Shown here piece by piece: positions 1 through 64,000 of a stretch of 64,000 bases of DNA. The position numbers and the translations under genes were made by a program. The stretch is from Catellatospora sp. TT07R-123 (GTDB taxonomy: Bacteria; Actinomycetota; Actinomycetes; Mycobacteriales; Micromonosporaceae). Positions within the stretch are counted from its first letter, which is position 1. Each line of letters begins with the position of its first letter. The DNA lies in the NCBI RefSeq assembly GCF_018327705.1, contig NZ_BNEM01000001.1, forward strand, positions 3,162,001-3,226,000, given 5' to 3'. Under the pieces are notes generated by a model. The model made no database searches, was not told where the DNA came from, and saw only the letters and a program-made list of their open reading frames with translations.

Positions 1-415
1 GTGTGCTCACTGGCTTCCACGGCGTCGACCAGCAGCTGCGCGCCTGCCGGCAGGGTCGCGAAGAAGAAGCAGTCCAGCACCGGCAGCAGCTCGCCCTGGA
101 ACTCGTACCCGCCCAGGTACATGCCGACGAAGTCGCCCAGCTCGATGTCGACGCCCAGCTCCTCGCGGGCCTCGCGGCGGGCGGCGTCGGCGGGCTCCTC
201 CCAGCCGTCGCAGAACCCGCCCGGCGTCTCCCACAGACCGGCCCTGGGCGCCCGCGCCCGGCGCAGCGCCAGGAACCGGCCCGCGCCGTCCAGGATGATC
301 AGGCTGACGGTGGGCCGGGCGTTGAGGTAGTGCTCGTACCCGCAACTGCCGCAGGCACAGGGCGGCGCGGCCGACAGGGCCGCGCCGCAGCGGAAGCAGT
401 GCCCCGCGAACGTCA

Positions 416-416
<1 letters not shown>
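1..416 (-). CDS. NUDIX hydrolase with N-terminal zinc ribbon (C-terminus beyond window)
   Basis: Probable nucleoside-diphosphate-linked (X) pyrophosphohydrolase; the substrate cannot be told from the sequence. Translation from the GTG at 416 gives a short Cys-rich ribbon (CFRC, then CAC and CGSC), followed by a NUDIX fold. The NUDIX box is canonical: GFCDGWE, seven residues, then REAREELGV, so the metal-binding glutamates are present. The start overlaps the lepA stop by one base (TAGTG), so it is probably translated from the lepA transcript. At least 138 codons are visible and the protein runs off the left edge. Family membership is secure and the substrate is unknown. The N-terminal ribbon recalls NADH-pyrophosphatase-like NUDIX proteins, but the protein looks too short to be NudC. 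Confidence 0.88.
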
Positions 417-2308
<1,892 letters not shown>

Positions 2309-2426
2309 GCGAAAGGCGGCGGTCGCCCCCTCTATGTTCCCATGTCCCCGAACCCGCCCGCTCGGCCCTGCCTTTCACTCCGCCGTCCAGCCCGCCGACC
2401 ACCCCAAGATCGCGGCGAGATCGCGG

Positions 2427-2487
2427 CAACTTGCCGGGCAATCGGGCGCATCTTGGGCCGTTATTGCCCCGATTGCCCGGCAAGTTG
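2427..2487. repeat. 61-nt palindrome, perfect 20-bp arms (type C)
   Basis: The arms 2427-2446 (CAACTTGCCGGGCAATCGGG) and 2468-2487 are exact reverse complements around a 21-nt centre. It lies in the 223-nt gap upstream of lepA, downstream of the DUF4240 stop. There is no T-run on either side, so it is not a standard intrinsic terminator, though a U-less actinobacterial terminator for the DUF4240 gene is possible. Its length and design match the other ~60-nt palindromes in this window, but its sequence differs from theirs. Confidence 0.75.
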
Positions 2488-2531
2488 GTTGATCTTGCGG
2501 GTGGGGGCGGCGGGCCGGGCGGCAGGGCGGA

Positions 2532-3110
2532 TCAGCAGCGGCAACCCTCGTTGGGGGGCCAGCCGATGGTCAGCGAGGCGAGGCGGGGCAGGCGGTGGCG
2601 CATCTGGGCGTCGTCGTCGAAGTCCCAGCGCTCGCCCGCGGGCTCGGTCTCGGCGGCGGGCTCAGTCTCGCCGACGGCGGGCAGCTCCGCGCCCGTGACC
2701 TGCCGGTACGCGTTCGCGGGGGCGTAGCCGACCAGCTCGGCGAAGATCGCGCTGTCGTCGTTCCACTCGATCGCCTCGGCCACGGCGGGGTGCCCGGCCA
2801 GTGCGTCGGGGTCGGCCAGGGCCGCCTCGTACCAGTGCCGCCCCGCGGCGACCAGGCCGCTGCGGAAGTCCAGGAAGCCGTCGCGGGTGCAGCCGCTGCC
2901 GATCAGGTGCGCCGCGCCCCACAGGTCGTACCGGTCGGCCGCGCCGCGCAGCCGCTCGAACTCGGCCGCGAACTGCTCGATCTGCGCCCCGGGCAGCTCC
3001 ACCAGCCGCGCGGTGAGCGCCTTGGCCAGGGCCGCGCCGTCCTCGCCGGGTTCGCCCTCGACGTCGGTGCGCGCCTGCTCGATCAGAGCCCAGAACCGAT
3101 CGGTGTCCAC
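2532..3110 (-). CDS. DUF4240 domain protein
   Basis: 192-residue cytoplasmic protein of the DUF4240 family, with no known biochemical role. Family hallmarks are visible: DTDRFWALIEQA at the start, YDLWGAAHLI at about 61-70, a CTRDGFLDFRSGLVAAGR stretch at about 74-91, and YEAALADPDAL after it. The C-terminus is acidic (residues ~147-167) with a short basic end. I chose the GTG at 3110 because the family starts just before the DxxxFW motif; an in-frame GTG at 3128 is the alternative. It is divergent from the phosphotransferase gene at 3207, leaving 96 nt for both promoters. In other actinobacteria these genes are scattered and often sit beside immunity-like genes (recollection, not seen here). 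Confidence 0.75.
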   Translation of the reverse strand: MDTDRFWALIEQARTDVEGEPGEDGAALAKALTARLVELPGAQIEQFAAEFERLRGAADRYDLWGAAHLIGSGCTRDGFLDFRSGLVAAGRHWYEAALADPDALAGHPAVAEAIEWNDDSAIFAELVGYAPANAYRQVTGAELPAVGETEPAAETEPAGERWDFDDDAQMRHRLPRLASLTIGWPPNEGCRC

Positions 3111-3206
3111 AGCCGCAGAGTCTGCCACCTCGCGCGGGCGGCACCGTGCCGCCACGGCGGCCGAAACCCGGTTGTGCACGTCACAGCCCACCCCGACCAT
3201 GGCGGC

Positions 3207-4175
3207 ATGACCGAGCTGCTGCTGCCCGAGGTGGGCTACACCGATACCGCGCGCCGCCCGGCCTGGGCGGGGCTCCCGGCCGACCTGCGGGCCGGGATCG
3301 AGCAGCGGCTGGGCGCCGCGGTGGTCACGGCGGGCGGGACCGGCGCGGGCTTCACCCAGGGCTTCGCCTCCGTCGTGGGTACGGCCGACGGACGCACCCA
3401 CTTCGTCAAGGCGGTCCACCGCGACCACTACCTGGCCACCGCGTACACCGACGAGGCCCGCAACACCGCCGCCCTGCCCGAGGGGGCCGCGGCCGCGCGG
3501 CTGCGCTGGCACGCCGAACTGGCCGACCACGTCGTGCTGTGCCTCGATCCGGTCCCCGGCGCCCGGGTGCCGCAGCTGCCGTGGCAGCCGGCAGAACTGG
3601 CCGCCACCCTCGACGCCTGGGCCCGCACCGCCGCCGTGCTGGCCGAGCCGCTGCACGACCTGCCGCTGGCTACGTTCGCCACCATCGCCGAGAGCACGCT
3701 GAGCACCTGGCGCGACGCCGACCCCGACCGGCTCGCGGTGCTCGCCCCCGCACTGGCGCCCCGGCTGGACCGGCTGCGCGAGCTGGAGGCGCGGCTGGCC
3801 GAACTGGGCACCGCCGCGACCGGACTGTTCCACTGCGACCTGCGGCTGGACAATGTGGTGCTGGACGCCGACGGCCGGGCCTGGATCTGCGACTGGGCCT
3901 TCCTGTCCCGCGGCCCGGCCTGGTTCGACCTGGTCACCCTGCTGCTGTCGGCCGAGGTCGGCGGGCACGACACGGACGCGCTGTTCGCCGCCCACCCGGC
4001 GGCACGCGGGCTGCCCGGCGACGCGCTCGACGCCGCGCTGTCGGCGTGCGCGGGCTACTACGTGCACGCCGGGGCCAAGCCGGAGATCGAGCAGTCTCCC
4101 GCTCTCCGATCCCACCAGCGGTACTACGGGCGGCTCGCGGTAGGCTGGCTGTCACGGCGCCAGGGCTGGTGCTGA
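3207..4175 (+). CDS. Aminoglycoside phosphotransferase-fold kinase
   Basis: 322-residue member of the APH / choline-kinase superfamily, phosphorylating a small molecule or antibiotic with ATP. The catalytic loop is FHCDLRLDN (residues 208-216), with Asp211 as presumed catalytic base and Asn216 as metal ligand. The second metal-binding motif is ICDWAF (Asp229). HCD replaces the usual HGD; the Gly-to-Cys change is within the range seen in the family. The N-lobe Lys is probably in THFVKAVHRD (Lys68). The ATG at 3207 follows long non-homologous read-through in the same frame. Nothing in the context points to a resistance island, so the substrate is open and a housekeeping kinase is as likely as a drug-modifying enzyme. 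Confidence 0.82.
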   Translation: MTELLLPEVGYTDTARRPAWAGLPADLRAGIEQRLGAAVVTAGGTGAGFTQGFASVVGTADGRTHFVKAVHRDHYLATAYTDEARNTAALPEGAAAARLRWHAELADHVVLCLDPVPGARVPQLPWQPAELAATLDAWARTAAVLAEPLHDLPLATFATIAESTLSTWRDADPDRLAVLAPALAPRLDRLRELEARLAELGTAATGLFHCDLRLDNVVLDADGRAWICDWAFLSRGPAWFDLVTLLLSAEVGGHDTDALFAAHPAARGLPGDALDAALSACAGYYVHAGAKPEIEQSPALRSHQRYYGRLAVGWLSRRQGWC

Positions 4176-4316
4176 CAACGCCCCCGACCAGCCCGCAGGC
4201 ATGGGCCCGTTTTGGCCGATGCGCGGGCTACCTGGTAACCTGGCACGTCGCGGCTGGTGCTAACGCGCCGGTCCATCCTAAGCAATCAACCGAAACGAGC
4301 AGGACGAGGCTGTCGC

Positions 4317-4583
4317 GTGGCGAACATCAAGTCCCAGATCAAGCGCAACCGGCAGAACGAGAAGGCCCGGCTGCGCAACAAGTCGGTCAAGTCGTCGCTG
4401 AAGACCGCTGTCCGTAAGTTCCACGAGGCGTCTGCCTCCGGCGATGTCGACAACGCCACCGCGCTGCTGCGTGACGCCACCCGCAAGCTGGACAAGGCTG
4501 TCAGCAAGGGCGTGATCCACAAGAACCAGGCGGCGAACCGCAAGTCGGCCATCGCCAAGAAGCTGGCTTCGCTGTCCGCCTGA
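4317..4583 (+). CDS. rpsT: 30S ribosomal protein S20
   Basis: 88-residue basic protein that binds the 5' domain and helix 44 of 16S rRNA. It matches S20 throughout: [10 protein letters not shown] at the start, [13 protein letters not shown] in the middle, [18 protein letters not shown] and a KKLASL ending. The GTG at 4317 lies 7 nt after AGGACGAGG and is the family start; an upstream in-frame ATG at 4257 would add 20 unrelated residues. It is monocistronic, with a strong terminator 35 nt after the stop. Placement between holA and lepA is typical of actinobacteria. Confidence 0.97.
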
Positions 4584-4618
4584 GGCCCGGTGCCCGCGCG
4601 GGCACTGCCATCAGCATC

Positions 4619-4662
4619 GCCGATGCCCGGCTCCTGACCACAGGAGCCGGGCATCGGCTTTT
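4619..4662 (+). terminator. Intrinsic terminator of rpsT
   Basis: A perfect 18-bp stem (4619-4636 with 4641-4658), ACCA loop, then TTTT. It is one of the clearest intrinsic terminators in the window. Confidence 0.93.
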
Positions 4663-4678
4663 GCCGTATCCGCCGCAA

Positions 4679-4739
4679 GATCGCTGCCTGCGGTCGTTGT
4701 GTGCGCTCTGCGGCGAGAGACCGACCGCAGACGGCGATC
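4679..4739. repeat. 61-nt palindromic repeat, type A (GATCGC...GCGATC), copy 1
   Basis: Left arm GATCGCTGCCTGCGGTCG (4679-4696) and right arm 4722-4739 pair at 16 of 18 positions. The same arm sequence, with small changes, recurs three times at 53.1-53.5 kb. It lies between the rpsT terminator and a convergent membrane-protein gene. No coding role is visible. Confidence 0.75.
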
Positions 4740-4807
4740 ATGGTGCTCTGGCCGGCCGTGACCCGTGAGTGGCGGCGTAAGGCGGGGCTGTCCGGGGTGG
4801 GGTGGGG

Positions 4808-5335
4808 CTAGTCGTAGCGGTACATCGCGGACTGGCGGGCGCGCTGTTCGGGGCTGCCGATCCACGGCTCCTCGGCGGCGGGGCTGATCGGCTCGACCGG
4901 CGCCTGCTCGTGCCGGGTCAGCCGCTCGTACCGGCTGGGCAGGTCCGTCCCGGCGTCGTCGGCGAAGCCCTCCTCGTAGGCGGGCAGCACCTCCGGCGGC
5001 GGGGCCGCGCCTCGCAACGGAGCCACCGGGCCCGTCGTGGCGCGGGCGGGCCGCCGGACCGCGTCGCCGCCGGAGCGGGTGGTCGCGCCCGCGATCACGT
5101 CGTTGACCTTCACCATCACGGCCACCGACACCGGCAGCACCAGCACCGACCACCAGCTGGTGAGCTCGGCCAGCGACAGCAGCACCGCCAGCGCGACGGC
5201 GCCCTCGAAGAACACGAAGCACATGAGGTTGCTGGGGCGTACGTACTGCAGGCCCAGCACCCGCGCGTAGAGCGGCCGGGTGCGCGCCTCCTCGGAACTG
5301 ATCCCGGCGCGGCGCGACCGGATGGTGCTCGTCAT
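4808..5335 (-). CDS. Small membrane protein with disordered acidic tail
   Basis: 175-residue protein I cannot assign to a named family. Residues ~36-58 (NLMCFVFFEGAVALAVLLSL) and ~62-82 (WWSVLVLPVSVAVMVKVND) form two hydrophobic segments joined by a short turn. They are followed by a ~90-residue hydrophilic, Pro- and Glu-rich tail that is probably cytoplasmic and disordered. The ATG overlaps the holA stop (ATGA), so it is co-translated with the DNA polymerase delta subunit as the last gene of the comEA-comEC-holA run. It looks like a lineage-restricted actinobacterial protein; the function is unknown. Confidence 0.72.
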   Translation of the reverse strand: MTSTIRSRRAGISSEEARTRPLYARVLGLQYVRPSNLMCFVFFEGAVALAVLLSLAELTSWWSVLVLPVSVAVMVKVNDVIAGATTRSGGDAVRRPARATTGPVAPLRGAAPPPEVLPAYEEGFADDAGTDLPSRYERLTRHEQAPVEPISPAAEEPWIGSPEQRARQSAMYRYD

Positions 5336-6315
5336 CTCGATCCTCCCGCTCTGGCCTGTGCGAACGCGGCGATGGTGCGCTCCAGCGCGTAGCCGCGGTC
5401 CTCCTCGCCGCCCTTGACCGCGGCGTTGCAGTCGGCTGCCGCCCGCATCGCCTGGACCAGCCCCTCCGGGGTCCAGCCGCGTGCCTGGCGCTGCGCCTTC
5501 TCGATCTTCCAGGCGGGCATGCCCAGCGTCGAGGCGAGCTGGAACGCGTTGCCGCGCCCCGCCGAAGCCACCCGCGCCACCGTGCGTACGCCGTCGGCGA
5601 GCGCGTCGGCGATCGGCACCGGGTCCACGCCGCTGTGCAGCGCCCAGCGCAGCGCCTCCAGGGCCGCCGGCAGGTCCCCGGCCACCGCGGCGTCGGCGAC
5701 GGCGAAGCCGCTGACCTCAGCCTTGCCCCGGTAGTAGCGCGCCACCGTGGCGGCGTCGACGCGCCCGTCGGTGTCGGCGATCAGCTGCGCGCAGGCGGCG
5801 GCGAGCTCACGCAGGTCGTGGCCGACCGCCTCGATCAGCGCCTCGGCCGCGTCGGCCTGGCAGCGCCCGCCCAGGCGGCGCACCTCGCTGGTGACGAAGT
5901 CGACCCGCTCCCGGTGCTTGGTGATCTTCGCGGCGGGCACGACCTCGGCCCCGGCCTTGGTCAGCGCGTCCGCGAACGCCTTGCCCTTGGCGCCGCCCGC
6001 GTGCGCCACGACGAGGGTCACCTCGGGGTCGGGTGCCTTGACGTAGTCGAGCAGCATCGCCGCGACGTCCTTCTTGGCGTCCTGGCCCTTGCGCAGCACC
6101 ACCACGCGGCGGCCGCCGAACAGCGACGGGCTCAGCGCCTCGGCCAGCTCACCCACCAGCAGCGTGTCGGCGTCCATCTCCCGCAGCTCGGCGGCCGGGT
6201 CGACGACCCGGGCCGCGGCGGCGGTGTCGGTCACGGCGCGCGCGACGAGCAGCTCCTCATCGCCGAGGATGAGGACCACGGGTGTCAGGGCGGGGGACGG
6301 TACCTGGCTCACCAC
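5332..6315 (-). CDS. holA: DNA polymerase III delta subunit
   Basis: Clamp-loader subunit that opens the beta sliding clamp. The 327-residue product has the HolA layout: a divergent AAA+ domain starting at VVLILGDEELLVARAV, a LFGGRRVVVLRKGQ segment, THTLVVAHAGG-like strands, then the helical collar domain (GVDPVPIADALADGVR, ALERTIAAFAQAR). I chose the GTG at 6315 (or the next GTG at 6312) because homology begins there. An in-frame ATG at 6414 overlaps the comEC stop (ATGA) and would add 33 basic, non-homologous residues, so translation coupled to comEC is a real alternative. Confidence 0.9.
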   Translation of the reverse strand: MVSQVPSPALTPVVLILGDEELLVARAVTDTAAAARVVDPAAELREMDADTLLVGELAEALSPSLFGGRRVVVLRKGQDAKKDVAAMLLDYVKAPDPEVTLVVAHAGGAKGKAFADALTKAGAEVVPAAKITKHRERVDFVTSEVRRLGGRCQADAAEALIEAVGHDLRELAAACAQLIADTDGRVDAATVARYYRGKAEVSGFAVADAAVAGDLPAALEALRWALHSGVDPVPIADALADGVRTVARVASAGRGNAFQLASTLGMPAWKIEKAQRQARGWTPEGLVQAMRAAADCNAAVKGGEEDRGYALERTIAAFAQARAGGSR

Positions 6316-6410
6316 CCCGCTATAGTCGCACGCCCCCCTGGCCGACCCTTCATCGTCACTCGAACGGGCGCGTCGTCTTGCGCCCGCGCCCCTCGTGTGG
6401 GTGGCGGTCC

Positions 6411-8930
6411 TCATCCGGTCGCCACGGACAGGACGCCGTCGTCGAGCAGCACCGCCAGGTCGCCCGAAATGTCCGTACGCAGCACCCGTGCCCCGTGTGC
6501 GGCCAGCCGCGCCAGCACCGGCAGGCTGGGGTGGCCGTAGTCGTTGCCCGCGCCGACGCTGACCAGCGCAATCCGGGGCGCGACCGCGTCGAGGAACTCC
6601 GGCGCCTGGTAGGCGCTCCCGTGATGGGCGACCTTGAGCACCTGCGCGCCGAGTCCGGCCCCCGCGTCCAGCAGCGCCCGCTGCCGCTCGGTCTCGGCGT
6701 CACCGGCCAGCAGCACCCGCACCCCGCGCACCTCGGCGAGCAGGAGCAGGGAGTTGTTGTTGGGGTCGCTGCGGGTGCCGCGCAGCGCCGGTCCGGGCAG
6801 GACGGTCAGCCGGACCGCGCCCACGGTCCAGCCGCCCTCGGCCGGGGCCGCCACCACGGGTACGCCGTGCGCGGCGGCGTCGCGCAGCACCGCGTCGCGG
6901 CCGCTCGCGGGCTCCGGGAAGGCCGTGGTGACCACCGTGCCGACCGGCCGCCCCGCGAGCACGCCGTCGAGGCCGCCGATGTGGTCCAGGTGGAAGTGGC
7001 TGACCAGCAGCAACGGCACCGTGCGTACGCCGAGCCGGTCCAGGCACGCGTCGACCGGGCCGGGCAGCGGACCGGCGTCGACGACCACCGCCGCGCCGCC
7101 GCCCGCGTTGAGCACGGTGGCGTCGCCCTGGCCGACGTCGCAGGAGACCGCGATCCAGCCAGGTGGCGGCCAGCCGCCCGCGACCAGCCGCACCGGCAGG
7201 GCGCCGACGGTGGCGGCCAGCGCCAGCACCAGCGCGATCCGGCGCAGGACGGGGCGGCGCAGGCCGAGCATGGCCAGCACGGTCAGGCCCGCCAGCAGCA
7301 GCGCCCCGGGCGCTCCCTCAGGCCACGGCAGCGTGGCGGCGGGCAGTTCGCTGCCGACCCGGGCCACGGTGACCAGCCAGCGGGCGGGCCAGCTGCCGAG
7401 CCAGGCGGCGAACTGCGCGGCCTGCGGCCATACCGGCGACAGCAGTGCGGCGGCGACCCCGGTCAGCGTGGCGGGTGCGACCGCAGGCACGACCAGCAGG
7501 TTCGCCGGCACGGCGACCAGGCTGACGGTGCCGCTGATGCCCGCGATCACCGGCGCGCACGCGAGCTGGGCGGCGGTCGGCACCGCCAGCGCCTCGGCGA
7601 CCCCGCGCGGCACCCGGCGGTGGCGCAGCGCGTCGCGCAGGGGCGGCGCGAGCAGCAGCAGCCCGGCCGTGGCCAGGGTGGACAGCGCGAACCCGGCGTC
7701 GGCGGCCAGCTCCGGATCGAGCACCAGCAGCGCCGCCACGGTCGCGGCGAGGGCGGGCAGCGCGGCGCGGGGCCGTCCCGAGGCCAGGGCCAGCAGCGCG
7801 ATCGCGCCCATCGCGGCGGCCCGCAGCACGCTCGGCGAGGGACGTACGAGGATCACGAAGCCGACCAGCGCGACCGCGCACAGCACCGCGCTCAGCCGCG
7901 GCCCGGCCCGGCACCACCGCGCCAGCAGCAGCACCGCCCCGACGACGACGGCGACGTTGCTGCCGCTGACGGCGTTCAGATGGGTGAGGCCGGCGGTCTT
8001 GAACTGCTGCGCCAGCTCCGGGTCCATGCGGCTGGTGTCGCCGACGACCAGGCCCGGCAGCAGGCCGCCGGTCGCCTCGTCCAGCGGCGCGCAGGCCCGT
8101 TGCAGCCCGGACCGCAGCACCCCGGCGGCGCGCTGCGCCCACGGCGCCGGGCCGAGCGGCTGCGGGGCCGCGTCGGCCGACAGCACCGCCGCGCGCAGGT
8201 CGCCGCCGCGCGACGGTCCGAACCGGACCCGGGCCCGGACCTGCTGGCCCGGCAGCAGCCCCTGCCAGCCGCCGTCGGCGGCCAGCACCAGCACCCGTGC
8301 CTCGGTACGCAGCCCCGCGACGGCGTCCAGGTCGGCCACCACCACCCAGGTCGCGTCCCGGCCGGTCACCCCGGCGACCGCGCGCGGATCATCGCGTACG
8401 GTCAGCAGCACCTGCTCCGACGCGTGCTCCCGCACCAGCGCGGCCAGCTCGGGCGCGTCCCGCACCGACAGCCGCGCCCCGGTCGCCACCGCCCCGCACG
8501 CGATCCCCGCGCAGGCCCCCGCGACAACCCACCGCCACCCCCACCCCGCCGATCCCCCGCCCTCGCCGACACCCGCGCCCGCCCGCGCACTCACGCCCCC
8601 GCGCGGGCTGCCGCCCGCGCCGCCGCCCCCCGTGCCCCGGAGCAGGGTGCAGTTTCGGGGAAAGTGCACGAATCGGCGCCATGATTCCCGCACTTTCCCC
8701 GAAACTGCACGACCCCGACCGACCGCGGCACGGTCGACCTGGACGCGGCCGACCCGGGCGCGGAGGCGGTCGGCGGCGAGTAGGAGGACCGTGGTGAGCA
8801 GGGCGGTCGCGGTCAGCACGTACGCGGTGCGCTGGTCGGTGTGCAGGACGGTCAGCGTGGCGGCCCAGCAGGCCAGCGCGAACGGCGCCAGCCGCAGGTC
8901 GGGTCCCGCCGAGGGGTCGCGGCCGCCCAT
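6411..8930 (-). CDS. comEC: ComEC/Rec2 DNA-uptake channel protein with in-frame palindromic insert
   Basis: 839-residue inner-membrane protein that moves single-stranded DNA into the cytosol during natural transformation. Order: N-terminal membrane helices (residues ~12-52), a soluble DUF4131-like region, the competence domain with HLNAVSGSNVAVVVG and about ten membrane segments, then a metallo-beta-lactamase-like domain with SHFHLDHIGG and KVAHHGSAY. The metal ligands appear intact. Residues 75-94 (AVSGKVRESWRRFVHFPRNC) are encoded exactly by a 60-nt palindromic repeat, and a Gly/Arg-rich linker follows, so the region between the first helices and the soluble domain is longer than usual. The start overlaps the comEA stop by one base (TGATG). 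No other competence genes lie nearby, and natural transformation in this family is not established. Confidence 0.93.
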   Translation of the reverse strand: MGGRDPSAGPDLRLAPFALACWAATLTVLHTDQRTAYVLTATALLTTVLLLAADRLRARVGRVQVDRAAVGRGRAVSGKVRESWRRFVHFPRNCTLLRGTGGGGAGGSPRGGVSARAGAGVGEGGGSAGWGWRWVVAGACAGIACGAVATGARLSVRDAPELAALVREHASEQVLLTVRDDPRAVAGVTGRDATWVVVADLDAVAGLRTEARVLVLAADGGWQGLLPGQQVRARVRFGPSRGGDLRAAVLSADAAPQPLGPAPWAQRAAGVLRSGLQRACAPLDEATGGLLPGLVVGDTSRMDPELAQQFKTAGLTHLNAVSGSNVAVVVGAVLLLARWCRAGPRLSAVLCAVALVGFVILVRPSPSVLRAAAMGAIALLALASGRPRAALPALAATVAALLVLDPELAADAGFALSTLATAGLLLLAPPLRDALRHRRVPRGVAEALAVPTAAQLACAPVIAGISGTVSLVAVPANLLVVPAVAPATLTGVAAALLSPVWPQAAQFAAWLGSWPARWLVTVARVGSELPAATLPWPEGAPGALLLAGLTVLAMLGLRRPVLRRIALVLALAATVGALPVRLVAGGWPPPGWIAVSCDVGQGDATVLNAGGGAAVVVDAGPLPGPVDACLDRLGVRTVPLLLVSHFHLDHIGGLDGVLAGRPVGTVVTTAFPEPASGRDAVLRDAAAHGVPVVAAPAEGGWTVGAVRLTVLPGPALRGTRSDPNNNSLLLLAEVRGVRVLLAGDAETERQRALLDAGAGLGAQVLKVAHHGSAYQAPEFLDAVAPRIALVSVGAGNDYGHPSLPVLARLAAHGARVLRTDISGDLAVLLDDGVLSVATG
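8649..8708. repeat. 60-nt palindromic repeat, type B, in frame inside comEC
   Basis: The two 30-nt halves (8649-8678 and 8679-8708) are reverse complements at 25 of 30 positions, with outer arms GCAGTTTCGGGGAAAGTGC perfectly paired. A second element of the same length and outer sequence lies at 26400-26459 between obg and rpmA. Here it is read as exactly 20 codons of comEC without disturbing the frame. Confidence 0.9.
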
Positions 8931-9817
8931 CAGACCGTGACCAGGTCTTTGAGCTGCTCGTACTTGGCGTCGCCGATGCCCTCGACCTGCCGCAGCTCCC
9001 CCACGCCGCGGAAGTCGCCGTGCCGGGCGCGGTGGTCGAGGATGCGCTGCGCCAGCACCGGGCCGACCCCGGGCAGGGCGTCGAGCTGCGCGAGGGTGGC
9101 CGTGTTCAGGTTCACCAGGCCGCCGGGCACCGCCCCTGGGCCGCCGCCCTGGTCGGCGGCCGCCGCGCCGGGCACCGCGACCGCGATCAGCTCGCCGTCG
9201 GTGACGCGGCGGGCCAGGTTGAGCGTGGACAGGTCGGTGCCGGGCAGCACGCCCCCGGCCGCTTCGATGGCGTCGGCGACGCGGGAGCCGGGCGATAGGC
9301 GTACCAGACCTGGATGCCGCACCCGGCCGGTCACCGCGACCACCAGTTCCGCCGGGGAGGGCGCCGCCGTGGGCCGGGGTGCGGCGGTGTCGGCGACCAG
9401 CGCCGGGACCGGCTCGGCCTGTGGACGCGCCTGCCAGGCCAGGTATGCCGCGATCAGCACCACGAGCACGGCGACCGCCGCCAGTGCCCGCACCCCGCGC
9501 CGTCCCGGGTCGAACGCCGACCGCCCCGGCAGCGCCGACGGCCGCTGCTCCGGCTCGGGATCGCCGCCGGGCAGGGCACCGAACTGCGGCAGCGTGCCGT
9601 CCGGTGGACGCGCCAGCCGGGCGCCGTCGGGCGGCACCTCCTCGGCCTGCGGCACGTACCCGGCCGGCGCGGGCACGTCGTCAGACGGGGCCGACTGCGG
9701 GACGGCGAACACGCTTCTCAGCCGGCGGTGGGCCGCCTCGTCGGGCGGCTGGGGCGCAGTGACAGCACGCGGCCACGTTAGGAACGCCGGGCACCGCCCG
9801 GTATGGCCGCGCGGCAC
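8930..9817 (-). CDS. comEA: ComEA-like DNA receptor: single membrane helix, SLBB, helix-hairpin-helix
   Basis: 295-residue protein that binds double-stranded DNA at the cell surface and passes it to ComEC. It has a disordered N-terminus rich in Pro, a membrane helix (RALAAVAVLVVLIAAYLAW), a SLBB domain (VTGRVRHPGLVRLSPGSRVADAI) and a C-terminal tandem helix-hairpin-helix (VNLNTATLAQLDALPGVG, then QVEGIGDAKYEQLKDLV). The start is uncertain: the ATG at 9817 gives a long hydrophilic head, and an in-frame GTG about 18 codons later is possible. It is the first gene of the comEA-comEC-holA run, with one-base and four-base overlaps downstream. Confidence 0.9.
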   Translation of the reverse strand: MPRGHTGRCPAFLTWPRAVTAPQPPDEAAHRRLRSVFAVPQSAPSDDVPAPAGYVPQAEEVPPDGARLARPPDGTLPQFGALPGGDPEPEQRPSALPGRSAFDPGRRGVRALAAVAVLVVLIAAYLAWQARPQAEPVPALVADTAAPRPTAAPSPAELVVAVTGRVRHPGLVRLSPGSRVADAIEAAGGVLPGTDLSTLNLARRVTDGELIAVAVPGAAAADQGGGPGAVPGGLVNLNTATLAQLDALPGVGPVLAQRILDHRARHGDFRGVGELRQVEGIGDAKYEQLKDLVTV

Positions 9818-9958
9818 CGCCTGTGGACAACCTGCCGCTTGGGGACGACCGCCTGATCACGGCACGACCGTGCTAGGGCGCCGACGCCGACGGGTGCATT
9901 CGCAACGCCCCGTCGGGGCGGCCGCCGCCCCGACGGCGTCGCCGTGAAGGGCGGCGCG

Positions 9959-12028
9959 TCAGACCTTCGCCCCGAACTCGGTGGTCGTCATCGTCCCGCG
10001 GGCCGGTTTCAGGGCCGCGCGGGCGATCTGCTCCGCCTTGGCGCATTCGGCGCGCAGCACGTCGGCGGGGACCGGCCGGGACAGCGCGAACCCCTGCACC
10101 TGGTCGCAGCCGAGCTCGGCCAGCATGTTCAGCGCGGTCAGGTCCTCCACCCCCTCGGCGGTGACGAACAGCCCCAGGTTGTGGGCGAGTTCGATGGCGC
10201 TGCGCACCAGGATGGCGTCGCCGGGGTCGGTGGCCAGTTCCTGGATGAAGATCCGGTCGATCTTCAGTTCGTCCGCGGTGAGCAGTTTGAGCTGGTTGAG
10301 GGAGCTGAAGCCGGTGCCGAAGTCGTCGATCGACACCTGTACGCCGTCGTGCCGGATCCGGCGCAGCACCTCCTGCGCCCGGTCGGGGTCGGTGGTCATC
10401 CCGCTCTCGGTGATCTCCAGCCGAAGCAGGTGCGACGGCAGGCCGGTGTCGGCGAGCGCGGCCCGCACCTGCCCGACGAAAGCCTCGTCGAGCAGGCAGT
10501 TGGGGCTGACGTTGACCGACACCGTCAGCGGCCGGCCCTGGGCGTGCCAGCCCGCCGCCTCGGCGACGGCGATGCGCAGCAGGTGGTAGGTGAGCGGGAT
10601 CTCCAGGCCGCCGGTCTCGGCGACGCCGAGGAACGCGTCGGGCGCCAGCAGTCCCAGCTGCGGGTGCCGCCAGCGCACCAGCGCCTCGACGGCGGGGACG
10701 GTGGCGTCGGCGATGCGCACCTGGGGCTGGTAGTACAGCACCAGCTGGGCGTCGGGATCGCCCTCGGTGAGCAGCGTACGCAGGTCGGCGAAGAGCGCCA
10801 TCCGCCCAGGCTGGTCGATGTCGACCTCGGGGTCGTAGAGGGCGACGCCCTTGCCGCTGCTCTTGGCCCGGTACATGGCGGCGTCGGCGTGGCGGAGCAT
10901 GTCCTCGGCGGAGCAGCCGGGGGCGCCCAGCGCCATGCCCACGCTGCCGCTGACGGCCGCGGAGCCGACGGGCAGCTGGAAGTTGCGGCGCAGCGCGCCG
11001 CCGGCCCGCTCGGCGATCTCCAGCGCCGCCTCGACCGAGGAGACGCTGCGCAGCAGTACGGCGAACTCGTCGCCGCCGAGCCGGGCGACCGTGTCCCCCT
11101 CCCCGCAGACCTTGCCCAGCCGGTTGCCGGTCTGCACCAGCACCTCGTCGCCCGCGTGGTGGCCCAGGGTGTCGTTGACGGCCTTGAAGCCGTTCATGTC
11201 GATCAGCATCACCGCCGGCTGCCGGTCGGAGCCGGGCCCGGCCGCCTCGATGGCGTCGTCGAGCCGCTGCTGGAACAGCAGCCGGTTGGCCAGGCCGGTG
11301 AGCGGGTCGTGCAGGGCCTGGCGCTGGCTGGCGCGGGCGTGTTCGAGCACCCGGCGCTGGTAGGCGAGCATGACCCGCCAGATCGCGGCGACCAGGGCGA
11401 GCCCGATCGCGAAGCCGAGCATCGTCGCGGCGAACATCCTGGTCTGTACGCTGCGCAGCTCGGCGACCCGTTTCTGCGCCAGCGCGTGGTATGACCGGGA
11501 CACCTCGGTGATGTCGTGCTGGAGCGTGTAGTAGGCCGGGGTGACCTCCAGCCGGTCCTGCTTGACGGCGTCGGGGTTGCGGTCGGTGACCATGACGATG
11601 AGCTGGTCGGCCGCCTGCCGATACGCCGACTGCTCGGCCTGGAGCCGCAGCGCGTCCTGCTGGGCCGCCCCGGTGCTCAGCTCCACGGCCCGGCGCAGCG
11701 CGGCATCGGCCTGGGCGGCCGAGTCGAGGTATCTCTCCCGGCTGGCCACCGACGGTTCGAGCTGGTAGTGCCGGGCCTGCATCTCCTGCACGGCCACGGC
11801 CGAGCTGGCCTCGCTGAAGATGGCGTCGAGCACCAGGGCCCGGCTCTGCGCCTCGGTGGCCCTGGTGGCCTGGAGGGTGCCCCACAGTGTGAACGCGCCG
11901 AGCCCGCACAGGACGGCCGCGAGCGCGGCGGTCATGCCCAGGCTGCGGCGCGGGCGGATGGGGTCGCTGCGGCGGGCACGCCTGCCCCGCTTGCCGAAGG
12001 CGGCCCGCCACCAAGACGGCCACTGCAT
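9959..12028 (-). CDS. Membrane GGDEF-EAL protein (cyclic di-GMP turnover)
   Basis: 689-residue bifunctional-type regulator of cyclic di-GMP. A membrane helix at ~32-54 and a second at ~199-223 flank a ~145-residue helical extracytoplasmic sensor (CHASE3- or four-helix-bundle-like by its heptad-rich look). The cytoplasmic part has DPLTGLANR, then RLGGDEF (GGDEF at 318-322) with the active site intact, and an EAL domain with EALVRW (448-450), LEITES, DDFGTGFSSL and KIDRIFI. No RxxD inhibitory site precedes GGDEF. Both domains look competent, so synthesis, hydrolysis or both are possible. The ATG at 12028 was chosen because upstream in-frame codons are non-homologous. It is divergent from the binding-protein gene at 12154. 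An ordinary 141-nt gap separates its stop from comEA. Confidence 0.93.
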   Translation of the reverse strand: MQWPSWWRAAFGKRGRRARRSDPIRPRRSLGMTAALAAVLCGLGAFTLWGTLQATRATEAQSRALVLDAIFSEASSAVAVQEMQARHYQLEPSVASRERYLDSAAQADAALRRAVELSTGAAQQDALRLQAEQSAYRQAADQLIVMVTDRNPDAVKQDRLEVTPAYYTLQHDITEVSRSYHALAQKRVAELRSVQTRMFAATMLGFAIGLALVAAIWRVMLAYQRRVLEHARASQRQALHDPLTGLANRLLFQQRLDDAIEAAGPGSDRQPAVMLIDMNGFKAVNDTLGHHAGDEVLVQTGNRLGKVCGEGDTVARLGGDEFAVLLRSVSSVEAALEIAERAGGALRRNFQLPVGSAAVSGSVGMALGAPGCSAEDMLRHADAAMYRAKSSGKGVALYDPEVDIDQPGRMALFADLRTLLTEGDPDAQLVLYYQPQVRIADATVPAVEALVRWRHPQLGLLAPDAFLGVAETGGLEIPLTYHLLRIAVAEAAGWHAQGRPLTVSVNVSPNCLLDEAFVGQVRAALADTGLPSHLLRLEITESGMTTDPDRAQEVLRRIRHDGVQVSIDDFGTGFSSLNQLKLLTADELKIDRIFIQELATDPGDAILVRSAIELAHNLGLFVTAEGVEDLTALNMLAELGCDQVQGFALSRPVPADVLRAECAKAEQIARAALKPARGTMTTTEFGAKV

Positions 12029-12153
12029 TGTTTCGGGTGCCCCCCTCCGGGCTGGCCTGCGGCCCGCCCCGCCGAGTGCTGCACGCCGACGAGGCAGATG
12101 GCCAGGACGGCATATCCGGCTTATCCTACTAACACGTGATAATAATTCACCGT

Positions 12154-13341
12154 ATGGACGACCTCCAGCCACGACGAGCCGCGCGCCGCCGCCTTCGGGC
12201 AGCGGCCGCCGCGATGCTGGCCGCTCTGTGCGGTGTTCTGGCCGCATGCAGCACCCCCAGCAAGCCGGATGATACGCCACAAACAGTACGTATCGGCGCA
12301 CTGATTCCGCTGACCGGCGACAACGCGCCGACCGGCCAGCGGATGATGGAGGCGTACCAGCTCGCGATCAAGGAGGTCAACGACGCGGGCGGCGTGCTCG
12401 GGCACCCGGTCGAGCTGGTGACCGGCGACGACGCGTGCGACCCCGGCACGGCGGTGGTGAAGGCGAACGACCTGGTGGCCAAGGACATCACGGTGTCGGT
12501 CGGCGGCGGGTGCAGCGTCGCGGTCGTGCCCGTGCTGAAGCCGTTCCACACCGCCGCCATCCCGATGATCATCCCGGCGGCGAACTCGATGGACCTGCTC
12601 GCCCCCGGCTACGACAGCGTCTTCCTGCTGGCGGGCACCGCCAAGGAGGAGGGTGAGCGTGCGGTGCAGTCGCTGGCCAAGCTGGGCCGCAAGAAGCTGG
12701 CCGTGGTCGACGACGGCACCAGCTTCCCGCAGTCGGTGGCCCAGGCCGCCGTCGAGCGCCTGAAGCAGCCGGACGCGGGACTGGAGCTGGCCGCCCGGCT
12801 GCGCATCAGCCAGGGCGCCAACAGCTACCCGCGCGTGGTCGACGAGGTCATGCAGAAGCAGGCCGACGCGGTCCTGTTCACCGGGTACTACCCGGAGGCG
12901 GCCACCATCATCCGCGACCTGCGGGCCGCCAAGTTCACCGGCACGATCATGCTGTCGGACGCGGGACTGGACCCCACCCTGTTCGACAAGCTGACGCCGC
13001 AGGAGACCGAGGGCGTCTACGGGATCACGCTGCCGCTGGCGCAGTTCGAGCCGAAGGCCAAGGAGTGGGCGCAGCGCTACCGGGCCGCGTACGGCCACGA
13101 ACCGGGGCCGTTCACGATGCAGAGCTACGACGCGTTCAAGCTGGCCGTCAACGCGATCCAGCGCGCGGGCAGCCTGGACCGGGAGGCCGTGCGCAAGGCG
13201 ATCGCCGCCACCACCCCGGCCGACATCCAGCTGCTGTCGGGCCCCTCGCAGTTCGGGCCGGACGGGACCCAGCCGCACCCGGACTTCATGCTGCTGAAGA
13301 TCCACGACGGGGCCTTCACCCTGGTCAGCCAGACGGGCTGA
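12154..13341 (+). CDS. Branched-chain amino-acid-type ABC substrate-binding lipoprotein
   Basis: 395-residue periplasmic-binding-protein-like lipoprotein (LivJ/LivK fold, peripla_BP_6). A basic N-terminus (RRAARRRLRAA) and hydrophobic stretch end in the lipobox LAAC at about 30-33. The mature part opens with VRIGALIPLTGDNAPTGQRMMEAYQLAIKEVNDAGG, which is diagnostic when read in pieces, and has SVGGGCSVAVVPVLKPF and ADAVLFTGYYPEA. No permease or ATPase genes are adjacent, so it may serve as an orphan receptor. The ATG at 12154 is preferred; a GTG at 12136 in frame would add six residues. It is divergent from the GGDEF-EAL gene. Ligand not predictable. Confidence 0.88.
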   Translation: MDDLQPRRAARRRLRAAAAAMLAALCGVLAACSTPSKPDDTPQTVRIGALIPLTGDNAPTGQRMMEAYQLAIKEVNDAGGVLGHPVELVTGDDACDPGTAVVKANDLVAKDITVSVGGGCSVAVVPVLKPFHTAAIPMIIPAANSMDLLAPGYDSVFLLAGTAKEEGERAVQSLAKLGRKKLAVVDDGTSFPQSVAQAAVERLKQPDAGLELAARLRISQGANSYPRVVDEVMQKQADAVLFTGYYPEAATIIRDLRAAKFTGTIMLSDAGLDPTLFDKLTPQETEGVYGITLPLAQFEPKAKEWAQRYRAAYGHEPGPFTMQSYDAFKLAVNAIQRAGSLDREAVRKAIAATTPADIQLLSGPSQFGPDGTQPHPDFMLLKIHDGAFTLVSQTG

Positions 13342-13359
13342 CCAGGGCCCGGCGCCCGG

Positions 13360-13584
13360 TCACGGAATGTCGTTGAGGGTGGTCTCGATCTTGCCCAGGC
13401 GCTGGTCGACCTGGTCGAGCCGCTGGGCGAGCTGACGGTTGGTGGCGGCCAGGCCGTCGAGGCTGGCCCGCAGCGCGTCGTCCGCGACGGCCGGGCGCTG
13501 CCGCAGCGTGTGCAGCACGACGGGGATTACCCAGCTGACGGCGCCGATGATGGCCACCCAGCCGAACCAGGGGATGCTCTCCAT
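13360..13584 (-). CDS. Small single-helix membrane protein with coiled-coil tail
   Basis: 74-residue protein of unknown function. Residues ~5-25 (PWFGWVAIIGAVSWVIPVVLH) form one membrane helix. Residues ~40-70 follow a heptad pattern (LDGLAATNRQLAQRLDQVDQRLGKIE) typical of a coiled coil, so it is probably an oligomeric membrane-anchored rod. Its ATG touches the stop of the ArsR regulator gene (shared base at 13584), so the two form one operon and the regulator may control it. Confidence 0.75.
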   Translation of the reverse strand: MESIPWFGWVAIIGAVSWVIPVVLHTLRQRPAVADDALRASLDGLAATNRQLAQRLDQVDQRLGKIETTLNDIP

Positions 13585-13901
13585 TACGAATCTTCCTCAG
13601 GGGTGACGGGAGGGCTCGCGGCGACCGCGGCCCGGACGGTGGGCAGATCGACGGTGAGCGCGAACGGCACCGCCTCGAAATACTTGAGCGCCTTGCCGTC
13701 GGGCGACAGCTCCAGGTGCCCCGTGACGTAGCCGACCTCTTCGAGTCGGCGCAGGTGCAGATAGAGCAGCGCCCGGGACATGCCGGTCCGTCTGGCCAGC
13801 TCGCTGACGTGCGTCGACTCCTCGGCCAGGGTGGCCAGGATGCGCAACCGCAACGGGTTGGCCACCGCCGCGAGGCGGCCGACCAGGCTTTCGACGTCCA
13901 C
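13584..13901 (-). CDS. ArsR-family winged-helix repressor
   Basis: 105-residue DNA-binding protein. Residues ~8-80 form an ArsR winged helix: GRLAAVANPLRLRILATLAE, then recognition-helix segment HVSELARRTGMSRALLYLHLRRLEE and wing YVTGHLELSPDGKALKYFE. There are no Cys pairs of the metal-sensing kinds, so the signal is not obviously a metal. The GTG at 13901 is supported by AGAGAGG five bases upstream; an ATG at 13949 in the same frame lies inside the palindromic operator and is less likely. A palindrome at 13919-13946 directly upstream suggests autoregulation. It is translationally joined to the small membrane protein downstream. Confidence 0.85.
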   Translation of the reverse strand: MDVESLVGRLAAVANPLRLRILATLAEESTHVSELARRTGMSRALLYLHLRRLEEVGYVTGHLELSPDGKALKYFEAVPFALTVDLPTVRAAVAASPPVTPEEDS

Positions 13902-13918
13902 TGGTACCTCTCTGACTA

Positions 13919-13946
13919 ACACCTGTAAGAATTCTATGACAGGTGT
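13919..13946. promoter_or_regulatory. Palindromic operator candidate for the ArsR regulator
   Basis: Perfect 8-bp arms ACACCTGT (13919-13926) and ACAGGTGT (13939-13946) are separated by 12 nt that contain an AGAATTCT palindrome. The site is 18 nt upstream of the regulator start. On the minus strand the right arm runs into TTGACA, a possible -35 box, so binding would block its own promoter. Confidence 0.7.
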
Positions 13947-14164
13947 CAACCGCGCGTAAGAGCAGCGGGTTCAACTGTCGGGACTCTGTCGGTTCACGAC
14001 AGAAGGCTCTTCCCAGTTTTTCAACAGTTTTGACGTTACGAATCGTCGAAAGCTGTTCACAGACCTGCCGCTACCTGTACACGCGCTCCTAGGTTCTCCC
14101 CAGCCCTTCGCGGCCGGCGTCAACCGGACCCGGTCGCGAAGCCGGCTTCTGGGAGGAGATCACC

Positions 14165-16120
14165 TTGCTGCAACGCATCTACGGCTTCGGTGCCGCGTTC
14201 GTCCTGGTGTTCGCGGCCGCGGTCGGCGTTCCGGGTCCGGCGCAGGCCGCCCCCGAGGGCACCGTCCGGTACGCGGACAGCCCCAGCGCCGTCCCCGGGC
14301 GCTACATCGTGGTGCTGAAGGACTCCGCGGTGGCCGCCACCGCGTCGGCCATCGGCGCCAAGGCCCGCGACCTCGCGGGCCGGTTCGGCGGGAAGACCCG
14401 CCACGTGTACGACGCCGCGCTGCACGGCTTCTCGGTGTCGCTGTCGGCGCAGCAGGCCCGCCGCCTGGCCGCCGACCCGGCCGTCGCCTCGGTCGAGGCC
14501 GTCCAGCACGTGCAGATCGCCGACACCCAGAGCAACCCGCCGAACTGGGGCGACGACCGCATCGACCAGGCGAACCTGCCGCTGAACCAGTCGTTCGCCT
14601 ACCCGGCCAACCCCGGCCAGGGCGTGACCGTGTACATCACCGACACCGGCCTGAACCCCAACCACCAGGAGTTCACCGGCCGGGTCAAGCAGGGCACCGA
14701 CATCGTCGACGGGGACAGCAACCCCGCCGACTGCCACGGCCACGGCACCCACGTGGCGGGCACCGCGGTCGGCACCACGTACGGCATCGCCAAGAAGGCC
14801 AGCCTGGTGTCGGTACGCGTGCTGGACTGCCAGGGCAGCGGCACCAACGACGACCTGATCGCCGGGTTCAACTGGGTGCGCACCAACGGCGTCAAGCCCG
14901 CGGTCGTCAACTACAGCATCGGCTGCACCAGCCCGTGCACCAGCCAGGCCATGGACACCGCGGTCACCAACCTGATCAACTCGGGGATCCAGGTCGTCAT
15001 GGCGGCCGGCAACTCCGGCGACAACGCCTGCAACTACAGCCCGCAGGCGGTGTCGGCGGCGGTGACCGTCGGCAACTCCAACAGCTCCGACGCCCGCAAC
15101 AGCACCAGCAACTACGGCACCTGCCTGGACCTGTTCGCGCCGGGCACGAGCATCGTGTCGGCGTCGTACTCCAGCAACACCGGCAGCGCCACGATGACCG
15201 GCACCTCGATGGCGTCCCCGCACGTCACCGGCGCCGCCGCCGTCTACCTGGGACAGAACCCCAACGCCACCCCGGCCCAGGTCCGCGACGCGCTGGTCAA
15301 CAACGCCACCACTGGAAAGATCACCAGCCCGGGCACCGGTTCGCCGAACCGCCTGCTGTACACGGGCTTCATGAACGGCGGGACCCAGCCGGGCAACCCG
15401 TCGGTGACCAACCCCGGTAACCAGAGCACCGGGGTCGGTCAGTCGGTCAACCTGCAGCTGCAGGCGTCCGGCGGCACCTCCCCCTACACCTGGAGCGCCT
15501 CCGGCCTGCCCGCCGGCCTGTCGATCGGCTCGTCGACCGGCCTCATCACGGGCAGCCCGACCACCGCCGCCAGCTACAACGTCACCGTCACGGTGACCGA
15601 CTCGGCGAGCAAGACCGGGACCGTCACGTTCACCTGGACGGTCACCTCGGGCGGCGGCGGCTGCACCCCGGTGCAGGTGGTCGGCAACTCCAGCCTGGAG
15701 AACGGCACCACCCCGTGGGCCTCGAACAGCGGCGTCATCGGCGCCTGGTCGGGGTACGGCTACCCGGGCCACACCGGCACGCGCAGCGCGTGGCTGGGCG
15801 GCCAGGGCCAGACGCACACTGATTACATCTCCCAGTCGGTGACCATTCCCGCCGGCTGCACGAGTGTGACGCTGCGCTACTGGATCCGGATCACGACCGC
15901 CGAGAACGACGGCCTGGTCTACGACCGGTTGACCGTGACCATGGGCAGCACGACGGTCGTTTCCGCCACGAACCTCGACGCCAACTCGGCGTACGTGGAG
16001 AAGGTGGTCAACGTGAGCCAGTTCGCCGGGCAGACGGTGACGCTGAAGTTCAGCGGCGTCGAGGACCAGAACCTCCAGACCAGCTGGGTCATCGACGATG
16101 TGACCATCAGCGCCTCCTGA
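14165..16120 (+). CDS. Secreted subtilisin-like serine protease with C-terminal Ig-like and binding domains
   Basis: 651-residue S8A protease, aqualysin/proteinase-K type. A signal peptide ends near PAQAAPEG (~27-32), followed by an inhibitor-I9 propeptide ([11 protein letters not shown] to VASVEAVQ). The catalytic triad is visible: Asp160 (YITDTGLN), His193 ([10 protein letters not shown]) and Ser348 (GTSMASPH), with AAGNSG forming the oxyanion-hole region. After the protease, residues ~407-495 form a putative Ig (He_PIG) domain with [20 protein letters not shown]. After a GGGG linker comes a ~150-residue beta-rich domain likely to bind substrate. The start is TTG, backed by GGGAGGAG six bases upstream. 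A terminator follows the stop. It is a stand-alone gene for extracellular protein degradation. Confidence 0.95.
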
Positions 16121-16136
16121 CCTGCGGGGGAGGGTG

Positions 16137-16169
16137 GCGGTCGGGCGTCTCACGAGGACGCCCGACCGC
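16137..16169. terminator. Bidirectional terminator between protease and HTH gene
   Basis: Perfect 13-bp stem, 16137-16149 with 16157-16169, 7-nt loop, followed by TATT on the plus strand. It serves two convergent genes and overlaps the stop codon of the minus-strand gene by one base. Confidence 0.85.
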
Positions 16170-17107
16170 TATTCCCATTCCCAGCGCATGCCCACGATGC
16201 CCGGCGGCACGTCCGAACCGACCAGGTGCGCCCCGTGCGTCGAGCCGATCCACACCTCGCGCAGCCCCTGGTCCGGGGCGTTCACGCCGCGCCGCTCGAA
16301 CCGGTAGCACCGGGCCGGCACCGCGTCGCGGTGGAACTGCAGTTGCAGCAGGTACTCCCCCACCGGCACCGAGAAACCCCGGTAGTAGATGTCGGTGGGC
16401 GCGGCGGAGCTGCTGAGGAACTCGTACTCCAGCACCACCGTGTCGCCCTGCGACAGCATCCGGTCGAAGATGATCTCAGCGGCGCACAGCCCGCTGTCCG
16501 GATCGGTGCGCACCCGCCCCAGGCGGCAGTTGCGCAGCGCGTTGATCTGCACCGGGGCGCCCGGATCGTCGGTGCGGAAGATGCCGACGGTGCGCGACAC
16601 CCGGTCCACGTTGGCCCGCAGCACCTGCCGGCAGCTGAGGCTGATCTCCTGCCGCTGCGCGCCCACCTGGTACACGTCGTGCAGGCTGACCCGGCTGAGC
16701 TCGTGGTAGAGCCAGCGGTCCAGCTCCCCGATCATCTTGGCGACGCTGGGCGAGTCGGTGAACAGCCGGTCGATGTCGATGGTCCCCGGGGGCTGGCCCA
16801 GCCAGCGCCCGCGCGGGCGGCGCGGACCGAGCTGGGCTATCAGGGACTCGGCGGGCAGCGACAGGATCTGCTCCAGCAGCCGGACCGCCTTCATCGACTC
16901 GGGGCGCTCAGGACGGCTGCGCCCCCGGCGCCAGTAGCTCAACGTGGTGGTGCTGACTGTGATCCCGGCAGCGGCAAGCCGCTCCTGGATCTCCTCCAAC
17001 CGCATTCCCCGGTCTTCGATGGCCAGGTGGAGCACGGCGGAGAACGGGCCGGTTCGCAGCGCGTGCGCCAGGTCCCGGCCGACCGAATCCGGTCGAGCCT
17101 TCTCCAT
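16169..17107 (-). CDS. HTH protein with large uncharacterised C-terminal domain
   Basis: 312-residue probable DNA-binding regulator. Residues ~36-66 read as a helix-turn-helix of the XRE kind (MRLEEIQERLAAAG, then TVSTTTLSYWRRGRSRPE). The rest resembles no domain I recognise: a helical stretch with LDRWLYHELSRVSLHDVYQ, and a beta-rich C-terminal half (EISLSCRQVLRANVDRVSR, GDTVVLEYEFLSS, GEYLLQLQFHRDAVP). The C-terminal half resembles an 8-stranded beta sandwich, perhaps ligand-binding. It is convergent with the protease gene and shares the bidirectional terminator. I do not infer that it regulates the protease. Confidence 0.7.
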   Translation of the reverse strand: MEKARPDSVGRDLAHALRTGPFSAVLHLAIEDRGMRLEEIQERLAAAGITVSTTTLSYWRRGRSRPERPESMKAVRLLEQILSLPAESLIAQLGPRRPRGRWLGQPPGTIDIDRLFTDSPSVAKMIGELDRWLYHELSRVSLHDVYQVGAQRQEISLSCRQVLRANVDRVSRTVGIFRTDDPGAPVQINALRNCRLGRVRTDPDSGLCAAEIIFDRMLSQGDTVVLEYEFLSSSAAPTDIYYRGFSVPVGEYLLQLQFHRDAVPARCYRFERRGVNAPDQGLREVWIGSTHGAHLVGSDVPPGIVGMRWEWE

Positions 17108-17167
17108 GAACGGTGAGTATCGTCACCGCTGCGCGATACCGCCACCGCACTGCGCCGCCGCGGGTGC

Positions 17168-18040
17168 TCAGCCGGGCAGCAGGGACTGGTCCGGCTCCGG
17201 TAGGCGGTGCACGACGATCCCGGCCAGACCGGGGCCGACGTGCGCGGCGACGACCGCGCCGACCTCGCTGGTGTAGAGCTCGCACAGCCGGTCGCCGAGC
17301 CGTTCCCGCAGCGCCGCCGCGACCGAGCCGGCCCGCTCGGCGGCGGCCAGGTGGTGCACCGCGACCTCGACCGGGCCGTCCCCGGACGCCTGCACCGCGA
17401 GCGCCACCAGCCGGTCCAGGGCACGGGCGGCGGTGCGCACCTTGTCGCGCATGGAGATGCCGCCCGCCGAGACCTCCAGCAGCGGCTTGACCGCCAGCGC
17501 CGTGCCGACCAGCGCGGACGCGGCGTTGATCCGGCCGCCCCGGCGCAGGTGCTCCAGCGTGTCGACGTAGAAGAAGGTGGAGGTGCGGCTGATGGTGGAC
17601 AGCGCCGCCTCGCGTACCCCCTTGAGGTCCCTGCCCTCGGCCGCGGCCCGCGCCGCCGCCAGGGCCGGGAAGCCCACGCCCATCGCCGCCGAGCACGAGT
17701 CGACCACCTCGACCGGCCCGGCCGCCTGCTTGGCCGCGATCGCGGCCGAGCCGAGCGTGCCCGACAGCGCCCCGGCCAGGTGCACCGAGACGACACCGTC
17801 GACGCCCGCGGCGAACAGGTGGTCGTACACCTGCTTGAACTCGGCCGGAGTGGGCTGGGAGGTGGTGACCGACACCCGCCGCGCGGTCAGCGCCACCGCG
17901 ACCTCGGCCGGGGTGACGTCGACGCCCTCGCGGCCCGACACGCCGCCGAGCACGATGTGCAGGGGCACCACGGTGAGCGTCCCGTCGCCGACGGCGGCGG
18001 GCAGGTACGCGGTGGAGTCGGTGACGACGGCTACGGCCAT
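17168..18040 (-). CDS. DegV family fatty-acid-binding protein
   Basis: 290-residue DegV/FakB-type protein, which in other bacteria holds a fatty acid for phosphorylation by FakA. Family motifs are present: VAVVTDSTAYLP at the N-terminus, VTTSQPTPAEF, the ALSGTLGSA loop that contacts the carboxylate, VVDSCSAAMGVG and LEHLRRGGRI. No FakA-like kinase gene is in the window. Seventeen nucleotides separate its ATG from the upstream lipoprotein stop, so the two are probably co-transcribed. Function as a lipid carrier is inferred from the family. Confidence 0.93.
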   Translation of the reverse strand: MAVAVVTDSTAYLPAAVGDGTLTVVPLHIVLGGVSGREGVDVTPAEVAVALTARRVSVTTSQPTPAEFKQVYDHLFAAGVDGVVSVHLAGALSGTLGSAAIAAKQAAGPVEVVDSCSAAMGVGFPALAAARAAAEGRDLKGVREAALSTISRTSTFFYVDTLEHLRRGGRINAASALVGTALAVKPLLEVSAGGISMRDKVRTAARALDRLVALAVQASGDGPVEVAVHHLAAAERAGSVAAALRERLGDRLCELYTSEVGAVVAAHVGPGLAGIVVHRLPEPDQSLLPG

Positions 18041-18056
18041 GCGCGCACGCTACCTG

Positions 18057-18476
18057 TCACGACGGCTGTGCCGAGATGACCTCGAGCACAGGCCCCATCT
18101 GGCAGATCGTCGCGATGTCGGTGCGGATGCGGCCGGTGACCGTCAGCCGGGCCCCGGGCGTGATGACGTCGCGGTCGCCGCCCATCAGCTCGTAGGTCTT
18201 GCCGGACGCGCGCAGCACGGTGCAGCCGCCCTCCAGGTCGACATGCTCGACGGTGCCGGTCACGGTGATCTCGTCCCTGGCCGGGGGCGGGATGCTCGGG
18301 CCGCCCTTCGGCGGCTTGGGCGTGCCCGCGCCCGGCGACGGTGCGCTGCTCACACTGGCCTCCCCGGTGGGTGTGCCGTTCGGCTCCGCGGTGCCGGTGC
18401 GCGCGCAACCGGCCAGCAGGCCGCCCAGCAGCGTCGCGGCCAGCAGGGTTCGCGTCAGGTGCTTTCGCGTCGTCAT
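18057..18476 (-). CDS. Secreted lipoprotein, OB-fold-like
   Basis: 139-residue lipoprotein of unknown role. The N-terminus MTTRKHLTRTLLAATLLGGLLAGC has a clear lipobox (LLAGC). A ~45-residue Pro/Ser/Gly linker follows, then a compact domain of about 75 residues with ITVTGTVEHVDLEGGCTVLRASGKTYELMGG and ARLTVTGRIRTD. The repeated VTG strands and two Cys resemble small OB-fold outer-surface domains (DUF5818-like, uncertain). I chose the ATG at 18476 because the upstream in-frame region lacks signal-peptide features. Confidence 0.75.
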   Translation of the reverse strand: MTTRKHLTRTLLAATLLGGLLAGCARTGTAEPNGTPTGEASVSSAPSPGAGTPKPPKGGPSIPPPARDEITVTGTVEHVDLEGGCTVLRASGKTYELMGGDRDVITPGARLTVTGRIRTDIATICQMGPVLEVISAQPS

Positions 18477-18522
18477 GTCAGATGGGACGTTACCGGCACG
18501 CCGGGAGTTGCGCGAGCGCTGC

Positions 18523-19152
18523 TCAGACACCCGCGTTGTACGCCGACACCCGCCAGCCGTGCTCTGCCGAGTGGGTCAGGTCGACCCAGTGGCAGTTCTG
18601 GATCGGCATGATCGTCGGCAGGATCTCGTACGGCCAGCCCAGCAGGGTGGCGACGCCGTACTTGATGGCGGCGCCGTGCGAGGCGAGCACCGTGGTGGCA
18701 CCCGGGGCGGCCTCGGCGGCCTGCCGGATGACCTCGACGACCCGCTTGCCCAGGTCGGCCAGTGGCTCGACGCCGTCGCCCGGGGCGTCCACGGCGTCAC
18801 GCCAGCCGCGCCACGAGACCGGGAACCGCTCCTTGACCTCGGTCATCAGCAGGTCTTCCCACTGCCCGAAGCCGCGCTCGCGCAGCCGCGGGTCGCGCTC
18901 GGCCACCAGCCCGGTCAGCTCCGCCAGCGCGGCCGCGGTGTGCGCGGCGCGGCTGAGGTCGCTGGTGACCAGCCGGACGGGGCCGCGGCGAGCGAGCGCC
19001 GGGGCCGCGGCAGCAGCCTGCGCGCGGCCCGTGTCGTTGAGCGGCGAGTCCTGCTGCCCCTGCACCCGGCCCTCGGCGTTGTAGTACGTGTTGCCGTGCC
19101 GCCAGAGGACGACCCGGGTCACAGCGTGCTCCGAGCCCCGCTCGTTGCTCAC
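18523..19152 (-). CDS. Histidine phosphatase family protein (phosphoglycerate mutase-like)
   Basis: 209-residue phosphatase of the histidine-phosphatase superfamily. The nucleophile motif WRHGNTYYNAEGRVQGQQD (His19) and the second catalytic His in VLASHGAAIKYG are present, with ERGFGQWED carrying the usual Glu. This gene follows rsfS in many actinobacteria, where the product has been proposed to be glucosyl-3-phosphoglycerate phosphatase (GpgP) or a similar enzyme; the substrate cannot be fixed from sequence. The GTG at 19152 overlaps the rsfS stop (GTGA), so translation is coupled. Confidence 0.92.
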   Translation of the reverse strand: MSNERGSEHAVTRVVLWRHGNTYYNAEGRVQGQQDSPLNDTGRAQAAAAAPALARRGPVRLVTSDLSRAAHTAAALAELTGLVAERDPRLRERGFGQWEDLLMTEVKERFPVSWRGWRDAVDAPGDGVEPLADLGKRVVEVIRQAAEAAPGATTVLASHGAAIKYGVATLLGWPYEILPTIMPIQNCHWVDLTHSAEHGWRVSAYNAGV

Positions 19153-19538
19153 GCGGCGTCCTGGGCCGCCAGGTGGCGGTCGACGAACTCGATCCGGGCG
19201 CAGTCCTTCCACAGCCGGTCCAGCGCGTAGAACTCGCGCTCCTCGCTGTGCTGCACGTGCACCACGATGTCGTTGAAGTCCAGCAGGACCCAGCGGCCGG
19301 CGCGCTCGCCCTCGCGGCGCACGGGCTTGGCCTTCTCGGGCAGCTGGAGCAGGGCATCCTCGATCGCGTCGACGATGGCGAGCACCTGGCGTTCGTTGGA
19401 GGCGGAGGCGACCACGAAGACGTCGGTGATGACGAGCTGGTCGCCCACGTCCAGCAGGACGATGTCCTCGGCCTTCTTGTCGGCGGCGGCCTGTGCTGCG
19501 GCCAGCGCCATCTCGACGGCACGCTCGGTTGCGGGCAC
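19149..19538 (-). CDS. rsfS: Ribosomal silencing factor RsfS
   Basis: 129-residue protein that binds uL14 on the 50S subunit and blocks subunit joining during starvation. It matches RsfS closely: AVEMALAAAQAAADKKAEDI, VLLDVGDQLVITDVFVVAS, NERQVLAIVDAIED, WVLLDFNDIVVHVQ and REFYALDRLW. The GTG at 19538 follows AAAGGACC; an upstream in-frame ATG gives a longer product with no homology. The order nadD-rsfS-histidine phosphatase is the usual actinobacterial one. A 209-nt gap to nadD holds no gene. Confidence 0.96.
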   Translation of the reverse strand: MPATERAVEMALAAAQAAADKKAEDIVLLDVGDQLVITDVFVVASASNERQVLAIVDAIEDALLQLPEKAKPVRREGERAGRWVLLDFNDIVVHVQHSEEREFYALDRLWKDCARIEFVDRHLAAQDAA

Positions 19539-19747
19539 CTTGGTCCTTTCGGTCGTGTCATGCTCGCCAGCTACCGCGGCCTTAATCGGCGTCATCCTTC
19601 GCGCTGCTACGGATGACACCGAGCGGCCGCTACCGCTGGCGACGGTCAACCCCCCGCTGGGTGCGGACAGGCTTGACATCAAGAATCTCACAGGCGCGCC
19701 GGAAGACGCCGCTGAGATTGCGACGAGGTGCCCCAGCCCACCGCCGA

Positions 19748-20341
19748 TCAGCGGTAAAGACGCCGTTTTGTGATGTATTGCACTACCCCGTCCGGTACCA
19801 GGTACCAGACGGGCTGGCCCGCGGCGACGCGCCGGCGGCAGTCGGTGGACGAGATCGCCATCGCCGGCACCTGGACCAGGCTCACCACGTCGGCGGGCAG
19901 ATGCGCGTCGGTGAGGTCGAACCCGGGCCGGGTCACCCCGACGAAGTGGGCCAGCTCGAACAGCTGGTTCGCGTCCTTCCAAGAGAGGATCTTGGAAAGC
20001 GCGTCGGCGCCGGTGATGAAGAACAGCTCGGTCTTCTCGCCGTACTGCCCGCGCAGCTCACGCAGGGTGTCCACCGTGTAGGTGTCCCCGCCCCGGTCGA
20101 TGTCGGCCCGGCTGACGGAGAACCGCGGGTTCGACGCGGTCGCGATGACCGTCATCAGGTAGCGGTCCTCCGCCGCCGTCACCGGGTTGCCGCTCTTCTG
20201 CCACGGCTGCCCGGTCGGCACGAACACGACCTCGTCGAGGGCGTAGCGGTCGGCCACCTCGCTGGCGGCCACGAGGTGTCCATGGTGGATGGGATCGAAG
20301 GTCCCGCCCATGATCCCGATACGACTCGCCACGCCCTCCAC
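19748..20341 (-). CDS. nadD: Nicotinate-nucleotide adenylyltransferase
   Basis: 197-residue enzyme making nicotinic acid adenine dinucleotide from NaMN and ATP in NAD synthesis. The nucleotidyltransferase motif [12 protein letters not shown] and the C-terminal [14 protein letters not shown] (the ISSTxxR motif) are intact, with FITGADAL between them. The GTG at 20341 starts six bases after the pepN stop. A GTG at 20332 is also in frame but would sit too close to GGAGG. Probably co-transcribed with pepN. Confidence 0.96.
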
Positions 20342-20347
20342 CGTACG

Positions 20348-22831
20348 TCAGCCTCTGGCCCGCAGCGCCCGCGCTAGATCATCGGTGCTGTCGGCCAGCT
20401 GCCGCGCCGGCAGCGGGTGCACCGGGCCCGCCAGCGCCCGCTCGGCGGCGGCCAGCGTGGCGGGCGACACGGCGTAGACCGGGTACGCGGCCGCGACCAG
20501 GTGGGCCAGCATGTCGCCCGAGCGGCCGGCCGAGGCGGGCAGCTCGGCGAAGAACCGCGCCACGTACGGCTCGGTCAGCTCGGCGTGCTCTGGCTGCCAC
20601 ATCCCCAGCCCGGCCGCGGCGCAGATCCGGTTGGACAGCCCCTGCTCGCGCACGATCAGGTCGAAGGCCCACGCCTTGGCCTGCGGGTCCGGCCGCGACG
20701 CACGGCAGCGCACGGCCTCCTGCTCACCCCGGGCGCTGTTGTCGCGCGCCAGCTCGGCGTCGATCTCGGCCTCGGACACGTCGCCGAGCACCGACAGCCG
20801 GGTCAGCACCGACCAGCGCAGCTCGCTGTCGACGACCAGGCCCTCGGGCACCGCGGTGCCGTCGAGCCAGCCGCGCAGCAGCTCGCGCTCGCCCGCGCCG
20901 CCGACCGCGGTCAGCTGGCGCGCGCCGACGAGCTGGCGCCCGCTGCCCGGCGCGGCGGTCTCCAGCAGCGTGCGGGCGGCCGCGGCCAGCGCCGCCCGGC
21001 CCTGCTCGCGCTGCTGTTCCGGCAGGAACGTGTTGACCGCCAGACGGGCCAGCGCGAAAACCGACTCGGCCAGGGTCACGTCCGTCTCGGCCGGCAGCAC
21101 GTCGGCGGCCAGGCGCACGAACTCCAGCGCGGGCCACTCGGCGTCGCGGGTGGCGTCCCAGGCGCTGTTCCACAGCAGCGCGCGGGTCAGCGAGTCCGGC
21201 TGCTCGGCGAGCAGCGCACCCAGGTCGGTCCGGGTCCGGTCGTCCAGGCGGATCTTGGCGAAGGTGAGGTCGCCGTCGTTGAGCAGCAGGCCCTTTCCGC
21301 GTACGCCGGAGAGCTGCGGCACCGGGGTCACCGCGCCGGACACCTCGATCTCGGTGCGCCGCCACTGCCCCTGCTCGTCGAACCAGCCCAGGCCGATGCG
21401 GTGCGGGCGCAGCACCGGGAACTGCGGCGACGCGGTCTGCACCACGGCGACCGACTCGTACGACCCGTCCGCCGCCCAGGTGATCTCCGGGCGCAGCGTG
21501 TTCACCTGCGGGGTGCGCAGCCAGTCGCGCGCCCACGCGTCCAGGTCCCGGCCGCTGGCCTGCGACAGCGCGTCCAGCAGGTCGGCCAGGGTGGCGTTGC
21601 CCCAGGCGTGCTTGTCGAAGTAGGACCGCAGCCCCGCCAGGAACGCGTCGTCGCCGATCCACGCCACCAGCTGCCGCAGCGCCGAGCAGCCCTTGGCGTA
21701 GGAGATGCCGTCGAAGTTGGCGAACGCCGCGTCGGTGTCGGCGACCTCGGTCGGCGCGATCGGGTGCGTGGACGGGCGCTGGTCGGCGGCGTACCCCCAG
21801 GCCTTGCGGCCGACGCCGAAGCGGGTCCACGACTGCGGCCACGGCGTCACCTCGGCCACCAGCCGGTAGCCCATGTACGTCGCGAACGACTCGTTCAGCC
21901 ACAGGTCGTCCCACCAGCGCATGGTGACCAGGTCGCCGAACCACATGTGCGCCATCTCGTGGGCGATGATGGCGGCCCGCTCCAGCCGCTCGGTGTCGGT
22001 GACCGTCGCGCGGAACAGCAGCTCGTCGCGGAACACGACCAGGCCGGGGAACTCCATCGCGCCCCAGCTGAACTCGGGCACGAACGCCTGGTCGTACTTG
22101 CCGAACGGGTAGCGCACGCCGAACAGCTCGTGGTAGCGGTCCAGGAACGCCTTGGTCAGCATGAAGATCTCGGGGGCGTCGCGGTGCAGCGCCTCGGCCT
22201 CGCTGGCCCGCGCCACGATCGCCATGCCGATGCCGTCGTGGGCGTCGTCCACCTGGACGTACGGCCCGGCCACGAACGTGATCAGGTACGTGGCGACCGG
22301 CTTGGTGGCCGCGAACTCCCACCGGCCCGGGGCGGTCTGCGCGCCGTCGGCGTTGGCGCGGACCAGCCACGACGGGTCGGCGGTGACGGCCAGGGTCACC
22401 GGCGCCTTCAGGTCCGGCTGGTCGAAGCAGGCCATGAACCGGGGCGCGTCGGCGATCGAGGGCTGCGCGTACGTGTAGACCAGGCCGTCGGCGGGGTCGG
22501 TGAAGCGGTGGATGCCCTCGCTGGTGCGGGTGTACGGGTAATCCGCGGTCACCTCGACGGTGTTCTGCTCGGCGAGCCCGTCCAGCGCCAGCCGCCCCTC
22601 GGCGAAGGCCGACTCCGGCAGCGGCACGCCGTTGAGCGTCGCCGCCAGCAGGCGATCGGCCCGCACTTCGAGGAAGGTGGCGGTGCCGGGTGCCGCCTGG
22701 AAGCGGACGGTGGTCACGCTGCGGAAGGTCTCCTCACCGGTAGTGAGGTCGACGTCGAGCTCGTACGACAGCTGCCGCACGGTAGCGGCACGCGAGACGG
22801 CTTCGGCATGGGTGAGGCTGCGCTGCGTCAT
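20348..22831 (-). CDS. pepN: Aminopeptidase N (M1 family zinc metallopeptidase)
   Basis: 827-residue cytoplasmic aminopeptidase releasing N-terminal residues from peptides. The substrate motif GAMEFPG (257-263), zinc site HEMAH (291-295) with Glu314 in WLNESFATY, and FDQPDLKAPV are all present. The length fits the actinobacterial PepN group, with the helical C-terminal ERAP1-like domain after ~520. The ATG at 22831 (MTQRSLTHAE) is the family start. It is divergent from the trpS leader; only 43 nt separate its start from the proposed trpS -35 box. Confidence 0.96.
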   Translation of the reverse strand: MTQRSLTHAEAVSRAATVRQLSYELDVDLTTGEETFRSVTTVRFQAAPGTATFLEVRADRLLAATLNGVPLPESAFAEGRLALDGLAEQNTVEVTADYPYTRTSEGIHRFTDPADGLVYTYAQPSIADAPRFMACFDQPDLKAPVTLAVTADPSWLVRANADGAQTAPGRWEFAATKPVATYLITFVAGPYVQVDDAHDGIGMAIVARASEAEALHRDAPEIFMLTKAFLDRYHELFGVRYPFGKYDQAFVPEFSWGAMEFPGLVVFRDELLFRATVTDTERLERAAIIAHEMAHMWFGDLVTMRWWDDLWLNESFATYMGYRLVAEVTPWPQSWTRFGVGRKAWGYAADQRPSTHPIAPTEVADTDAAFANFDGISYAKGCSALRQLVAWIGDDAFLAGLRSYFDKHAWGNATLADLLDALSQASGRDLDAWARDWLRTPQVNTLRPEITWAADGSYESVAVVQTASPQFPVLRPHRIGLGWFDEQGQWRRTEIEVSGAVTPVPQLSGVRGKGLLLNDGDLTFAKIRLDDRTRTDLGALLAEQPDSLTRALLWNSAWDATRDAEWPALEFVRLAADVLPAETDVTLAESVFALARLAVNTFLPEQQREQGRAALAAAARTLLETAAPGSGRQLVGARQLTAVGGAGERELLRGWLDGTAVPEGLVVDSELRWSVLTRLSVLGDVSEAEIDAELARDNSARGEQEAVRCRASRPDPQAKAWAFDLIVREQGLSNRICAAAGLGMWQPEHAELTEPYVARFFAELPASAGRSGDMLAHLVAAAYPVYAVSPATLAAAERALAGPVHPLPARQLADSTDDLARALRARG

Positions 22832-22874
22832 GCGCCCCATCCTGCCTGATAGACCCCCTGCCGCCACATGCCGG

Positions 22875-22904
22875 TTGCCGCGCGGCGACGCGCGGTGCCA
22901 CAAT
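22875..22904 (+). promoter_or_regulatory. Candidate promoter of the trpS leader
   Basis: TTGCCG (22875-22880) and CACAAT (22899-22904) lie 18 nt apart. Transcription would start near 22911-22912, at the leader-peptide ATG itself, so the leader would be translated without a ribosome-binding site, as is common in actinobacteria. No SD sequence precedes that ATG. Confidence 0.55.
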
Positions 22905-22911
22905 CGGCGTC

Positions 22912-22956
22912 ATGCGGATGACGACACCCACGACCAACCTGTGGTGGCTGCCCTGA
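22912..22956 (+). CDS. trpS leader peptide, 14 residues with tandem Trp codons
   Basis: ATG-initiated short frame encoding MRMTTPTTNLWWLP then TGA. It has two adjacent TGG codons (22942-22947) three codons before the stop, although Trp is rare in this genome. It is followed by alternative RNA hairpins and then a tryptophanyl-tRNA synthetase gene. This arrangement fits a ribosome-sensing attenuator. An internal ATG at 22918 could be the start instead. No Shine-Dalgarno sequence is visible, so it may be leaderless. Confidence 0.85.
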   Translation: MRMTTPTTNLWWLP

Positions 22957-22959
22957 CCC

Positions 22960-23012
22960 GGCGGCCCGCATCCGTATGACCTCACCAGGCCGCCTCACCG
23001 GGCGGCCTTTCT
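22960..23012 (+). promoter_or_regulatory. Trp attenuator: antiterminator and terminator hairpins
   Basis: Segment 2, GGCGGCC at 22960-22966, can pair with segment 3, GGCCGCC at 22988-22994. Segment 3 can instead pair with segment 4 (AGGCCGCC 22987-22994 with GGCGGCCT 23001-23008, 6-nt loop), followed by TTTCT, a terminator. A ribosome stalled at the Trp codons leaves segment 2 free to form the antiterminator. A ribosome reaching the stop at 22956 covers segment 2, so the terminator forms. The geometry fits classical attenuation. Confidence 0.82.
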
Positions 23013-23070
23013 CGTGCACGGGCTCGTGCGCCTCCCGGTCCGGCGACCGCGATCGCGACAGGAGACCGAC

Positions 23071-24072
23071 ATGACCCTCACCGCACTCAGCCCCGCCCAG
23101 GCCTCGGCCACGACCCGGGTCCGCCGCCTGAGCGGCTGCAAGCCCACCGGCCGCCTGCACCTGGGCAACCTGCTCGGCATGATCCGGCCGATGCTGGCCG
23201 CGCAGTACGACACCGACTCGATCACGATGATCGCCGACATGCACGCGCTCACGGTCGAGCACGACCCGGCCCGGCTGCGCGAGTACGTCCGCGAGCAGGC
23301 CCGGGTGCTGCTGGCGGCCGGGATCGACCCCGACCGCGGCGTGCTGTACGTCCAATCCGACCTGCCCGAGCACGCCGGACTCCATTACATCCTGGAGTGC
23401 GCGACCGGCTACGGCGAGGCGCAGCGGATGACCCAGTTCAAGGAGAAGGGTGCCGGCGCCGCCGGGGTCCGGCTCAGCCTGCTGACGTACCCGGTGCTGA
23501 TGGCCGCCGACATCCTGGTGCACGACATCGACGTGGTGCCGGTCGGCGACGACCAGGGCCAGCACCTGGAGCTCACCCGCACCCTGGCGACCCGGTTCAA
23601 CGCCCGCTACGGCACGGTGTTCACCGTGCCGGTGGGGCAGCTGCCGCAGGTCGCGGCGCGGGTGATGGACCTGGCCGACCCGGGCGCCAAGATGGGCAAG
23701 ACCAACGATTCCGCGGCCGGCACGATCGGGCTGCTGGACCCGCCGGACGTGGTGCGGCGCAAGGTCATGCGCGCGGTCACCGACACCGCGGGCGTGGTCC
23801 GCCACGACCGGCAAGGGCAGCCGGGCGTCACCAACCTGCTGGAGATCTACCAGGCGTGCGCCGGGGAACCGGGTCGCTTCACGTCCTACGGCGCGCTCAA
23901 GGCCGGGGTGGTCGACGCGGTGGTGGCGCTGCTGGAACCGCTTCAGCGGGCGTACGCGGCGCTGCCGCCGCAGGAGGTGGAGCGCATCCTGGCCGACGGG
24001 GCCGAGCGGGTTCGCCCGCGGGCTGCCGCCACACTGCGGCGAGCCGGCGAGGCGATCGGCCTGCGTTGCTAG
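23071..24072 (+). CDS. trpS: Tryptophanyl-tRNA synthetase, attenuator-controlled (auxiliary type)
   Basis: 333-residue class I synthetase charging tRNA-Trp. The HIGH-equivalent is HLGN (30-33), in SGCKPTGRLHLGN. The KMSKS loop is altered to KMGKT (207-211), retaining both lysines. VGDDQGQHLELTR and MTQFKEK are conserved. Lys24 stands where the Bacillus enzyme has Gln9 by my recollection, and IADMHALT retains the adenosine-pocket His (His58). The ATG at 23071 follows AGGAGA. It is preceded by a Trp-sensing attenuator. Streptomyces carries a second, antibiotic-resistant TrpRS under such control, and this gene may be its counterpart. I cannot see a housekeeping trpS in the window. Confidence 0.95.
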   Translation: MTLTALSPAQASATTRVRRLSGCKPTGRLHLGNLLGMIRPMLAAQYDTDSITMIADMHALTVEHDPARLREYVREQARVLLAAGIDPDRGVLYVQSDLPEHAGLHYILECATGYGEAQRMTQFKEKGAGAAGVRLSLLTYPVLMAADILVHDIDVVPVGDDQGQHLELTRTLATRFNARYGTVFTVPVGQLPQVAARVMDLADPGAKMGKTNDSAAGTIGLLDPPDVVRRKVMRAVTDTAGVVRHDRQGQPGVTNLLEIYQACAGEPGRFTSYGALKAGVVDAVVALLEPLQRAYAALPPQEVERILADGAERVRPRAAATLRRAGEAIGLRC

Positions 24073-24509
24073 GGCCGAACGATCTTCTTCGTGAAGCAGA
24101 CGGAGCTGGAGTTGTGCACGTATCTGCCGTACGGCTCGGTGCGCTGGTAGCCCACCGACTCGTACAGCGCGATCGCCTCAGGCTGGTTCTCGCCGGTCTC
24201 TAGGAGCAGCGTGTCCCAGCCCTGGGCGGTGGCCCGTCGTTCCAGTGCCGCAAGGATGCGGCGGGCCACCCCGGCGCGGCGATGCGCCGGTGCCACATAC
24301 ATTCGCCTGATCTCCCCCGAGCCGGTTTCGAGCGGAGTCAACGCTCCGCACCCGACCGGCTGGCTCAGTACGTACGCCACGACGAAGTGGGCACGGGGGT
24401 TCAAGGGGGTTCGCGTCGTGCCCGGATACCGCGTGAGAAGTTCGTCCTCAGCGGCGAGTACGAGCGCGGTCACATCAGGGTGGGTGATCTCACGGTGCTG
24501 GATCAACAC
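24069..24509 (-). CDS. GNAT family N-acetyltransferase
   Basis: 146-residue acetyl-CoA-dependent acetyltransferase with the GNAT fold. The acetyl-CoA loop is HRRAGVARRILAALE (77-90), after GEIRRMYVAP, and the C-terminal ALYESVGYQR motif is present. The GTG at 24509 gives the expected family length. Its stop overlaps the trpS stop by three bases, tail to tail. Substrate unknown. Confidence 0.87.
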   Translation of the reverse strand: MLIQHREITHPDVTALVLAAEDELLTRYPGTTRTPLNPRAHFVVAYVLSQPVGCGALTPLETGSGEIRRMYVAPAHRRAGVARRILAALERRATAQGWDTLLLETGENQPEAIALYESVGYQRTEPYGRYVHNSSSVCFTKKIVRP

Positions 24510-24634
24510 CGTCGTGACGCTAGCCAGGGCATGTTTCCGGACTGTTACGCGCTGCGCACACCCGAGCCGCCCGCACCGTGCTGTTACCCAACCGTAGCGA
24601 AACCCACCGTTCACACCCGCGCGAAGGAAGGAAA

Positions 24635-24678
24635 GAAGGGCACCCTCCCCGCGCGACGCGCAGGAGAAGGCGCCCTTC
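24635..24678 (-). terminator. Terminator downstream of obg
   Basis: The arms GAAGGGCACC (24635-24644) and 24669-24678 pair at nine of ten positions on the minus strand, enclosing a GC-rich inner stem, and are followed by TTTCC. It ends the transcript from obg and lies 16 nt after its stop. Confidence 0.75.
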
Positions 24679-24694
24679 CCAGCTGGTGCCGCGG

Positions 24695-26239
24695 TCAGCG
24701 GCGCTCGTCCGCGTCCGCGTCCGCGTCGGTCTCGTCGAAGTCGTCGGCGAAGTCCTCGTCGTCGTCTGCGGCGCCGTCGGGGCCCTGGACGTCCTGCCCG
24801 TCCTCCAGCCACTCGTCTCCGGCGGTGTCGCCGTCCTCGCGCTCGCGGCGTGCCTTGCGGGCGGCCAGGCGCTCGGTGGCACCGGGCCGGGTCGGCTCGC
24901 CGTCGATGCGGATGTCGGTGCCCCGGTTGCCGGGCACGTAGTCGACGCCGGCGTAGACCGTGGGCTGCCAGTCGAACTCCATGGTGCCGATGCGCACCGG
25001 GTCGCCCGGCTGCGCGCCGAGCTTGGCCAGCTTCGCCTCGACGCCGAGCCGGGCGAGCCGGTCGGCCAGGTAGCCGACGGCCTCGTCGTTGTCGAACGTG
25101 GTCTGCCGCACCCAGCGCTCGGGCTTGGCGCCGCGCACGACCCATACCCCGGCCTTGTCCTGCTCGATCTCGAAGCCGGAGTCGTCGACGGCCTTCGGGC
25201 GCAGCACGATGCGGGTCGGCTCCAGCACCGGCTTGGCGGCGCGGTGCTCGTCGACCAGCCGGGCCAGCGCGTAGATCAGCTCCTGGAGGCCCTCGCGGGT
25301 GGCGGCGCTGACGGCGTAGATCGGCCAGCCGTACTTCTCCAGGTCGGGGCGGACGATGTCGGCCAGATCCCGCCCGTCCGGTACGTCGATCTTGTTGAGC
25401 ACGATGATCCGGGGCCGGTCCTCCAGCCCGCCGTACTGCGCCAGCTCCGCCTCCAGGGCGTCGATGTCGGCGGCGGGGTCGCGGTTGGGCTCCAGCGTGG
25501 CGGTGTCCACGACGTGCGCCAGCACCGCGGTGCGCTCGATGTGGCGCAGGAAGTCCAGGCCCAGGCCCTTGCCCTCGGCCGCGCCCGGGATCAGGCCGGG
25601 CACGTCGGCGACGGTGTACGTCTGGTCGCCGGCCTGCACCACGCCGAGGTTCGGCACCAGCGTGGTGAACGGGTAGTCCGCGATCTTGGGCTTGGCCGCG
25701 GAGATCACCGAGATCAGCGACGACTTGCCCGCGCTCGGGAAGCCGACCAGGCCGACGTCGGCGACGCTCTTGAGCTCCACCACCACGTCGAGCCGGTCCC
25801 CGGGCTCGCCCAGCTCGGCGAAGCCGGGAGCCTTGCGCCGGGAGCTGGCCAGCGCCGCGTTGCCCCGGCCGCCCCGGCCGCCCCGGGCGATCTCCAGGGT
25901 CGTGCCGGTGCCCACCAGGTCGGCGATGACCTCGCCGTCGGCCGTCTGCACCACGGTGCCGTCGGGCACCTTGAGCACCAGGTCGGTCCCGTTGGCGCCC
26001 TCGCGGTTGTTGCCCGCGCCGCCCTTGCCGTTCGGGGCCTTGAGGTGGGGGTGGAAGTGGAAGTCCAGCAGCGTGTGCACGTTCGGGTCGACGACCATCA
26101 GGATGCCGCCGCCGTGGCCGCCGTTGCCCCCGTCAGGGCCGCCGAACGGCTTGAACTTCTCCCGGTGGATGGAGACGCAACCGTGCCCGCCGTCACCCGC
26201 CTGTAGGTGCAGCACCACGCGATCCACGAAGGTCGCCAC
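24695..26239 (-). CDS. obg: GTPase ObgE/CgtA
   Basis: 514-residue GTPase involved in 50S assembly and stringent-type control. The Gly-rich Obg fold occupies residues 1-160 ([16 protein letters not shown]-type start, [11 protein letters not shown]), the G domain has GFPSAGKSS (166-174), DVPGLIPGA and NKIDVPD, an OCT domain follows (~335-420), and the C-terminal ~65 residues form a very acidic tail. The long tail and OCT domain are typical of actinobacteria. The GTG at 26239 is supported by GGAGG nine bases upstream. It follows rplU-rpmA as usual, but a 309-nt gap with a palindromic repeat separates it from rpmA. Confidence 0.97.
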
Positions 26240-26399
26240 GTTTCCATCCTCCAGCTATGTAGATCTAAATCAGCATATGCCCGCTCTGCGGGCGCACTCG
26301 CACCACTGCCGGCGAGCTCCCCGACAATCAGCGCTCGCCGCGGCCCGCGCATGCCCCGAACACACTGGGACGCTCACCACAACGCGGGTCCGGGTCACT

Positions 26400-26459
26400 G
26401 CAGTTTCCGGGAAAGTGCAGGAATTCTGGCCGGAATTCGTGCACTTTCCCCGAAACTGC
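26400..26459. repeat. 60-nt palindromic repeat, type B, intergenic copy
   Basis: The two 30-nt halves (26400-26429, 26430-26459) pair at 27 of 30 positions, with outer sequence GCAGTTTC(C/G)GGGAAAGTGCA and inner GAATTC blocks on both sides. It is the same length and sequence type as 8649-8708. It lies in the 309-nt gap between rpmA and obg, about 160 nt upstream of the obg start. It carries no T-run and may be transcribed in the rplU-rpmA-obg mRNA if the rpmA terminator reads through. Confidence 0.9.
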
Positions 26460-26503
26460 GGTGACCGCCCGGCCCTCGGCGCGGCGCAGCCGGCGGAAAT
26501 GGT

Positions 26504-26540
26504 AAGAGGCGGGAAGGCGCAGCGCGCCTTCCCGCCTCTT
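26504..26540 (-). terminator. Strong hairpin terminator of rpmA
   Basis: A perfect 17-bp stem (26504-26520 with 26524-26540), 3-nt loop, just 9 nt after the rpmA stop. There is no long T-run, but the stem is strong enough to act as a U-poor terminator. Confidence 0.8.
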
Positions 26541-26548
26541 ATGAGCAA

Positions 26549-26806
26549 TCAGCCCTCGACCGGGACGATGTTCACGGTCTTGCGGCCGCGCTTGAGGCCG
26601 AACTGCACGGCACCGTGGGCCAGCGCGAACAGCGTGTCGTCGCTACCACGGCCGACCAGGTCGCCCGGGTGGAACTTGGTGCCACGCTGGCGGATGAGGA
26701 TCTCGCCGGCGGACACGACCTGACCACCGAAGCGCTTCACCCCGAGCCGCTGGGCGGCGGAGTCGCGACCGTTGCGCGAGCTGGATGCACCCTTTTTATG
26801 TGCCAT
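26549..26806 (-). CDS. rpmA: 50S ribosomal protein L27
   Basis: 85-residue protein near the peptidyl-transferase centre. It matches bL27: [22 protein letters not shown], then [17 protein letters not shown] and [15 protein letters not shown]. No N-terminal prosequence as in Firmicutes. Eight bases separate it from rplU, so the two are one operon. Confidence 0.97.
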
Positions 26807-26814
26807 CTCGAGGC

Positions 26815-27129
26815 CTACTTCCCGCTCTTGATGCCGGTGACCTTGACCTGGGTCAGCGGCTGACGGTGACCCTGCCGCTTGTGGTAGCCGGTCTTGTTCT
26901 TGAACTTGTGGATCCGGATCTTCGGGCCCTTGGTGTGGGCCACGACCTCTCCGGAAACAGAAACCTTGGCAAGCTTCGCCGCGTCGGTCACCAGGTCGCT
27001 GCCATCAACGAGCAGCACTGCGGACAGTGCAACCGCGTCGCCGGGCGCGCCCGCGAGCTTCTCGACCTCGATCACGTCGCCCTCGGCGACCTTGTACTGC
27101 TTGCCGCCGGTCTTGACGATCGCGTACAT
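26815..27129 (-). CDS. rplU: 50S ribosomal protein L21
   Basis: 104-residue bL21, binding 23S rRNA beside L20. [18 protein letters not shown] at the start and the [22 protein letters not shown]-binding loop are diagnostic. It is the first gene of rplU-rpmA; the 202-nt gap upstream holds its promoter, but no L21 leader structure I recognise. Confidence 0.97.
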
Positions 27130-27331
27130 GAGACGCGGACTCCTGTCGTAGCTCTGGCGGTTGACTGCGCTCGGCGCGTCCTGGCCGAAAGCCGGCCGTC
27201 ACACACGCACGCATACGGCGCCTGTTAGAGCACCGCAGAGAAGCCTACGTCATGGCCTGCCCGTTGCCCAAACCGGGCGGCCTGTCGGCACGGCGCAGGT
27301 GAGGGTGGTCACCCGCGCCGTGCTCAGCGGC

Positions 27332-27808
27332 TCACGCCTTGCAGAGGGTCTGGACCTTCTCGCCCAGGCTCGAGAACTCCGGCCCGGTGACGATCGCCTG
27401 GATCTTGGCCTGGTCGGCACCCGCCGCGGCCACGTCCGCCAGGGCCTTGTTCAGCCCGGCCAGGTCCGCCTGCACGGCGGCCTTCAGCTCGGCGTCGGCG
27501 ATCGTCTCGGCGTCCTTGCCGTACGCGGCCTGGAACGCCGGCAGCTCCTTGACCATGCCCTGGACGGCCTCGCCGGCGGTGGCCGGGTCCATCAGCTTCG
27601 GCAGCAGCGGCATGATCTTGGCCTTGAAGTCCGCGTCGGCCTTGGTCAGGTTCTCGCAGGCGGTCTTCTTGTCGACGCCGGCCGGCGTCGGCGAGGCGGC
27701 CGCGGACGGGGCGCCGCTGGCAGCGGGGGTGTCGACCGGGGTGTCGGCGCAGGCGGCGGCACCGAACAGCGCCACGCCCAGGGTTGCGGCAGCGAGAATG
27801 CGTCGCAT
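27332..27808 (-). CDS. Secreted lipoprotein, paralogue of the next gene (1)
   Basis: 158-residue lipoprotein of unknown function. MRRILAAATLGVALFGAAAC ends in a lipobox. A ~28-residue Ala/Pro/Ser linker follows, then a ~110-residue all-helical domain with two Cys near each end (KKTACENL and VQTLCKA) likely bridged by a disulfide. The same plan (lipobox, linker, helical domain, C-terminal KLC or TLC) is found in the gene at 27953-28507, so the pair is a tandem duplication. GGA precedes the ATG. It is inserted between RNase E/G and rplU, normally neighbours. Confidence 0.78.
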   Translation of the reverse strand: MRRILAAATLGVALFGAAACADTPVDTPAASGAPSAAASPTPAGVDKKTACENLTKADADFKAKIMPLLPKLMDPATAGEAVQGMVKELPAFQAAYGKDAETIADAELKAAVQADLAGLNKALADVAAAGADQAKIQAIVTGPEFSSLGEKVQTLCKA

Positions 27809-27952
27809 CAGGGATTCCTTCGGGATAGCGGGGTGAAACGGACAGACATCACTGCCCTGCACGAGGTGAGTGCAACTTGCTCGGGCAGCATAGACAGCCC
27901 ATACCCACCGACGCCCGGACGATACCGGACAGCCGGGAAGTATGAACCGGGG

Positions 27953-28507
27953 TCAGGAGGTGGGGCAGAGCTTCTCCAGGGCCTCGCCGGCTGCGGTCAG
28001 ATCCGCGCTGAACAGGATCTCCTGCATCTTCGACGGGTCCTGGGACAGCTTCTGCGGGTCGGCCAGCACGGCCTGCGCGGAGTCCAGCGCCTTGATCAGG
28101 TCGGCCAGCGCCTTCTTGAGCGCCGGGTCGGCCGCCTTCTCCGACTGGGTCTTGAGCGTGGTCGAGAACGCCACGTAGTCCTTGGACAGGTCGTCCAGGA
28201 AGGCTTTGGCCTTGGCCGGGTCGCTGAGCGCCTCGCCGGCCTTCTGCGCCTTGGAGATGATCGTCATGGTGAAGGTGCTGGCCGCCTGCACTGACGCCGC
28301 GCACACAGCCTTGTTGTCGGTGGTGCCGGTGCCGGTGCCGGTGCCCGCCGAGCCACTGGCGCTGGGCGCCGCGCTGGGGTCGGCGGCGGCGGACGCGGAG
28401 GCGGCGGTGGAGGCAGAGGGTTGCGCGTCGACCACCGGGCTGTCGGCACAGCCGGCGGCCGCGGCCAGGGACAGGCTCAGGGTGACGGCGAGCAGGACGC
28501 GTCGCAT
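27953..28507 (-). CDS. Secreted lipoprotein, paralogue of the previous gene (2)
   Basis: 184-residue lipoprotein of unknown function. MRRVLLAVTLSLSLAAAAGC is the signal peptide and lipobox. A longer Ala/Ser/Gly/Thr linker with alternating GT residues (~54-62) follows, then a helical domain from about 65 with KAVCAASV and the ending EKLCPTS. The upstream GGAGG supports the ATG at 28507. Both paralogues have helical domains of ~115 residues and conserved Cys, so they may share a surface role. No transport or enzyme motif is visible. Confidence 0.78.
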   Translation of the reverse strand: MRRVLLAVTLSLSLAAAAGCADSPVVDAQPSASTAASASAAADPSAAPSASGSAGTGTGTGTTDNKAVCAASVQAASTFTMTIISKAQKAGEALSDPAKAKAFLDDLSKDYVAFSTTLKTQSEKAADPALKKALADLIKALDSAQAVLADPQKLSQDPSKMQEILFSADLTAAGEALEKLCPTS

Positions 28508-28541
28508 GGTGGCGTTTCCTCCGAAACGGGGGCCGGACAGC

Positions 28542-28580
28542 AAGCTGCCCGGGGTCGTGGCAACGTACCCCGGGCAGCTT
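28542..28580 (-). terminator. Hairpin between RNase E/G and lipoprotein gene
   Basis: Perfect 13-bp arms AAGCTGCCCGGGG (28542-28554) and 28568-28580, 13-nt loop. It sits 51 nt after the RNase E/G stop. There is no T-run, so it may terminate or stabilise the 3' end of that mRNA. Confidence 0.6.
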
Positions 28581-28631
28581 ACGCAGTCCGTGCGACGGCG
28601 CATCTTTTCCGCGCCCCGCCGTATCAATTCG

Positions 28632-31259
28632 TTACGGGCGGGTGCGCCGCCGGCCGCCCCGCCGCGTACGGCGCCGCGTCGGCACGTCAGCAGCCTCGTC
28701 GGGGCCGTCGGCGTCACCGCCGTCGCCCTCGTCGTCGGCCGCCTCGTAGCGGGACAGGTCGTAGCCCGCCGTGTCGTAATAGTCGGCCTCGGTCGCCCGC
28801 GGCTTGGGCTCGGGCGCCGCCGGAGCCGCCTTGACCTGCGCCGGAGCCACCTGCTGGACCGGCGCCGGGGCGGCGGCCCTTCGGTCGGATACCGGCTCCG
28901 TGTGAATGATCACACCACGGCCCTTGCAGTGCTCGCACGGCTCGCTGAACGCCTCCAGCAGCCCCGCGCCGATGCGCTTGCGCGTCATCTGCACCAGGCC
29001 CAGCGAGGTGATCTCGGTGACCTGGTGCTTGGTCCGGTCCCGGCCCAGGCACTCGGTCAGCCGCCGCAGCACCAGCTCGCGGTTGCTCTCCAGCACCATG
29101 TCGATGAAGTCGATGACCACGATGCCGCCCAGGTCGCGCAGGCGCAGCTGCCGCACGATCTCCTCGGCCGCCTCCAGGTTGTTGCGGGTGACCGTCTCCT
29201 CCAGGTTGCCGCCCGCACCGGTGTACTTGCCGGTGTTGACGTCGACCACCGTCATCGCCTCGGTGCGGTCGATGACCAGGTGGCCGCCCGAGGGCAGGAA
29301 CACCTTGCGGTCCAGGCCCTTGAGGATCTGCTCGTCGATGCGGTACGTGGCGAACACGTCCGCGACGCCGGTGTGCCGGTGCACCCGGTCCACCAGATCG
29401 GGTGACACGTGGTGCAGGTAGGACTGGACGGTCTCGTAGGCGTTGTCGCCCTGGACCACCAGCTCCTTGAAGTCCTCGTTGAACAGGTCGCGGACCACCC
29501 GGACCACCAGGTCGGGCTCGCCGTACAGCAGCGCCGGGGCGCCGCCGTCGGCCGCGCGGGCCTGGATGTCCTCCCACTGACCCTGCAGGCGCTTGACGTC
29601 GCGGGCCAGGTCCTCCTCGGAGGCGCCCTCGGCGGCGGTGCGCACGATCACGCCCGCGCCCTCGGGCACCAGCTTCTTGAGGATGTCGCGCAGCCGCTTG
29701 CGCTCCACATCGGACAGCTTGCGGCTGATGCCCGACGCGTTGCCGTTGGGCACGAACACGAGGTGGCGGCCGGACAGCGCGACGTGGCTGCTCAGGCGGG
29801 CGCCCTTGTGACCCAGCGGGTCCTTGGTGACCTGCACCAGCACCGAGTCGCCCGAGCGCAGCGCCTGCTCGATGGAGCGCGAGCGCCCCTCCAGCCCGGC
29901 GGCGTCCCAGTTGACCTCACCGGCGTACAGCACGGCGTTGCGGCCGCGGCCGAGGTCGACGAAGGCGGCCTCCATGCTCGGCAGCACGTTCTGCACCTTG
30001 CCGAGGTAGACGTTGCCGACCATCGTCGCGGCCGAGGCGCGGGTGACGTAGTGCTCGACGAGCACGCCGTCCTCCATCACCGCGATCTGGGTGCGGTCGG
30101 GGTTCTCCCGGATCACCATGACCCGGTCGACCGCCTCACGGCGGGCCAGGAACTCCGACTCGGTCAGGATCGCCGGCCGGGTCCGGCGCTGCTCGCGCCC
30201 GTCACGGCGGCGCTGGCGCTTGGCCTCCAGCCGGGTCGAGCCCGACACGCCCTGCACCTCGTCGCTGACGGCGCGCGGCTCACGGATGCGTACGACGGTG
30301 TGCACGCCGTCCTCGGCGCCGTCCTCAGCGTCGCCCGCGCCCTTGCGGCGGCGGCGACGGCGGCGGCGCGTCAGCGGCTCCTCGTCGTCGTCGGCCTCGG
30401 CGTCGGCCTCGACCGGCTCGCCGGCCTCATCGTCGGACGCCTCGTCGTTGGTGCCCTTGCCGCGGCCACGGCCGCGACGGCCCCGGCGGCGGCGGCTGCG
30501 GCCGTTCTCGTCGAGCTCGGAGTCGTCCTCGTCGAGCTCGGCGCCGGCTTCCTCCTCCTCGGCCTCCACCGCGGCGGCCGGCTCGGCCTCCTCGGTCCGG
30601 CCACGGCGCGAACGGCGGCGACGGCGGCCCGACTCCGCGGGCTCGGCCTCGTCCTCGGCGCGGCTCTCGGCCTCGGCACGCGGCTGCTCGGCACGCGGCT
30701 GCTCAGCGCGAGGCTGCTCAGCACGGGGCTGCTCGGCACGGACCGGCGGCGCGGCGGCCTCCGGAGCCATGAAGAGCACCGAGATGGCCTTGCGCTTGGG
30801 CGCGGGCTCCTCGGCCGGTGCGGCCTCGGCAGCCGGGGCCTCCTCGGCCTCGAGCTCCTCGGCCAGCTCCGCGGCATCCTGTTCGGCCGCGGGCACCGAG
30901 AGGGCGGGTGTGGGCAGCACTATCGGAGCTTCTGCCTCAATTGCAGCAGACTCGCCGGAGATGTCGGGTTCCGCCACCTTCTTACGGCGGCGGGCGGCCT
31001 TCTTGACCGGGGCGACCGCCTCGGTCTCCTCCTCCTGCGGCTCCTCGGCCGCGGCGGTGGCGCGCTTGCGGGTGCGACGGCGCACCGTCGCCTCGGCCGG
31101 CGCCTGCGCGGAGTCGTCGGCGGCCGACGTCCCGTCAGAGGCGTCGGCGCTGACGGCACCGCTGTCGTCGCGCTGTGGCGCCGTGCTGTGCGGGGGTTCC
31201 CCGCCGTGCTGTGCCTCGTCGGCGCTGTCAGGCCGATCTGCGGGCTCGTGGTCGAGCAT
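28632..31259 (-). CDS. rne: Ribonuclease E/G with long disordered N-terminal extension
   Basis: 875-residue Rne/Rng endoribonuclease for mRNA decay and rRNA processing. The catalytic half lies at ~370-800: an S1 domain (GNVYLGKVQNVLPSMEAAFVDLG), DVNTGKYTG, VVIDFIDM with its catalytic Asp, and the zinc-link CEHCKGRG. The first ~370 residues are low-complexity (Ala/Glu blocks, Arg-rich patches GRRRRRSRRGR and [10 protein letters not shown]) with four RAEQP repeats, and the C-terminal tail is Arg-rich. Such basic and acidic arms bind RNA or partners. The ATG at 31259 follows GGAGAACAG. It lies in the usual rne-rplU-rpmA-obg neighbourhood. Confidence 0.95.
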   Translation of the reverse strand: MLDHEPADRPDSADEAQHGGEPPHSTAPQRDDSGAVSADASDGTSAADDSAQAPAEATVRRRTRKRATAAAEEPQEEETEAVAPVKKAARRRKKVAEPDISGESAAIEAEAPIVLPTPALSVPAAEQDAAELAEELEAEEAPAAEAAPAEEPAPKRKAISVLFMAPEAAAPPVRAEQPRAEQPRAEQPRAEQPRAEAESRAEDEAEPAESGRRRRRSRRGRTEEAEPAAAVEAEEEEAGAELDEDDSELDENGRSRRRRGRRGRGRGKGTNDEASDDEAGEPVEADAEADDDEEPLTRRRRRRRRKGAGDAEDGAEDGVHTVVRIREPRAVSDEVQGVSGSTRLEAKRQRRRDGREQRRTRPAILTESEFLARREAVDRVMVIRENPDRTQIAVMEDGVLVEHYVTRASAATMVGNVYLGKVQNVLPSMEAAFVDLGRGRNAVLYAGEVNWDAAGLEGRSRSIEQALRSGDSVLVQVTKDPLGHKGARLSSHVALSGRHLVFVPNGNASGISRKLSDVERKRLRDILKKLVPEGAGVIVRTAAEGASEEDLARDVKRLQGQWEDIQARAADGGAPALLYGEPDLVVRVVRDLFNEDFKELVVQGDNAYETVQSYLHHVSPDLVDRVHRHTGVADVFATYRIDEQILKGLDRKVFLPSGGHLVIDRTEAMTVVDVNTGKYTGAGGNLEETVTRNNLEAAEEIVRQLRLRDLGGIVVIDFIDMVLESNRELVLRRLTECLGRDRTKHQVTEITSLGLVQMTRKRIGAGLLEAFSEPCEHCKGRGVIIHTEPVSDRRAAAPAPVQQVAPAQVKAAPAAPEPKPRATEADYYDTAGYDLSRYEAADDEGDGGDADGPDEAADVPTRRRTRRGGRRRTRP
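30681..30740 (-). repeat. Coding minisatellite, 4 x 15 nt (RAEQP)
   Basis: Four tandem 15-nt units encode RAEQP at residues 174-193 of RNase E/G, with a partial fifth unit (RAE). Units differ mainly at wobble positions. It lies in the disordered N-terminal arm. Confidence 0.85.
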
Positions 31260-31416
31260 CCGGCTGTTCTCCAGTTCTGGCGTTCCCGGGCGCGTAGACG
31301 AACGCAGCCACTCAGGAACACCGGTGTTTTCCGTCGTTCCACCAGCCCGGGCGCCAGGTCAGGCACTGCGGGCCGGCTTTGCGCCGAAGTCTGCCGACAG
31401 CGTTAGCCAAGCCGGG

Positions 31417-32217
31417 CTAACGCTCGCCGATGGCGACGGGATCGCGGTCCGCGTCGAGCGGGTCCACGATCTCCCCCTGCGGGGTCAACGTGCCCTGTGC
31501 CAGCCGTGTCGCCCTGGCACTACGAAGTGTGTGGGGCGTCGACGGCTCCAGGTCGGCCACCACGCGCAGGCCAGACAGGACGTCATCGGGTCGAACGGAG
31601 GGAGTGACCTGCCGCACGACAAGGTCGAGTATCGCACACGGGGCGGTCTCGACCACGCCAGGTGGCCGGGTCTGTGACCGGACGGCCTCGATGTGCACCA
31701 CGGCGTCCCTGGTGTCGAAGGTGCGCCGGCCCTGTTTGGTCATACGTTCGACCAGAATCTCACTCTGAGCGACGAATGCGGCCACCGCGTCGGCCAGCTG
31801 GTCGTCGCCGACTCCCGGAAGCTCCATCCGCCAGTGCGACGCGGTGATCCGGTCGGCCAGGCTTCCCGGCGCGGTCGCCTCGACCGCCTCCAGCACGTCC
31901 AGCCCCGGCGACAGCGCCGCGTCCAGCGCCTTGACCAGCTGGTCGGGCTCGATCCGCTCGCGCAGGCCGAGCTCCAGGTACTCCGCCTCCGAGGCCACCC
32001 CGGTCGGGGCGGCGCTGGCGTAGGAGATCTTCGGGTGCGGGGTGAACCCCTGCGAGTACGCGATCGGGACCCCGGCCCGCAGGATGGCCCGCTCGATGGC
32101 GCGGGCGAAGTCCCGGTGCGAGGTGAAGCGCAGCGGGCCGCGCTTGGCGTAGCGCAGCCGGACACGCTGGACGACCGGCGCCTGCCCGCCCTCGGGCTGG
32201 TTCTTGGGCTTGCCCAC
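31417..32217 (-). CDS. DUF2344 (TIGR03936) radical-SAM-associated protein
   Basis: 266-residue protein found beside the large radical SAM protein in many actinobacteria and other lineages. VRLRYAKRGPLRFTSHRDFARAIERAI, then RAGVPIAYSQGFTPHPKISYA, is the family signature. No cofactor motif is visible, so it is probably an accessory RNA- or substrate-binding partner. Its GTG follows the radical SAM stop by one base (TGACGTG), so the two are co-translated. The C-terminal 40 residues are variable. Function unknown. Confidence 0.87.
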   Translation of the reverse strand: MGKPKNQPEGGQAPVVQRVRLRYAKRGPLRFTSHRDFARAIERAILRAGVPIAYSQGFTPHPKISYASAAPTGVASEAEYLELGLRERIEPDQLVKALDAALSPGLDVLEAVEATAPGSLADRITASHWRMELPGVGDDQLADAVAAFVAQSEILVERMTKQGRRTFDTRDAVVHIEAVRSQTRPPGVVETAPCAILDLVVRQVTPSVRPDDVLSGLRVVADLEPSTPHTLRSARATRLAQGTLTPQGEIVDPLDADRDPVAIGER

Positions 32218-32218
32218 G

Positions 32219-34171
32219 TCAGGCTCCAGCGGGTACGCGCAGGCCGGTGTTGACCGGCGTGATGGGCAGCAGCTTGCGGCCGGTGGGGCCGATCTGGATG
32301 TTGGTGTCCATGGACGGGCAGACGCCGCAGTCGAAGCACGGGGTCCAGCGGCAGTCGTCCTGCTCGTACTCGGTCAGGGCGTCCTGCCAGTCCTGCCAGA
32401 GCCAGTCCTTGTCCAGGCCCGAGTCCAGGTGGTCCCAGGGCAGCACCTCGGACTGCTCGCGCTCGCGGGTGGTGAACCAGTCCAGGTCCACCCCGAGGCC
32501 GGGCAGCACCGCGGCGCAGGCGTCGACCCAGCGCCGGTACGAGAAGTGCTCGGTCCAGCCGTCGAAGCGCTGGCCCTGCTCCCACACCTCGCGGATGACC
32601 GCGCCGACGCGACGGTCGCCCCGGGCCAGCAGGCCCTCGATCAGCGACGGCTCGCCGTCGTGGTACCGGAAGCCGATGGCCCGGCCCAGCGACCGGTCGG
32701 AGTTGATCTCCTGCTTGAGCGCGCGCAGCCGCCCGTCGATCACCTCGGGGCGCTCCATGGCGGCCCACTGGAACGGGGTGTGCGGCTTGGGCACGAACCC
32801 GCCGATCGACACGGTGCAGCGGATGTCCTTGGAGCCGGTGGCCTGGCGCCCCGACTTGATCACCTCGTGCGCCAGGCGCGCGATCTGCAGCACGTCCTCG
32901 TCGGTCTCGGTGGGCAGGCCGCACATGAAGTAGAGCTTCACCTGCCGCCAGCCGTTGCTGTACGCGGTGACAACGGTGCGGATGAGGTCCTCCTCCGTCA
33001 CCATCTTGTTGATCACCTTGCGGATGCGCTCGGAGCCGCCCTCGGGCGCGAACGTCAGGCCGGTGCGCCGGCCGTTGCGCGACAGCTCCTGCGCCAGGTC
33101 GATGTTGAACGCGTCCACGCGGGTGCTGGGCAGCGACAGCGACACGTTGGTGCCGTCGTACTGGTCGGCCAGGCCCTTGCAGATGTCGCCGATCTCGGAG
33201 TGGTCAGCGGAGGACAGCGACAGCAGGCCGACCTCGTCGAAGCCGGAGAACTCCAGCCCCTCCTTCACCATCTGCCCCACGGTGGTGATCGAGCGCTCGC
33301 GCACCGGGCGGGTGATCATGCCGGCCTGGCAGAACCGGCAGCCGCGGGTGCAGCCCCGGAAGATCTCCACCGCGAACCGCTCGTGCACCGTCTCGGCCAG
33401 CGGCACCAGCGGCTTCTTCGGGTACGGCCACGCGTCCAGGTCCATCGTCGTGCGCTTGTGCACCCGGAACGGCACCCCGGCCCGGTTGGGCACCACGCGC
33501 TGGATGCGGCCGTCGGCCAGGTAGTCCACGTCGTAGAAGCGCGGCACGTACACCGACTCGGTCTTGGCCAGGCGCAGCAGCAGCTCGTCACGGCCGCCGG
33601 GGCAGCCCTCGCGCTTCCACGCGGCCACGATGTCGGTGATCTCCAGCACCGCCTCCTCGCCGTCGCCGAGCACGGCGGCGTCGATGAAGTCGGCGATGGG
33701 CTCCGGGTTGAACGCGGCGTGCCCGCCCGCGACCACGATCGGGTGCGAGTCGTCGCGGTCGGCCGCCAGCAGCGGGATCTGCGCCAGGCTCAGCTCGGTG
33801 AGCATGTTGGTGTAGCCCAGCTCGGTCGCGAAGGACAGGCCGAACAGGTCGAAGTCGCCCACGGCGCGGTGGGAGTCGACGGTGAACTGCGGCACCCCGT
33901 GCTCGCGCATCAGCTTCTCAAGGTCGGGCCAGACCGCGTACGTGCGCTCGGCGAGGGTGTCCTCGCGCTCGTTGAGCACCTCGTACAGGATCTGGACGCC
34001 CTGGTTGGGCAGGCCGACCTCGTAGGCGTCGGGGTAGGACAGCACCCAGCGCACGGTGGCCGACTCCCACGGTTTCACGACAGCGCCCAGCTCACCGCCG
34101 ACGTACTGGATCGGCTTGCTGACCAACGGCAGCAGGAGCTCAAGCTGGGGAAAGACGGAGTCGCCACGCAT
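32219..34171 (-). CDS. Radical SAM protein (TIGR03960 family)
   Basis: 650-residue iron-sulfur enzyme. The cluster motif is RGCTRGCRFCQAGM (CxxxCxxC), preceded by an N-terminal Rossmann-like region that resembles a B12-binding domain (SYPDAYEVGLPNQGVQILYEVLNERED) without a clear DxHxxG. A C-terminal domain has CRWTPCFDCGVCPS, a second Cys cluster. The partner DUF2344 protein is adjacent, and together they are widely conserved and occasionally fused; the reaction is not established, and tRNA or RNA modification is a common guess. The ATG at 34171 is preferred to TTG at 34180. Confidence 0.92.
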   Translation of the reverse strand: MRGDSVFPQLELLLPLVSKPIQYVGGELGAVVKPWESATVRWVLSYPDAYEVGLPNQGVQILYEVLNEREDTLAERTYAVWPDLEKLMREHGVPQFTVDSHRAVGDFDLFGLSFATELGYTNMLTELSLAQIPLLAADRDDSHPIVVAGGHAAFNPEPIADFIDAAVLGDGEEAVLEITDIVAAWKREGCPGGRDELLLRLAKTESVYVPRFYDVDYLADGRIQRVVPNRAGVPFRVHKRTTMDLDAWPYPKKPLVPLAETVHERFAVEIFRGCTRGCRFCQAGMITRPVRERSITTVGQMVKEGLEFSGFDEVGLLSLSSADHSEIGDICKGLADQYDGTNVSLSLPSTRVDAFNIDLAQELSRNGRRTGLTFAPEGGSERIRKVINKMVTEEDLIRTVVTAYSNGWRQVKLYFMCGLPTETDEDVLQIARLAHEVIKSGRQATGSKDIRCTVSIGGFVPKPHTPFQWAAMERPEVIDGRLRALKQEINSDRSLGRAIGFRYHDGEPSLIEGLLARGDRRVGAVIREVWEQGQRFDGWTEHFSYRRWVDACAAVLPGLGVDLDWFTTREREQSEVLPWDHLDSGLDKDWLWQDWQDALTEYEQDDCRWTPCFDCGVCPSMDTNIQIGPTGRKLLPITPVNTGLRVPAGA

Positions 34172-34238
34172 GGGTATCAAGGGTACGCGCTCGCCCGGGG
34201 CCGACCGACCCCGGGCGATATCAAGCCGTTTATCCGGT

Positions 34239-34925
34239 TTATTCTTCGGCTGACTGCCGCTTGGGCGCGTACCGCGCGACGTACTCCTGACCCGTGAGCG
34301 ACTGGATCGCCATCATCACGGTGTCGGTTATCTCACGTGCCGCGGTGCTCGCCGACTCGGCGTCGCGCCACGCACCCACCTCGATCGGCTTGCCGAACTT
34401 GATCGTGACGTCGCCGGCCCGCAGGTTCGGCAGCGCCTGGCCGATGGGCTGGACCCGCTCGGTGCCGATGGTGCCGACCGGGATGATCGGCACGTCGGCG
34501 GCGAGCGCCAGCCGCGCCGCACCGGTGCGCCCGCGGTAGAGGCGGCCGTCCGGCGACCGGGTGCCCTCCGGGTAGACGGCGACCAGGCCGCCCTCCTGGA
34601 GCACCGGGATCGCCGCGTCGAACGCGCTGAGCGCGGCCCGCCCGCCGGAGCGGTGCACCGGGATCGCACCCAGCCCGCCCATCAGGTTGCGGAAGAACAT
34701 GCCGCTCAGGCCGGTCCCGATGAAGTAGTCCTCCTTGGCCCAGAAGGAGATGTGCCGCGACACCGCCGAGCCGAGGAAGAACTCGTCGGCGACGGACAGG
34801 TGGTTGCCTGCGAAGATGGCACCCCCCGTAGTGGGGATGTGCTCCTGCCCCTCGATCTTCGGCCGCCAGGCCAGTTTGACCGCGGGCGCCACAGTCCACA
34901 ATCCGACCGTATAGAGCACCGGCAC
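34239..34925 (-). CDS. plsC: 1-acyl-sn-glycerol-3-phosphate acyltransferase (PlsC family)
   Basis: 228-residue lysophospholipid acyltransferase. Motif I is NHLSVAD (HX4D), motif III is YPEGTRSPDGRLYRGRTG, and the proline motif VPIIPVGTIGTE follows. An N-terminal helix (PVLYTVGLWTVAPAV) anchors it to the membrane. The GTG at 34925 is supported by GGAGG seven bases upstream. The TnpB element lies 49 nt upstream of its start, so its native promoter may have been displaced. It is separated from the radical SAM start by 67 nt. Confidence 0.92.
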   Translation of the reverse strand: MPVLYTVGLWTVAPAVKLAWRPKIEGQEHIPTTGGAIFAGNHLSVADEFFLGSAVSRHISFWAKEDYFIGTGLSGMFFRNLMGGLGAIPVHRSGGRAALSAFDAAIPVLQEGGLVAVYPEGTRSPDGRLYRGRTGAARLALAADVPIIPVGTIGTERVQPIGQALPNLRAGDVTIKFGKPIEVGAWRDAESASTAAREITDTVMMAIQSLTGQEYVARYAPKRQSAEE

Positions 34926-34973
34926 TTTCTGCCTCCATAGGGTATGAGCTTGCCGCCGGCCGATGAACTTACC

Positions 34974-36273
34974 TTGACGTCCTACCCTTCCTTCAGGAGG
35001 GGATTCCTGCCGGGCGGGTATGCCGCCCCTCGGTGGGTTCCTGCCTCACTGCGCGGTGCCGGAATCGCTCCCGGTCTTACCTGCGCTCCACAGGCGTTTA
35101 ACCTCTCCGCCTCCCGCCGCGTCTCAGCGGCGAGTTTCCGTCCAGCGGCGAGAATGTTCTTCGCTGCGTTGAAGTCTCGATCATGGGTCGCCCCGCAGCT
35201 GCCACAGTTCCAGACCCGTACGCTAAGTGCCTTCGGGCCGTCATTGAGTCCACATGCTGAGCAAACCTGACTAGTTGGCTCAAAGCGTCCGATAACATAA
35301 ACATGACGGCCGTATCGGGCAGCTTTAGACTCGAGCATCCTGCGGAAGCTCCCCCACGCCGCGTCATAGACCGACTTGGCCAGCCAGGTACGGGCGAGGC
35401 CGAGGACCGCCAGGTCTTCCAGGTAGATCGCTTGGTTCTCGCGAATCAGCCGGGTCGTCTCCTGATGCAGCCAGTCTCGCCGACTGTCCGCCACGCGCGC
35501 ATGCACGCGCGCAAGCTTCACTCTCGCCTTAGCTCGGTTCTTGCTGCCCTTCTCCTTCCGAGCCAGGGCTCGGTACGCTCCCTTGAGGCGGCGCTCATGC
35601 CGCCGGAAGAATCGCGGGTTCTCGATGATCCGACCACGGGAGTCGACCGCGTACGCGGTCAGACCCAGATCGAGCCCGACCTCCTCGTCCACGACTGGCA
35701 GTTCCTCCGCTTGGACCTCTACGACGAAACTGGCGAAGTACCTGCCTGCCGAGTCCTTGACGACGGTGACCGATGACGGCTCGGCAGGCAGCTCCCTCGA
35801 CCACCGAATTTCAAGATCACCCACTTTGGGCAGGCGGAGCCGGCCCGTGTCCAAGACCTTGAAGTTTGCATTTCGCGTGAACCGAATCGACTGCCTGGTG
35901 CCGCGCTTGGACCTGAGACGCGGTGGACCGACTCGGCGGCCCGCTCTCCGTCCCGACAGCGAACGGAAGAAGTTGCGGTAGGCCGTATTGAGATCGGCAA
36001 GCGCTTGCTGGAGAACAACGGCCGAGATCTCACCGAGCCATTGACGGTCCGGCAACTTCTTGGCCTGAGTCAACCAGCGGGAGAGCTCCGCATCCGTGAC
36101 ATAGGGTTCTCCGGCCAGCCTTGCCTGCTCACGTATGCGCAGCCCATCGTTGAAGACCACGCGAGCACATCCGAACGCCCGCGCCAGTGCCTGGCGCTGA
36201 CCCGAGGTCGGGTAAAGCCGGAAGTTGTAGCGCAAGCGCACGAGAACATCATATTCGAGCGTTATGGGCGGCG
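34974..36273 (-). mobile_element. Stand-alone TnpB element (IS200/IS605-like, no TnpA)
   Basis: The right end is placed at 34974, where the minus strand ends ...GGGTAGGACGTCAA, a form common to IS200/IS605-type right ends. The left end is only roughly placed near 36273, just before the ileS terminator, where TTCAT precedes on the minus strand. There is no tyrosine transposase, so the element is either non-autonomous or a retained TnpB. It sits between ileS and plsC. Confidence 0.7.
34982..36241 (-). CDS. tnpB: TnpB: RNA-guided nuclease of the OMEGA type
   Basis: 419-residue TnpB/OrfB. RuvC-like residues are all present: Asp191 (GLDLGLTAYAVDS), Glu275 (IYLEDLAVLGL) and the DRDFNAAKNI motif (Asp354/Asp356), with a zinc ribbon CSACG and CGSCG at 327-350. 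The N-terminal helix-turn-helix (LYPTSGQRQALARAFGCARVVFN) matches the family start. TnpB proteins of known activity cut DNA guided by an RNA made from the element's right end, overlapping the 3' part of this gene; here that RNA would end at about 34974. No frameshift or stop is seen, so it appears intact. The start codon is GTG at 36241. Function is inferred from homologues such as ISDra2. Confidence 0.92.
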   Translation of the reverse strand: MRLRYNFRLYPTSGQRQALARAFGCARVVFNDGLRIREQARLAGEPYVTDAELSRWLTQAKKLPDRQWLGEISAVVLQQALADLNTAYRNFFRSLSGRRAGRRVGPPRLRSKRGTRQSIRFTRNANFKVLDTGRLRLPKVGDLEIRWSRELPAEPSSVTVVKDSAGRYFASFVVEVQAEELPVVDEEVGLDLGLTAYAVDSRGRIIENPRFFRRHERRLKGAYRALARKEKGSKNRAKARVKLARVHARVADSRRDWLHQETTRLIRENQAIYLEDLAVLGLARTWLAKSVYDAAWGSFRRMLESKAARYGRHVYVIGRFEPTSQVCSACGLNDGPKALSVRVWNCGSCGATHDRDFNAAKNILAAGRKLAAETRREAERLNACGAQVRPGAIPAPRSEAGTHRGAAYPPGRNPLLKEG

Positions 36274-36278
36274 ATGAA

Positions 36279-36314
36279 GGTACGGGGCCGGTCCGATCAA
36301 TCCGGCCCCGTACC
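36279..36314 (-). terminator. Terminator of ileS
   Basis: Perfect 13-bp stem GGTACGGGGCCGG (36279-36291) with 36302-36314, 10-nt loop, 12 nt after the ileS stop. The TnpB element ends just outside it, so insertion respected the terminator. Confidence 0.88.
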
Positions 36315-36326
36315 TGCCTGCGGCGT

Positions 36327-39300
36327 TCAGCGTCGCGTCACACCCACGGTCACCTGCTCGCCATCGCCGACCTCCCCGGTGAAACCACCCTCGACCGCGC
36401 CAAAGGCGATCTCGTCGGCAAGCGTCTCTCCAGCGACGAACTCCCGGTGCGCGGTCACTGCCGCGACCACCTCGGGCGAGGCCGCCACGGTCACCGCGAT
36501 CCGGTCGGTGATGTCCAGGTCCGCCTCGCGGCGGGCCTGCTGCACGGCCCGGACGACGTCGCGCGCCAGCCCCTCGGCGTGCAGCTCGGGCGTCACGGCG
36601 GTGTCGAGCACGACCACGCCCGCGTCCCCCGGCAGCGGGGCGGAGTGCTCGGCGTCGGCGGCGACGAGCTTCAGCTCGTACTCCCCCTCCTGGAGGGTGA
36701 CCCCCGCGGCGACCGGGGCGCCGTCGACCAGCGACCACTCCCCCGCCTTCACCGCCTTGATCACCTGCTGCACCGAGCCGCCCACGCGCGGCCCGAGCAC
36801 CCGCGGCACCACGTTGAGCACCTGCTCGCAGTGGCCGGTGAGGTCGTCGGACAGCACCACCTGCTTGACGTTGACCTCGTCGGCGACCAGGTCGGCGAAG
36901 TCGCGCAGCGACGACGCGTCCGGCGTGGCGACCGTGAGGGTCGCCAGCGGCAGCCGCACCCGCAGGCCCTTGGCCTTGCGCAGCGACAGCGCCGCCGAGC
37001 ACACCTCGCGCACCCGGTCCATCGTCGCGACCAGCCCGTGGTCGGCGGGGAACAGTTCCGCCGACGGCCAGTCGGCCAGGTGCACCGAGCGCCCGCCGGT
37101 CAGCCCGCGCCAGATCTCCTCCGCGGTCAGCGGCGCCAGCGGCGCCACCACCCGGGCCACCGTCTCCAGCACCGTGTACAGCGTGTCGAAGGCGTCGGCG
37201 TCGGCCGCCCAGAACCGGTCCCGGCTGCGGCGCACGTACCAGTTGGTCAGCGCGTCCAGGTAGGACCGCACGCTCGCGCAGGCCGCCGACAGGTCGTAGG
37301 CGTCCAGCTGCGACTGCACCGTGGACACCAGCTCGCCGGTCTTGGCCAGGATGTAGCGGTCCAGCACGTTGGTCGAGTCGGTGCGGGTCCGCGCGGTATG
37401 GCCGCCGGCGTTGGCGTACAGGGTGAAGAAGTAGTACACGTTCCACAGCGGCAGCAGCACCTGGCGCACCGCGTCACGGATGCCCGACTCGTTCACGGCC
37501 ATGTCGCCGCCGCGCAGCACCGGGGAGCTCATCAGCATCCAGCGCATCGCGTCGGCACCGTAGCGGTCGAACATCTCGTAGACGTCGGGGTAGTTGCGCA
37601 GGCTCTTGGACATCTTGCGGCCGTCGGAGCCCTGGAGGATGCCGTGGCTGACGCAGCTGCGGAACGCCGGCCGGTCGAACAGCGCCGTGGCCAGCACGTG
37701 CATGGTGTAGAACCAGCCGCGGGTCTGCCCGATGTACTCGACGATGAAGTCGCCCGGGTAGTGGTTCTCGAACCACTCGGTGTTCTCGAACGGGTAGTGC
37801 ACCTGGGCGAACGGCATCGAGCCGGACTCGAACCAGCAGTCCAGCACCTCCGGCACCCGGCGCATGGTCGCCCGGCCCGTCGGGTCGTCCGGGTTCGGCC
37901 GGGTCAGCTCGTCGACGTACGGGCGGTGCAGGTCGGTGACCTTGACCCCGAAGTCCTCCTCCAGCTGCGCCAGCGAGCCGTACACGTCCACGCGCGGGTA
38001 GGCCGCGTCGTCGGAGACCCACACCGGGATCGGCGAGCCCCAGAACCGGTTGCGGCTGATCGACCAGTCACGGGCGTTGGCCAGCCACTTGCCGAACGAG
38101 CCGTCCTTGACGTGCTCCGGGGTCCAGCTGATCTGCTGGTTGAGCTCGACCATCCGGTCCCGGAACGCGGTCACCTTCACGAACCAGCTCGACACCGCCT
38201 TGTAGACCAGCGGGGTGTCGCAGCGCCAGCAGTGCGGGTACGAGTGCGTGTAGGTCTCGTGCCGCAGCACCATGCCGCGGTCCTTCAGCTCGCGGATGAC
38301 CGCCTTGTTCGTCTCGAACACCTGCTGGCCCTCGTACGGCGGCACCAGCGCCGTGAAGCGCGCCCGCTCGTCGACGGTCACCACGGTCGGGATCCCGGCC
38401 GCCAGGCAGGTGTTCTGGTCGTCCTCACCGAACGCCGGGGCCAGGTGCACCACCCCGGTGCCGTCCTCGACCGTGACGAACTCCGCGCCCAGCACCTGGA
38501 ACGCGTTGTCGCCCGCGTGGTTCACCAGGAACGGGAACAGCGGCGCGTACTTGCGCCCGACCAGGTCCGCACCCTTGACGGTGCCGGTCCGCTCGTAGCC
38601 CTCCAGCTCCTTGGCGTAGTAGTCCAGCCGTGCCGCGCCCAGGACCAGCTTCTCGCCGTCCTTCTCCATGACCGCGTAGTCGATGTCCGGGCCGACGGCC
38701 AGCGCCAGGTTGCTCGGCAGCGTCCACGGCGTGGTGGTCCACACCGCGACCTTCTCACCGGTCTCCAGCTGGAACTTCACCGCCAGGGTGGGGTCCTGCC
38801 GGTCCTTGTAGACGTCGTCCATCCGGGTCTCGGTGTTCGACAGCGGCGTCTCGCAGCGCCAGCAGTACGCCAGCACCCGGAAGCCCTCGTAGACCAGCCC
38901 CTTGTCGTACAGGGTCTTGAAGGCCCACATGACCGATTCCATGTAGTCCAGGTCGAGGGTCTTGTAGTCGTTGGCGAAGTCCACCCAGCGCGCCTGGCGG
39001 GTGACGTAGCGCTCCCACTCGCTGGTGTAGCGCAGCACCGAGGTCCGGCAGGCCTCGTTGAATGGGGCCACACCCATGTCGAGGATCTCGGCCTTGGTGG
39101 TGATGCCGAGCTGCTTCTCCGCCTCCACCTCGGCGGGCATGCCGTGGGTGTCCCAGCCGAACCGGCGCTCCACCCGCTTGCCGCGCATCGTCTGGTAACG
39201 CGGCACCACGTCCTTGACGTAGCCGGTCAGCAGGTGGCCGTAGTGCGGCAGGCCGTTGGCGAACGGCGGGCCGTCGTAGAAGACGAACTCGTTCGACCCC

Positions 39301-39443
39301 TTCACCCCGGCGTCGCGCTGCTCCACGCTCGCCGCGAAGGTCTTGTCGGCGGCCCAGAACTCCAGGACGCGCCGCTCCAGGGCGGGCAGGTCGGGGCTGG
39401 CGGACACGCCGTCGGCGGCGGCCTCGTGCAGTGGGTAGGCCAT
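36327..39443 (-). CDS. ileS: Isoleucyl-tRNA synthetase, long eukaryotic-like type
   Basis: 1038-residue class I synthetase charging tRNA-Ile and editing valine. HIGH equivalent HYGH (67-70) in [21 protein letters not shown] in [14 protein letters not shown], and the editing domain with [15 protein letters not shown]. Its length and the [15 protein letters not shown] segment fit the eukaryotic-like IleRS found in many actinobacteria. Mupirocin insensitivity is often associated with this type (established for homologues, not tested here). The ATG at 39443 follows GAGGAG, which a T-box helix can mask. Confidence 0.96.
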
Positions 39444-39660
39444 CGCGGGCTCCTCGTCACACTCGTCACTGATACGTACTCAGTGCGAGGACGAGCCTTG
39501 TGGGCCCGCGGTACCACCTCGCTTGCCCGTGCCAGGGTGCGCACGGGCCGCTCGTTCGGCTGTGACGGGCCGTACCCGTCCGGTTCTACTGGGCCCCGGT
39601 CACCCGGGTCCGTTCTTCCGGAGGCTCACCGGTGATAGCCGGGTCGATGCCTGTGCGTCC
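39444..39660 (-). promoter_or_regulatory. T-box leader of ileS (Ile specifier, translational type)
   Basis: On the minus strand the T-box motif GAGGTGGTACCGCG is at 39507-39520. An ATC specifier triplet lies at 39634-39636 in a bulge-like context (GGCTATCACCGGTGAGCC). Downstream, GGCT-CGT-CCTCG (around 39485-39497) can pair with CGAGGAGCC that contains the ileS Shine-Dalgarno. No terminator precedes ileS, so uncharged tRNA-Ile would open the ribosome-binding site. This matches the translational T-boxes described for actinobacterial ileS genes. Confidence 0.9.
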
Positions 39661-39691
39661 AGATTACCGCCGCCCCGGCCCGACCGGTCTA
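39661..39691 (-). promoter_or_regulatory. Candidate promoter of ileS
   Basis: TAATCT (39661-39666, minus strand) is a good -10, with TAGACC (39686-39691) 19 nt upstream as a weak -35. It would start transcription just upstream of the T-box. Confidence 0.5.
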
Positions 39692-39742
39692 CCGGGTTTC
39701 GGCACTGCGACATGCGCGCCTGACTCCGCGGCTTGATCGGCG

Positions 39743-40900
39743 TCAGGCGCGTCGCCGCTCGCGCTCGATCTCCCGGTACGGCTCCCGCATCGGCTTGCGG
39801 ACCGCGTCCACCGAGGCCAGGTGCGCGTCCTTCGCCACCCCGTCGATCAGGTACACCCGCGTCCGGGCGTTGCCGAGCGGCCGCACCAGTCCGTGCTTGA
39901 CCAGCGCCTGCACATCCCGGATCGCCTGATCCCGGGTGAGCTCCTCGTCACCCTGGTACGTGGTCCGCCGCAGCTCGCCCAGCGCGGCCGCATACAGCGC
40001 CGACACCGTCCGCTCCGGCAGCCCGCGCTCGGCCGCCACCCGCTCCAGCTCCCGCCACAGCCGCTCCGAGTAGTCGACCCGCCGTTGCACCAGTTGCGCC
40101 TGCTTGTGGTGCGCGGTGAGCGCGAACCGCAGCCACGGCCGGGCGTCCCGCTCCGGCTGGAACGAGCCGCCCTGGGTCTCCTGGAGCGCCTGGTAGTACT
40201 GCACCGTGTGGACCTGGTCGCCGAGCCACTGCTCGATGGAGGAGAACTCGGGCGCCAGGACCCCGTCGCGCGCCAGGACCAGCGTGTGCAGGCACCGCCC
40301 CATCCGCCCGTTGCCGTCCCGCCACGGATGGATGCAGACCAGGTTGAGGTGAGCCATCGCCCCTCGCACCAGCGCGGGCTGGTCGAGATCTCCGTCGTTG
40401 AGCCACTCCACCAGTTCCCGCATAAGTTCCGGCACCACGTCGGCATCCGGCCCGGTGTAGGCGGGTTCCAGCGGGTCGTTACTCGTCACGTAGATACCGC
40501 CGGCCCGGTATCGGCCCGGCCACTTCGGCAGGTTGTATTTGAGAATCATGAAATGCAGGCTCGCCAGCAGCATCTCGCCGTAGGAGAAGTTCGCCATCAG
40601 CGGTGTCTGCTGCACGAAGGTCATGGCGTCGCGGTAGCCCAGGATCGCCAGCTGGGTCTGCTCGTCGACATCAGCCGACAGCGTCTGCCCTTCCACTGCG
40701 GCTCGCGCGTCGGACATGCTGACCGTGATCTGCTCGATCGTGTTGGAGCCCTGCACCGCCGCAGCGAACAACTCGCGCCGCAGCTGACCCGTCCACCGAG
40801 GATGAGCACGAACGTGCAGCTGGAGGTCGCGGCGCATCTGCTCGATCTCGCCGAGCACACGCAGGTCGTCGTCGTCTAGCTTCGGCGTCTGAAGCAGCAT
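39743..40900 (-). CDS. Fic family protein (AMPylator) with built-in inhibitory motif
   Basis: 385-residue Fic enzyme, transferring AMP or another nucleotide to a target protein. The active site HPWRDGNGRMGR (His191) matches HPFxxGNGR with Trp for Phe. An N-terminal inhibitory helix carries SNTIEQ (Ser52-Glu56) like the (S/T)xxxE(G/N) motif, so it is the class II autoinhibited type. A C-terminal winged-helix-like segment (RDQAIRDVQALVKHGLVRPLG) is present, as in Fic/DUF4172 proteins. No antitoxin gene adjoins it. The target is unknown. It is a single gene. Confidence 0.92.
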   Translation of the reverse strand: MLLQTPKLDDDDLRVLGEIEQMRRDLQLHVRAHPRWTGQLRRELFAAAVQGSNTIEQITVSMSDARAAVEGQTLSADVDEQTQLAILGYRDAMTFVQQTPLMANFSYGEMLLASLHFMILKYNLPKWPGRYRAGGIYVTSNDPLEPAYTGPDADVVPELMRELVEWLNDGDLDQPALVRGAMAHLNLVCIHPWRDGNGRMGRCLHTLVLARDGVLAPEFSSIEQWLGDQVHTVQYYQALQETQGGSFQPERDARPWLRFALTAHHKQAQLVQRRVDYSERLWRELERVAAERGLPERTVSALYAAALGELRRTTYQGDEELTRDQAIRDVQALVKHGLVRPLGNARTRVYLIDGVAKDAHLASVDAVRKPMREPYREIERERRRA

Positions 40901-41232
40901 CGCTCCATGCTACTACTCCTGTCGCATGTTCGCACGGAGCCGACCTGGGCGCATGAGTCTGTTAAATCCTTGTTCCGGCCGTGCCTGAAGTGCACCGGAT
41001 CACCCGTCGCGGGAATCCGACATCCTGCCCCACATTCCACTGTGTACGGCACTCCGCCAGCGCGTACGTGAGTGACCTGAATCGCATCACAGGTGGGCTG
41101 ACCGTTCGGTGAGCGTGGATGCTACCCAACGGTCTAGTGACCTCACCGGCCCGAACGGCCATCATGTCCGGTGTTCGCATCCGATGCCATCGCAGCGCGT
41201 GCGGACACATAGGACACAACGAGAGGCACGAA
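40901..41232. other. 332-nt intergenic region, no gene seen
   Basis: It lies between the divergent Fic and PASTA genes and holds the promoters of both. I see no RNA gene, repeat or coding frame with support. Short matches such as TCTAGT could be promoter parts, but none is convincing. Confidence 0.6.
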
Positions 41233-41844
41233 GTGTCAGACTCCGACTACACCACCCCCGAAGAGCCGGCTTCGACGCCGAAGCCCGCCGACGACGGCGC
41301 GGCCGACTCCAAGGCGTCCGACGCCAAGGCCGCCGCCCCCGCCGGCGCCGCCCCCAGCGCTGCGCAGAAGGACGACGACAACAACGGCGGCCGCAAGCGC
41401 TGGCTGCTGCTGCTCCTCCTGCTCCTGCTCATCCTGCTCCTGCTGCTGTGCGGCGGTTTCGCGTACATGAAGTGGTGGAAGAAGAGCGACGGCCCGACCC
41501 CGGGCACCTCGCCTTCGGCTGTCACGGCCACCACCGCAGCGGCCAGCCCGTCGCCGGCCGCGCCGTCGCCGAGCCCGTCCGCCGCCCCGTCGCCGAGCCC
41601 GAGCCCGGCCGCCCCGGTGCTGATCGCCGTGCCGAACGTGGTCGGCAAGTCGGCCACCGACGCCGAGAAGATCCTGGCGACCGCGGGCTTCACCAACGTC
41701 AAGTTCGTCGGCGACGACGGCAAGGAGCTGACCCTGCTGGTCAGCTGGAAGGTCACCAAGCAGTCGGTGAAGGCCGGCGACAAGGTCTCCGGTGACACCG
41801 AGATCGTGCTGACCTGCACCTCGGTCAGCAACGGCAAGGGCTGA
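41233..41844 (+). CDS. Single-pass membrane protein with PASTA domain
   Basis: 203-residue protein with a hydrophilic, Ala/Asp-rich cytoplasmic N-terminus (~1-56), an unusual near-pure Leu helix (~57-78, ending CGGFAYMKW), a Ser/Pro linker and one PASTA domain (~135-198; VPNVVGKSATDAEKILATAGF, then VTKQSVKAGDKVSG). PASTA domains bind muropeptides or cell-wall fragments. It has no kinase domain, so it may be a receptor or anchor for a cell-wall complex. The GTG at 41233 follows GAGGCACGAA. An in-frame ATG at 41119 is not favoured. Confidence 0.83.
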   Translation: MSDSDYTTPEEPASTPKPADDGAADSKASDAKAAAPAGAAPSAAQKDDDNNGGRKRWLLLLLLLLLILLLLLCGGFAYMKWWKKSDGPTPGTSPSAVTATTAAASPSPAAPSPSPSAAPSPSPSPAAPVLIAVPNVVGKSATDAEKILATAGFTNVKFVGDDGKELTLLVSWKVTKQSVKAGDKVSGDTEIVLTCTSVSNGKG

Positions 41845-41866
41845 CCTTCGCCCACGCACGCGTTTT

Positions 41867-41897
41867 CGGCCGCCACCGGGCACCCCGGTGGCGGCCG
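41867..41897. terminator. Hairpin between PASTA gene and DUF6493 gene
   Basis: Perfect 14-bp stem (41867-41880 with 41884-41897), 3-nt loop, between two convergent genes. A TTTT precedes it on the plus strand. U-poor but strong, likely bidirectional. Confidence 0.75.
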
Positions 41898-41924
41898 GAT
41901 CCGTTTCCGCCTTAAGGTTCGAGG

Positions 41925-44384
41925 TCAGCGCGGGGAGACCAGCGCGCGCAGGGTGCGGGCCTCGGCGACCAGGCGGCTGGACCCGGGCCGGGCCGCGACC
42001 TCGGTCAGCGCCGCAGGCACCTGGCGCACCCCGACCGCGGCGGCGCAGCGGTGCGCCAGCGCCATCAGGTCCGCCGTGCCGGGCCGCGCCTTGGGTTCCG
42101 CCACCAGCGGCGGCAGCGCCGCAGCGACGATCTCCCACACCGCCTGGCACGCCCCGGCCTGAGTCGCCTCGGCCAGCGCCGCCGCGACCCGGTTGGGTTT
42201 CACCATCCCGGCCGCACCCAGCCGCCCGATCTCGGCCCCGACCACCGTGAAGTCCACTGCTCCCGTGGCCGCGAACCCGAGCAGGCCGTCGACCGCCGCG
42301 ACCCGGTCGGCGACGGCGCGGGAGCCGAGCGTGTACGCCAGCGCCAGGTGCACCGACGGACCGGCCGGTCCGTCGCACTCGGCCAGCAGCGGCAGCAGCA
42401 GCGCGCCGCCCTCCGCGTCCTGGTCGGCCAGGGACGCCAGACCGTGCACCGCCCAGGCCGCCACCACCTCCGGGTGCGAAGGCAGCGCCGACGTCCACAG
42501 CTGCGGATCGGTCACCGGCTCCGATCGCCAGGTCGTCAGCTCGTAGCGGTACACCTGGAACAGCTCGCGCACCACCGGGGCGACCCCGTCCGGCGGCGCC
42601 AGCGCCACCGTCCGGCGCAGCTGCGGCACCTGGTGCCAGGCGGGCACGTGCGGCCCGGCGACCTCGTCGCGGACCACGGTCACCGGGTCCGGGGTCGGCA
42701 TGCTGATCCACTGTGCGAAGCGGACGCCCGCCGGGGAGGTGAGGGCGGCGGCGGCCGCGACGACCTGCGGCGCCACCGTACGCGGCAGGCGCAGCAGCGC
42801 CTGGTCGAGGTCGATGCGCCACGGCTGCCAGCCCTCGCGCTCGGCGCGGGTGAGCCGTTCCAGCAGCACCTCGGGTGCGATCGCGCCGTTGGCGTGGGTC
42901 GGCGTGGCCGTCAGCAGCGGCACCGGGCGGCGGATCAGCTGGGCGGAGATCTCGGCCAGCCGCACCGCGTACATCCGGGCCGGCGAACCGCTGCTCCCGC
43001 GCAGCAGCCGCAGCGGCATGCCCTGGACCGCCTCCTCCGAGCGGAACACGTTGAGCATCTCGCGCCAGCGCTCGCTGCGCCCCCGGGCCAGCACCGCGCT
43101 GAGCAGCGCCTCATGCAGCTGCTCGGCGAACCCGGGCCACCAGGCGCGGGCGCTGTCCAGCTGCGGGCCGATGGCCCGGATGAGCGCGTCGTGGTCCCGG
43201 CTGCGCCAGGCCACCAGCCCGGCGAGGAACCGCTCGACGGTGGCCATGGACCGGTCCCCGGCCGTGATCGCGGCCAGGTCCTCGGCCACCTCGTACACCG
43301 AACCCGGCGCCAGGTCGATCGGGGCCGGGACCGGCGCGGGCAGCGCGACCGGCGGCGGCGCGGCGGTGTCCGGGCCGCCGTCGAGCAGCGCCAGCAGCTG
43401 CGCCGCGAGCTCGGGCCGGGCCCTGGCCGCCCGCCGCAGCCACACCGTCTGGGCCTTGACCAAGCCTTTCTCCGGCCGGGCCAGCGCCGTGGCGCAGATC
43501 TCCACCAGGGTGTACGGGTCCAGCAGCCCCGCCTCGTCGGCCGCCCGCAGCATCCGCTGGGCCAGCCCCGCCAGCGGCGAGCTGCCGGTCTCCAGCAGCC
43601 GCCGGTAGTCGGCGACCGCCTCGGCTGCCTCAGCGCCGGTCGGCGCCAGCTCCTCGTGCATCCGGGTGTACGGCCGCAGCTCGGTCGGCCTGCCCCCGCG
43701 CAGCAGCCGCGCCCGGCACCCGTCGAGCAGCGCCGCCCGCACCCCGGCGTCGTCGGCGGCCAGCCGGATCAGCGCGGGCAGGAACCCCGAGCCCTGGTAC
43801 GTGTAGTCGAGCCGCCCGCCCAGCCGGTCGTGGGCGAACAACTGCGGCACCAGCTCCCGCGTGAACGGGCTGCCCCGCAGCGCCCCGTCGGCGTCGGCCT
43901 GCCCGCGTACGTGGTCGATCCACCCGCCGACGAACCCTTCGGCCGCCGGGACCGCGCAGCCGCTCTCCCGCACCAGTTCGGCCACCAGCACCCAGTCGCC
44001 GCGCGGGCCTGACGTCTCGTCCGCCGGCAGCCGCTCGGCCAGCACGTGTGCCAGCTCGCCCTGCCAAGGGACCTCGCGCAGCCGCAGCAGCTCCAGCACC
44101 GGCTGCGGCGACAGTGAGTTCATCATCCAGCGCAGCTCGCCCTGGCGTAGCGCGGCGGCGGCCTTCTTCGCTGTCGAGGCTGTCGCCGCGATCGCGGCGG
44201 CGCGGACCCCGGCTCGCTGCTGGAAGTGCTCCCAGGTCGCCGGATGCTCCCGCAGATATGCGGCGACCTGGTTGAACGCGGCCCGGCGCTCCTGTTCCCC
44301 GGTCGCCCGGGCCCAGTCCAGGACCCCGGGACACGATCCGTCGACCAGCGCCTGCCGCAGTCTCGGCCAGCCCTGCGCGCTCAT
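41925..44384 (-). CDS. DUF6493 family protein, helical-repeat rich
   Basis: 819-residue protein of unknown function. The DUF6493-type N-terminus (MSAQGWPRLRQALVDGSCPGVLDWARATGEQ) is followed by long alpha-helical repeats without catalytic motifs, resembling an armadillo- or HEAT-like scaffold. The ATG overlaps the SWIM gene stop (ATGA) by four bases, so expression is coupled. Pairs of a SWIM-finger protein and this family recur in actinobacteria; some larger versions carry MoxR ATPase and VWA genes, absent here. Function unknown, possibly a metal- or nucleic-acid-linked stress complex (inference). Confidence 0.75.
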   Translation of the reverse strand: MSAQGWPRLRQALVDGSCPGVLDWARATGEQERRAAFNQVAAYLREHPATWEHFQQRAGVRAAAIAATASTAKKAAAALRQGELRWMMNSLSPQPVLELLRLREVPWQGELAHVLAERLPADETSGPRGDWVLVAELVRESGCAVPAAEGFVGGWIDHVRGQADADGALRGSPFTRELVPQLFAHDRLGGRLDYTYQGSGFLPALIRLAADDAGVRAALLDGCRARLLRGGRPTELRPYTRMHEELAPTGAEAAEAVADYRRLLETGSSPLAGLAQRMLRAADEAGLLDPYTLVEICATALARPEKGLVKAQTVWLRRAARARPELAAQLLALLDGGPDTAAPPPVALPAPVPAPIDLAPGSVYEVAEDLAAITAGDRSMATVERFLAGLVAWRSRDHDALIRAIGPQLDSARAWWPGFAEQLHEALLSAVLARGRSERWREMLNVFRSEEAVQGMPLRLLRGSSGSPARMYAVRLAEISAQLIRRPVPLLTATPTHANGAIAPEVLLERLTRAEREGWQPWRIDLDQALLRLPRTVAPQVVAAAAALTSPAGVRFAQWISMPTPDPVTVVRDEVAGPHVPAWHQVPQLRRTVALAPPDGVAPVVRELFQVYRYELTTWRSEPVTDPQLWTSALPSHPEVVAAWAVHGLASLADQDAEGGALLLPLLAECDGPAGPSVHLALAYTLGSRAVADRVAAVDGLLGFAATGAVDFTVVGAEIGRLGAAGMVKPNRVAAALAEATQAGACQAVWEIVAAALPPLVAEPKARPGTADLMALAHRCAAAVGVRQVPAALTEVAARPGSSRLVAEARTLRALVSPR

Positions 44385-45706
44385 CGCGGCACCGCCGCGT
44401 CCAGGCGCAGGCGGGTGGCGAGCTGGTGCCGGCACGGCCCCCGGCTGCCCCGGTGCCGTCCCCACCACACGCAGGTGCATCCGGCCGGAACCCCGTGCTC
44501 CAGCCGCACCTGGTAGACCCCCTCGTTGCCGCGCACGTGGGCCACCCCGTCGCCAAAGGTGACCGCACCGGCATCCAGCAGCGCCTTCGCCCCGGACAGC
44601 CGCGGATTCAGCTTCTCGGCCGCGTCGGTGCCGTACGGCATCACCCGGTGGAAGTAGGTCGCCTCGGACACGTCGTAGCCGACCCGACCGGCGGTGCCCA
44701 GCAGCGCCAGCGCCGCCCGGACCCGTTCGGCGGGCAGGCCCGTGGCCACGGCCAGGGCGTCGGCGTCGAGCGTGGGCACCGTGCCCAGCAGCTCGCCGAT
44801 CTGGTCGGCGGCGTCGGCGAGGTCGTCGGCGGCCAGCGCCGACAGCACCGCGCCCTCGCCGGAGAACCCGCGGTAAGGCTCCGGGGACAGGGTCAGCGAC
44901 ATCCGGAGGGTGGGCGTGGTCAGCTCCCACACCGAAGCGAGCGCGGGGCTGCCGGGGCGGGCGGCGGGGCCGTACACGGTGAGGGTCTGCGCGTGCCGGG
45001 CCAGACCGCGCAGCGCGGCCAGCCGCTGGGCCCCGGCCAGGCACACCGCGCCGGGCACGGGGCGCGCGGTCAGGCGCAGTGACCGGCCGGCGGGCACCAC
45101 CCACAGCACCGACCGCTCGCGCGGCAGCCGCTGCAGGAAAGCGGCCGCCTCCGCGCCCGGCACGACCGCGCGCGGCTCCATGCCCGAGGTCATCGCGTGC
45201 ACCTGCGCGAAGCCGCGCAGCCAGCGGCCTGGCAGCGGCACCTTGCGCTCCACCAGGGCACCGTCCATGGTGGACACGGTCAGGTCGTGGGGGCCGACGG
45301 CCAGGTGCAGCGGGTCGCCGCCGCCGACGCGGGCCAGCGCCACCTGTAGCGGGGCGTTGACGTCGACGTTGGTGGTGCCGTGCTCGGGCCGTTCACCGTC
45401 CAGGCCGGACGGCAGCACGTCCATCCGCGCGTACACCCCGCAGCAGCCGCTGAACGACTCGAACCGCAGCATGTCCTCGCTGCCGGTGACCACCGGGTCC
45501 AGGATCGCGGCGCGGTCGGCGGGCTGGAAGTAGCGGGCCCGCGCCACCTCCGCCACGGCCAGCAGGCCCTGGGCGACGGTGTGCGGGGTAGTCATGAACC
45601 CCTGGAAGAAACGCGGGTTGGCGCTGGGTCCGCCGGAGGTGCTCAGGCCGAGGCCGTCCGGGGTCAGCGCCGAGGCACCGCGGTACGCGTAGGCGGCTGT
45701 CGGCAT
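44381..45706 (-). CDS. SWIM zinc-finger protein
   Basis: 441-residue protein with a C-terminal SWIM zinc finger (CTCVWWGRHRGSRGPCRH; CxC then CxH). Its N-terminal ~350 residues are not assigned to a family I can name with confidence; SWIM proteins bind DNA or proteins. It is co-translated with the DUF6493 gene. The ATG at 45706 starts AMPTAAYAYRG; a GTG at 45715 is also in frame. It shares the gap to ndk with no promoter evident. Confidence 0.8.
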   Translation of the reverse strand: MPTAAYAYRGASALTPDGLGLSTSGGPSANPRFFQGFMTTPHTVAQGLLAVAEVARARYFQPADRAAILDPVVTGSEDMLRFESFSGCCGVYARMDVLPSGLDGERPEHGTTNVDVNAPLQVALARVGGGDPLHLAVGPHDLTVSTMDGALVERKVPLPGRWLRGFAQVHAMTSGMEPRAVVPGAEAAAFLQRLPRERSVLWVVPAGRSLRLTARPVPGAVCLAGAQRLAALRGLARHAQTLTVYGPAARPGSPALASVWELTTPTLRMSLTLSPEPYRGFSGEGAVLSALAADDLADAADQIGELLGTVPTLDADALAVATGLPAERVRAALALLGTAGRVGYDVSEATYFHRVMPYGTDAAEKLNPRLSGAKALLDAGAVTFGDGVAHVRGNEGVYQVRLEHGVPAGCTCVWWGRHRGSRGPCRHQLATRLRLDAAVPR

Positions 45707-45727
45707 GGCGGCCACCGTAGGCGCAGG

Positions 45728-46138
45728 TTACGACAGTTCGGGGAACCAGAGCTTGATCTCGCGCTCGGCCGACTCGGTCGAGTCGGAGGCGTGCACGAGG
45801 TTCTCCCGGTTGGACAGCGACAGGTCGCCGCGGATGGTGCCCGCGGCCGCGGCCCGGCCGTCGGTCGCGCCGACCAGGGCACGGATCACGGCGATCGCCT
45901 GGTCGCCGGAGACGATCGCGACGACCAGCGGACCGGAGGTCATGAACGTCTTGAGCGGCGGGTAGAACGCCTTCTCCACGTGCTCGGCGTAGTGCGCGTC
46001 GGCCAGGTCGTCGTCCATGGTCCGCAGCACGAGGGCGTCGAGGGTCAGGCCCTTGCGCTCGAACCGCGTCACGATCTCGCCCACCAGGCCACGGCGTACG
46101 GCATCAGGCTTGATCAGCACGAGCGAACGTTCCGACAC
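45728..46138 (-). CDS. ndk: Nucleoside diphosphate kinase
   Basis: 136-residue kinase that equilibrates NTP and NDP pools. The active-site His lies in [11 protein letters not shown] (His116), with [15 protein letters not shown] and GDLSLSN conserved. The GTG at 46138 ([18 protein letters not shown]) is backed by GAGGAGG five bases upstream. In many actinobacteria it follows folC-valS, and here the order is the same with three genes inserted. Family certain. Confidence 0.97.
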
Positions 46139-46331
46139 AGATCCTCCTCGAACGCGACACATGGTCCGACCTGCGGCGATGCGAGGTCGGTTCACCAGCC
46201 TACCCGGCTGCACTTTCCTCGATCGACGGACCCGCCTATGGTGGCCATGAGGACACAGCGTCGCCGTACGACGGCGCGCTGTGGGGGACCACTCGCACTG
46301 CCCAGCGCCACTTGGATAGGGGAGGCCGAGC

Positions 46332-47753
46332 TTGGCACGGTTGGGGCGCAAACCGGTCCGGCCGGGCCGGGTGACCATCGCGGTCTGCCTGGGCGCGCTG
46401 GGCCTGTTCGTCATCTCGATGTCGGCCGGCATGGGCAGCTGGCCGCTGGGTGCCGTCGGCGCGGCGATGCTGGTCATCGCGGTCGCCCTGCTCACCACCG
46501 CGTCCATGCGCGGCACCGACAAGGCGTTCGTGGCGGGCACGATCCACGTGGTCAAGGTCTCCGAACCGCCGCACGCCGAGTTCGGCCGCTGCGAGATGCA
46601 GGTGCTGCTGGACGCGCCGGGACACCCGGGCCAGACGGTCAACATGATCGATCCGAGGGTCCAGGTGCTCAAGTGGCCCGACGTCGGTGACACGCTGCCG
46701 GTGCTGGTCGCGGTCGGCGACGCCCGGCGCATCAAGATCCAGTGGGACCGCGTGGGTACGCACGGCGAGCGCTACGCCGCCGACCTGGGCGCCACCTACG
46801 TCGAGGGCGACCCGCACGCCTTCCCCGACGGGAACGGCTACGAGGAGCAGCACTACGTCGACCCGCACCACATCGACGACGACTACGACCCGTACGACGC
46901 CTACTACGACTTCGCCGGCAACGGCGACGAGGCATACACCGGCTACCGCGACGACGACCCGGTCGACCTCGACGCGGTGCCCGTCTCAGCCGTGCCCGTC
47001 GAGGCGGTGCCGGTGTCCGCGGTGCCGGTCGACGCCGACCGCGCGCGCCCCGAGCCGCCGCGCCCGCCCACCCCGGCCGCCCCGATCGACGGCACCCTGG
47101 AGCCGCTGTCGCGGCGCCCCAGCCCGCACCACCGGCGCGAGGCGGCCACGGCGGTGCTGGAGGGCGAGCTGATCGGCGACGTGCCCGCGCAGCGCCAGCC
47201 CCCGCTGGACGACATCAGCGCCCTCGACTTCTCCGCCGTCCCCGAACCGGACGGGCCGTCGGCGCCCCCGCCGGCCGAGCCGGTCGCACCCGCGCCCCCG
47301 CCGGCTGCCGCACCGGTCGCCGACACCGGGGTCGACGACCTGCTGATCGCGTCACCCCAGGCCCGGCCTGCGGTCGCCAGCTCCATCCACGGCGTCGGGA
47401 TCACGCTGATCGTCGGCGACCTGGAACGCTCCCGCGCCTTCTACCACGACCTGCTCGGCTTCTACGAGGTCGACGGCGGCGCGGGCAGCCTGGTGCTCGC
47501 CTCCGGTGAGACCCGGATCGTGCTGCGCAAGGCCAACGACCCCAGCCCGGTCAACCGCCGCCTGGTGCACCTCAACCTGGAGGTCAGCGACGTGGTCGCG
47601 GTCTACGAGGAGCTGAAGGTGCGCGGCGTGAAGTTCGGCTTCGCCCCGCGCGTGGTCAACCAGGGCGAGCGGCTGGAGCTGTGGGCCGCCTCGTTCAAGG
47701 ACCCCGACGGCCACGGCATCGGCATCATCGAGTGGAAGGCCAAAGCGGCCTGA
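46332..47753 (+). CDS. Membrane protein fused to a C-terminal VOC (glyoxalase-like) domain
   Basis: 473-residue unusual fusion. Residues ~13-35 and ~38-57 form two membrane helices, followed by a small beta-rich domain (~68-140; [46 protein letters not shown]) that recalls a short DUF3592- or OB-type domain, then a ~200-residue disordered, acidic, Pro-rich linker with AVPV repeats. The last ~122 residues are a VOC domain ([27 protein letters not shown]). Start TTG at 46332, seven bases after GGAGG. The VOC domain would lie on the cytoplasmic side if the helices are as drawn. Substrate unknown. Confidence 0.78.
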
Positions 47754-47801
47754 CCGGACCGGTCCGGCCGCTGCGCCCGGGACCGCTCAGCCCGGCATCG
47801 T

Positions 47802-48248
47802 TCAGCCCAGGATCGTGCGGCGGGTGTGCAGCACGTACACCCAGACCAGCCCGAACACCACGCCGACCGCGGCGAAGGCCCAGTGCTGGAACCCCAGCGC
47901 GATCAGGCCCACCTGGAACAGCGAGCCCAGCCACCAGCCCCACCGGTGCCCCAGCGTCCCGGTGATCAGCACGGCGGCCAGCACCGCGCCCAGCACCAGC
48001 GCCATGCTCATGCTGCTGCCCGACGGCGAGCCGAGCACCCGGATCGGCAGCAGCGCCAGCAGCAGCACCAGCGCCTCCATCACCAGCAGGCCCGCGCCCA
48101 GTCCGCGCACCGCCTTCGACGGGTTGCGCAGCCCGCTGGGCTTGCCGCCCAGGGTGAGGTTCACGTCCCGCTCCGGCGCCTCGCCGGGCGTGTGCCCGGC
48201 CGGGCCCTCCGGCCCGGCCCCCGCCGCCGCCTCGCTCGGCCTGGTCAT
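47802..48248 (-). CDS. DUF4233 membrane protein
   Basis: 148-residue integral membrane protein of the DUF4233 family, which is found next to folC in actinobacteria. Residues ~48-70, ~75-95 and ~105-140 form about four membrane segments (VMEALVLLLALLPI, MALVLGAVLAAVLITG, GSLFQVGLIALGF, AVGVVFGLVWVYVLH). No catalytic motif. Its ATG is 19 nt after the folC stop. Role unknown. Confidence 0.85.
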   Translation of the reverse strand: MTRPSEAAAGAGPEGPAGHTPGEAPERDVNLTLGGKPSGLRNPSKAVRGLGAGLLVMEALVLLLALLPIRVLGSPSGSSMSMALVLGAVLAAVLITGTLGHRWGWWLGSLFQVGLIALGFQHWAFAAVGVVFGLVWVYVLHTRRTILG

Positions 48249-48267
48249 CGCCTACCCCCGTTCCGTG

Positions 48268-49632
48268 TCACCGGCGCAGCAGCCGCCGCGCGTCGGCGAC
48301 GGTCACCACCGAGCCGGTGATCAGCACCCCGACCCCGCTGATACCCGCGTCGACGTCCTGCTCGGCCAGCGCCACCGCCGCCTCGATCGCGTCGGGCAGC
48401 TCGTCGTACACGTGCACCCGGTCCTCGCCGAAGAACTCCTCGGCCAGCTCGCCCAGCTCCTCGGCGGGCATGGCCCGGGGCGAGGAGTTGCGGGTGCACA
48501 CGATCTCGTCGGCGACCGGCTCCAGCAGCTCCAGCACGCCCGGCACGTCCTTGTCGCCGAGCATGCCGACCACGACGACCAGGCGCCGGAACGAGAACTC
48601 CTCGCCCAGCGCGGCGACCGTGGCGGCCATGCCGTGCGGGTTGTGGGCGGCGTCCACCAGCACGGTCGGGGCATTGCGCACCCGTTCCAGGCGGCCGGGT
48701 GACGACGTCGTGGCGAAGCCCTCGCGGACCAGTTCCGCTTCGAGCTGCCGGCTCTTGCCCGCGCCCAGGAACGCCTCGACCGCGGCGAGCGCGACGGCGG
48801 CGTTCTGCGCCTGGTGGGCGCCGTGCAGGGGCAGGAAGATCTCGTCGTACACCCCGCCGAGTCCCTGGAGCCGCAGCACCTGCCCGCCCAGGGCCATGTT
48901 GCGCTCCAGCACCCCGAACTCGCTGCCCTCGCGGGCGATGGTCGCCCCGACCTCGGCGCAGCGGTCCAGGATCGGCTCCATCGCCTCCTCCGGCTGCGCG
49001 GCGCAGATGAGGGTCGAGCCCTCGTGCACGATGCCCGACTTGGCCAGCGCGATGTCCTCGATCGTGTCGCCGAGCCACTCGGTGTGGTCCAGCCCGATCG
49101 GGGTGATCACGGTGACCCCGGCGTGCAGCACGTTGGTCGCGTCCTCGGCCCCGCCGAGGCCCACCTCGACCACGGCCACGTCCACCGGCGCGTCGGCGAA
49201 CGTCGCGAACGCCAGCGCCGTGGTCATGTCGAAGTAGGTCAGCGGCTCGTCGCTGCGCGCGTCCAGCAGCTCCGCGACCGGCCCGACCTCCTGGTACACC
49301 GCCGTGAAGCGCTCCTCGTCGACCGGCTCGCCGTCCAGGCTGATCCGCTCGCGGACCGTCTCCAGGTGCGGGCTGGTGTACCGGCCGGTGTGCAGCCCGT
49401 GCACGCGCAGCAGGCTGTCGATCATCCGGGCGGTGGAGGTCTTGCCGTTGGTGCCGGTGAGGTGGATCGACGGGTACGCCCGCTGCGGGCTGCCGAGCAC
49501 GTCCAGCAGCTCCTCGATCCGCCCCAGGTCGAACACCATCCGGGTGAAGCCGCGCTGGTTCAGCGCGGCTTCCACCTCGGCGTACGTCGGTTCGTGCGCG
49601 CCCTCGCGGCCGGATGAGCTCACAGGAGTCAC
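48268..49632 (-). CDS. folC: Folylpolyglutamate/dihydrofolate synthase
   Basis: 454-residue Mur-ligase-family enzyme adding glutamate to folates. ATP site TGTNGKTST (59-67), then LGLGG-type [13 protein letters not shown], and the C-terminal DAAHNPHG signature. The GTG overlaps the valS stop (GTGA), so it is coupled to valS. The valS-folC-DUF4233 order is common in actinobacteria. Confidence 0.96.
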
Positions 49633-52259
49633 CCTAGCGTCGCCAGGGCCGCGTCGATGCGGGTCAGGTCGGCTTCGGCTGTGGCGAGCCGCTCCCGCAG
49701 CTTGGTGACCACCTGCTCGGGCGCCTTGGCGAGGAAGCCCTCGTTGCCCAGCTTGCCGGTCGCCTGCGCGATCTCCTTCTCCGCGGCGGCCCGGTCCTTG
49801 GTCAGGCGGGCGCGCTCGGCGGCCACGTCGATGCTGCCCCGGGTGTCCAGCGCCACCGTGACGCCGCCCGCGACCGCGACCGTGCCCGTGGCGGTGAACC
49901 CGTCACCGGGCTCCTCCAGCCGGGCCAGGAAGCGGATCAGCGGCTCGTGCGCGGCCACACCCGCCCCGACCAGCCCGTCCAGGCTCGCCGCGACCCGCTG
50001 CCCCGGCTTGAGGCCCTGGTCGGCCCGGAAGCGGCGCACCTCGGTGACGACCCGCTGGAGCGTCTCCAGCTCGGCCTCGGCCGCGTCGTCGATCAGCGCC
50101 GGGTCGGCCGACGGCCACGCCGCCACCATGATCGACGCGTCGCCCTCGACGCCGTGCAGCGCGCACCACAGCTCGTCGGTGACGAACGGGATGACCGGGT
50201 GCAGCAGCTTCAGCAGCTGGTCCAGCACGTGCCCGAGCACCCGCCTGGTCCGGTCCGCCGCGTCCGCATCGGCGCCGGTCAGCACCGGCTTGGCCAGCTC
50301 GACATACCAGTCGCAGACGTCGTCCCAGGCGAAGTGGAACAGGCTGTCGCAGACCTTCGCGAACTCGTACCCCTCGAAGTACTCGTCGACCTCGGTGATC
50401 GTGTGCTGGAGCCGCGACAGGATCCACCGGTCGATCGTCGACAGCTCGGTCGGCAGCGGGCCCTCGGTGTGGGCACCGTTGAGCAGCGCGAACCGGGTCG
50501 CGTTCCAGAGCTTGTTGCAGAAGTTGCGCGAGCCCTGGCACCACTCCTCCGACACCGGCACGTCCGAGCCGGGGTTGGCGCCGCGGGCCAGCGTGAACCG
50601 GGTCGCGTCGGCACCGAACCGGTCGATCCAGTCCAGCGGGTCGACCACGTTGCCGAAGGACTTGCTCATCTTCTTGCCGAACTGGTCGCGCACCATGCCG
50701 TGCAGGGCGACGACGTCGAACGGCTGCTTACCGTCCATGGCGTACAGGCCGAACATCATCATCCGGGCGACCCAGAAGAACAGGATGTCGTAGCCGGTGA
50801 CCAGGACGCTGGTCGGGTAGAACTTCGCCAGATCTGCGGTCTGCTCCGGCCAGCCCAGCGTCGAGAACGGCCACAGCGCCGACGAGAACCACGTGTCGAG
50901 CACGTCCTCGTCCTGGCGCCAGCCGTCCCCGGCGGGCACCTGGTCGTCGGGGCCGACGCAGACGACCTCACCGGCCGGGCCGTACCAGACCGGGATGCGG
51001 TGGCCCCACCACAGCTGGCGCGAGATGCACCAGTCGTGCATGTTGTCGACCCAGGCGAAGTAGCGCTTGCTCAGCTCGGCCGGCTCGACGCGCACCCGGC
51101 CGTCGCGCACCGCGTCCCCGGCCGCCTTCGCCAGCGGGCCGGTGCTGACGAACCACTGCAACGACAGCCGCGGCTCCACCGTCGTCTTGCACCGGGAGCA
51201 GTGCCCCACCGCGTGCAGGTACGGCCGCTTCTCGGCCACGATCAGGCCCAGCTCGCGCAGCGCCGCCACCACCGCCGGACGTGCCTCGTACCGGTCCAGC
51301 CCCTCGAACGGGCCGTGCACCGTGATGATCGCCCGCTCGTCCATCATCGTGATCGAGGGCAGGTTGTGCCGCTGCCCGATCTCGAAGTCGTTCGGGTCGT
51401 GCGCCGGGGTCACCTTCACGCAGCCGGTGCCGAACGCCGGATCCACGTGCGCGTCGCCCACGATCGGGATGCGGCGGCCCGTCAGCGGCAGTTCGACCTC
51501 GGTGCCGATCAGGTGCTTGTACCGCTCGTCGTCGGGGTGCACCGCCACCGCGGTGTCGCCCAGCATCGTCTCGGCCCGCGTCGTGGCGACCACGATGTCG
51601 TCGCTGTACCGGATCGACACGAGCTCGCCCTCGTCGTCGCTGTGCTCCACCTCGATGTCGCTCAGCGCGGTCAGGCAGCGCGGGCACCAGTTGATGATGC
51701 GCTCGGCGCGGTAGATCAGGCCGTCGTCGTACAGCCGCTTGAAGATGGTCTGCACGGCCCGCGACAGGCCCTCGTCCATGGTGAAGCGCTCACGCGACCA
51801 GTCCACCGAGTCGCCCAGGCGCCGCATCTGGCCCAGGATCGCGCCGCCGGACTCCGCCTTCCACTGCCACACCTTCTCCACGAAGGCCTCGCGGCCCAGG
51901 TCGTGACGCGACAGACCCTCGGCGGCCAGGCGGCGCTCCACCACGTTCTGGGTGGCGATGCCCGCGTGGTCCATGCCCGGCAGCCACAGCGCCTCGAAGC
52001 CCTGCATCCGCTTGCGGCGGATCAGCGAGTCCTGAATGGTGTGATCGAGCGCGTGGCCGACGTGCAGCGACCCGGTCACGTTCGGCGGCGGGATGACGAT
52101 GGCGAACGGCGGCTTGTCGCTCTTGGCGTCGGCGTCGAAGTGCCCGGCCGATACCCACTGCTCGTACCGCCGCTGCTCTACGTCGCCGGGCGTGTAGGCG
52201 GCGGCCAGTTCGACAGGCTGGGATGCGCGCGCGTCGCGCGTCGGCTGGGTTTCGGTCAC
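49629..52259 (-). CDS. valS: Valyl-tRNA synthetase
   Basis: 876-residue class I synthetase. The HIGH equivalent HVGH (66-69) is in [18 protein letters not shown] in [15 protein letters not shown], and a Thr-editing CP1 domain is present. A C-terminal coiled-coil ([18 protein letters not shown]) binds the tRNA elbow. No T-box or leader is visible in the 86-nt gap upstream. Confidence 0.97.
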
Positions 52260-52345
52260 GCGCCAAGTCTACGAAGCTGCTCACCGTCCACCGCTGGCAG
52301 GCCGTCGCTTGCTAGGCTCCGCGAGTCGGCGAGAGGTGGTCAGCA

Positions 52346-53068
52346 ATGTCAGACGAGCCCACGGTACGTCCCGAAGACGGCCCTGGCAGCGGCGGTTCCA
52401 CCGCCCAGAGCGCCGACGGCATCCCCGCGTACGCCCGTCCCGCCGTGCGCCTGCTGCCCGGCGCGATGACCGACGAACCCGACGACGACGCACCCGTCCC
52501 GGGCCGCCGCCGCAAGGCCATGCTCATCACCATCGGCGCCCTCGGTGTCGCCGCGCTGCTGTCGGCCGTGTTCGTCGGCCCCACCGCCTGGCGGGTGGTC
52601 CAGCAGAAGGACTCCACCCTCACCATGCCCGACCGCATCGGCGACCTCACCCGCGACGACAGCGACGCCGCCAAGGACACCGCGGGGTACCTGATGACGG
52701 CGCTGGCCGCCGACATCGACCTGGACCGCACCGCCAGCGCCATCTACAGCGACCCGGCCGGCGGCCCGTCCAAGAGCATCATGGTCTTCGGCGGTGGCGC
52801 CACGCTGCTTCGCCCCGAACGCGAGTTCGACACCGTCCTCAAGCTCATGGAGGACGAGACCGGCGGCGTCACCGCCCTGCAGTCGATCGACCCCGGCGAA
52901 CTGGGCGGCGTGGTCAAGTGCGGCTCCGCCGACAGCACCGACGGGCAGCTCGCCGTATGCGGCTGGGCCGACAACGGCAGCATCGCCCTGGCCCTGTTCC
53001 CCAACCGCACCCCCGCCGAAGCCACCCCTCTCATCCTCCAGATCCGCACCACCACCCTCCACCGCTAA
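52346..53068 (+). CDS. Single-pass membrane-anchored protein, unknown function
   Basis: 240-residue protein: a Pro/Asp-rich cytoplasmic head (~1-55), one membrane helix (~58-78; MLITIGALGVAALLSAVFVG) and a ~155-residue extracytoplasmic domain with two Cys (KCGSADSTDGQLAVCGW). It resembles uncharacterised actinobacterial surface proteins of similar plan. Divergent from valS with an 86-nt gap. Function not inferred. Confidence 0.75.
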   Translation: MSDEPTVRPEDGPGSGGSTAQSADGIPAYARPAVRLLPGAMTDEPDDDAPVPGRRRKAMLITIGALGVAALLSAVFVGPTAWRVVQQKDSTLTMPDRIGDLTRDDSDAAKDTAGYLMTALAADIDLDRTASAIYSDPAGGPSKSIMVFGGGATLLRPEREFDTVLKLMEDETGGVTALQSIDPGELGGVVKCGSADSTDGQLAVCGWADNGSIALALFPNRTPAEATPLILQIRTTTLHR

Positions 53069-53125
53069 CCCCACCCGGTGGCCAAACCCGGCCCGGGCTG
53101 GTCAGGTCGACGGGGTGGCACTGGT

Positions 53126-53188
53126 GATCGCTGTTGTCGGTCGTCGCGTGGCCTGTCGCGTGGGGCTCTATGACCGGAAACGGCGATC
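53126..53188. repeat. 63-nt palindromic repeat, type A, copy 2
   Basis: Arms GATCGCTGTTGTCGGTC (53126-53142) and 53172-53188 pair at most positions. The core (TGGCCTGTCGCGTGG) is shared with copy 3. Confidence 0.75.
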
Positions 53189-53325
53189 GTCGGATCCGCC
53201 TTCGCGTGGCTGAGGTTGTCCGGCGACGGCGGGCTCGACCGCAGCTGGCGGCGGGCCCTGCGGGTCGCGGGTCGGGGCGGGCGGCCCACCGATGGTCGCG
53301 GCCACGGTCGCGGTGCTGGGGTGGT

Positions 53326-53386
53326 GATCGCTGTTTGCGGTCGTGGTCTGGCCTGTCGCGTGGCTCTGTGACCGGAAGTGGCAATC
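53326..53386. repeat. 61-nt palindromic repeat, type A, copy 3
   Basis: Arms GATCGCTGTTTGCGGTC (53326-53342) and 53370-53386. Copies 2 and 3 also share their loop sequence, so one is a duplicate of the other. Confidence 0.75.
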
Positions 53387-53438
53387 TTCGCGGGTTCGCG
53401 ACCGGTGTCCGGTGGGTGTGTCGGGGTTCTGGGCTGGT

Positions 53439-53499
53439 GATCGCTGGTTGCGGTCTCGATCTGATCTGACGCACGAGGTTGTGGCCGGAGACCGCGATC
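53439..53499. repeat. 61-nt palindromic repeat, type A, copy 4
   Basis: Arms GATCGCTGGTTGCGGTC (53439-53455) and 53483-53499, with a different loop from copies 2 and 3. It is the most diverged of the cluster. Confidence 0.7.
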
Positions 53500-53905
53500 A
53501 TCGCCTGGCTTGCGCCCGCCAGCCGGTATCGCACCCGGCTGGGCCGCGGCGGCTTCTGCCGCTGTCCAACGTGTTCGGGCCTGCGGCGGGGTGGTTGATC
53601 ACGGTGGTGGGGTGGTGACACGCCGCCGAACACGTCCACAAGTTCATGATCGACGTGGAGGAGCGGGCCGGGCTGGCAGCAGACCCCGGCCCCGGAGGCC
53701 GGCCGGTGCTGGCAGCAGGCCCGGACCCGGGGGCCGGCCAGGACCCGGGGGTCGGCCAGTCGGCTGGTGCTGGCACCAGGCCCAGGCCCGAGGGGGCTGG
53801 CCTGAGCCGGCCCGGGGTCGGCTTGGTGCCGGCCGGTTGCCGGGCCGGTGGTGGGCGGGGTGGCTGGTGTTGTCCGGCGGTGGGGAAAGGTGGTGGGTAA
53901 ACGCG
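53500..53905. other. GC-rich intergenic region downstream of rrn, no gene supported
   Basis: I see no supported gene. It contains imperfect short repeats, such as two 18-nt units (GACCCGGGGGCCGGCCAG and GACCCGGGGGTCGGCCAG, ~53724-53759) and GGTGCTGGCA blocks. Long frames here are compositional, without codon or homology support. Confidence 0.6.
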
Positions 53906-53936
53906 TCAAGGCCCACCCCTGGGGGGTGGGCCTTGA
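53906..53936 (-). terminator. rrn operon terminator
   Basis: Perfect 14-bp stem TCAAGGCCCACCCC (53906-53919) with 53923-53936, 3-nt loop, 11 nt after the 5S gene, followed by a TTT on the minus strand. Confidence 0.9.
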
Positions 53937-53947
53937 CAGCGATGTTT

Positions 53948-54065
53948 GTCCGGCGGTGTCCTACTCTCCCACAACGTCCCCGTTGCAGTACCATCGGCGC
54001 TGGAGGGCTTAGCTTCCGGGTTCGGAATGTTTCCGGGCGTTTCCCCTCCGCCATGACCGCCGTAA
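53948..54065 (-). rRNA. rrf: 5S ribosomal RNA
   Basis: About 118 nt with actinobacterial 5S hallmarks on the minus strand: GTTACGGCGGTC start, CATTCCGAACCCGGAAGCTAAG, GCCGATGGTACTGC and GGGAGAGTAGGACACCGCCG end. The ends pair to form helix I. Boundaries may be off by a few bases. Confidence 0.95.
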
Positions 54066-54184
54066 CACTATCAACATATCAACCCTTGCCTACGACACCG
54101 AACGGTGGAGGCGGTTGCATGCCGTGATGTGCATGGTGGACGCGAGCGTTTCTTTGCGCAGCTTCTGACGTAAAGATAGTTAGG

Positions 54185-59157
<4,973 letters not shown>

Positions 59158-59482
59158 AAAGAATTCAAAAACCCGGCAAAAAACAACCACCGACATAAAA
59201 AATGTCCGAATGTTTGCTTAATACCAAAGGAATGACCACGACGAGGTGATCAATAAATTGGCACTGGCATATCTAGCACCCTGTTGAGTTCTCAAAGAAC
59301 AAGCACACACCGAAACCCACCACATCTCTGCGGGAAGTTCGCGGGGCAACTCGTCAAAGCTTACCCGACCGGTTTCGCGTCCCCCTAACCGGGGTCCGCA
59401 CCACTCGGGGCGGCTCAGCGATCCGGCCTCCGCCCGAGCTATCCGCTCCGGCGTTTCTGTCCGTTCCTCGCTGGCAGAGAGA
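59158..59482 (-). other. rrn leader with 16S processing half-stem
   Basis: 325-nt transcribed leader 5' of 16S. The element at 59279-59304 (minus: GCTTGTTCTTTGAGAACTC, then CAACAGGGTGCTA) is the conserved actinobacterial rrn leader and pairs with the spacer copy. No coding frame is supported. Confidence 0.85.
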
Positions 59483-59512
59483 ACATTACGCGGCCCGGCG
59501 GGCAGGATGCAA
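59483..59512 (-). promoter_or_regulatory. Candidate rrn promoter
   Basis: TTGCAT (-35, 59507-59512) and TAATGT (-10, 59483-59488), 18 nt apart on the minus strand. One promoter is clear; others could lie further upstream in the 116 nt to the divergent gene. Confidence 0.65.
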
Positions 59513-59628
59513 ATCGGGGTGGGCCGACTGCGGTCACACCACCTCGACAGCTCCATTCTCGCAGGTCAAGCGCTTGACTCGTCGGGAAAGGAGAATCCAC
59601 CTCATGCCCGCGGAGGACAATCTGACGC

Positions 59629-60480
59629 GTGAAGGTGACCGCGGACACAGGCCTGATCGCCTACGGGCACGAGGTGATGCCCTGGTTGATGCGCGACCCG
59701 GTCCGCAACAATCCGCTGCTCACCCTCCTTCAGTCGCGGATGGACAGTGTCTCGGCCGAACACGAGCGGATGCTGCTGCTGCGCGTACTCGATGAATCCA
59801 CCGACGGCCCGCGCCTGGCCGCGGTGGCCGTGTGGCCGCCGCCCTTCGCCCTGATGCTCAGCTCGGTGCCCGACGCCGCGGTGCCTGTGCTGGCGCACTA
59901 CCTGCTGGATTCGGCACCGGACGCACGGCGGTTCACCGGGCCGCCCGACCAGACCCGCCGCCTGGCCGAGACGGTCGCGGCCGCCGAGGGCGGCCGGGCG
60001 GTGCTGCGGGAGTCGTTCCGGATGTTCGAGGCGTCGCGGATCGAACGGCCCACCGGCGTGCCCGGCCACGCCCGGGAGGCCGGGGAGGCCGACCGCGAGC
60101 TGCTGGTGCAGTGGTCGGCGGCATTCCACCGGGAGGCGCTGCCGCGCGAGCCGCACCCCGATCCGGCGGCGCCGGTCGACGGGCGGCTGGCCCGCGGCGG
60201 ACTGCTGTGGGTATGGGAGTCCGGCGGCGAGCCGGTCAGCATGGCCGCGCTCACCGTCCCCGTCGCGGGAGTGGCCCGGATCAACCTGGTCTTCACGCCG
60301 GGGCGCCGCCGCGGCCACGGTTACGCGAGCGCGCTGGTGGCGGTGGTGAGCGAGGCCACGCTCGCGGCCCGGCTGCGGCCGGTGCTGTTCACCGACCTCG
60401 CCAATCCCACCAGCAACAAGATCTACCAGGTGATCGGCTACCGCCCGCTGCACGACGTGCAGCTGTGGGAGGTGGGCTGA
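59629..60480 (+). CDS. GNAT family N-acetyltransferase (C-terminal GNAT domain)
   Basis: 283-residue protein with a degenerate N-terminal half and a C-terminal GNAT domain. The acetyl-CoA loop is RRRGHGYASALVAVV (~224-238) after ARINLVFTPG, and SNKIYQVIGYRP matches the C-terminal motif. The start is the GTG at 59629; no SD is strong. It is convergent with the MFS gene, one base apart. Substrate unknown. Confidence 0.85.
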   Translation: MKVTADTGLIAYGHEVMPWLMRDPVRNNPLLTLLQSRMDSVSAEHERMLLLRVLDESTDGPRLAAVAVWPPPFALMLSSVPDAAVPVLAHYLLDSAPDARRFTGPPDQTRRLAETVAAAEGGRAVLRESFRMFEASRIERPTGVPGHAREAGEADRELLVQWSAAFHREALPREPHPDPAAPVDGRLARGGLLWVWESGGEPVSMAALTVPVAGVARINLVFTPGRRRGHGYASALVAVVSEATLAARLRPVLFTDLANPTSNKIYQVIGYRPLHDVQLWEVG

Positions 60481-60481
60481 C

Positions 60482-61651
60482 TCAGGCGGCGGCGGGCTGG
60501 GGCACGTGGGTGATCTCGGCGGCGCGCAGCCGTCCCGCGCTGAGCGCGACGACCGCGATGAGGGTGGTCACCAGTCCGAACGAGAACGGCAGCGAGGTGG
60601 CGTGGGCGATGCCGCCCATGAGGCCGGGTCCGGCCAGGCCCGCGCCGTACGAGACGGTCGCCACACCCGCGATGGAGTGCGCCGGGTGGTCTCCGGTGTG
60701 CCCGGCGGCGCTGAACGCCAGCGGAACCACCACGGCCACCCCGAGCCCGATCAGCCCGAAGCCGGCGATGCCCACGGCGGGCGCCCACGAGGTGACGACC
60801 AGGACGCCGCCGAGGATGCCCACCATCCCCGCGAACCGCACGGTGCCGACCGCGCCGTAGCGGCGTACGACGGCGTCGCCGACGAGGCGGCCGCTCGTCA
60901 TCGCGAACGCGAACGCGCTGTACGCGATGGCGGCCTGTCCCTCGCTGGAGCCGAGGATCTCCCGCAGGTAGACCGCGCACCAGTCGGCGGTGGCACCCTC
61001 GGCGAACACGGCGCAGAAGCCGACCAGTCCGATGATCAGCACCGGGCCGCGCGGCAGCGAGAAGCGCGGCCCCTCGTCGCTGGCGGGTGCGGGTGCGCTG
61101 GGCAGCAGCCAGTGGCCGGCGATGACGGCGACGACCGCCAGCAGCACCGCCATGACGCCCAGGTTGACCGGTGCGCTGATACCGGCGAACGCGGCGGCCG
61201 CGCCGATGCCCGAGCCGACCAGGCCGCCCAGGCTCCACATGCCGTGCAGGCCGGACATGATCGAGCGGCCGAGGCCCTGCTCGACGGCGACGCCCTCGGC
61301 GTTCATGGCGATGTCGGAGGTGCCCGCCGTCACGCCCGCGAGCAGGAGCATGCCCATGAACGCCCAGACGTTGGGCGCGAGCGCGAGCACGCCGACGGCG
61401 GCGCACCAGGCCGGGATGAGGATCCGGGTGGCGGTGCGGCCGCCGATGCGGGCGACCAGCCGCCCGGTGAACGGCATGGAGCTCAGCGAGCCGACCGCGG
61501 GCATGATCAGGGCCAGGCCGAGCCTGCCCTGGCTGAGGTGCAGATGTTCGGCGATCCACGGGATGCGCGCGGCGAAGCTGCCGCTGGCGGCGCCGTGTAC
61601 GGCGAAGATCGTGGCTACCGCCCAGCGGGCGCGTGTCAGGTCCCGGGTCAC
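60482..61651 (-). CDS. MFS transporter
   Basis: 389-residue membrane transporter with about 12 hydrophobic segments. Residues after helix 2 read FTGRLVARIGGRT (the GxxxR loop of MFS motif A), and the middle loop is short and basic (~190-205). It resembles the YbjJ-like/inner-membrane MFS exporters. Substrate unknown. Fifty-eight bases separate it from the EamA gene. Confidence 0.88.
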   Translation of the reverse strand: MTRDLTRARWAVATIFAVHGAASGSFAARIPWIAEHLHLSQGRLGLALIMPAVGSLSSMPFTGRLVARIGGRTATRILIPAWCAAVGVLALAPNVWAFMGMLLLAGVTAGTSDIAMNAEGVAVEQGLGRSIMSGLHGMWSLGGLVGSGIGAAAAFAGISAPVNLGVMAVLLAVVAVIAGHWLLPSAPAPASDEGPRFSLPRGPVLIIGLVGFCAVFAEGATADWCAVYLREILGSSEGQAAIAYSAFAFAMTSGRLVGDAVVRRYGAVGTVRFAGMVGILGGVLVVTSWAPAVGIAGFGLIGLGVAVVVPLAFSAAGHTGDHPAHSIAGVATVSYGAGLAGPGLMGGIAHATSLPFSFGLVTTLIAVVALSAGRLRAAEITHVPQPAAA

Positions 61652-61709
61652 TTCAGCACCTTATCTGCGAGAGCGCTCTCCGCCGCTAGTCCCCTGCCCT
61701 GACCTGGTG

Positions 61710-62561
61710 TCATACGGCGGCGAGGATCAGCGCGGTCGCGGAGAGCCCGAGCCCGGCGAACTGGATGGCGCGCAGCCGCTCCTTGTTGACCGTCAGCGCC
61801 AGCAGCACCGTGCTGGCCGGGTAGAGCGAGGCGATCGGTGCCACGATGCTCAGCTGTCCCGCGTTGGCCGCCATCAGGTAGAACCCGTTCGCGGCGATGT
61901 CCAGGCAGCCGGCGATCGCGGTCAGCGCCAGCACCCGGCCCCGCAGCACCAGGGTGCCGCCCATCGGCCGCAGCAGCGCCAGCCCGACCGGGATCGACGC
62001 GAGCCGGGCGCAGGCCAGCGGCCACATCCCGGCGCTGGACCCCGCCTGGGCCAGCAGCAGGAAGAACACCCCGAACAGCGCCCCCGACGCCAGCGCCAGG
62101 CCGATCACGCGCGGCGTCACCGCGCTCGCCCCGTCCGACGGGCCGAGGCTCACCAGCGCGATCGCCACCACCGCGCAACCGGCCGCCGCCAGTGACACCG
62201 CACCCGGCCGCTCGCCCAGCACCAGGCCTCCGGCCAGCGGCACCAGTGCCGAAGTGACCGCGGTGATCGGGGCGACCACGGACATCGCGCCGCTGGCCAG
62301 GCCCTGGTAGAGCAGCACGATGCCGAAGAGTCCGGCCACCCCGGCGGCGGCGCCCCAACCCAGCCCCGACACGCCGAGCCGACCCGGGACCAGCAGCAGG
62401 AAAACTGCGATCATCGGTATCGCGCACAGCTGCGAGACGACGGTCACGGAGAACGAGTGGCCGCGCACGCTCGCGGCCCCCTGCTGGACCGCCTTGCCAC
62501 CGCAGAAGTCCGCAGTGCCCCAGACCAGGGCGGATGTACCGGCGAGCAGGATAGCGATCAC
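61710..62561 (-). CDS. EamA family transporter (DMT superfamily)
   Basis: 283-residue exporter-like protein with ten hydrophobic segments and two EamA repeats (ALVWGTADFCGGK and the second half from about residue 150). Such proteins export amino acids or drugs. It is divergent from the XRE-cupin regulator gene across a 38-nt gap, so their promoters overlap and the regulator probably controls it. Confidence 0.9.
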   Translation of the reverse strand: MIAILLAGTSALVWGTADFCGGKAVQQGAASVRGHSFSVTVVSQLCAIPMIAVFLLLVPGRLGVSGLGWGAAAGVAGLFGIVLLYQGLASGAMSVVAPITAVTSALVPLAGGLVLGERPGAVSLAAAGCAVVAIALVSLGPSDGASAVTPRVIGLALASGALFGVFFLLLAQAGSSAGMWPLACARLASIPVGLALLRPMGGTLVLRGRVLALTAIAGCLDIAANGFYLMAANAGQLSIVAPIASLYPASTVLLALTVNKERLRAIQFAGLGLSATALILAAV

Positions 62562-62599
62562 AGCGTGTTCGTATCACAGCGGCGACCGCGGAGGACAGG

Positions 62600-63265
62600 G
62601 TGTTGACCGAGACGACGGTGGAGCAGACCCGGACGGCTGACCGCGGCCTGCGTACGCCCCGGCCGCGGCAGGTGCCGATCGACGAGATCAACGCGGCGGT
62701 GGCGCTGCACGTGCGGGCGCTGCGGACCGGGCGGGGCTGGTCGCTGGACGAGCTGTCCGGCCGGTCCGGGGTGAGCAAGGGCATGCTGGTGCAGGTCGAA
62801 GCGGGGCGGACCAATCCGAGTGTGGGGACGCTCGCGCGGATCGCGGACGCGTTCGGGGTGGCCGTGGCCCGCCTGCTGCAACCGGCCGCCGACCGCACCG
62901 TGCACCTGAGCGAGTTCGAGGACGGACCGGTGCTGTGGCGGGGCGGCCGGGGCGGCACCGGGCGGCTGCTGCGCGGGGTCACCGACCCGGCCACGGTCGA
63001 GCTGTGGGACTGGCGCTTCGCCCCGAACGAGCGGTACGACGCCGAGGAGCAGCAGCCGGGGGCGCGGGAGATGGCGCATGTGCTGGTCGGGCAGATCGTG
63101 GTCACCATCGACGGGGCCGACCACCTGGTGCAGGCGGGGCAGACGCTGGACTTCCGGGGCGACCGGGCGCACACGTACCGCAACGTGCAGGACGGCCCGG
63201 CGCGCGTGGTGATGCTGGTGGCGATGCCCCCGGGCGAGTACACCCACCGCCGCGGTCCGCGCTGA
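62600..63265 (+). CDS. XRE-family regulator with C-terminal cupin domain
   Basis: 221-residue regulator. An HTH lies at ~34-88 (LHVRALRTGRGWSLDELSGRSGVSKGMLVQVEAG) and a cupin sensor at ~110-215 (AREMAHVLVGQIVVTIDG, VQAGQTLDFRGDRAHTYRN). The metal ligands of the cupin are partly kept (His, His). GTG start at 62600 with GGAGGACAGG upstream. Divergent from the EamA exporter, which it likely controls in response to a small ligand. Confidence 0.92.
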   Translation: MLTETTVEQTRTADRGLRTPRPRQVPIDEINAAVALHVRALRTGRGWSLDELSGRSGVSKGMLVQVEAGRTNPSVGTLARIADAFGVAVARLLQPAADRTVHLSEFEDGPVLWRGGRGGTGRLLRGVTDPATVELWDWRFAPNERYDAEEQQPGAREMAHVLVGQIVVTIDGADHLVQAGQTLDFRGDRAHTYRNVQDGPARVVMLVAMPPGEYTHRRGPR

Positions 63266-63277
63266 GCGGGCACGAAG

Positions 63278-63306
63278 AAGCCCGCACCGGTCGGTGCGGG
63301 CTTTCT
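63278..63306. terminator. Bidirectional terminator between regulator and clpX
   Basis: Stem AAGCCCGCACCG (63278-63289) with 63292-63303, tiny loop, then TTTCT on plus. It serves two convergent genes. Confidence 0.88.
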
Positions 63307-63319
63307 CACGGGTACGGAG

Positions 63320-64000
63320 CTAGGCCGTCTTCTCTTCGCGGTGGTGCCGGGCGCGGCGGCCGGTGCCGAGCTCGCGCCGCGGGACGATGGTCGGGTAGAC
63401 CTTCTCCAGCACCGTGGCTCGGGTGATCAGCACGCGCTCGGCGTTGGGGTCGCTGGGCACCTCGTACATCACGGAGAGCAGGACCTCCTCCATGATGGCG
63501 CGCAGGCCCCGGGCGCCGGTGTTGCGCAGCATCGCCTGGTCGGCGATCGCCTCCAGCGCCTCGCTGTCGAAGTCCAGCACCACGTTGTCGAGCTCGAACA
63601 GGCGCTGGTACTGCTTCACCAGGGCGTTGCGCGGCTCGGTCAGGATCTTGACAAGCGCCTCGCGGTCGAGGCTGCGCACCGTCGTGATGACGGGCAGGCG
63701 GCCGATGAACTCGGGGATGATGCCGAACTTCAGCATGTCCTCCGGCATGACCTTGGCCAGCACCTCGTCGTTGTTGCCCCGGTCGGTCACCGCGCGCAGG
63801 TGCGCGCCGAACCCCAGGCCCGAACGGGCGGTGCGCTGCTCGATGATCTGTTCCAGGCCGGCGAAGGCGCCGCCGCAGATGAACAAGATGTTCGTGGTGT
63901 CGATCTCGACGAAGTCCTGGTGCGGGTGCTTGCGTCCGCCCTGCGGCGGCACGTTGGCTCTGGTGCCTTCCAGGATCTTCAGCAGCGCCTGCTGCACGCC
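63320..64000 (-). CDS. clpX: ClpX protease ATPase subunit (C-terminal part; N-terminus beyond window)
   Basis: The visible ~226 codons are the C-terminal half of ClpX, which unfolds proteins for ClpP. Visible features: the [13 protein letters not shown] segment, [34 protein letters not shown], the pore-proximal VTDRGNNDE-containing region, and the sensor-2 arginine in [13 protein letters not shown]. The N-terminal zinc-binding domain and Walker A lie beyond 64000. It is convergent with the cupin regulator. Confidence 0.95.

Follow-up and report, generated by a model that had tools for sequence, protein, structure and literature searches.

The 62-nt palindrome within the comEC gene of Catellatospora sp. 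TT07R-123 is probably one copy of a mobile repeat family, new here, that is REPIN-like, non-autonomous and RAYT-less, and whose units can form a single long hairpin on either strand. It was found in a 64,000-nt stretch of contig NZ_BNEM01000001.1 (positions 3,162,001 to 3,226,000), referred to below as the window. An earlier sequence-only reading of the window had described an inverted repeat of 60 nt whose halves match at 25 of 30 positions and which is translated as ComEC residues 75-94, together with a sister repeat, and these observations were reproduced. The sister matches itself at 27 of 30 positions and is equal to the first copy at 38 of the outer 40 positions. The length of 60 nt held as a stricter core; the conserved unit is 62 nt in both copies. 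The positions of the features are listed in Table 1. The genomes of 11 Catellatospora species were compared and are designated G000 (the host genome, 9.17 Mb) to G010.

Table 1. Positions of the palindromic elements, neighboring genes and associated IS30 copies (window coordinates unless a genome and contig are given)
Feature	Position	Strand	Remarks
62-nt palindromic element	8648..8709	.	inside comEC; core 8649-8708
Left arm, 21 nt	8648..8668	+	TGCAGTTTCGGGGAAAGTGCA; near-palindrome in itself (TGCASTTTCSSSGAAASTGCA)
Variable centre, 20 nt	8669..8688	.	consensus half GAATC(T/A)TGG on minus strand
Right arm (inverted)	8689..8709	-	1 mismatch vs left arm
comEC	6411..8930	-	839 codons from 8930; Pfam Competence + Lactamase_B; codons 75-94 = palindrome core
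Sister element	26399..26460	.	intergenic; core 26400-26459
comEA-like gene	8930..9817	-	SLBB + helix-hairpin-helix; upstream of comEC
IS30 copy in palindrome centre	G000 C1:2362628		locus L201
IS30 copy in palindrome centre	G000 C1:3824030		locus L204
IS30 copy in palindrome centre	G000 C2:1357537		locus L207

Structure of the palindromic element

The conserved unit consists of a 21-nt arm, a 20-nt centre and an inverted 21-nt arm, with an arm-to-arm distance of 41 nt, and each arm is a near-palindrome in itself. Of 185 unique copies, 149 retained the terminal T and 147 the terminal A, which sets the unit at 62 nt. The oriented consensus of these copies was tGCAGTTTCGGGGAAA(G/C)TGCa SGAATCTTGG CC nnn aTTCS tGCASTTTCCCCGAAACTGCa (n, no clear letter). 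The arm positions were near-invariant and the centre was variable in this set, in which copies were picked via their arms (on GTDB contigs both the arms and the spacing had to be exact, and in the host genome a single arm sufficed). The spacing was therefore assessed independently of this ascertainment in G001 (39 copies) and G002 (24 copies), which were fully listed with the gap left open from 7 to 37 nt. The spacing was identical in 61 of these 63 copies and differed by 1 base in the other two. The centres of the G001 and G002 copies have little sequence in common, and thus the exact length is preserved where the sequence is not. One-base spacing changes, degenerate copies and solitary arms also occurred in the contiguous stretches. 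Solitary arms without a partner (TGCAGTTTCSSSGAAASTGCA) were seen at about position 2394227 of G000 C1 (L246) and at position 1501 of locus L017.

Within the window, five arm matches were found at up to 3 mismatches, compared to none in each of 100 dinucleotide shuffles, and the fold z-scores of both copies on both strands ranged from -8.2 to -10.1. An element longer than 62 nt was considered and rejected, as similarities of approximately 140 nt in the flanks were GC-rich low-complexity runs. Inverted 4-nt flanks were in excess (17 compared to 4.4 expected; largest shuffle, 10), indicating that the palindrome is longer in some copies. No direct repeats of 4 nt or more were present at the element ends in any of 183 copies, the other 2 of the 185 being too close to a locus end. 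Direct repeats of 2 nt were found in 43 of the 183 compared to 33.4 by shuffling (largest shuffle, 47), and a 2-nt target duplication may occur.

Copy number and distribution

The sequence-only reading left the existence of copies beyond the two in the window to a genome search. A 17-nt piece of the arm gave 202 forward and 211 reverse matches in G000 at up to 2 mismatches, and the reversed-pattern control gave none. The full palindrome, again at up to 2 mismatches, gave 154 forward and 159 reverse matches, a single copy being able to match on one strand or on both. The host genome thus holds 150 copies or more. With exact arms and a free gap, 132 copies were counted in G000, 145 in G008 and 86 in G009, and each of the remaining eight congeners had between 2 and 41, although the G009 count is possibly inflated because its assembly has stretches of 100% identity on different contigs (loci L095/L122, L096/L154 and L104/L131). 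Overall, copy number varied from 2 to approximately 210 between Catellatospora species.

All 11 Catellatospora genomes contained the full palindrome. Of 300 genomes sampled from the family, the remaining 289 all lacked it, and a search for exact arms in a phylum sample was negative in all 395 genomes outside the genus. A scan of GTDB contigs returned at least 120 stretches, and all of the 80 matches listed belonged to Catellatospora. No match to the element was found in the viral contigs and plasmids searched. Within the samples searched, the family is restricted to the genus Catellatospora.

Placement relative to genes and along the chromosome

Most copies are intergenic and biased to the 3' ends of genes. 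Among the 185 unique copies, 89 lay in co-directional, 62 in convergent and 13 in divergent gaps, 6 were inside genes, and 15 at locus edges were left unclassified. By gap length, 89.0 co-directional, 33.1 convergent and 42.0 divergent copies were expected, so that convergent placement was in excess and divergent placement was depleted. Expectations were drawn from contiguous stretches of G000, G008 and G009 totaling approximately 738 kb, with a coding fraction of 0.885. Among the 85 co-directional copies with clear distances, 70 were closer to the 3' end of the upstream gene. In the window, the sister element is flanked by the minus-strand coding runs 24697-26177 and 26552-26827 and is closer to the 3' end of the latter. 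Placement was scored with a home-made coding segmentation, in which orthologous copies of different species were counted apart and comEC copies with a non-coding-looking linker were scored as co-directional rather than genic. This segmentation replaced an earlier classifier with 180-nt windows that had scored no genic copy and had missed even comEC. When same-frame coding on both sides and a frame open through the element were taken as the measure, at most 14 of the 185 copies were genic.

The bias to 3' ends and convergent gaps, together with the strong fold on both strands, would also be expected of a purely RNA element, that is, a hairpin at transcript 3' ends with a role in transcription termination or mRNA protection, spread by recombination without being self-mobile. 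In agreement with this, the variable pair 17-46 showed a slight Watson-Crick excess within the range of the shuffles, both in the first set (111 of 185 compared to 95.0; largest shuffle, 113) and in G001 and G002 (43 of 61 compared to 34.7; largest shuffle, 47). However, arm sequence is preserved beyond what pairing alone calls for, a hairpin does not need a centre of fixed length, and copies occur inside coding sequence. The stem pair 22-41 was paired in 56 of the 185 copies of the first set, below the expected 87.6, no T tract follows the window copies, and there was no Rfam match to the element, rRNAs being the sole matches at the gathering score in the window and locus L031. We regard this explanation as distinctly unlikely. 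A conserved stem mismatch at 22-41 was also considered; strong in the first set, it was missing in G001 and G002 (25 of 61 paired, 28.3 expected) and was dropped as a founder effect. The minus strand of the window carries an rRNA operon (5S, 23S, 16S) at 53948-59160.

Along the chromosome, only 5 of 125 exact copies of G000 lay in C1:1-1.456 Mb, compared to approximately 20 expected by length, if the copies, ten of which were listed, are in positional order. The dnaA gene of G000, a genome in two contigs, is at C1:4.572 Mb. In G002, none of the 24 copies was within an arc of approximately 2.66 Mb opposite dnaA, the arc having been picked post hoc with C1 taken as circular. The copy-poor part of the chromosome is probably around the terminus. 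Many mobile elements favor terminus-like regions, and the scarcity of copies there speaks against a mobile family. The copy-poor region would also be accounted for if accessory DNA turns over near the terminus.

Copies translated in frame

The core of the comEC copy is translated as AVSGKVRESWRRFVHFPRNC in ComEC. In the 11 species, the segment between the first helices and the motif WRWIVAGA of ComEC varied in length, which fits the proposal of the sequence-only reading that the insert occupies a tolerant linker connecting the first membrane helices to the remainder of the protein. The palindrome was found in comEC of 6 of the 11 species in two reading frames. In G000, G008 and G009 it encodes the peptide AVSGK..FPRNC and in G010, in a second frame, QFRGNC..SFPETA; degenerate copies in G007 and G001 are in the same frame as that of G010. 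No palindrome was seen in comEC of G002 to G006, and the 20 residues are thus not shared by all related ComEC proteins. The N-terminal segment upstream of the insert was conserved in 11 of 11 species, and comEC thus does not start downstream of codon 94.

The two frames and the different flanks and centres suggest that the comEC insertions probably had two or three separate origins, with a shared origin possible for the G007 and G010 copies, which are in the same frame. Alternatively, a single old insertion may have changed frame later. The centre of the G000 copy agreed with those of G009 and G008 at 15 and 14 of 20 letters when turned, compared to 11 and 12 when unturned, respectively; the G000 centre is apparently opposite in polarity to the G008 and G009 copies. 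The surrounding linker is too variable for the exact inserted length to be read. The structure prediction for ComEC had low confidence (mean pLDDT, 42.0) and was uninformative on the insert. The insert is most likely a tolerated linker passenger rather than a functional part of the protein.

In-frame copies were also found in two other genes, so that carriage extends to three unrelated proteins. In the acyl-CoA carboxylase alpha subunit (biotin carboxylase C domain), an in-frame copy was present in G005, G002, G010, G001 and G007 and absent in G003, G004, G000, G008 and G009. The copy in G006 (G006:C5:139326-141065, L271) was decayed and contained an in-frame TAG stop, reflecting either a pseudogene or a sequencing error. 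This was the sole gene with a usable length comparison, the net difference between G003 and G005 being 69 nt. The third copy was in the central loop of an MFS transporter in G008 and G009 and was not seen in the other nine species. The consensus arms contain no stop codon in any frame, and genic copies are therefore read through as approximately 20 extra residues. As many as 119 of the 185 copies were stop-free in all six frames, the corresponding shares being 26.9% for 62-mers drawn at random from the genome and 0.3% after shuffling of the copies.

These findings confirm that a dispersed palindromic repeat is inserted in frame in comEC. The sequence-only reading had likened it to the Rickettsia palindromic elements (RPEs). 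To our knowledge, the mover of RPEs is not known. Both kinds of element are palindromic, dispersed and in frame in unrelated proteins, and the likeness held to this extent. RPEs are reported to be approximately 150 bp long and to lie largely in frame within genes (PMC10969869), whereas the Catellatospora copies are 62 nt and mostly intergenic. An RPE-like specialist for coding genes would explain the in-frame copies in the three proteins and the stop-free arms. Yet the share of genic copies, 6 or at most 14 of 185 when 88.5% of the sampled DNA is coding, is not that of a specialist, the unit is shorter than an RPE, and the genic copies resemble survivors in linkers, which makes this explanation very improbable. 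In-frame insertion is real, but there is no specialization for coding genes.

Divergence between species

Copies were often retained in the same gap across species, and some were missing from the orthologous gap in other species. A sequence in G009 was read as a decayed remnant of the 26400 copy. In the orthologous gap of G007, a different hairpin (GCAACTCTCAAAGAGTCGC..GTAAGAGTTGCG; stretch L264-L267) was seen in place of the palindrome. The immediate flanks were often unalignable where the element persists. No letter-perfect empty site was found in the orthologous gaps compared, because the surrounding gaps diverge too fast.

In eight same-gap pairs from contiguous stretches, of which three were comEC and not independent and from which spacing variants were excluded, the arms were equal at 306 of 336 positions (91.1%) and the centres at 112 of 160 (70.0%). 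The corresponding values in a larger set of 21 comparisons were 820 of 882 and 320 of 420. Since agreement at four-fold degenerate sites was 79.0 to 83.0%, the arms change more slowly than these sites and the centres at about the same rate or faster, with all values tilted to conservation, those of the arms most, because copies had to be recognizable.

Retention in the same gap would also be explained by a host function. As one such function, the palindrome might be a bipartite binding site maintained by the host, with two 21-bp operator-like arms held at a fixed 41 bp (approximately four helical turns) for a chromosome-organizing or regulatory protein. The sites of Noc and SlmA are bound by proteins of this kind. 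The rigid spacing, the slow change of the arms, the near 2-fold symmetry of each arm (fuller with C at position 17) and the scarcity of copies in G000 C1:1-1.456 Mb and in the G002 arc opposite dnaA would all suit such a site. Against it, the GGGG of the arm core is asymmetric in nearly all copies, and the strong differences in copy number and those in presence or absence, as well as the in-frame copies in proteins, suit a spreading element better. Moreover, each of the 8 Catellatospora genomes tested had one strong ParB, as in other genera, with a weaker second in G000 only. A single strong ParB per genome leaves no conserved Noc-like paralogue, and a Noc/ParB-like system was rejected. A host-maintained binding site is therefore judged unlikely, and a spreading repeat is preferred.

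Candidate movers, IS30 and a second palindrome family

The Y1_Tnp domain that characterizes RAYTs gave no matches in G000, G001, G008, G009 and G010, and the E. coli control was positive. Matches were obtained in G002 to G007, mostly in frames of approximately 150 aa, and were read as IS200-type. The three genomes with the most copies, G000, G008 and G009, thus have no Y1_Tnp, and a RAYT was rejected as the mover. No transposase able to move the palindrome was identified among the candidates.

G000 carries three copies of an IS30 element with an identical transposase, all three located within the centre of a 62-nt palindrome. Palindrome arms flanking all three of these copies could mean that the palindrome is a MITE of an IS30 element and represents the IS30 ends. 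However, as judged by eye, terminal repeats belonging to IS30 itself lie within the arms, and the half-centres on either side are not the same from copy to copy. Nine further IS30 loci had no first-family arms on both sides, and one of them had a whole copy nearby. G008 and G009 are rich in palindromes, yet no match to the IS30 transposase was obtained at E 1e-40. In addition, a relative with 81% identity, seen in G002 (4 of 4 copies), and a second, more distant relative in G000 (3 of 3) were found by eye inside a different palindrome family. An IS30 origin is thus extremely improbable, and IS30 was rejected as the parent of the palindrome, into whose centre it has inserted. The location of IS30 inside palindromes indicates that it is the guest and the palindrome the landing site. 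In the stretches read, which cover part of the genome, no insertion sequence was seen that shares the palindrome ends and could be its parent, and IS30 was found inside the centre only.

The second palindrome family has the form ATAGACGTTGGCCTAT..ATAGGCCAACGTCTAT and was 65 nt long in all 4 pairs found in approximately 818 kb. It was seen in stretches L238-L247 and L254-L263 of G000 and G008 and at loci L202, L205, L208 and L210 of G002, and had no match within the window.

Comparison with known repeats

REPINs are described as inverted REP doublets in which the ends are conserved, the spacer is less so and the distances are kept perfectly (PMC3116915). The Catellatospora family likewise has inverted conserved ends at a fixed distance, a freer spacer and mostly extragenic placement downstream of genes or between convergent ones. 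As in the REPINs and BIMEs of Pseudomonas and enterobacteria, it has two inverted REP-like palindromes, a hairpin formed by the whole unit, extragenic location and many copies per genome (PMC3116915). In contrast, it has no RAYT in the three high-copy genomes and no GTAG tag, and is 62 nt overall. The tetranucleotides GTAG and CGTC were both absent from the consensus of the arms and half-centre, and neither was seen in the flank profile. As the RAYT and the tag, two hallmarks of REPINs, were looked for and not found, the family is not classed as a REPIN member.

A survey reports that REPs lie chiefly downstream of genes, in gaps of the convergent and unidirectional type, that some are inside ORFs, including copies at roughly the same position of recB in two Xanthomonas species, that the CGTC class has no dedicated transposase, and that rickettsial repeats are treated as REPs as well (PMC3733652). 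The Catellatospora family resembles the GTAG and CGTC REPs of that survey in its gap placement and its occasional copies in ORFs, and the CGTC class in having no dedicated transposase (PMC3733652). It differs from them in that its consensus carries neither tag and in being a genus-restricted family of actinomycetes. MITEs such as ERIC, NEMIS and RUP are similarly short, non-coding and intergenic with inverted repeats; unlike them, the Catellatospora element showed no target duplications of at least 4 nt. The sequence-only reading knew of no described equivalent in actinomycetes, and none was found in the open-access literature searched, where a text search for part of the arm also gave no match.

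Proposed mode of spread and implications

For a REPIN-like mobile family, copies would be spread by a trans-acting enzyme that recognizes the two arms when they are a set distance apart, perhaps while the DNA is folded as a single-stranded hairpin. Under such recognition the arms and their spacing would persist while the centre drifts. New copies would survive where harm is small, namely after genes and, rarely, in genic linkers if the net length preserves the frame. It is possible, if rather doubtful, that at least two palindrome families of fixed length (62 and 65 nt) are spread by an undescribed non-Y1 mechanism that reads two hairpins at a fixed distance. In this broader proposal, one family would have repeatedly decorated the same ComEC linker, in two frames and probably from two or three origins, genome repeats would be a source of new protein linkers, and IS30 would use the palindromes as safe landing sites.

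A RAYT transposase is the usual explanation for repeats of the REPIN type. A family that is built like REPINs and is most numerous where a RAYT is undetectable raises the question of what moves it or whether the host maintains it. With 11 species carrying 2 to approximately 210 copies, and with several protein copies intact or decaying, the spread and decay of such repeats and their tolerance by proteins can be followed directly in Catellatospora.
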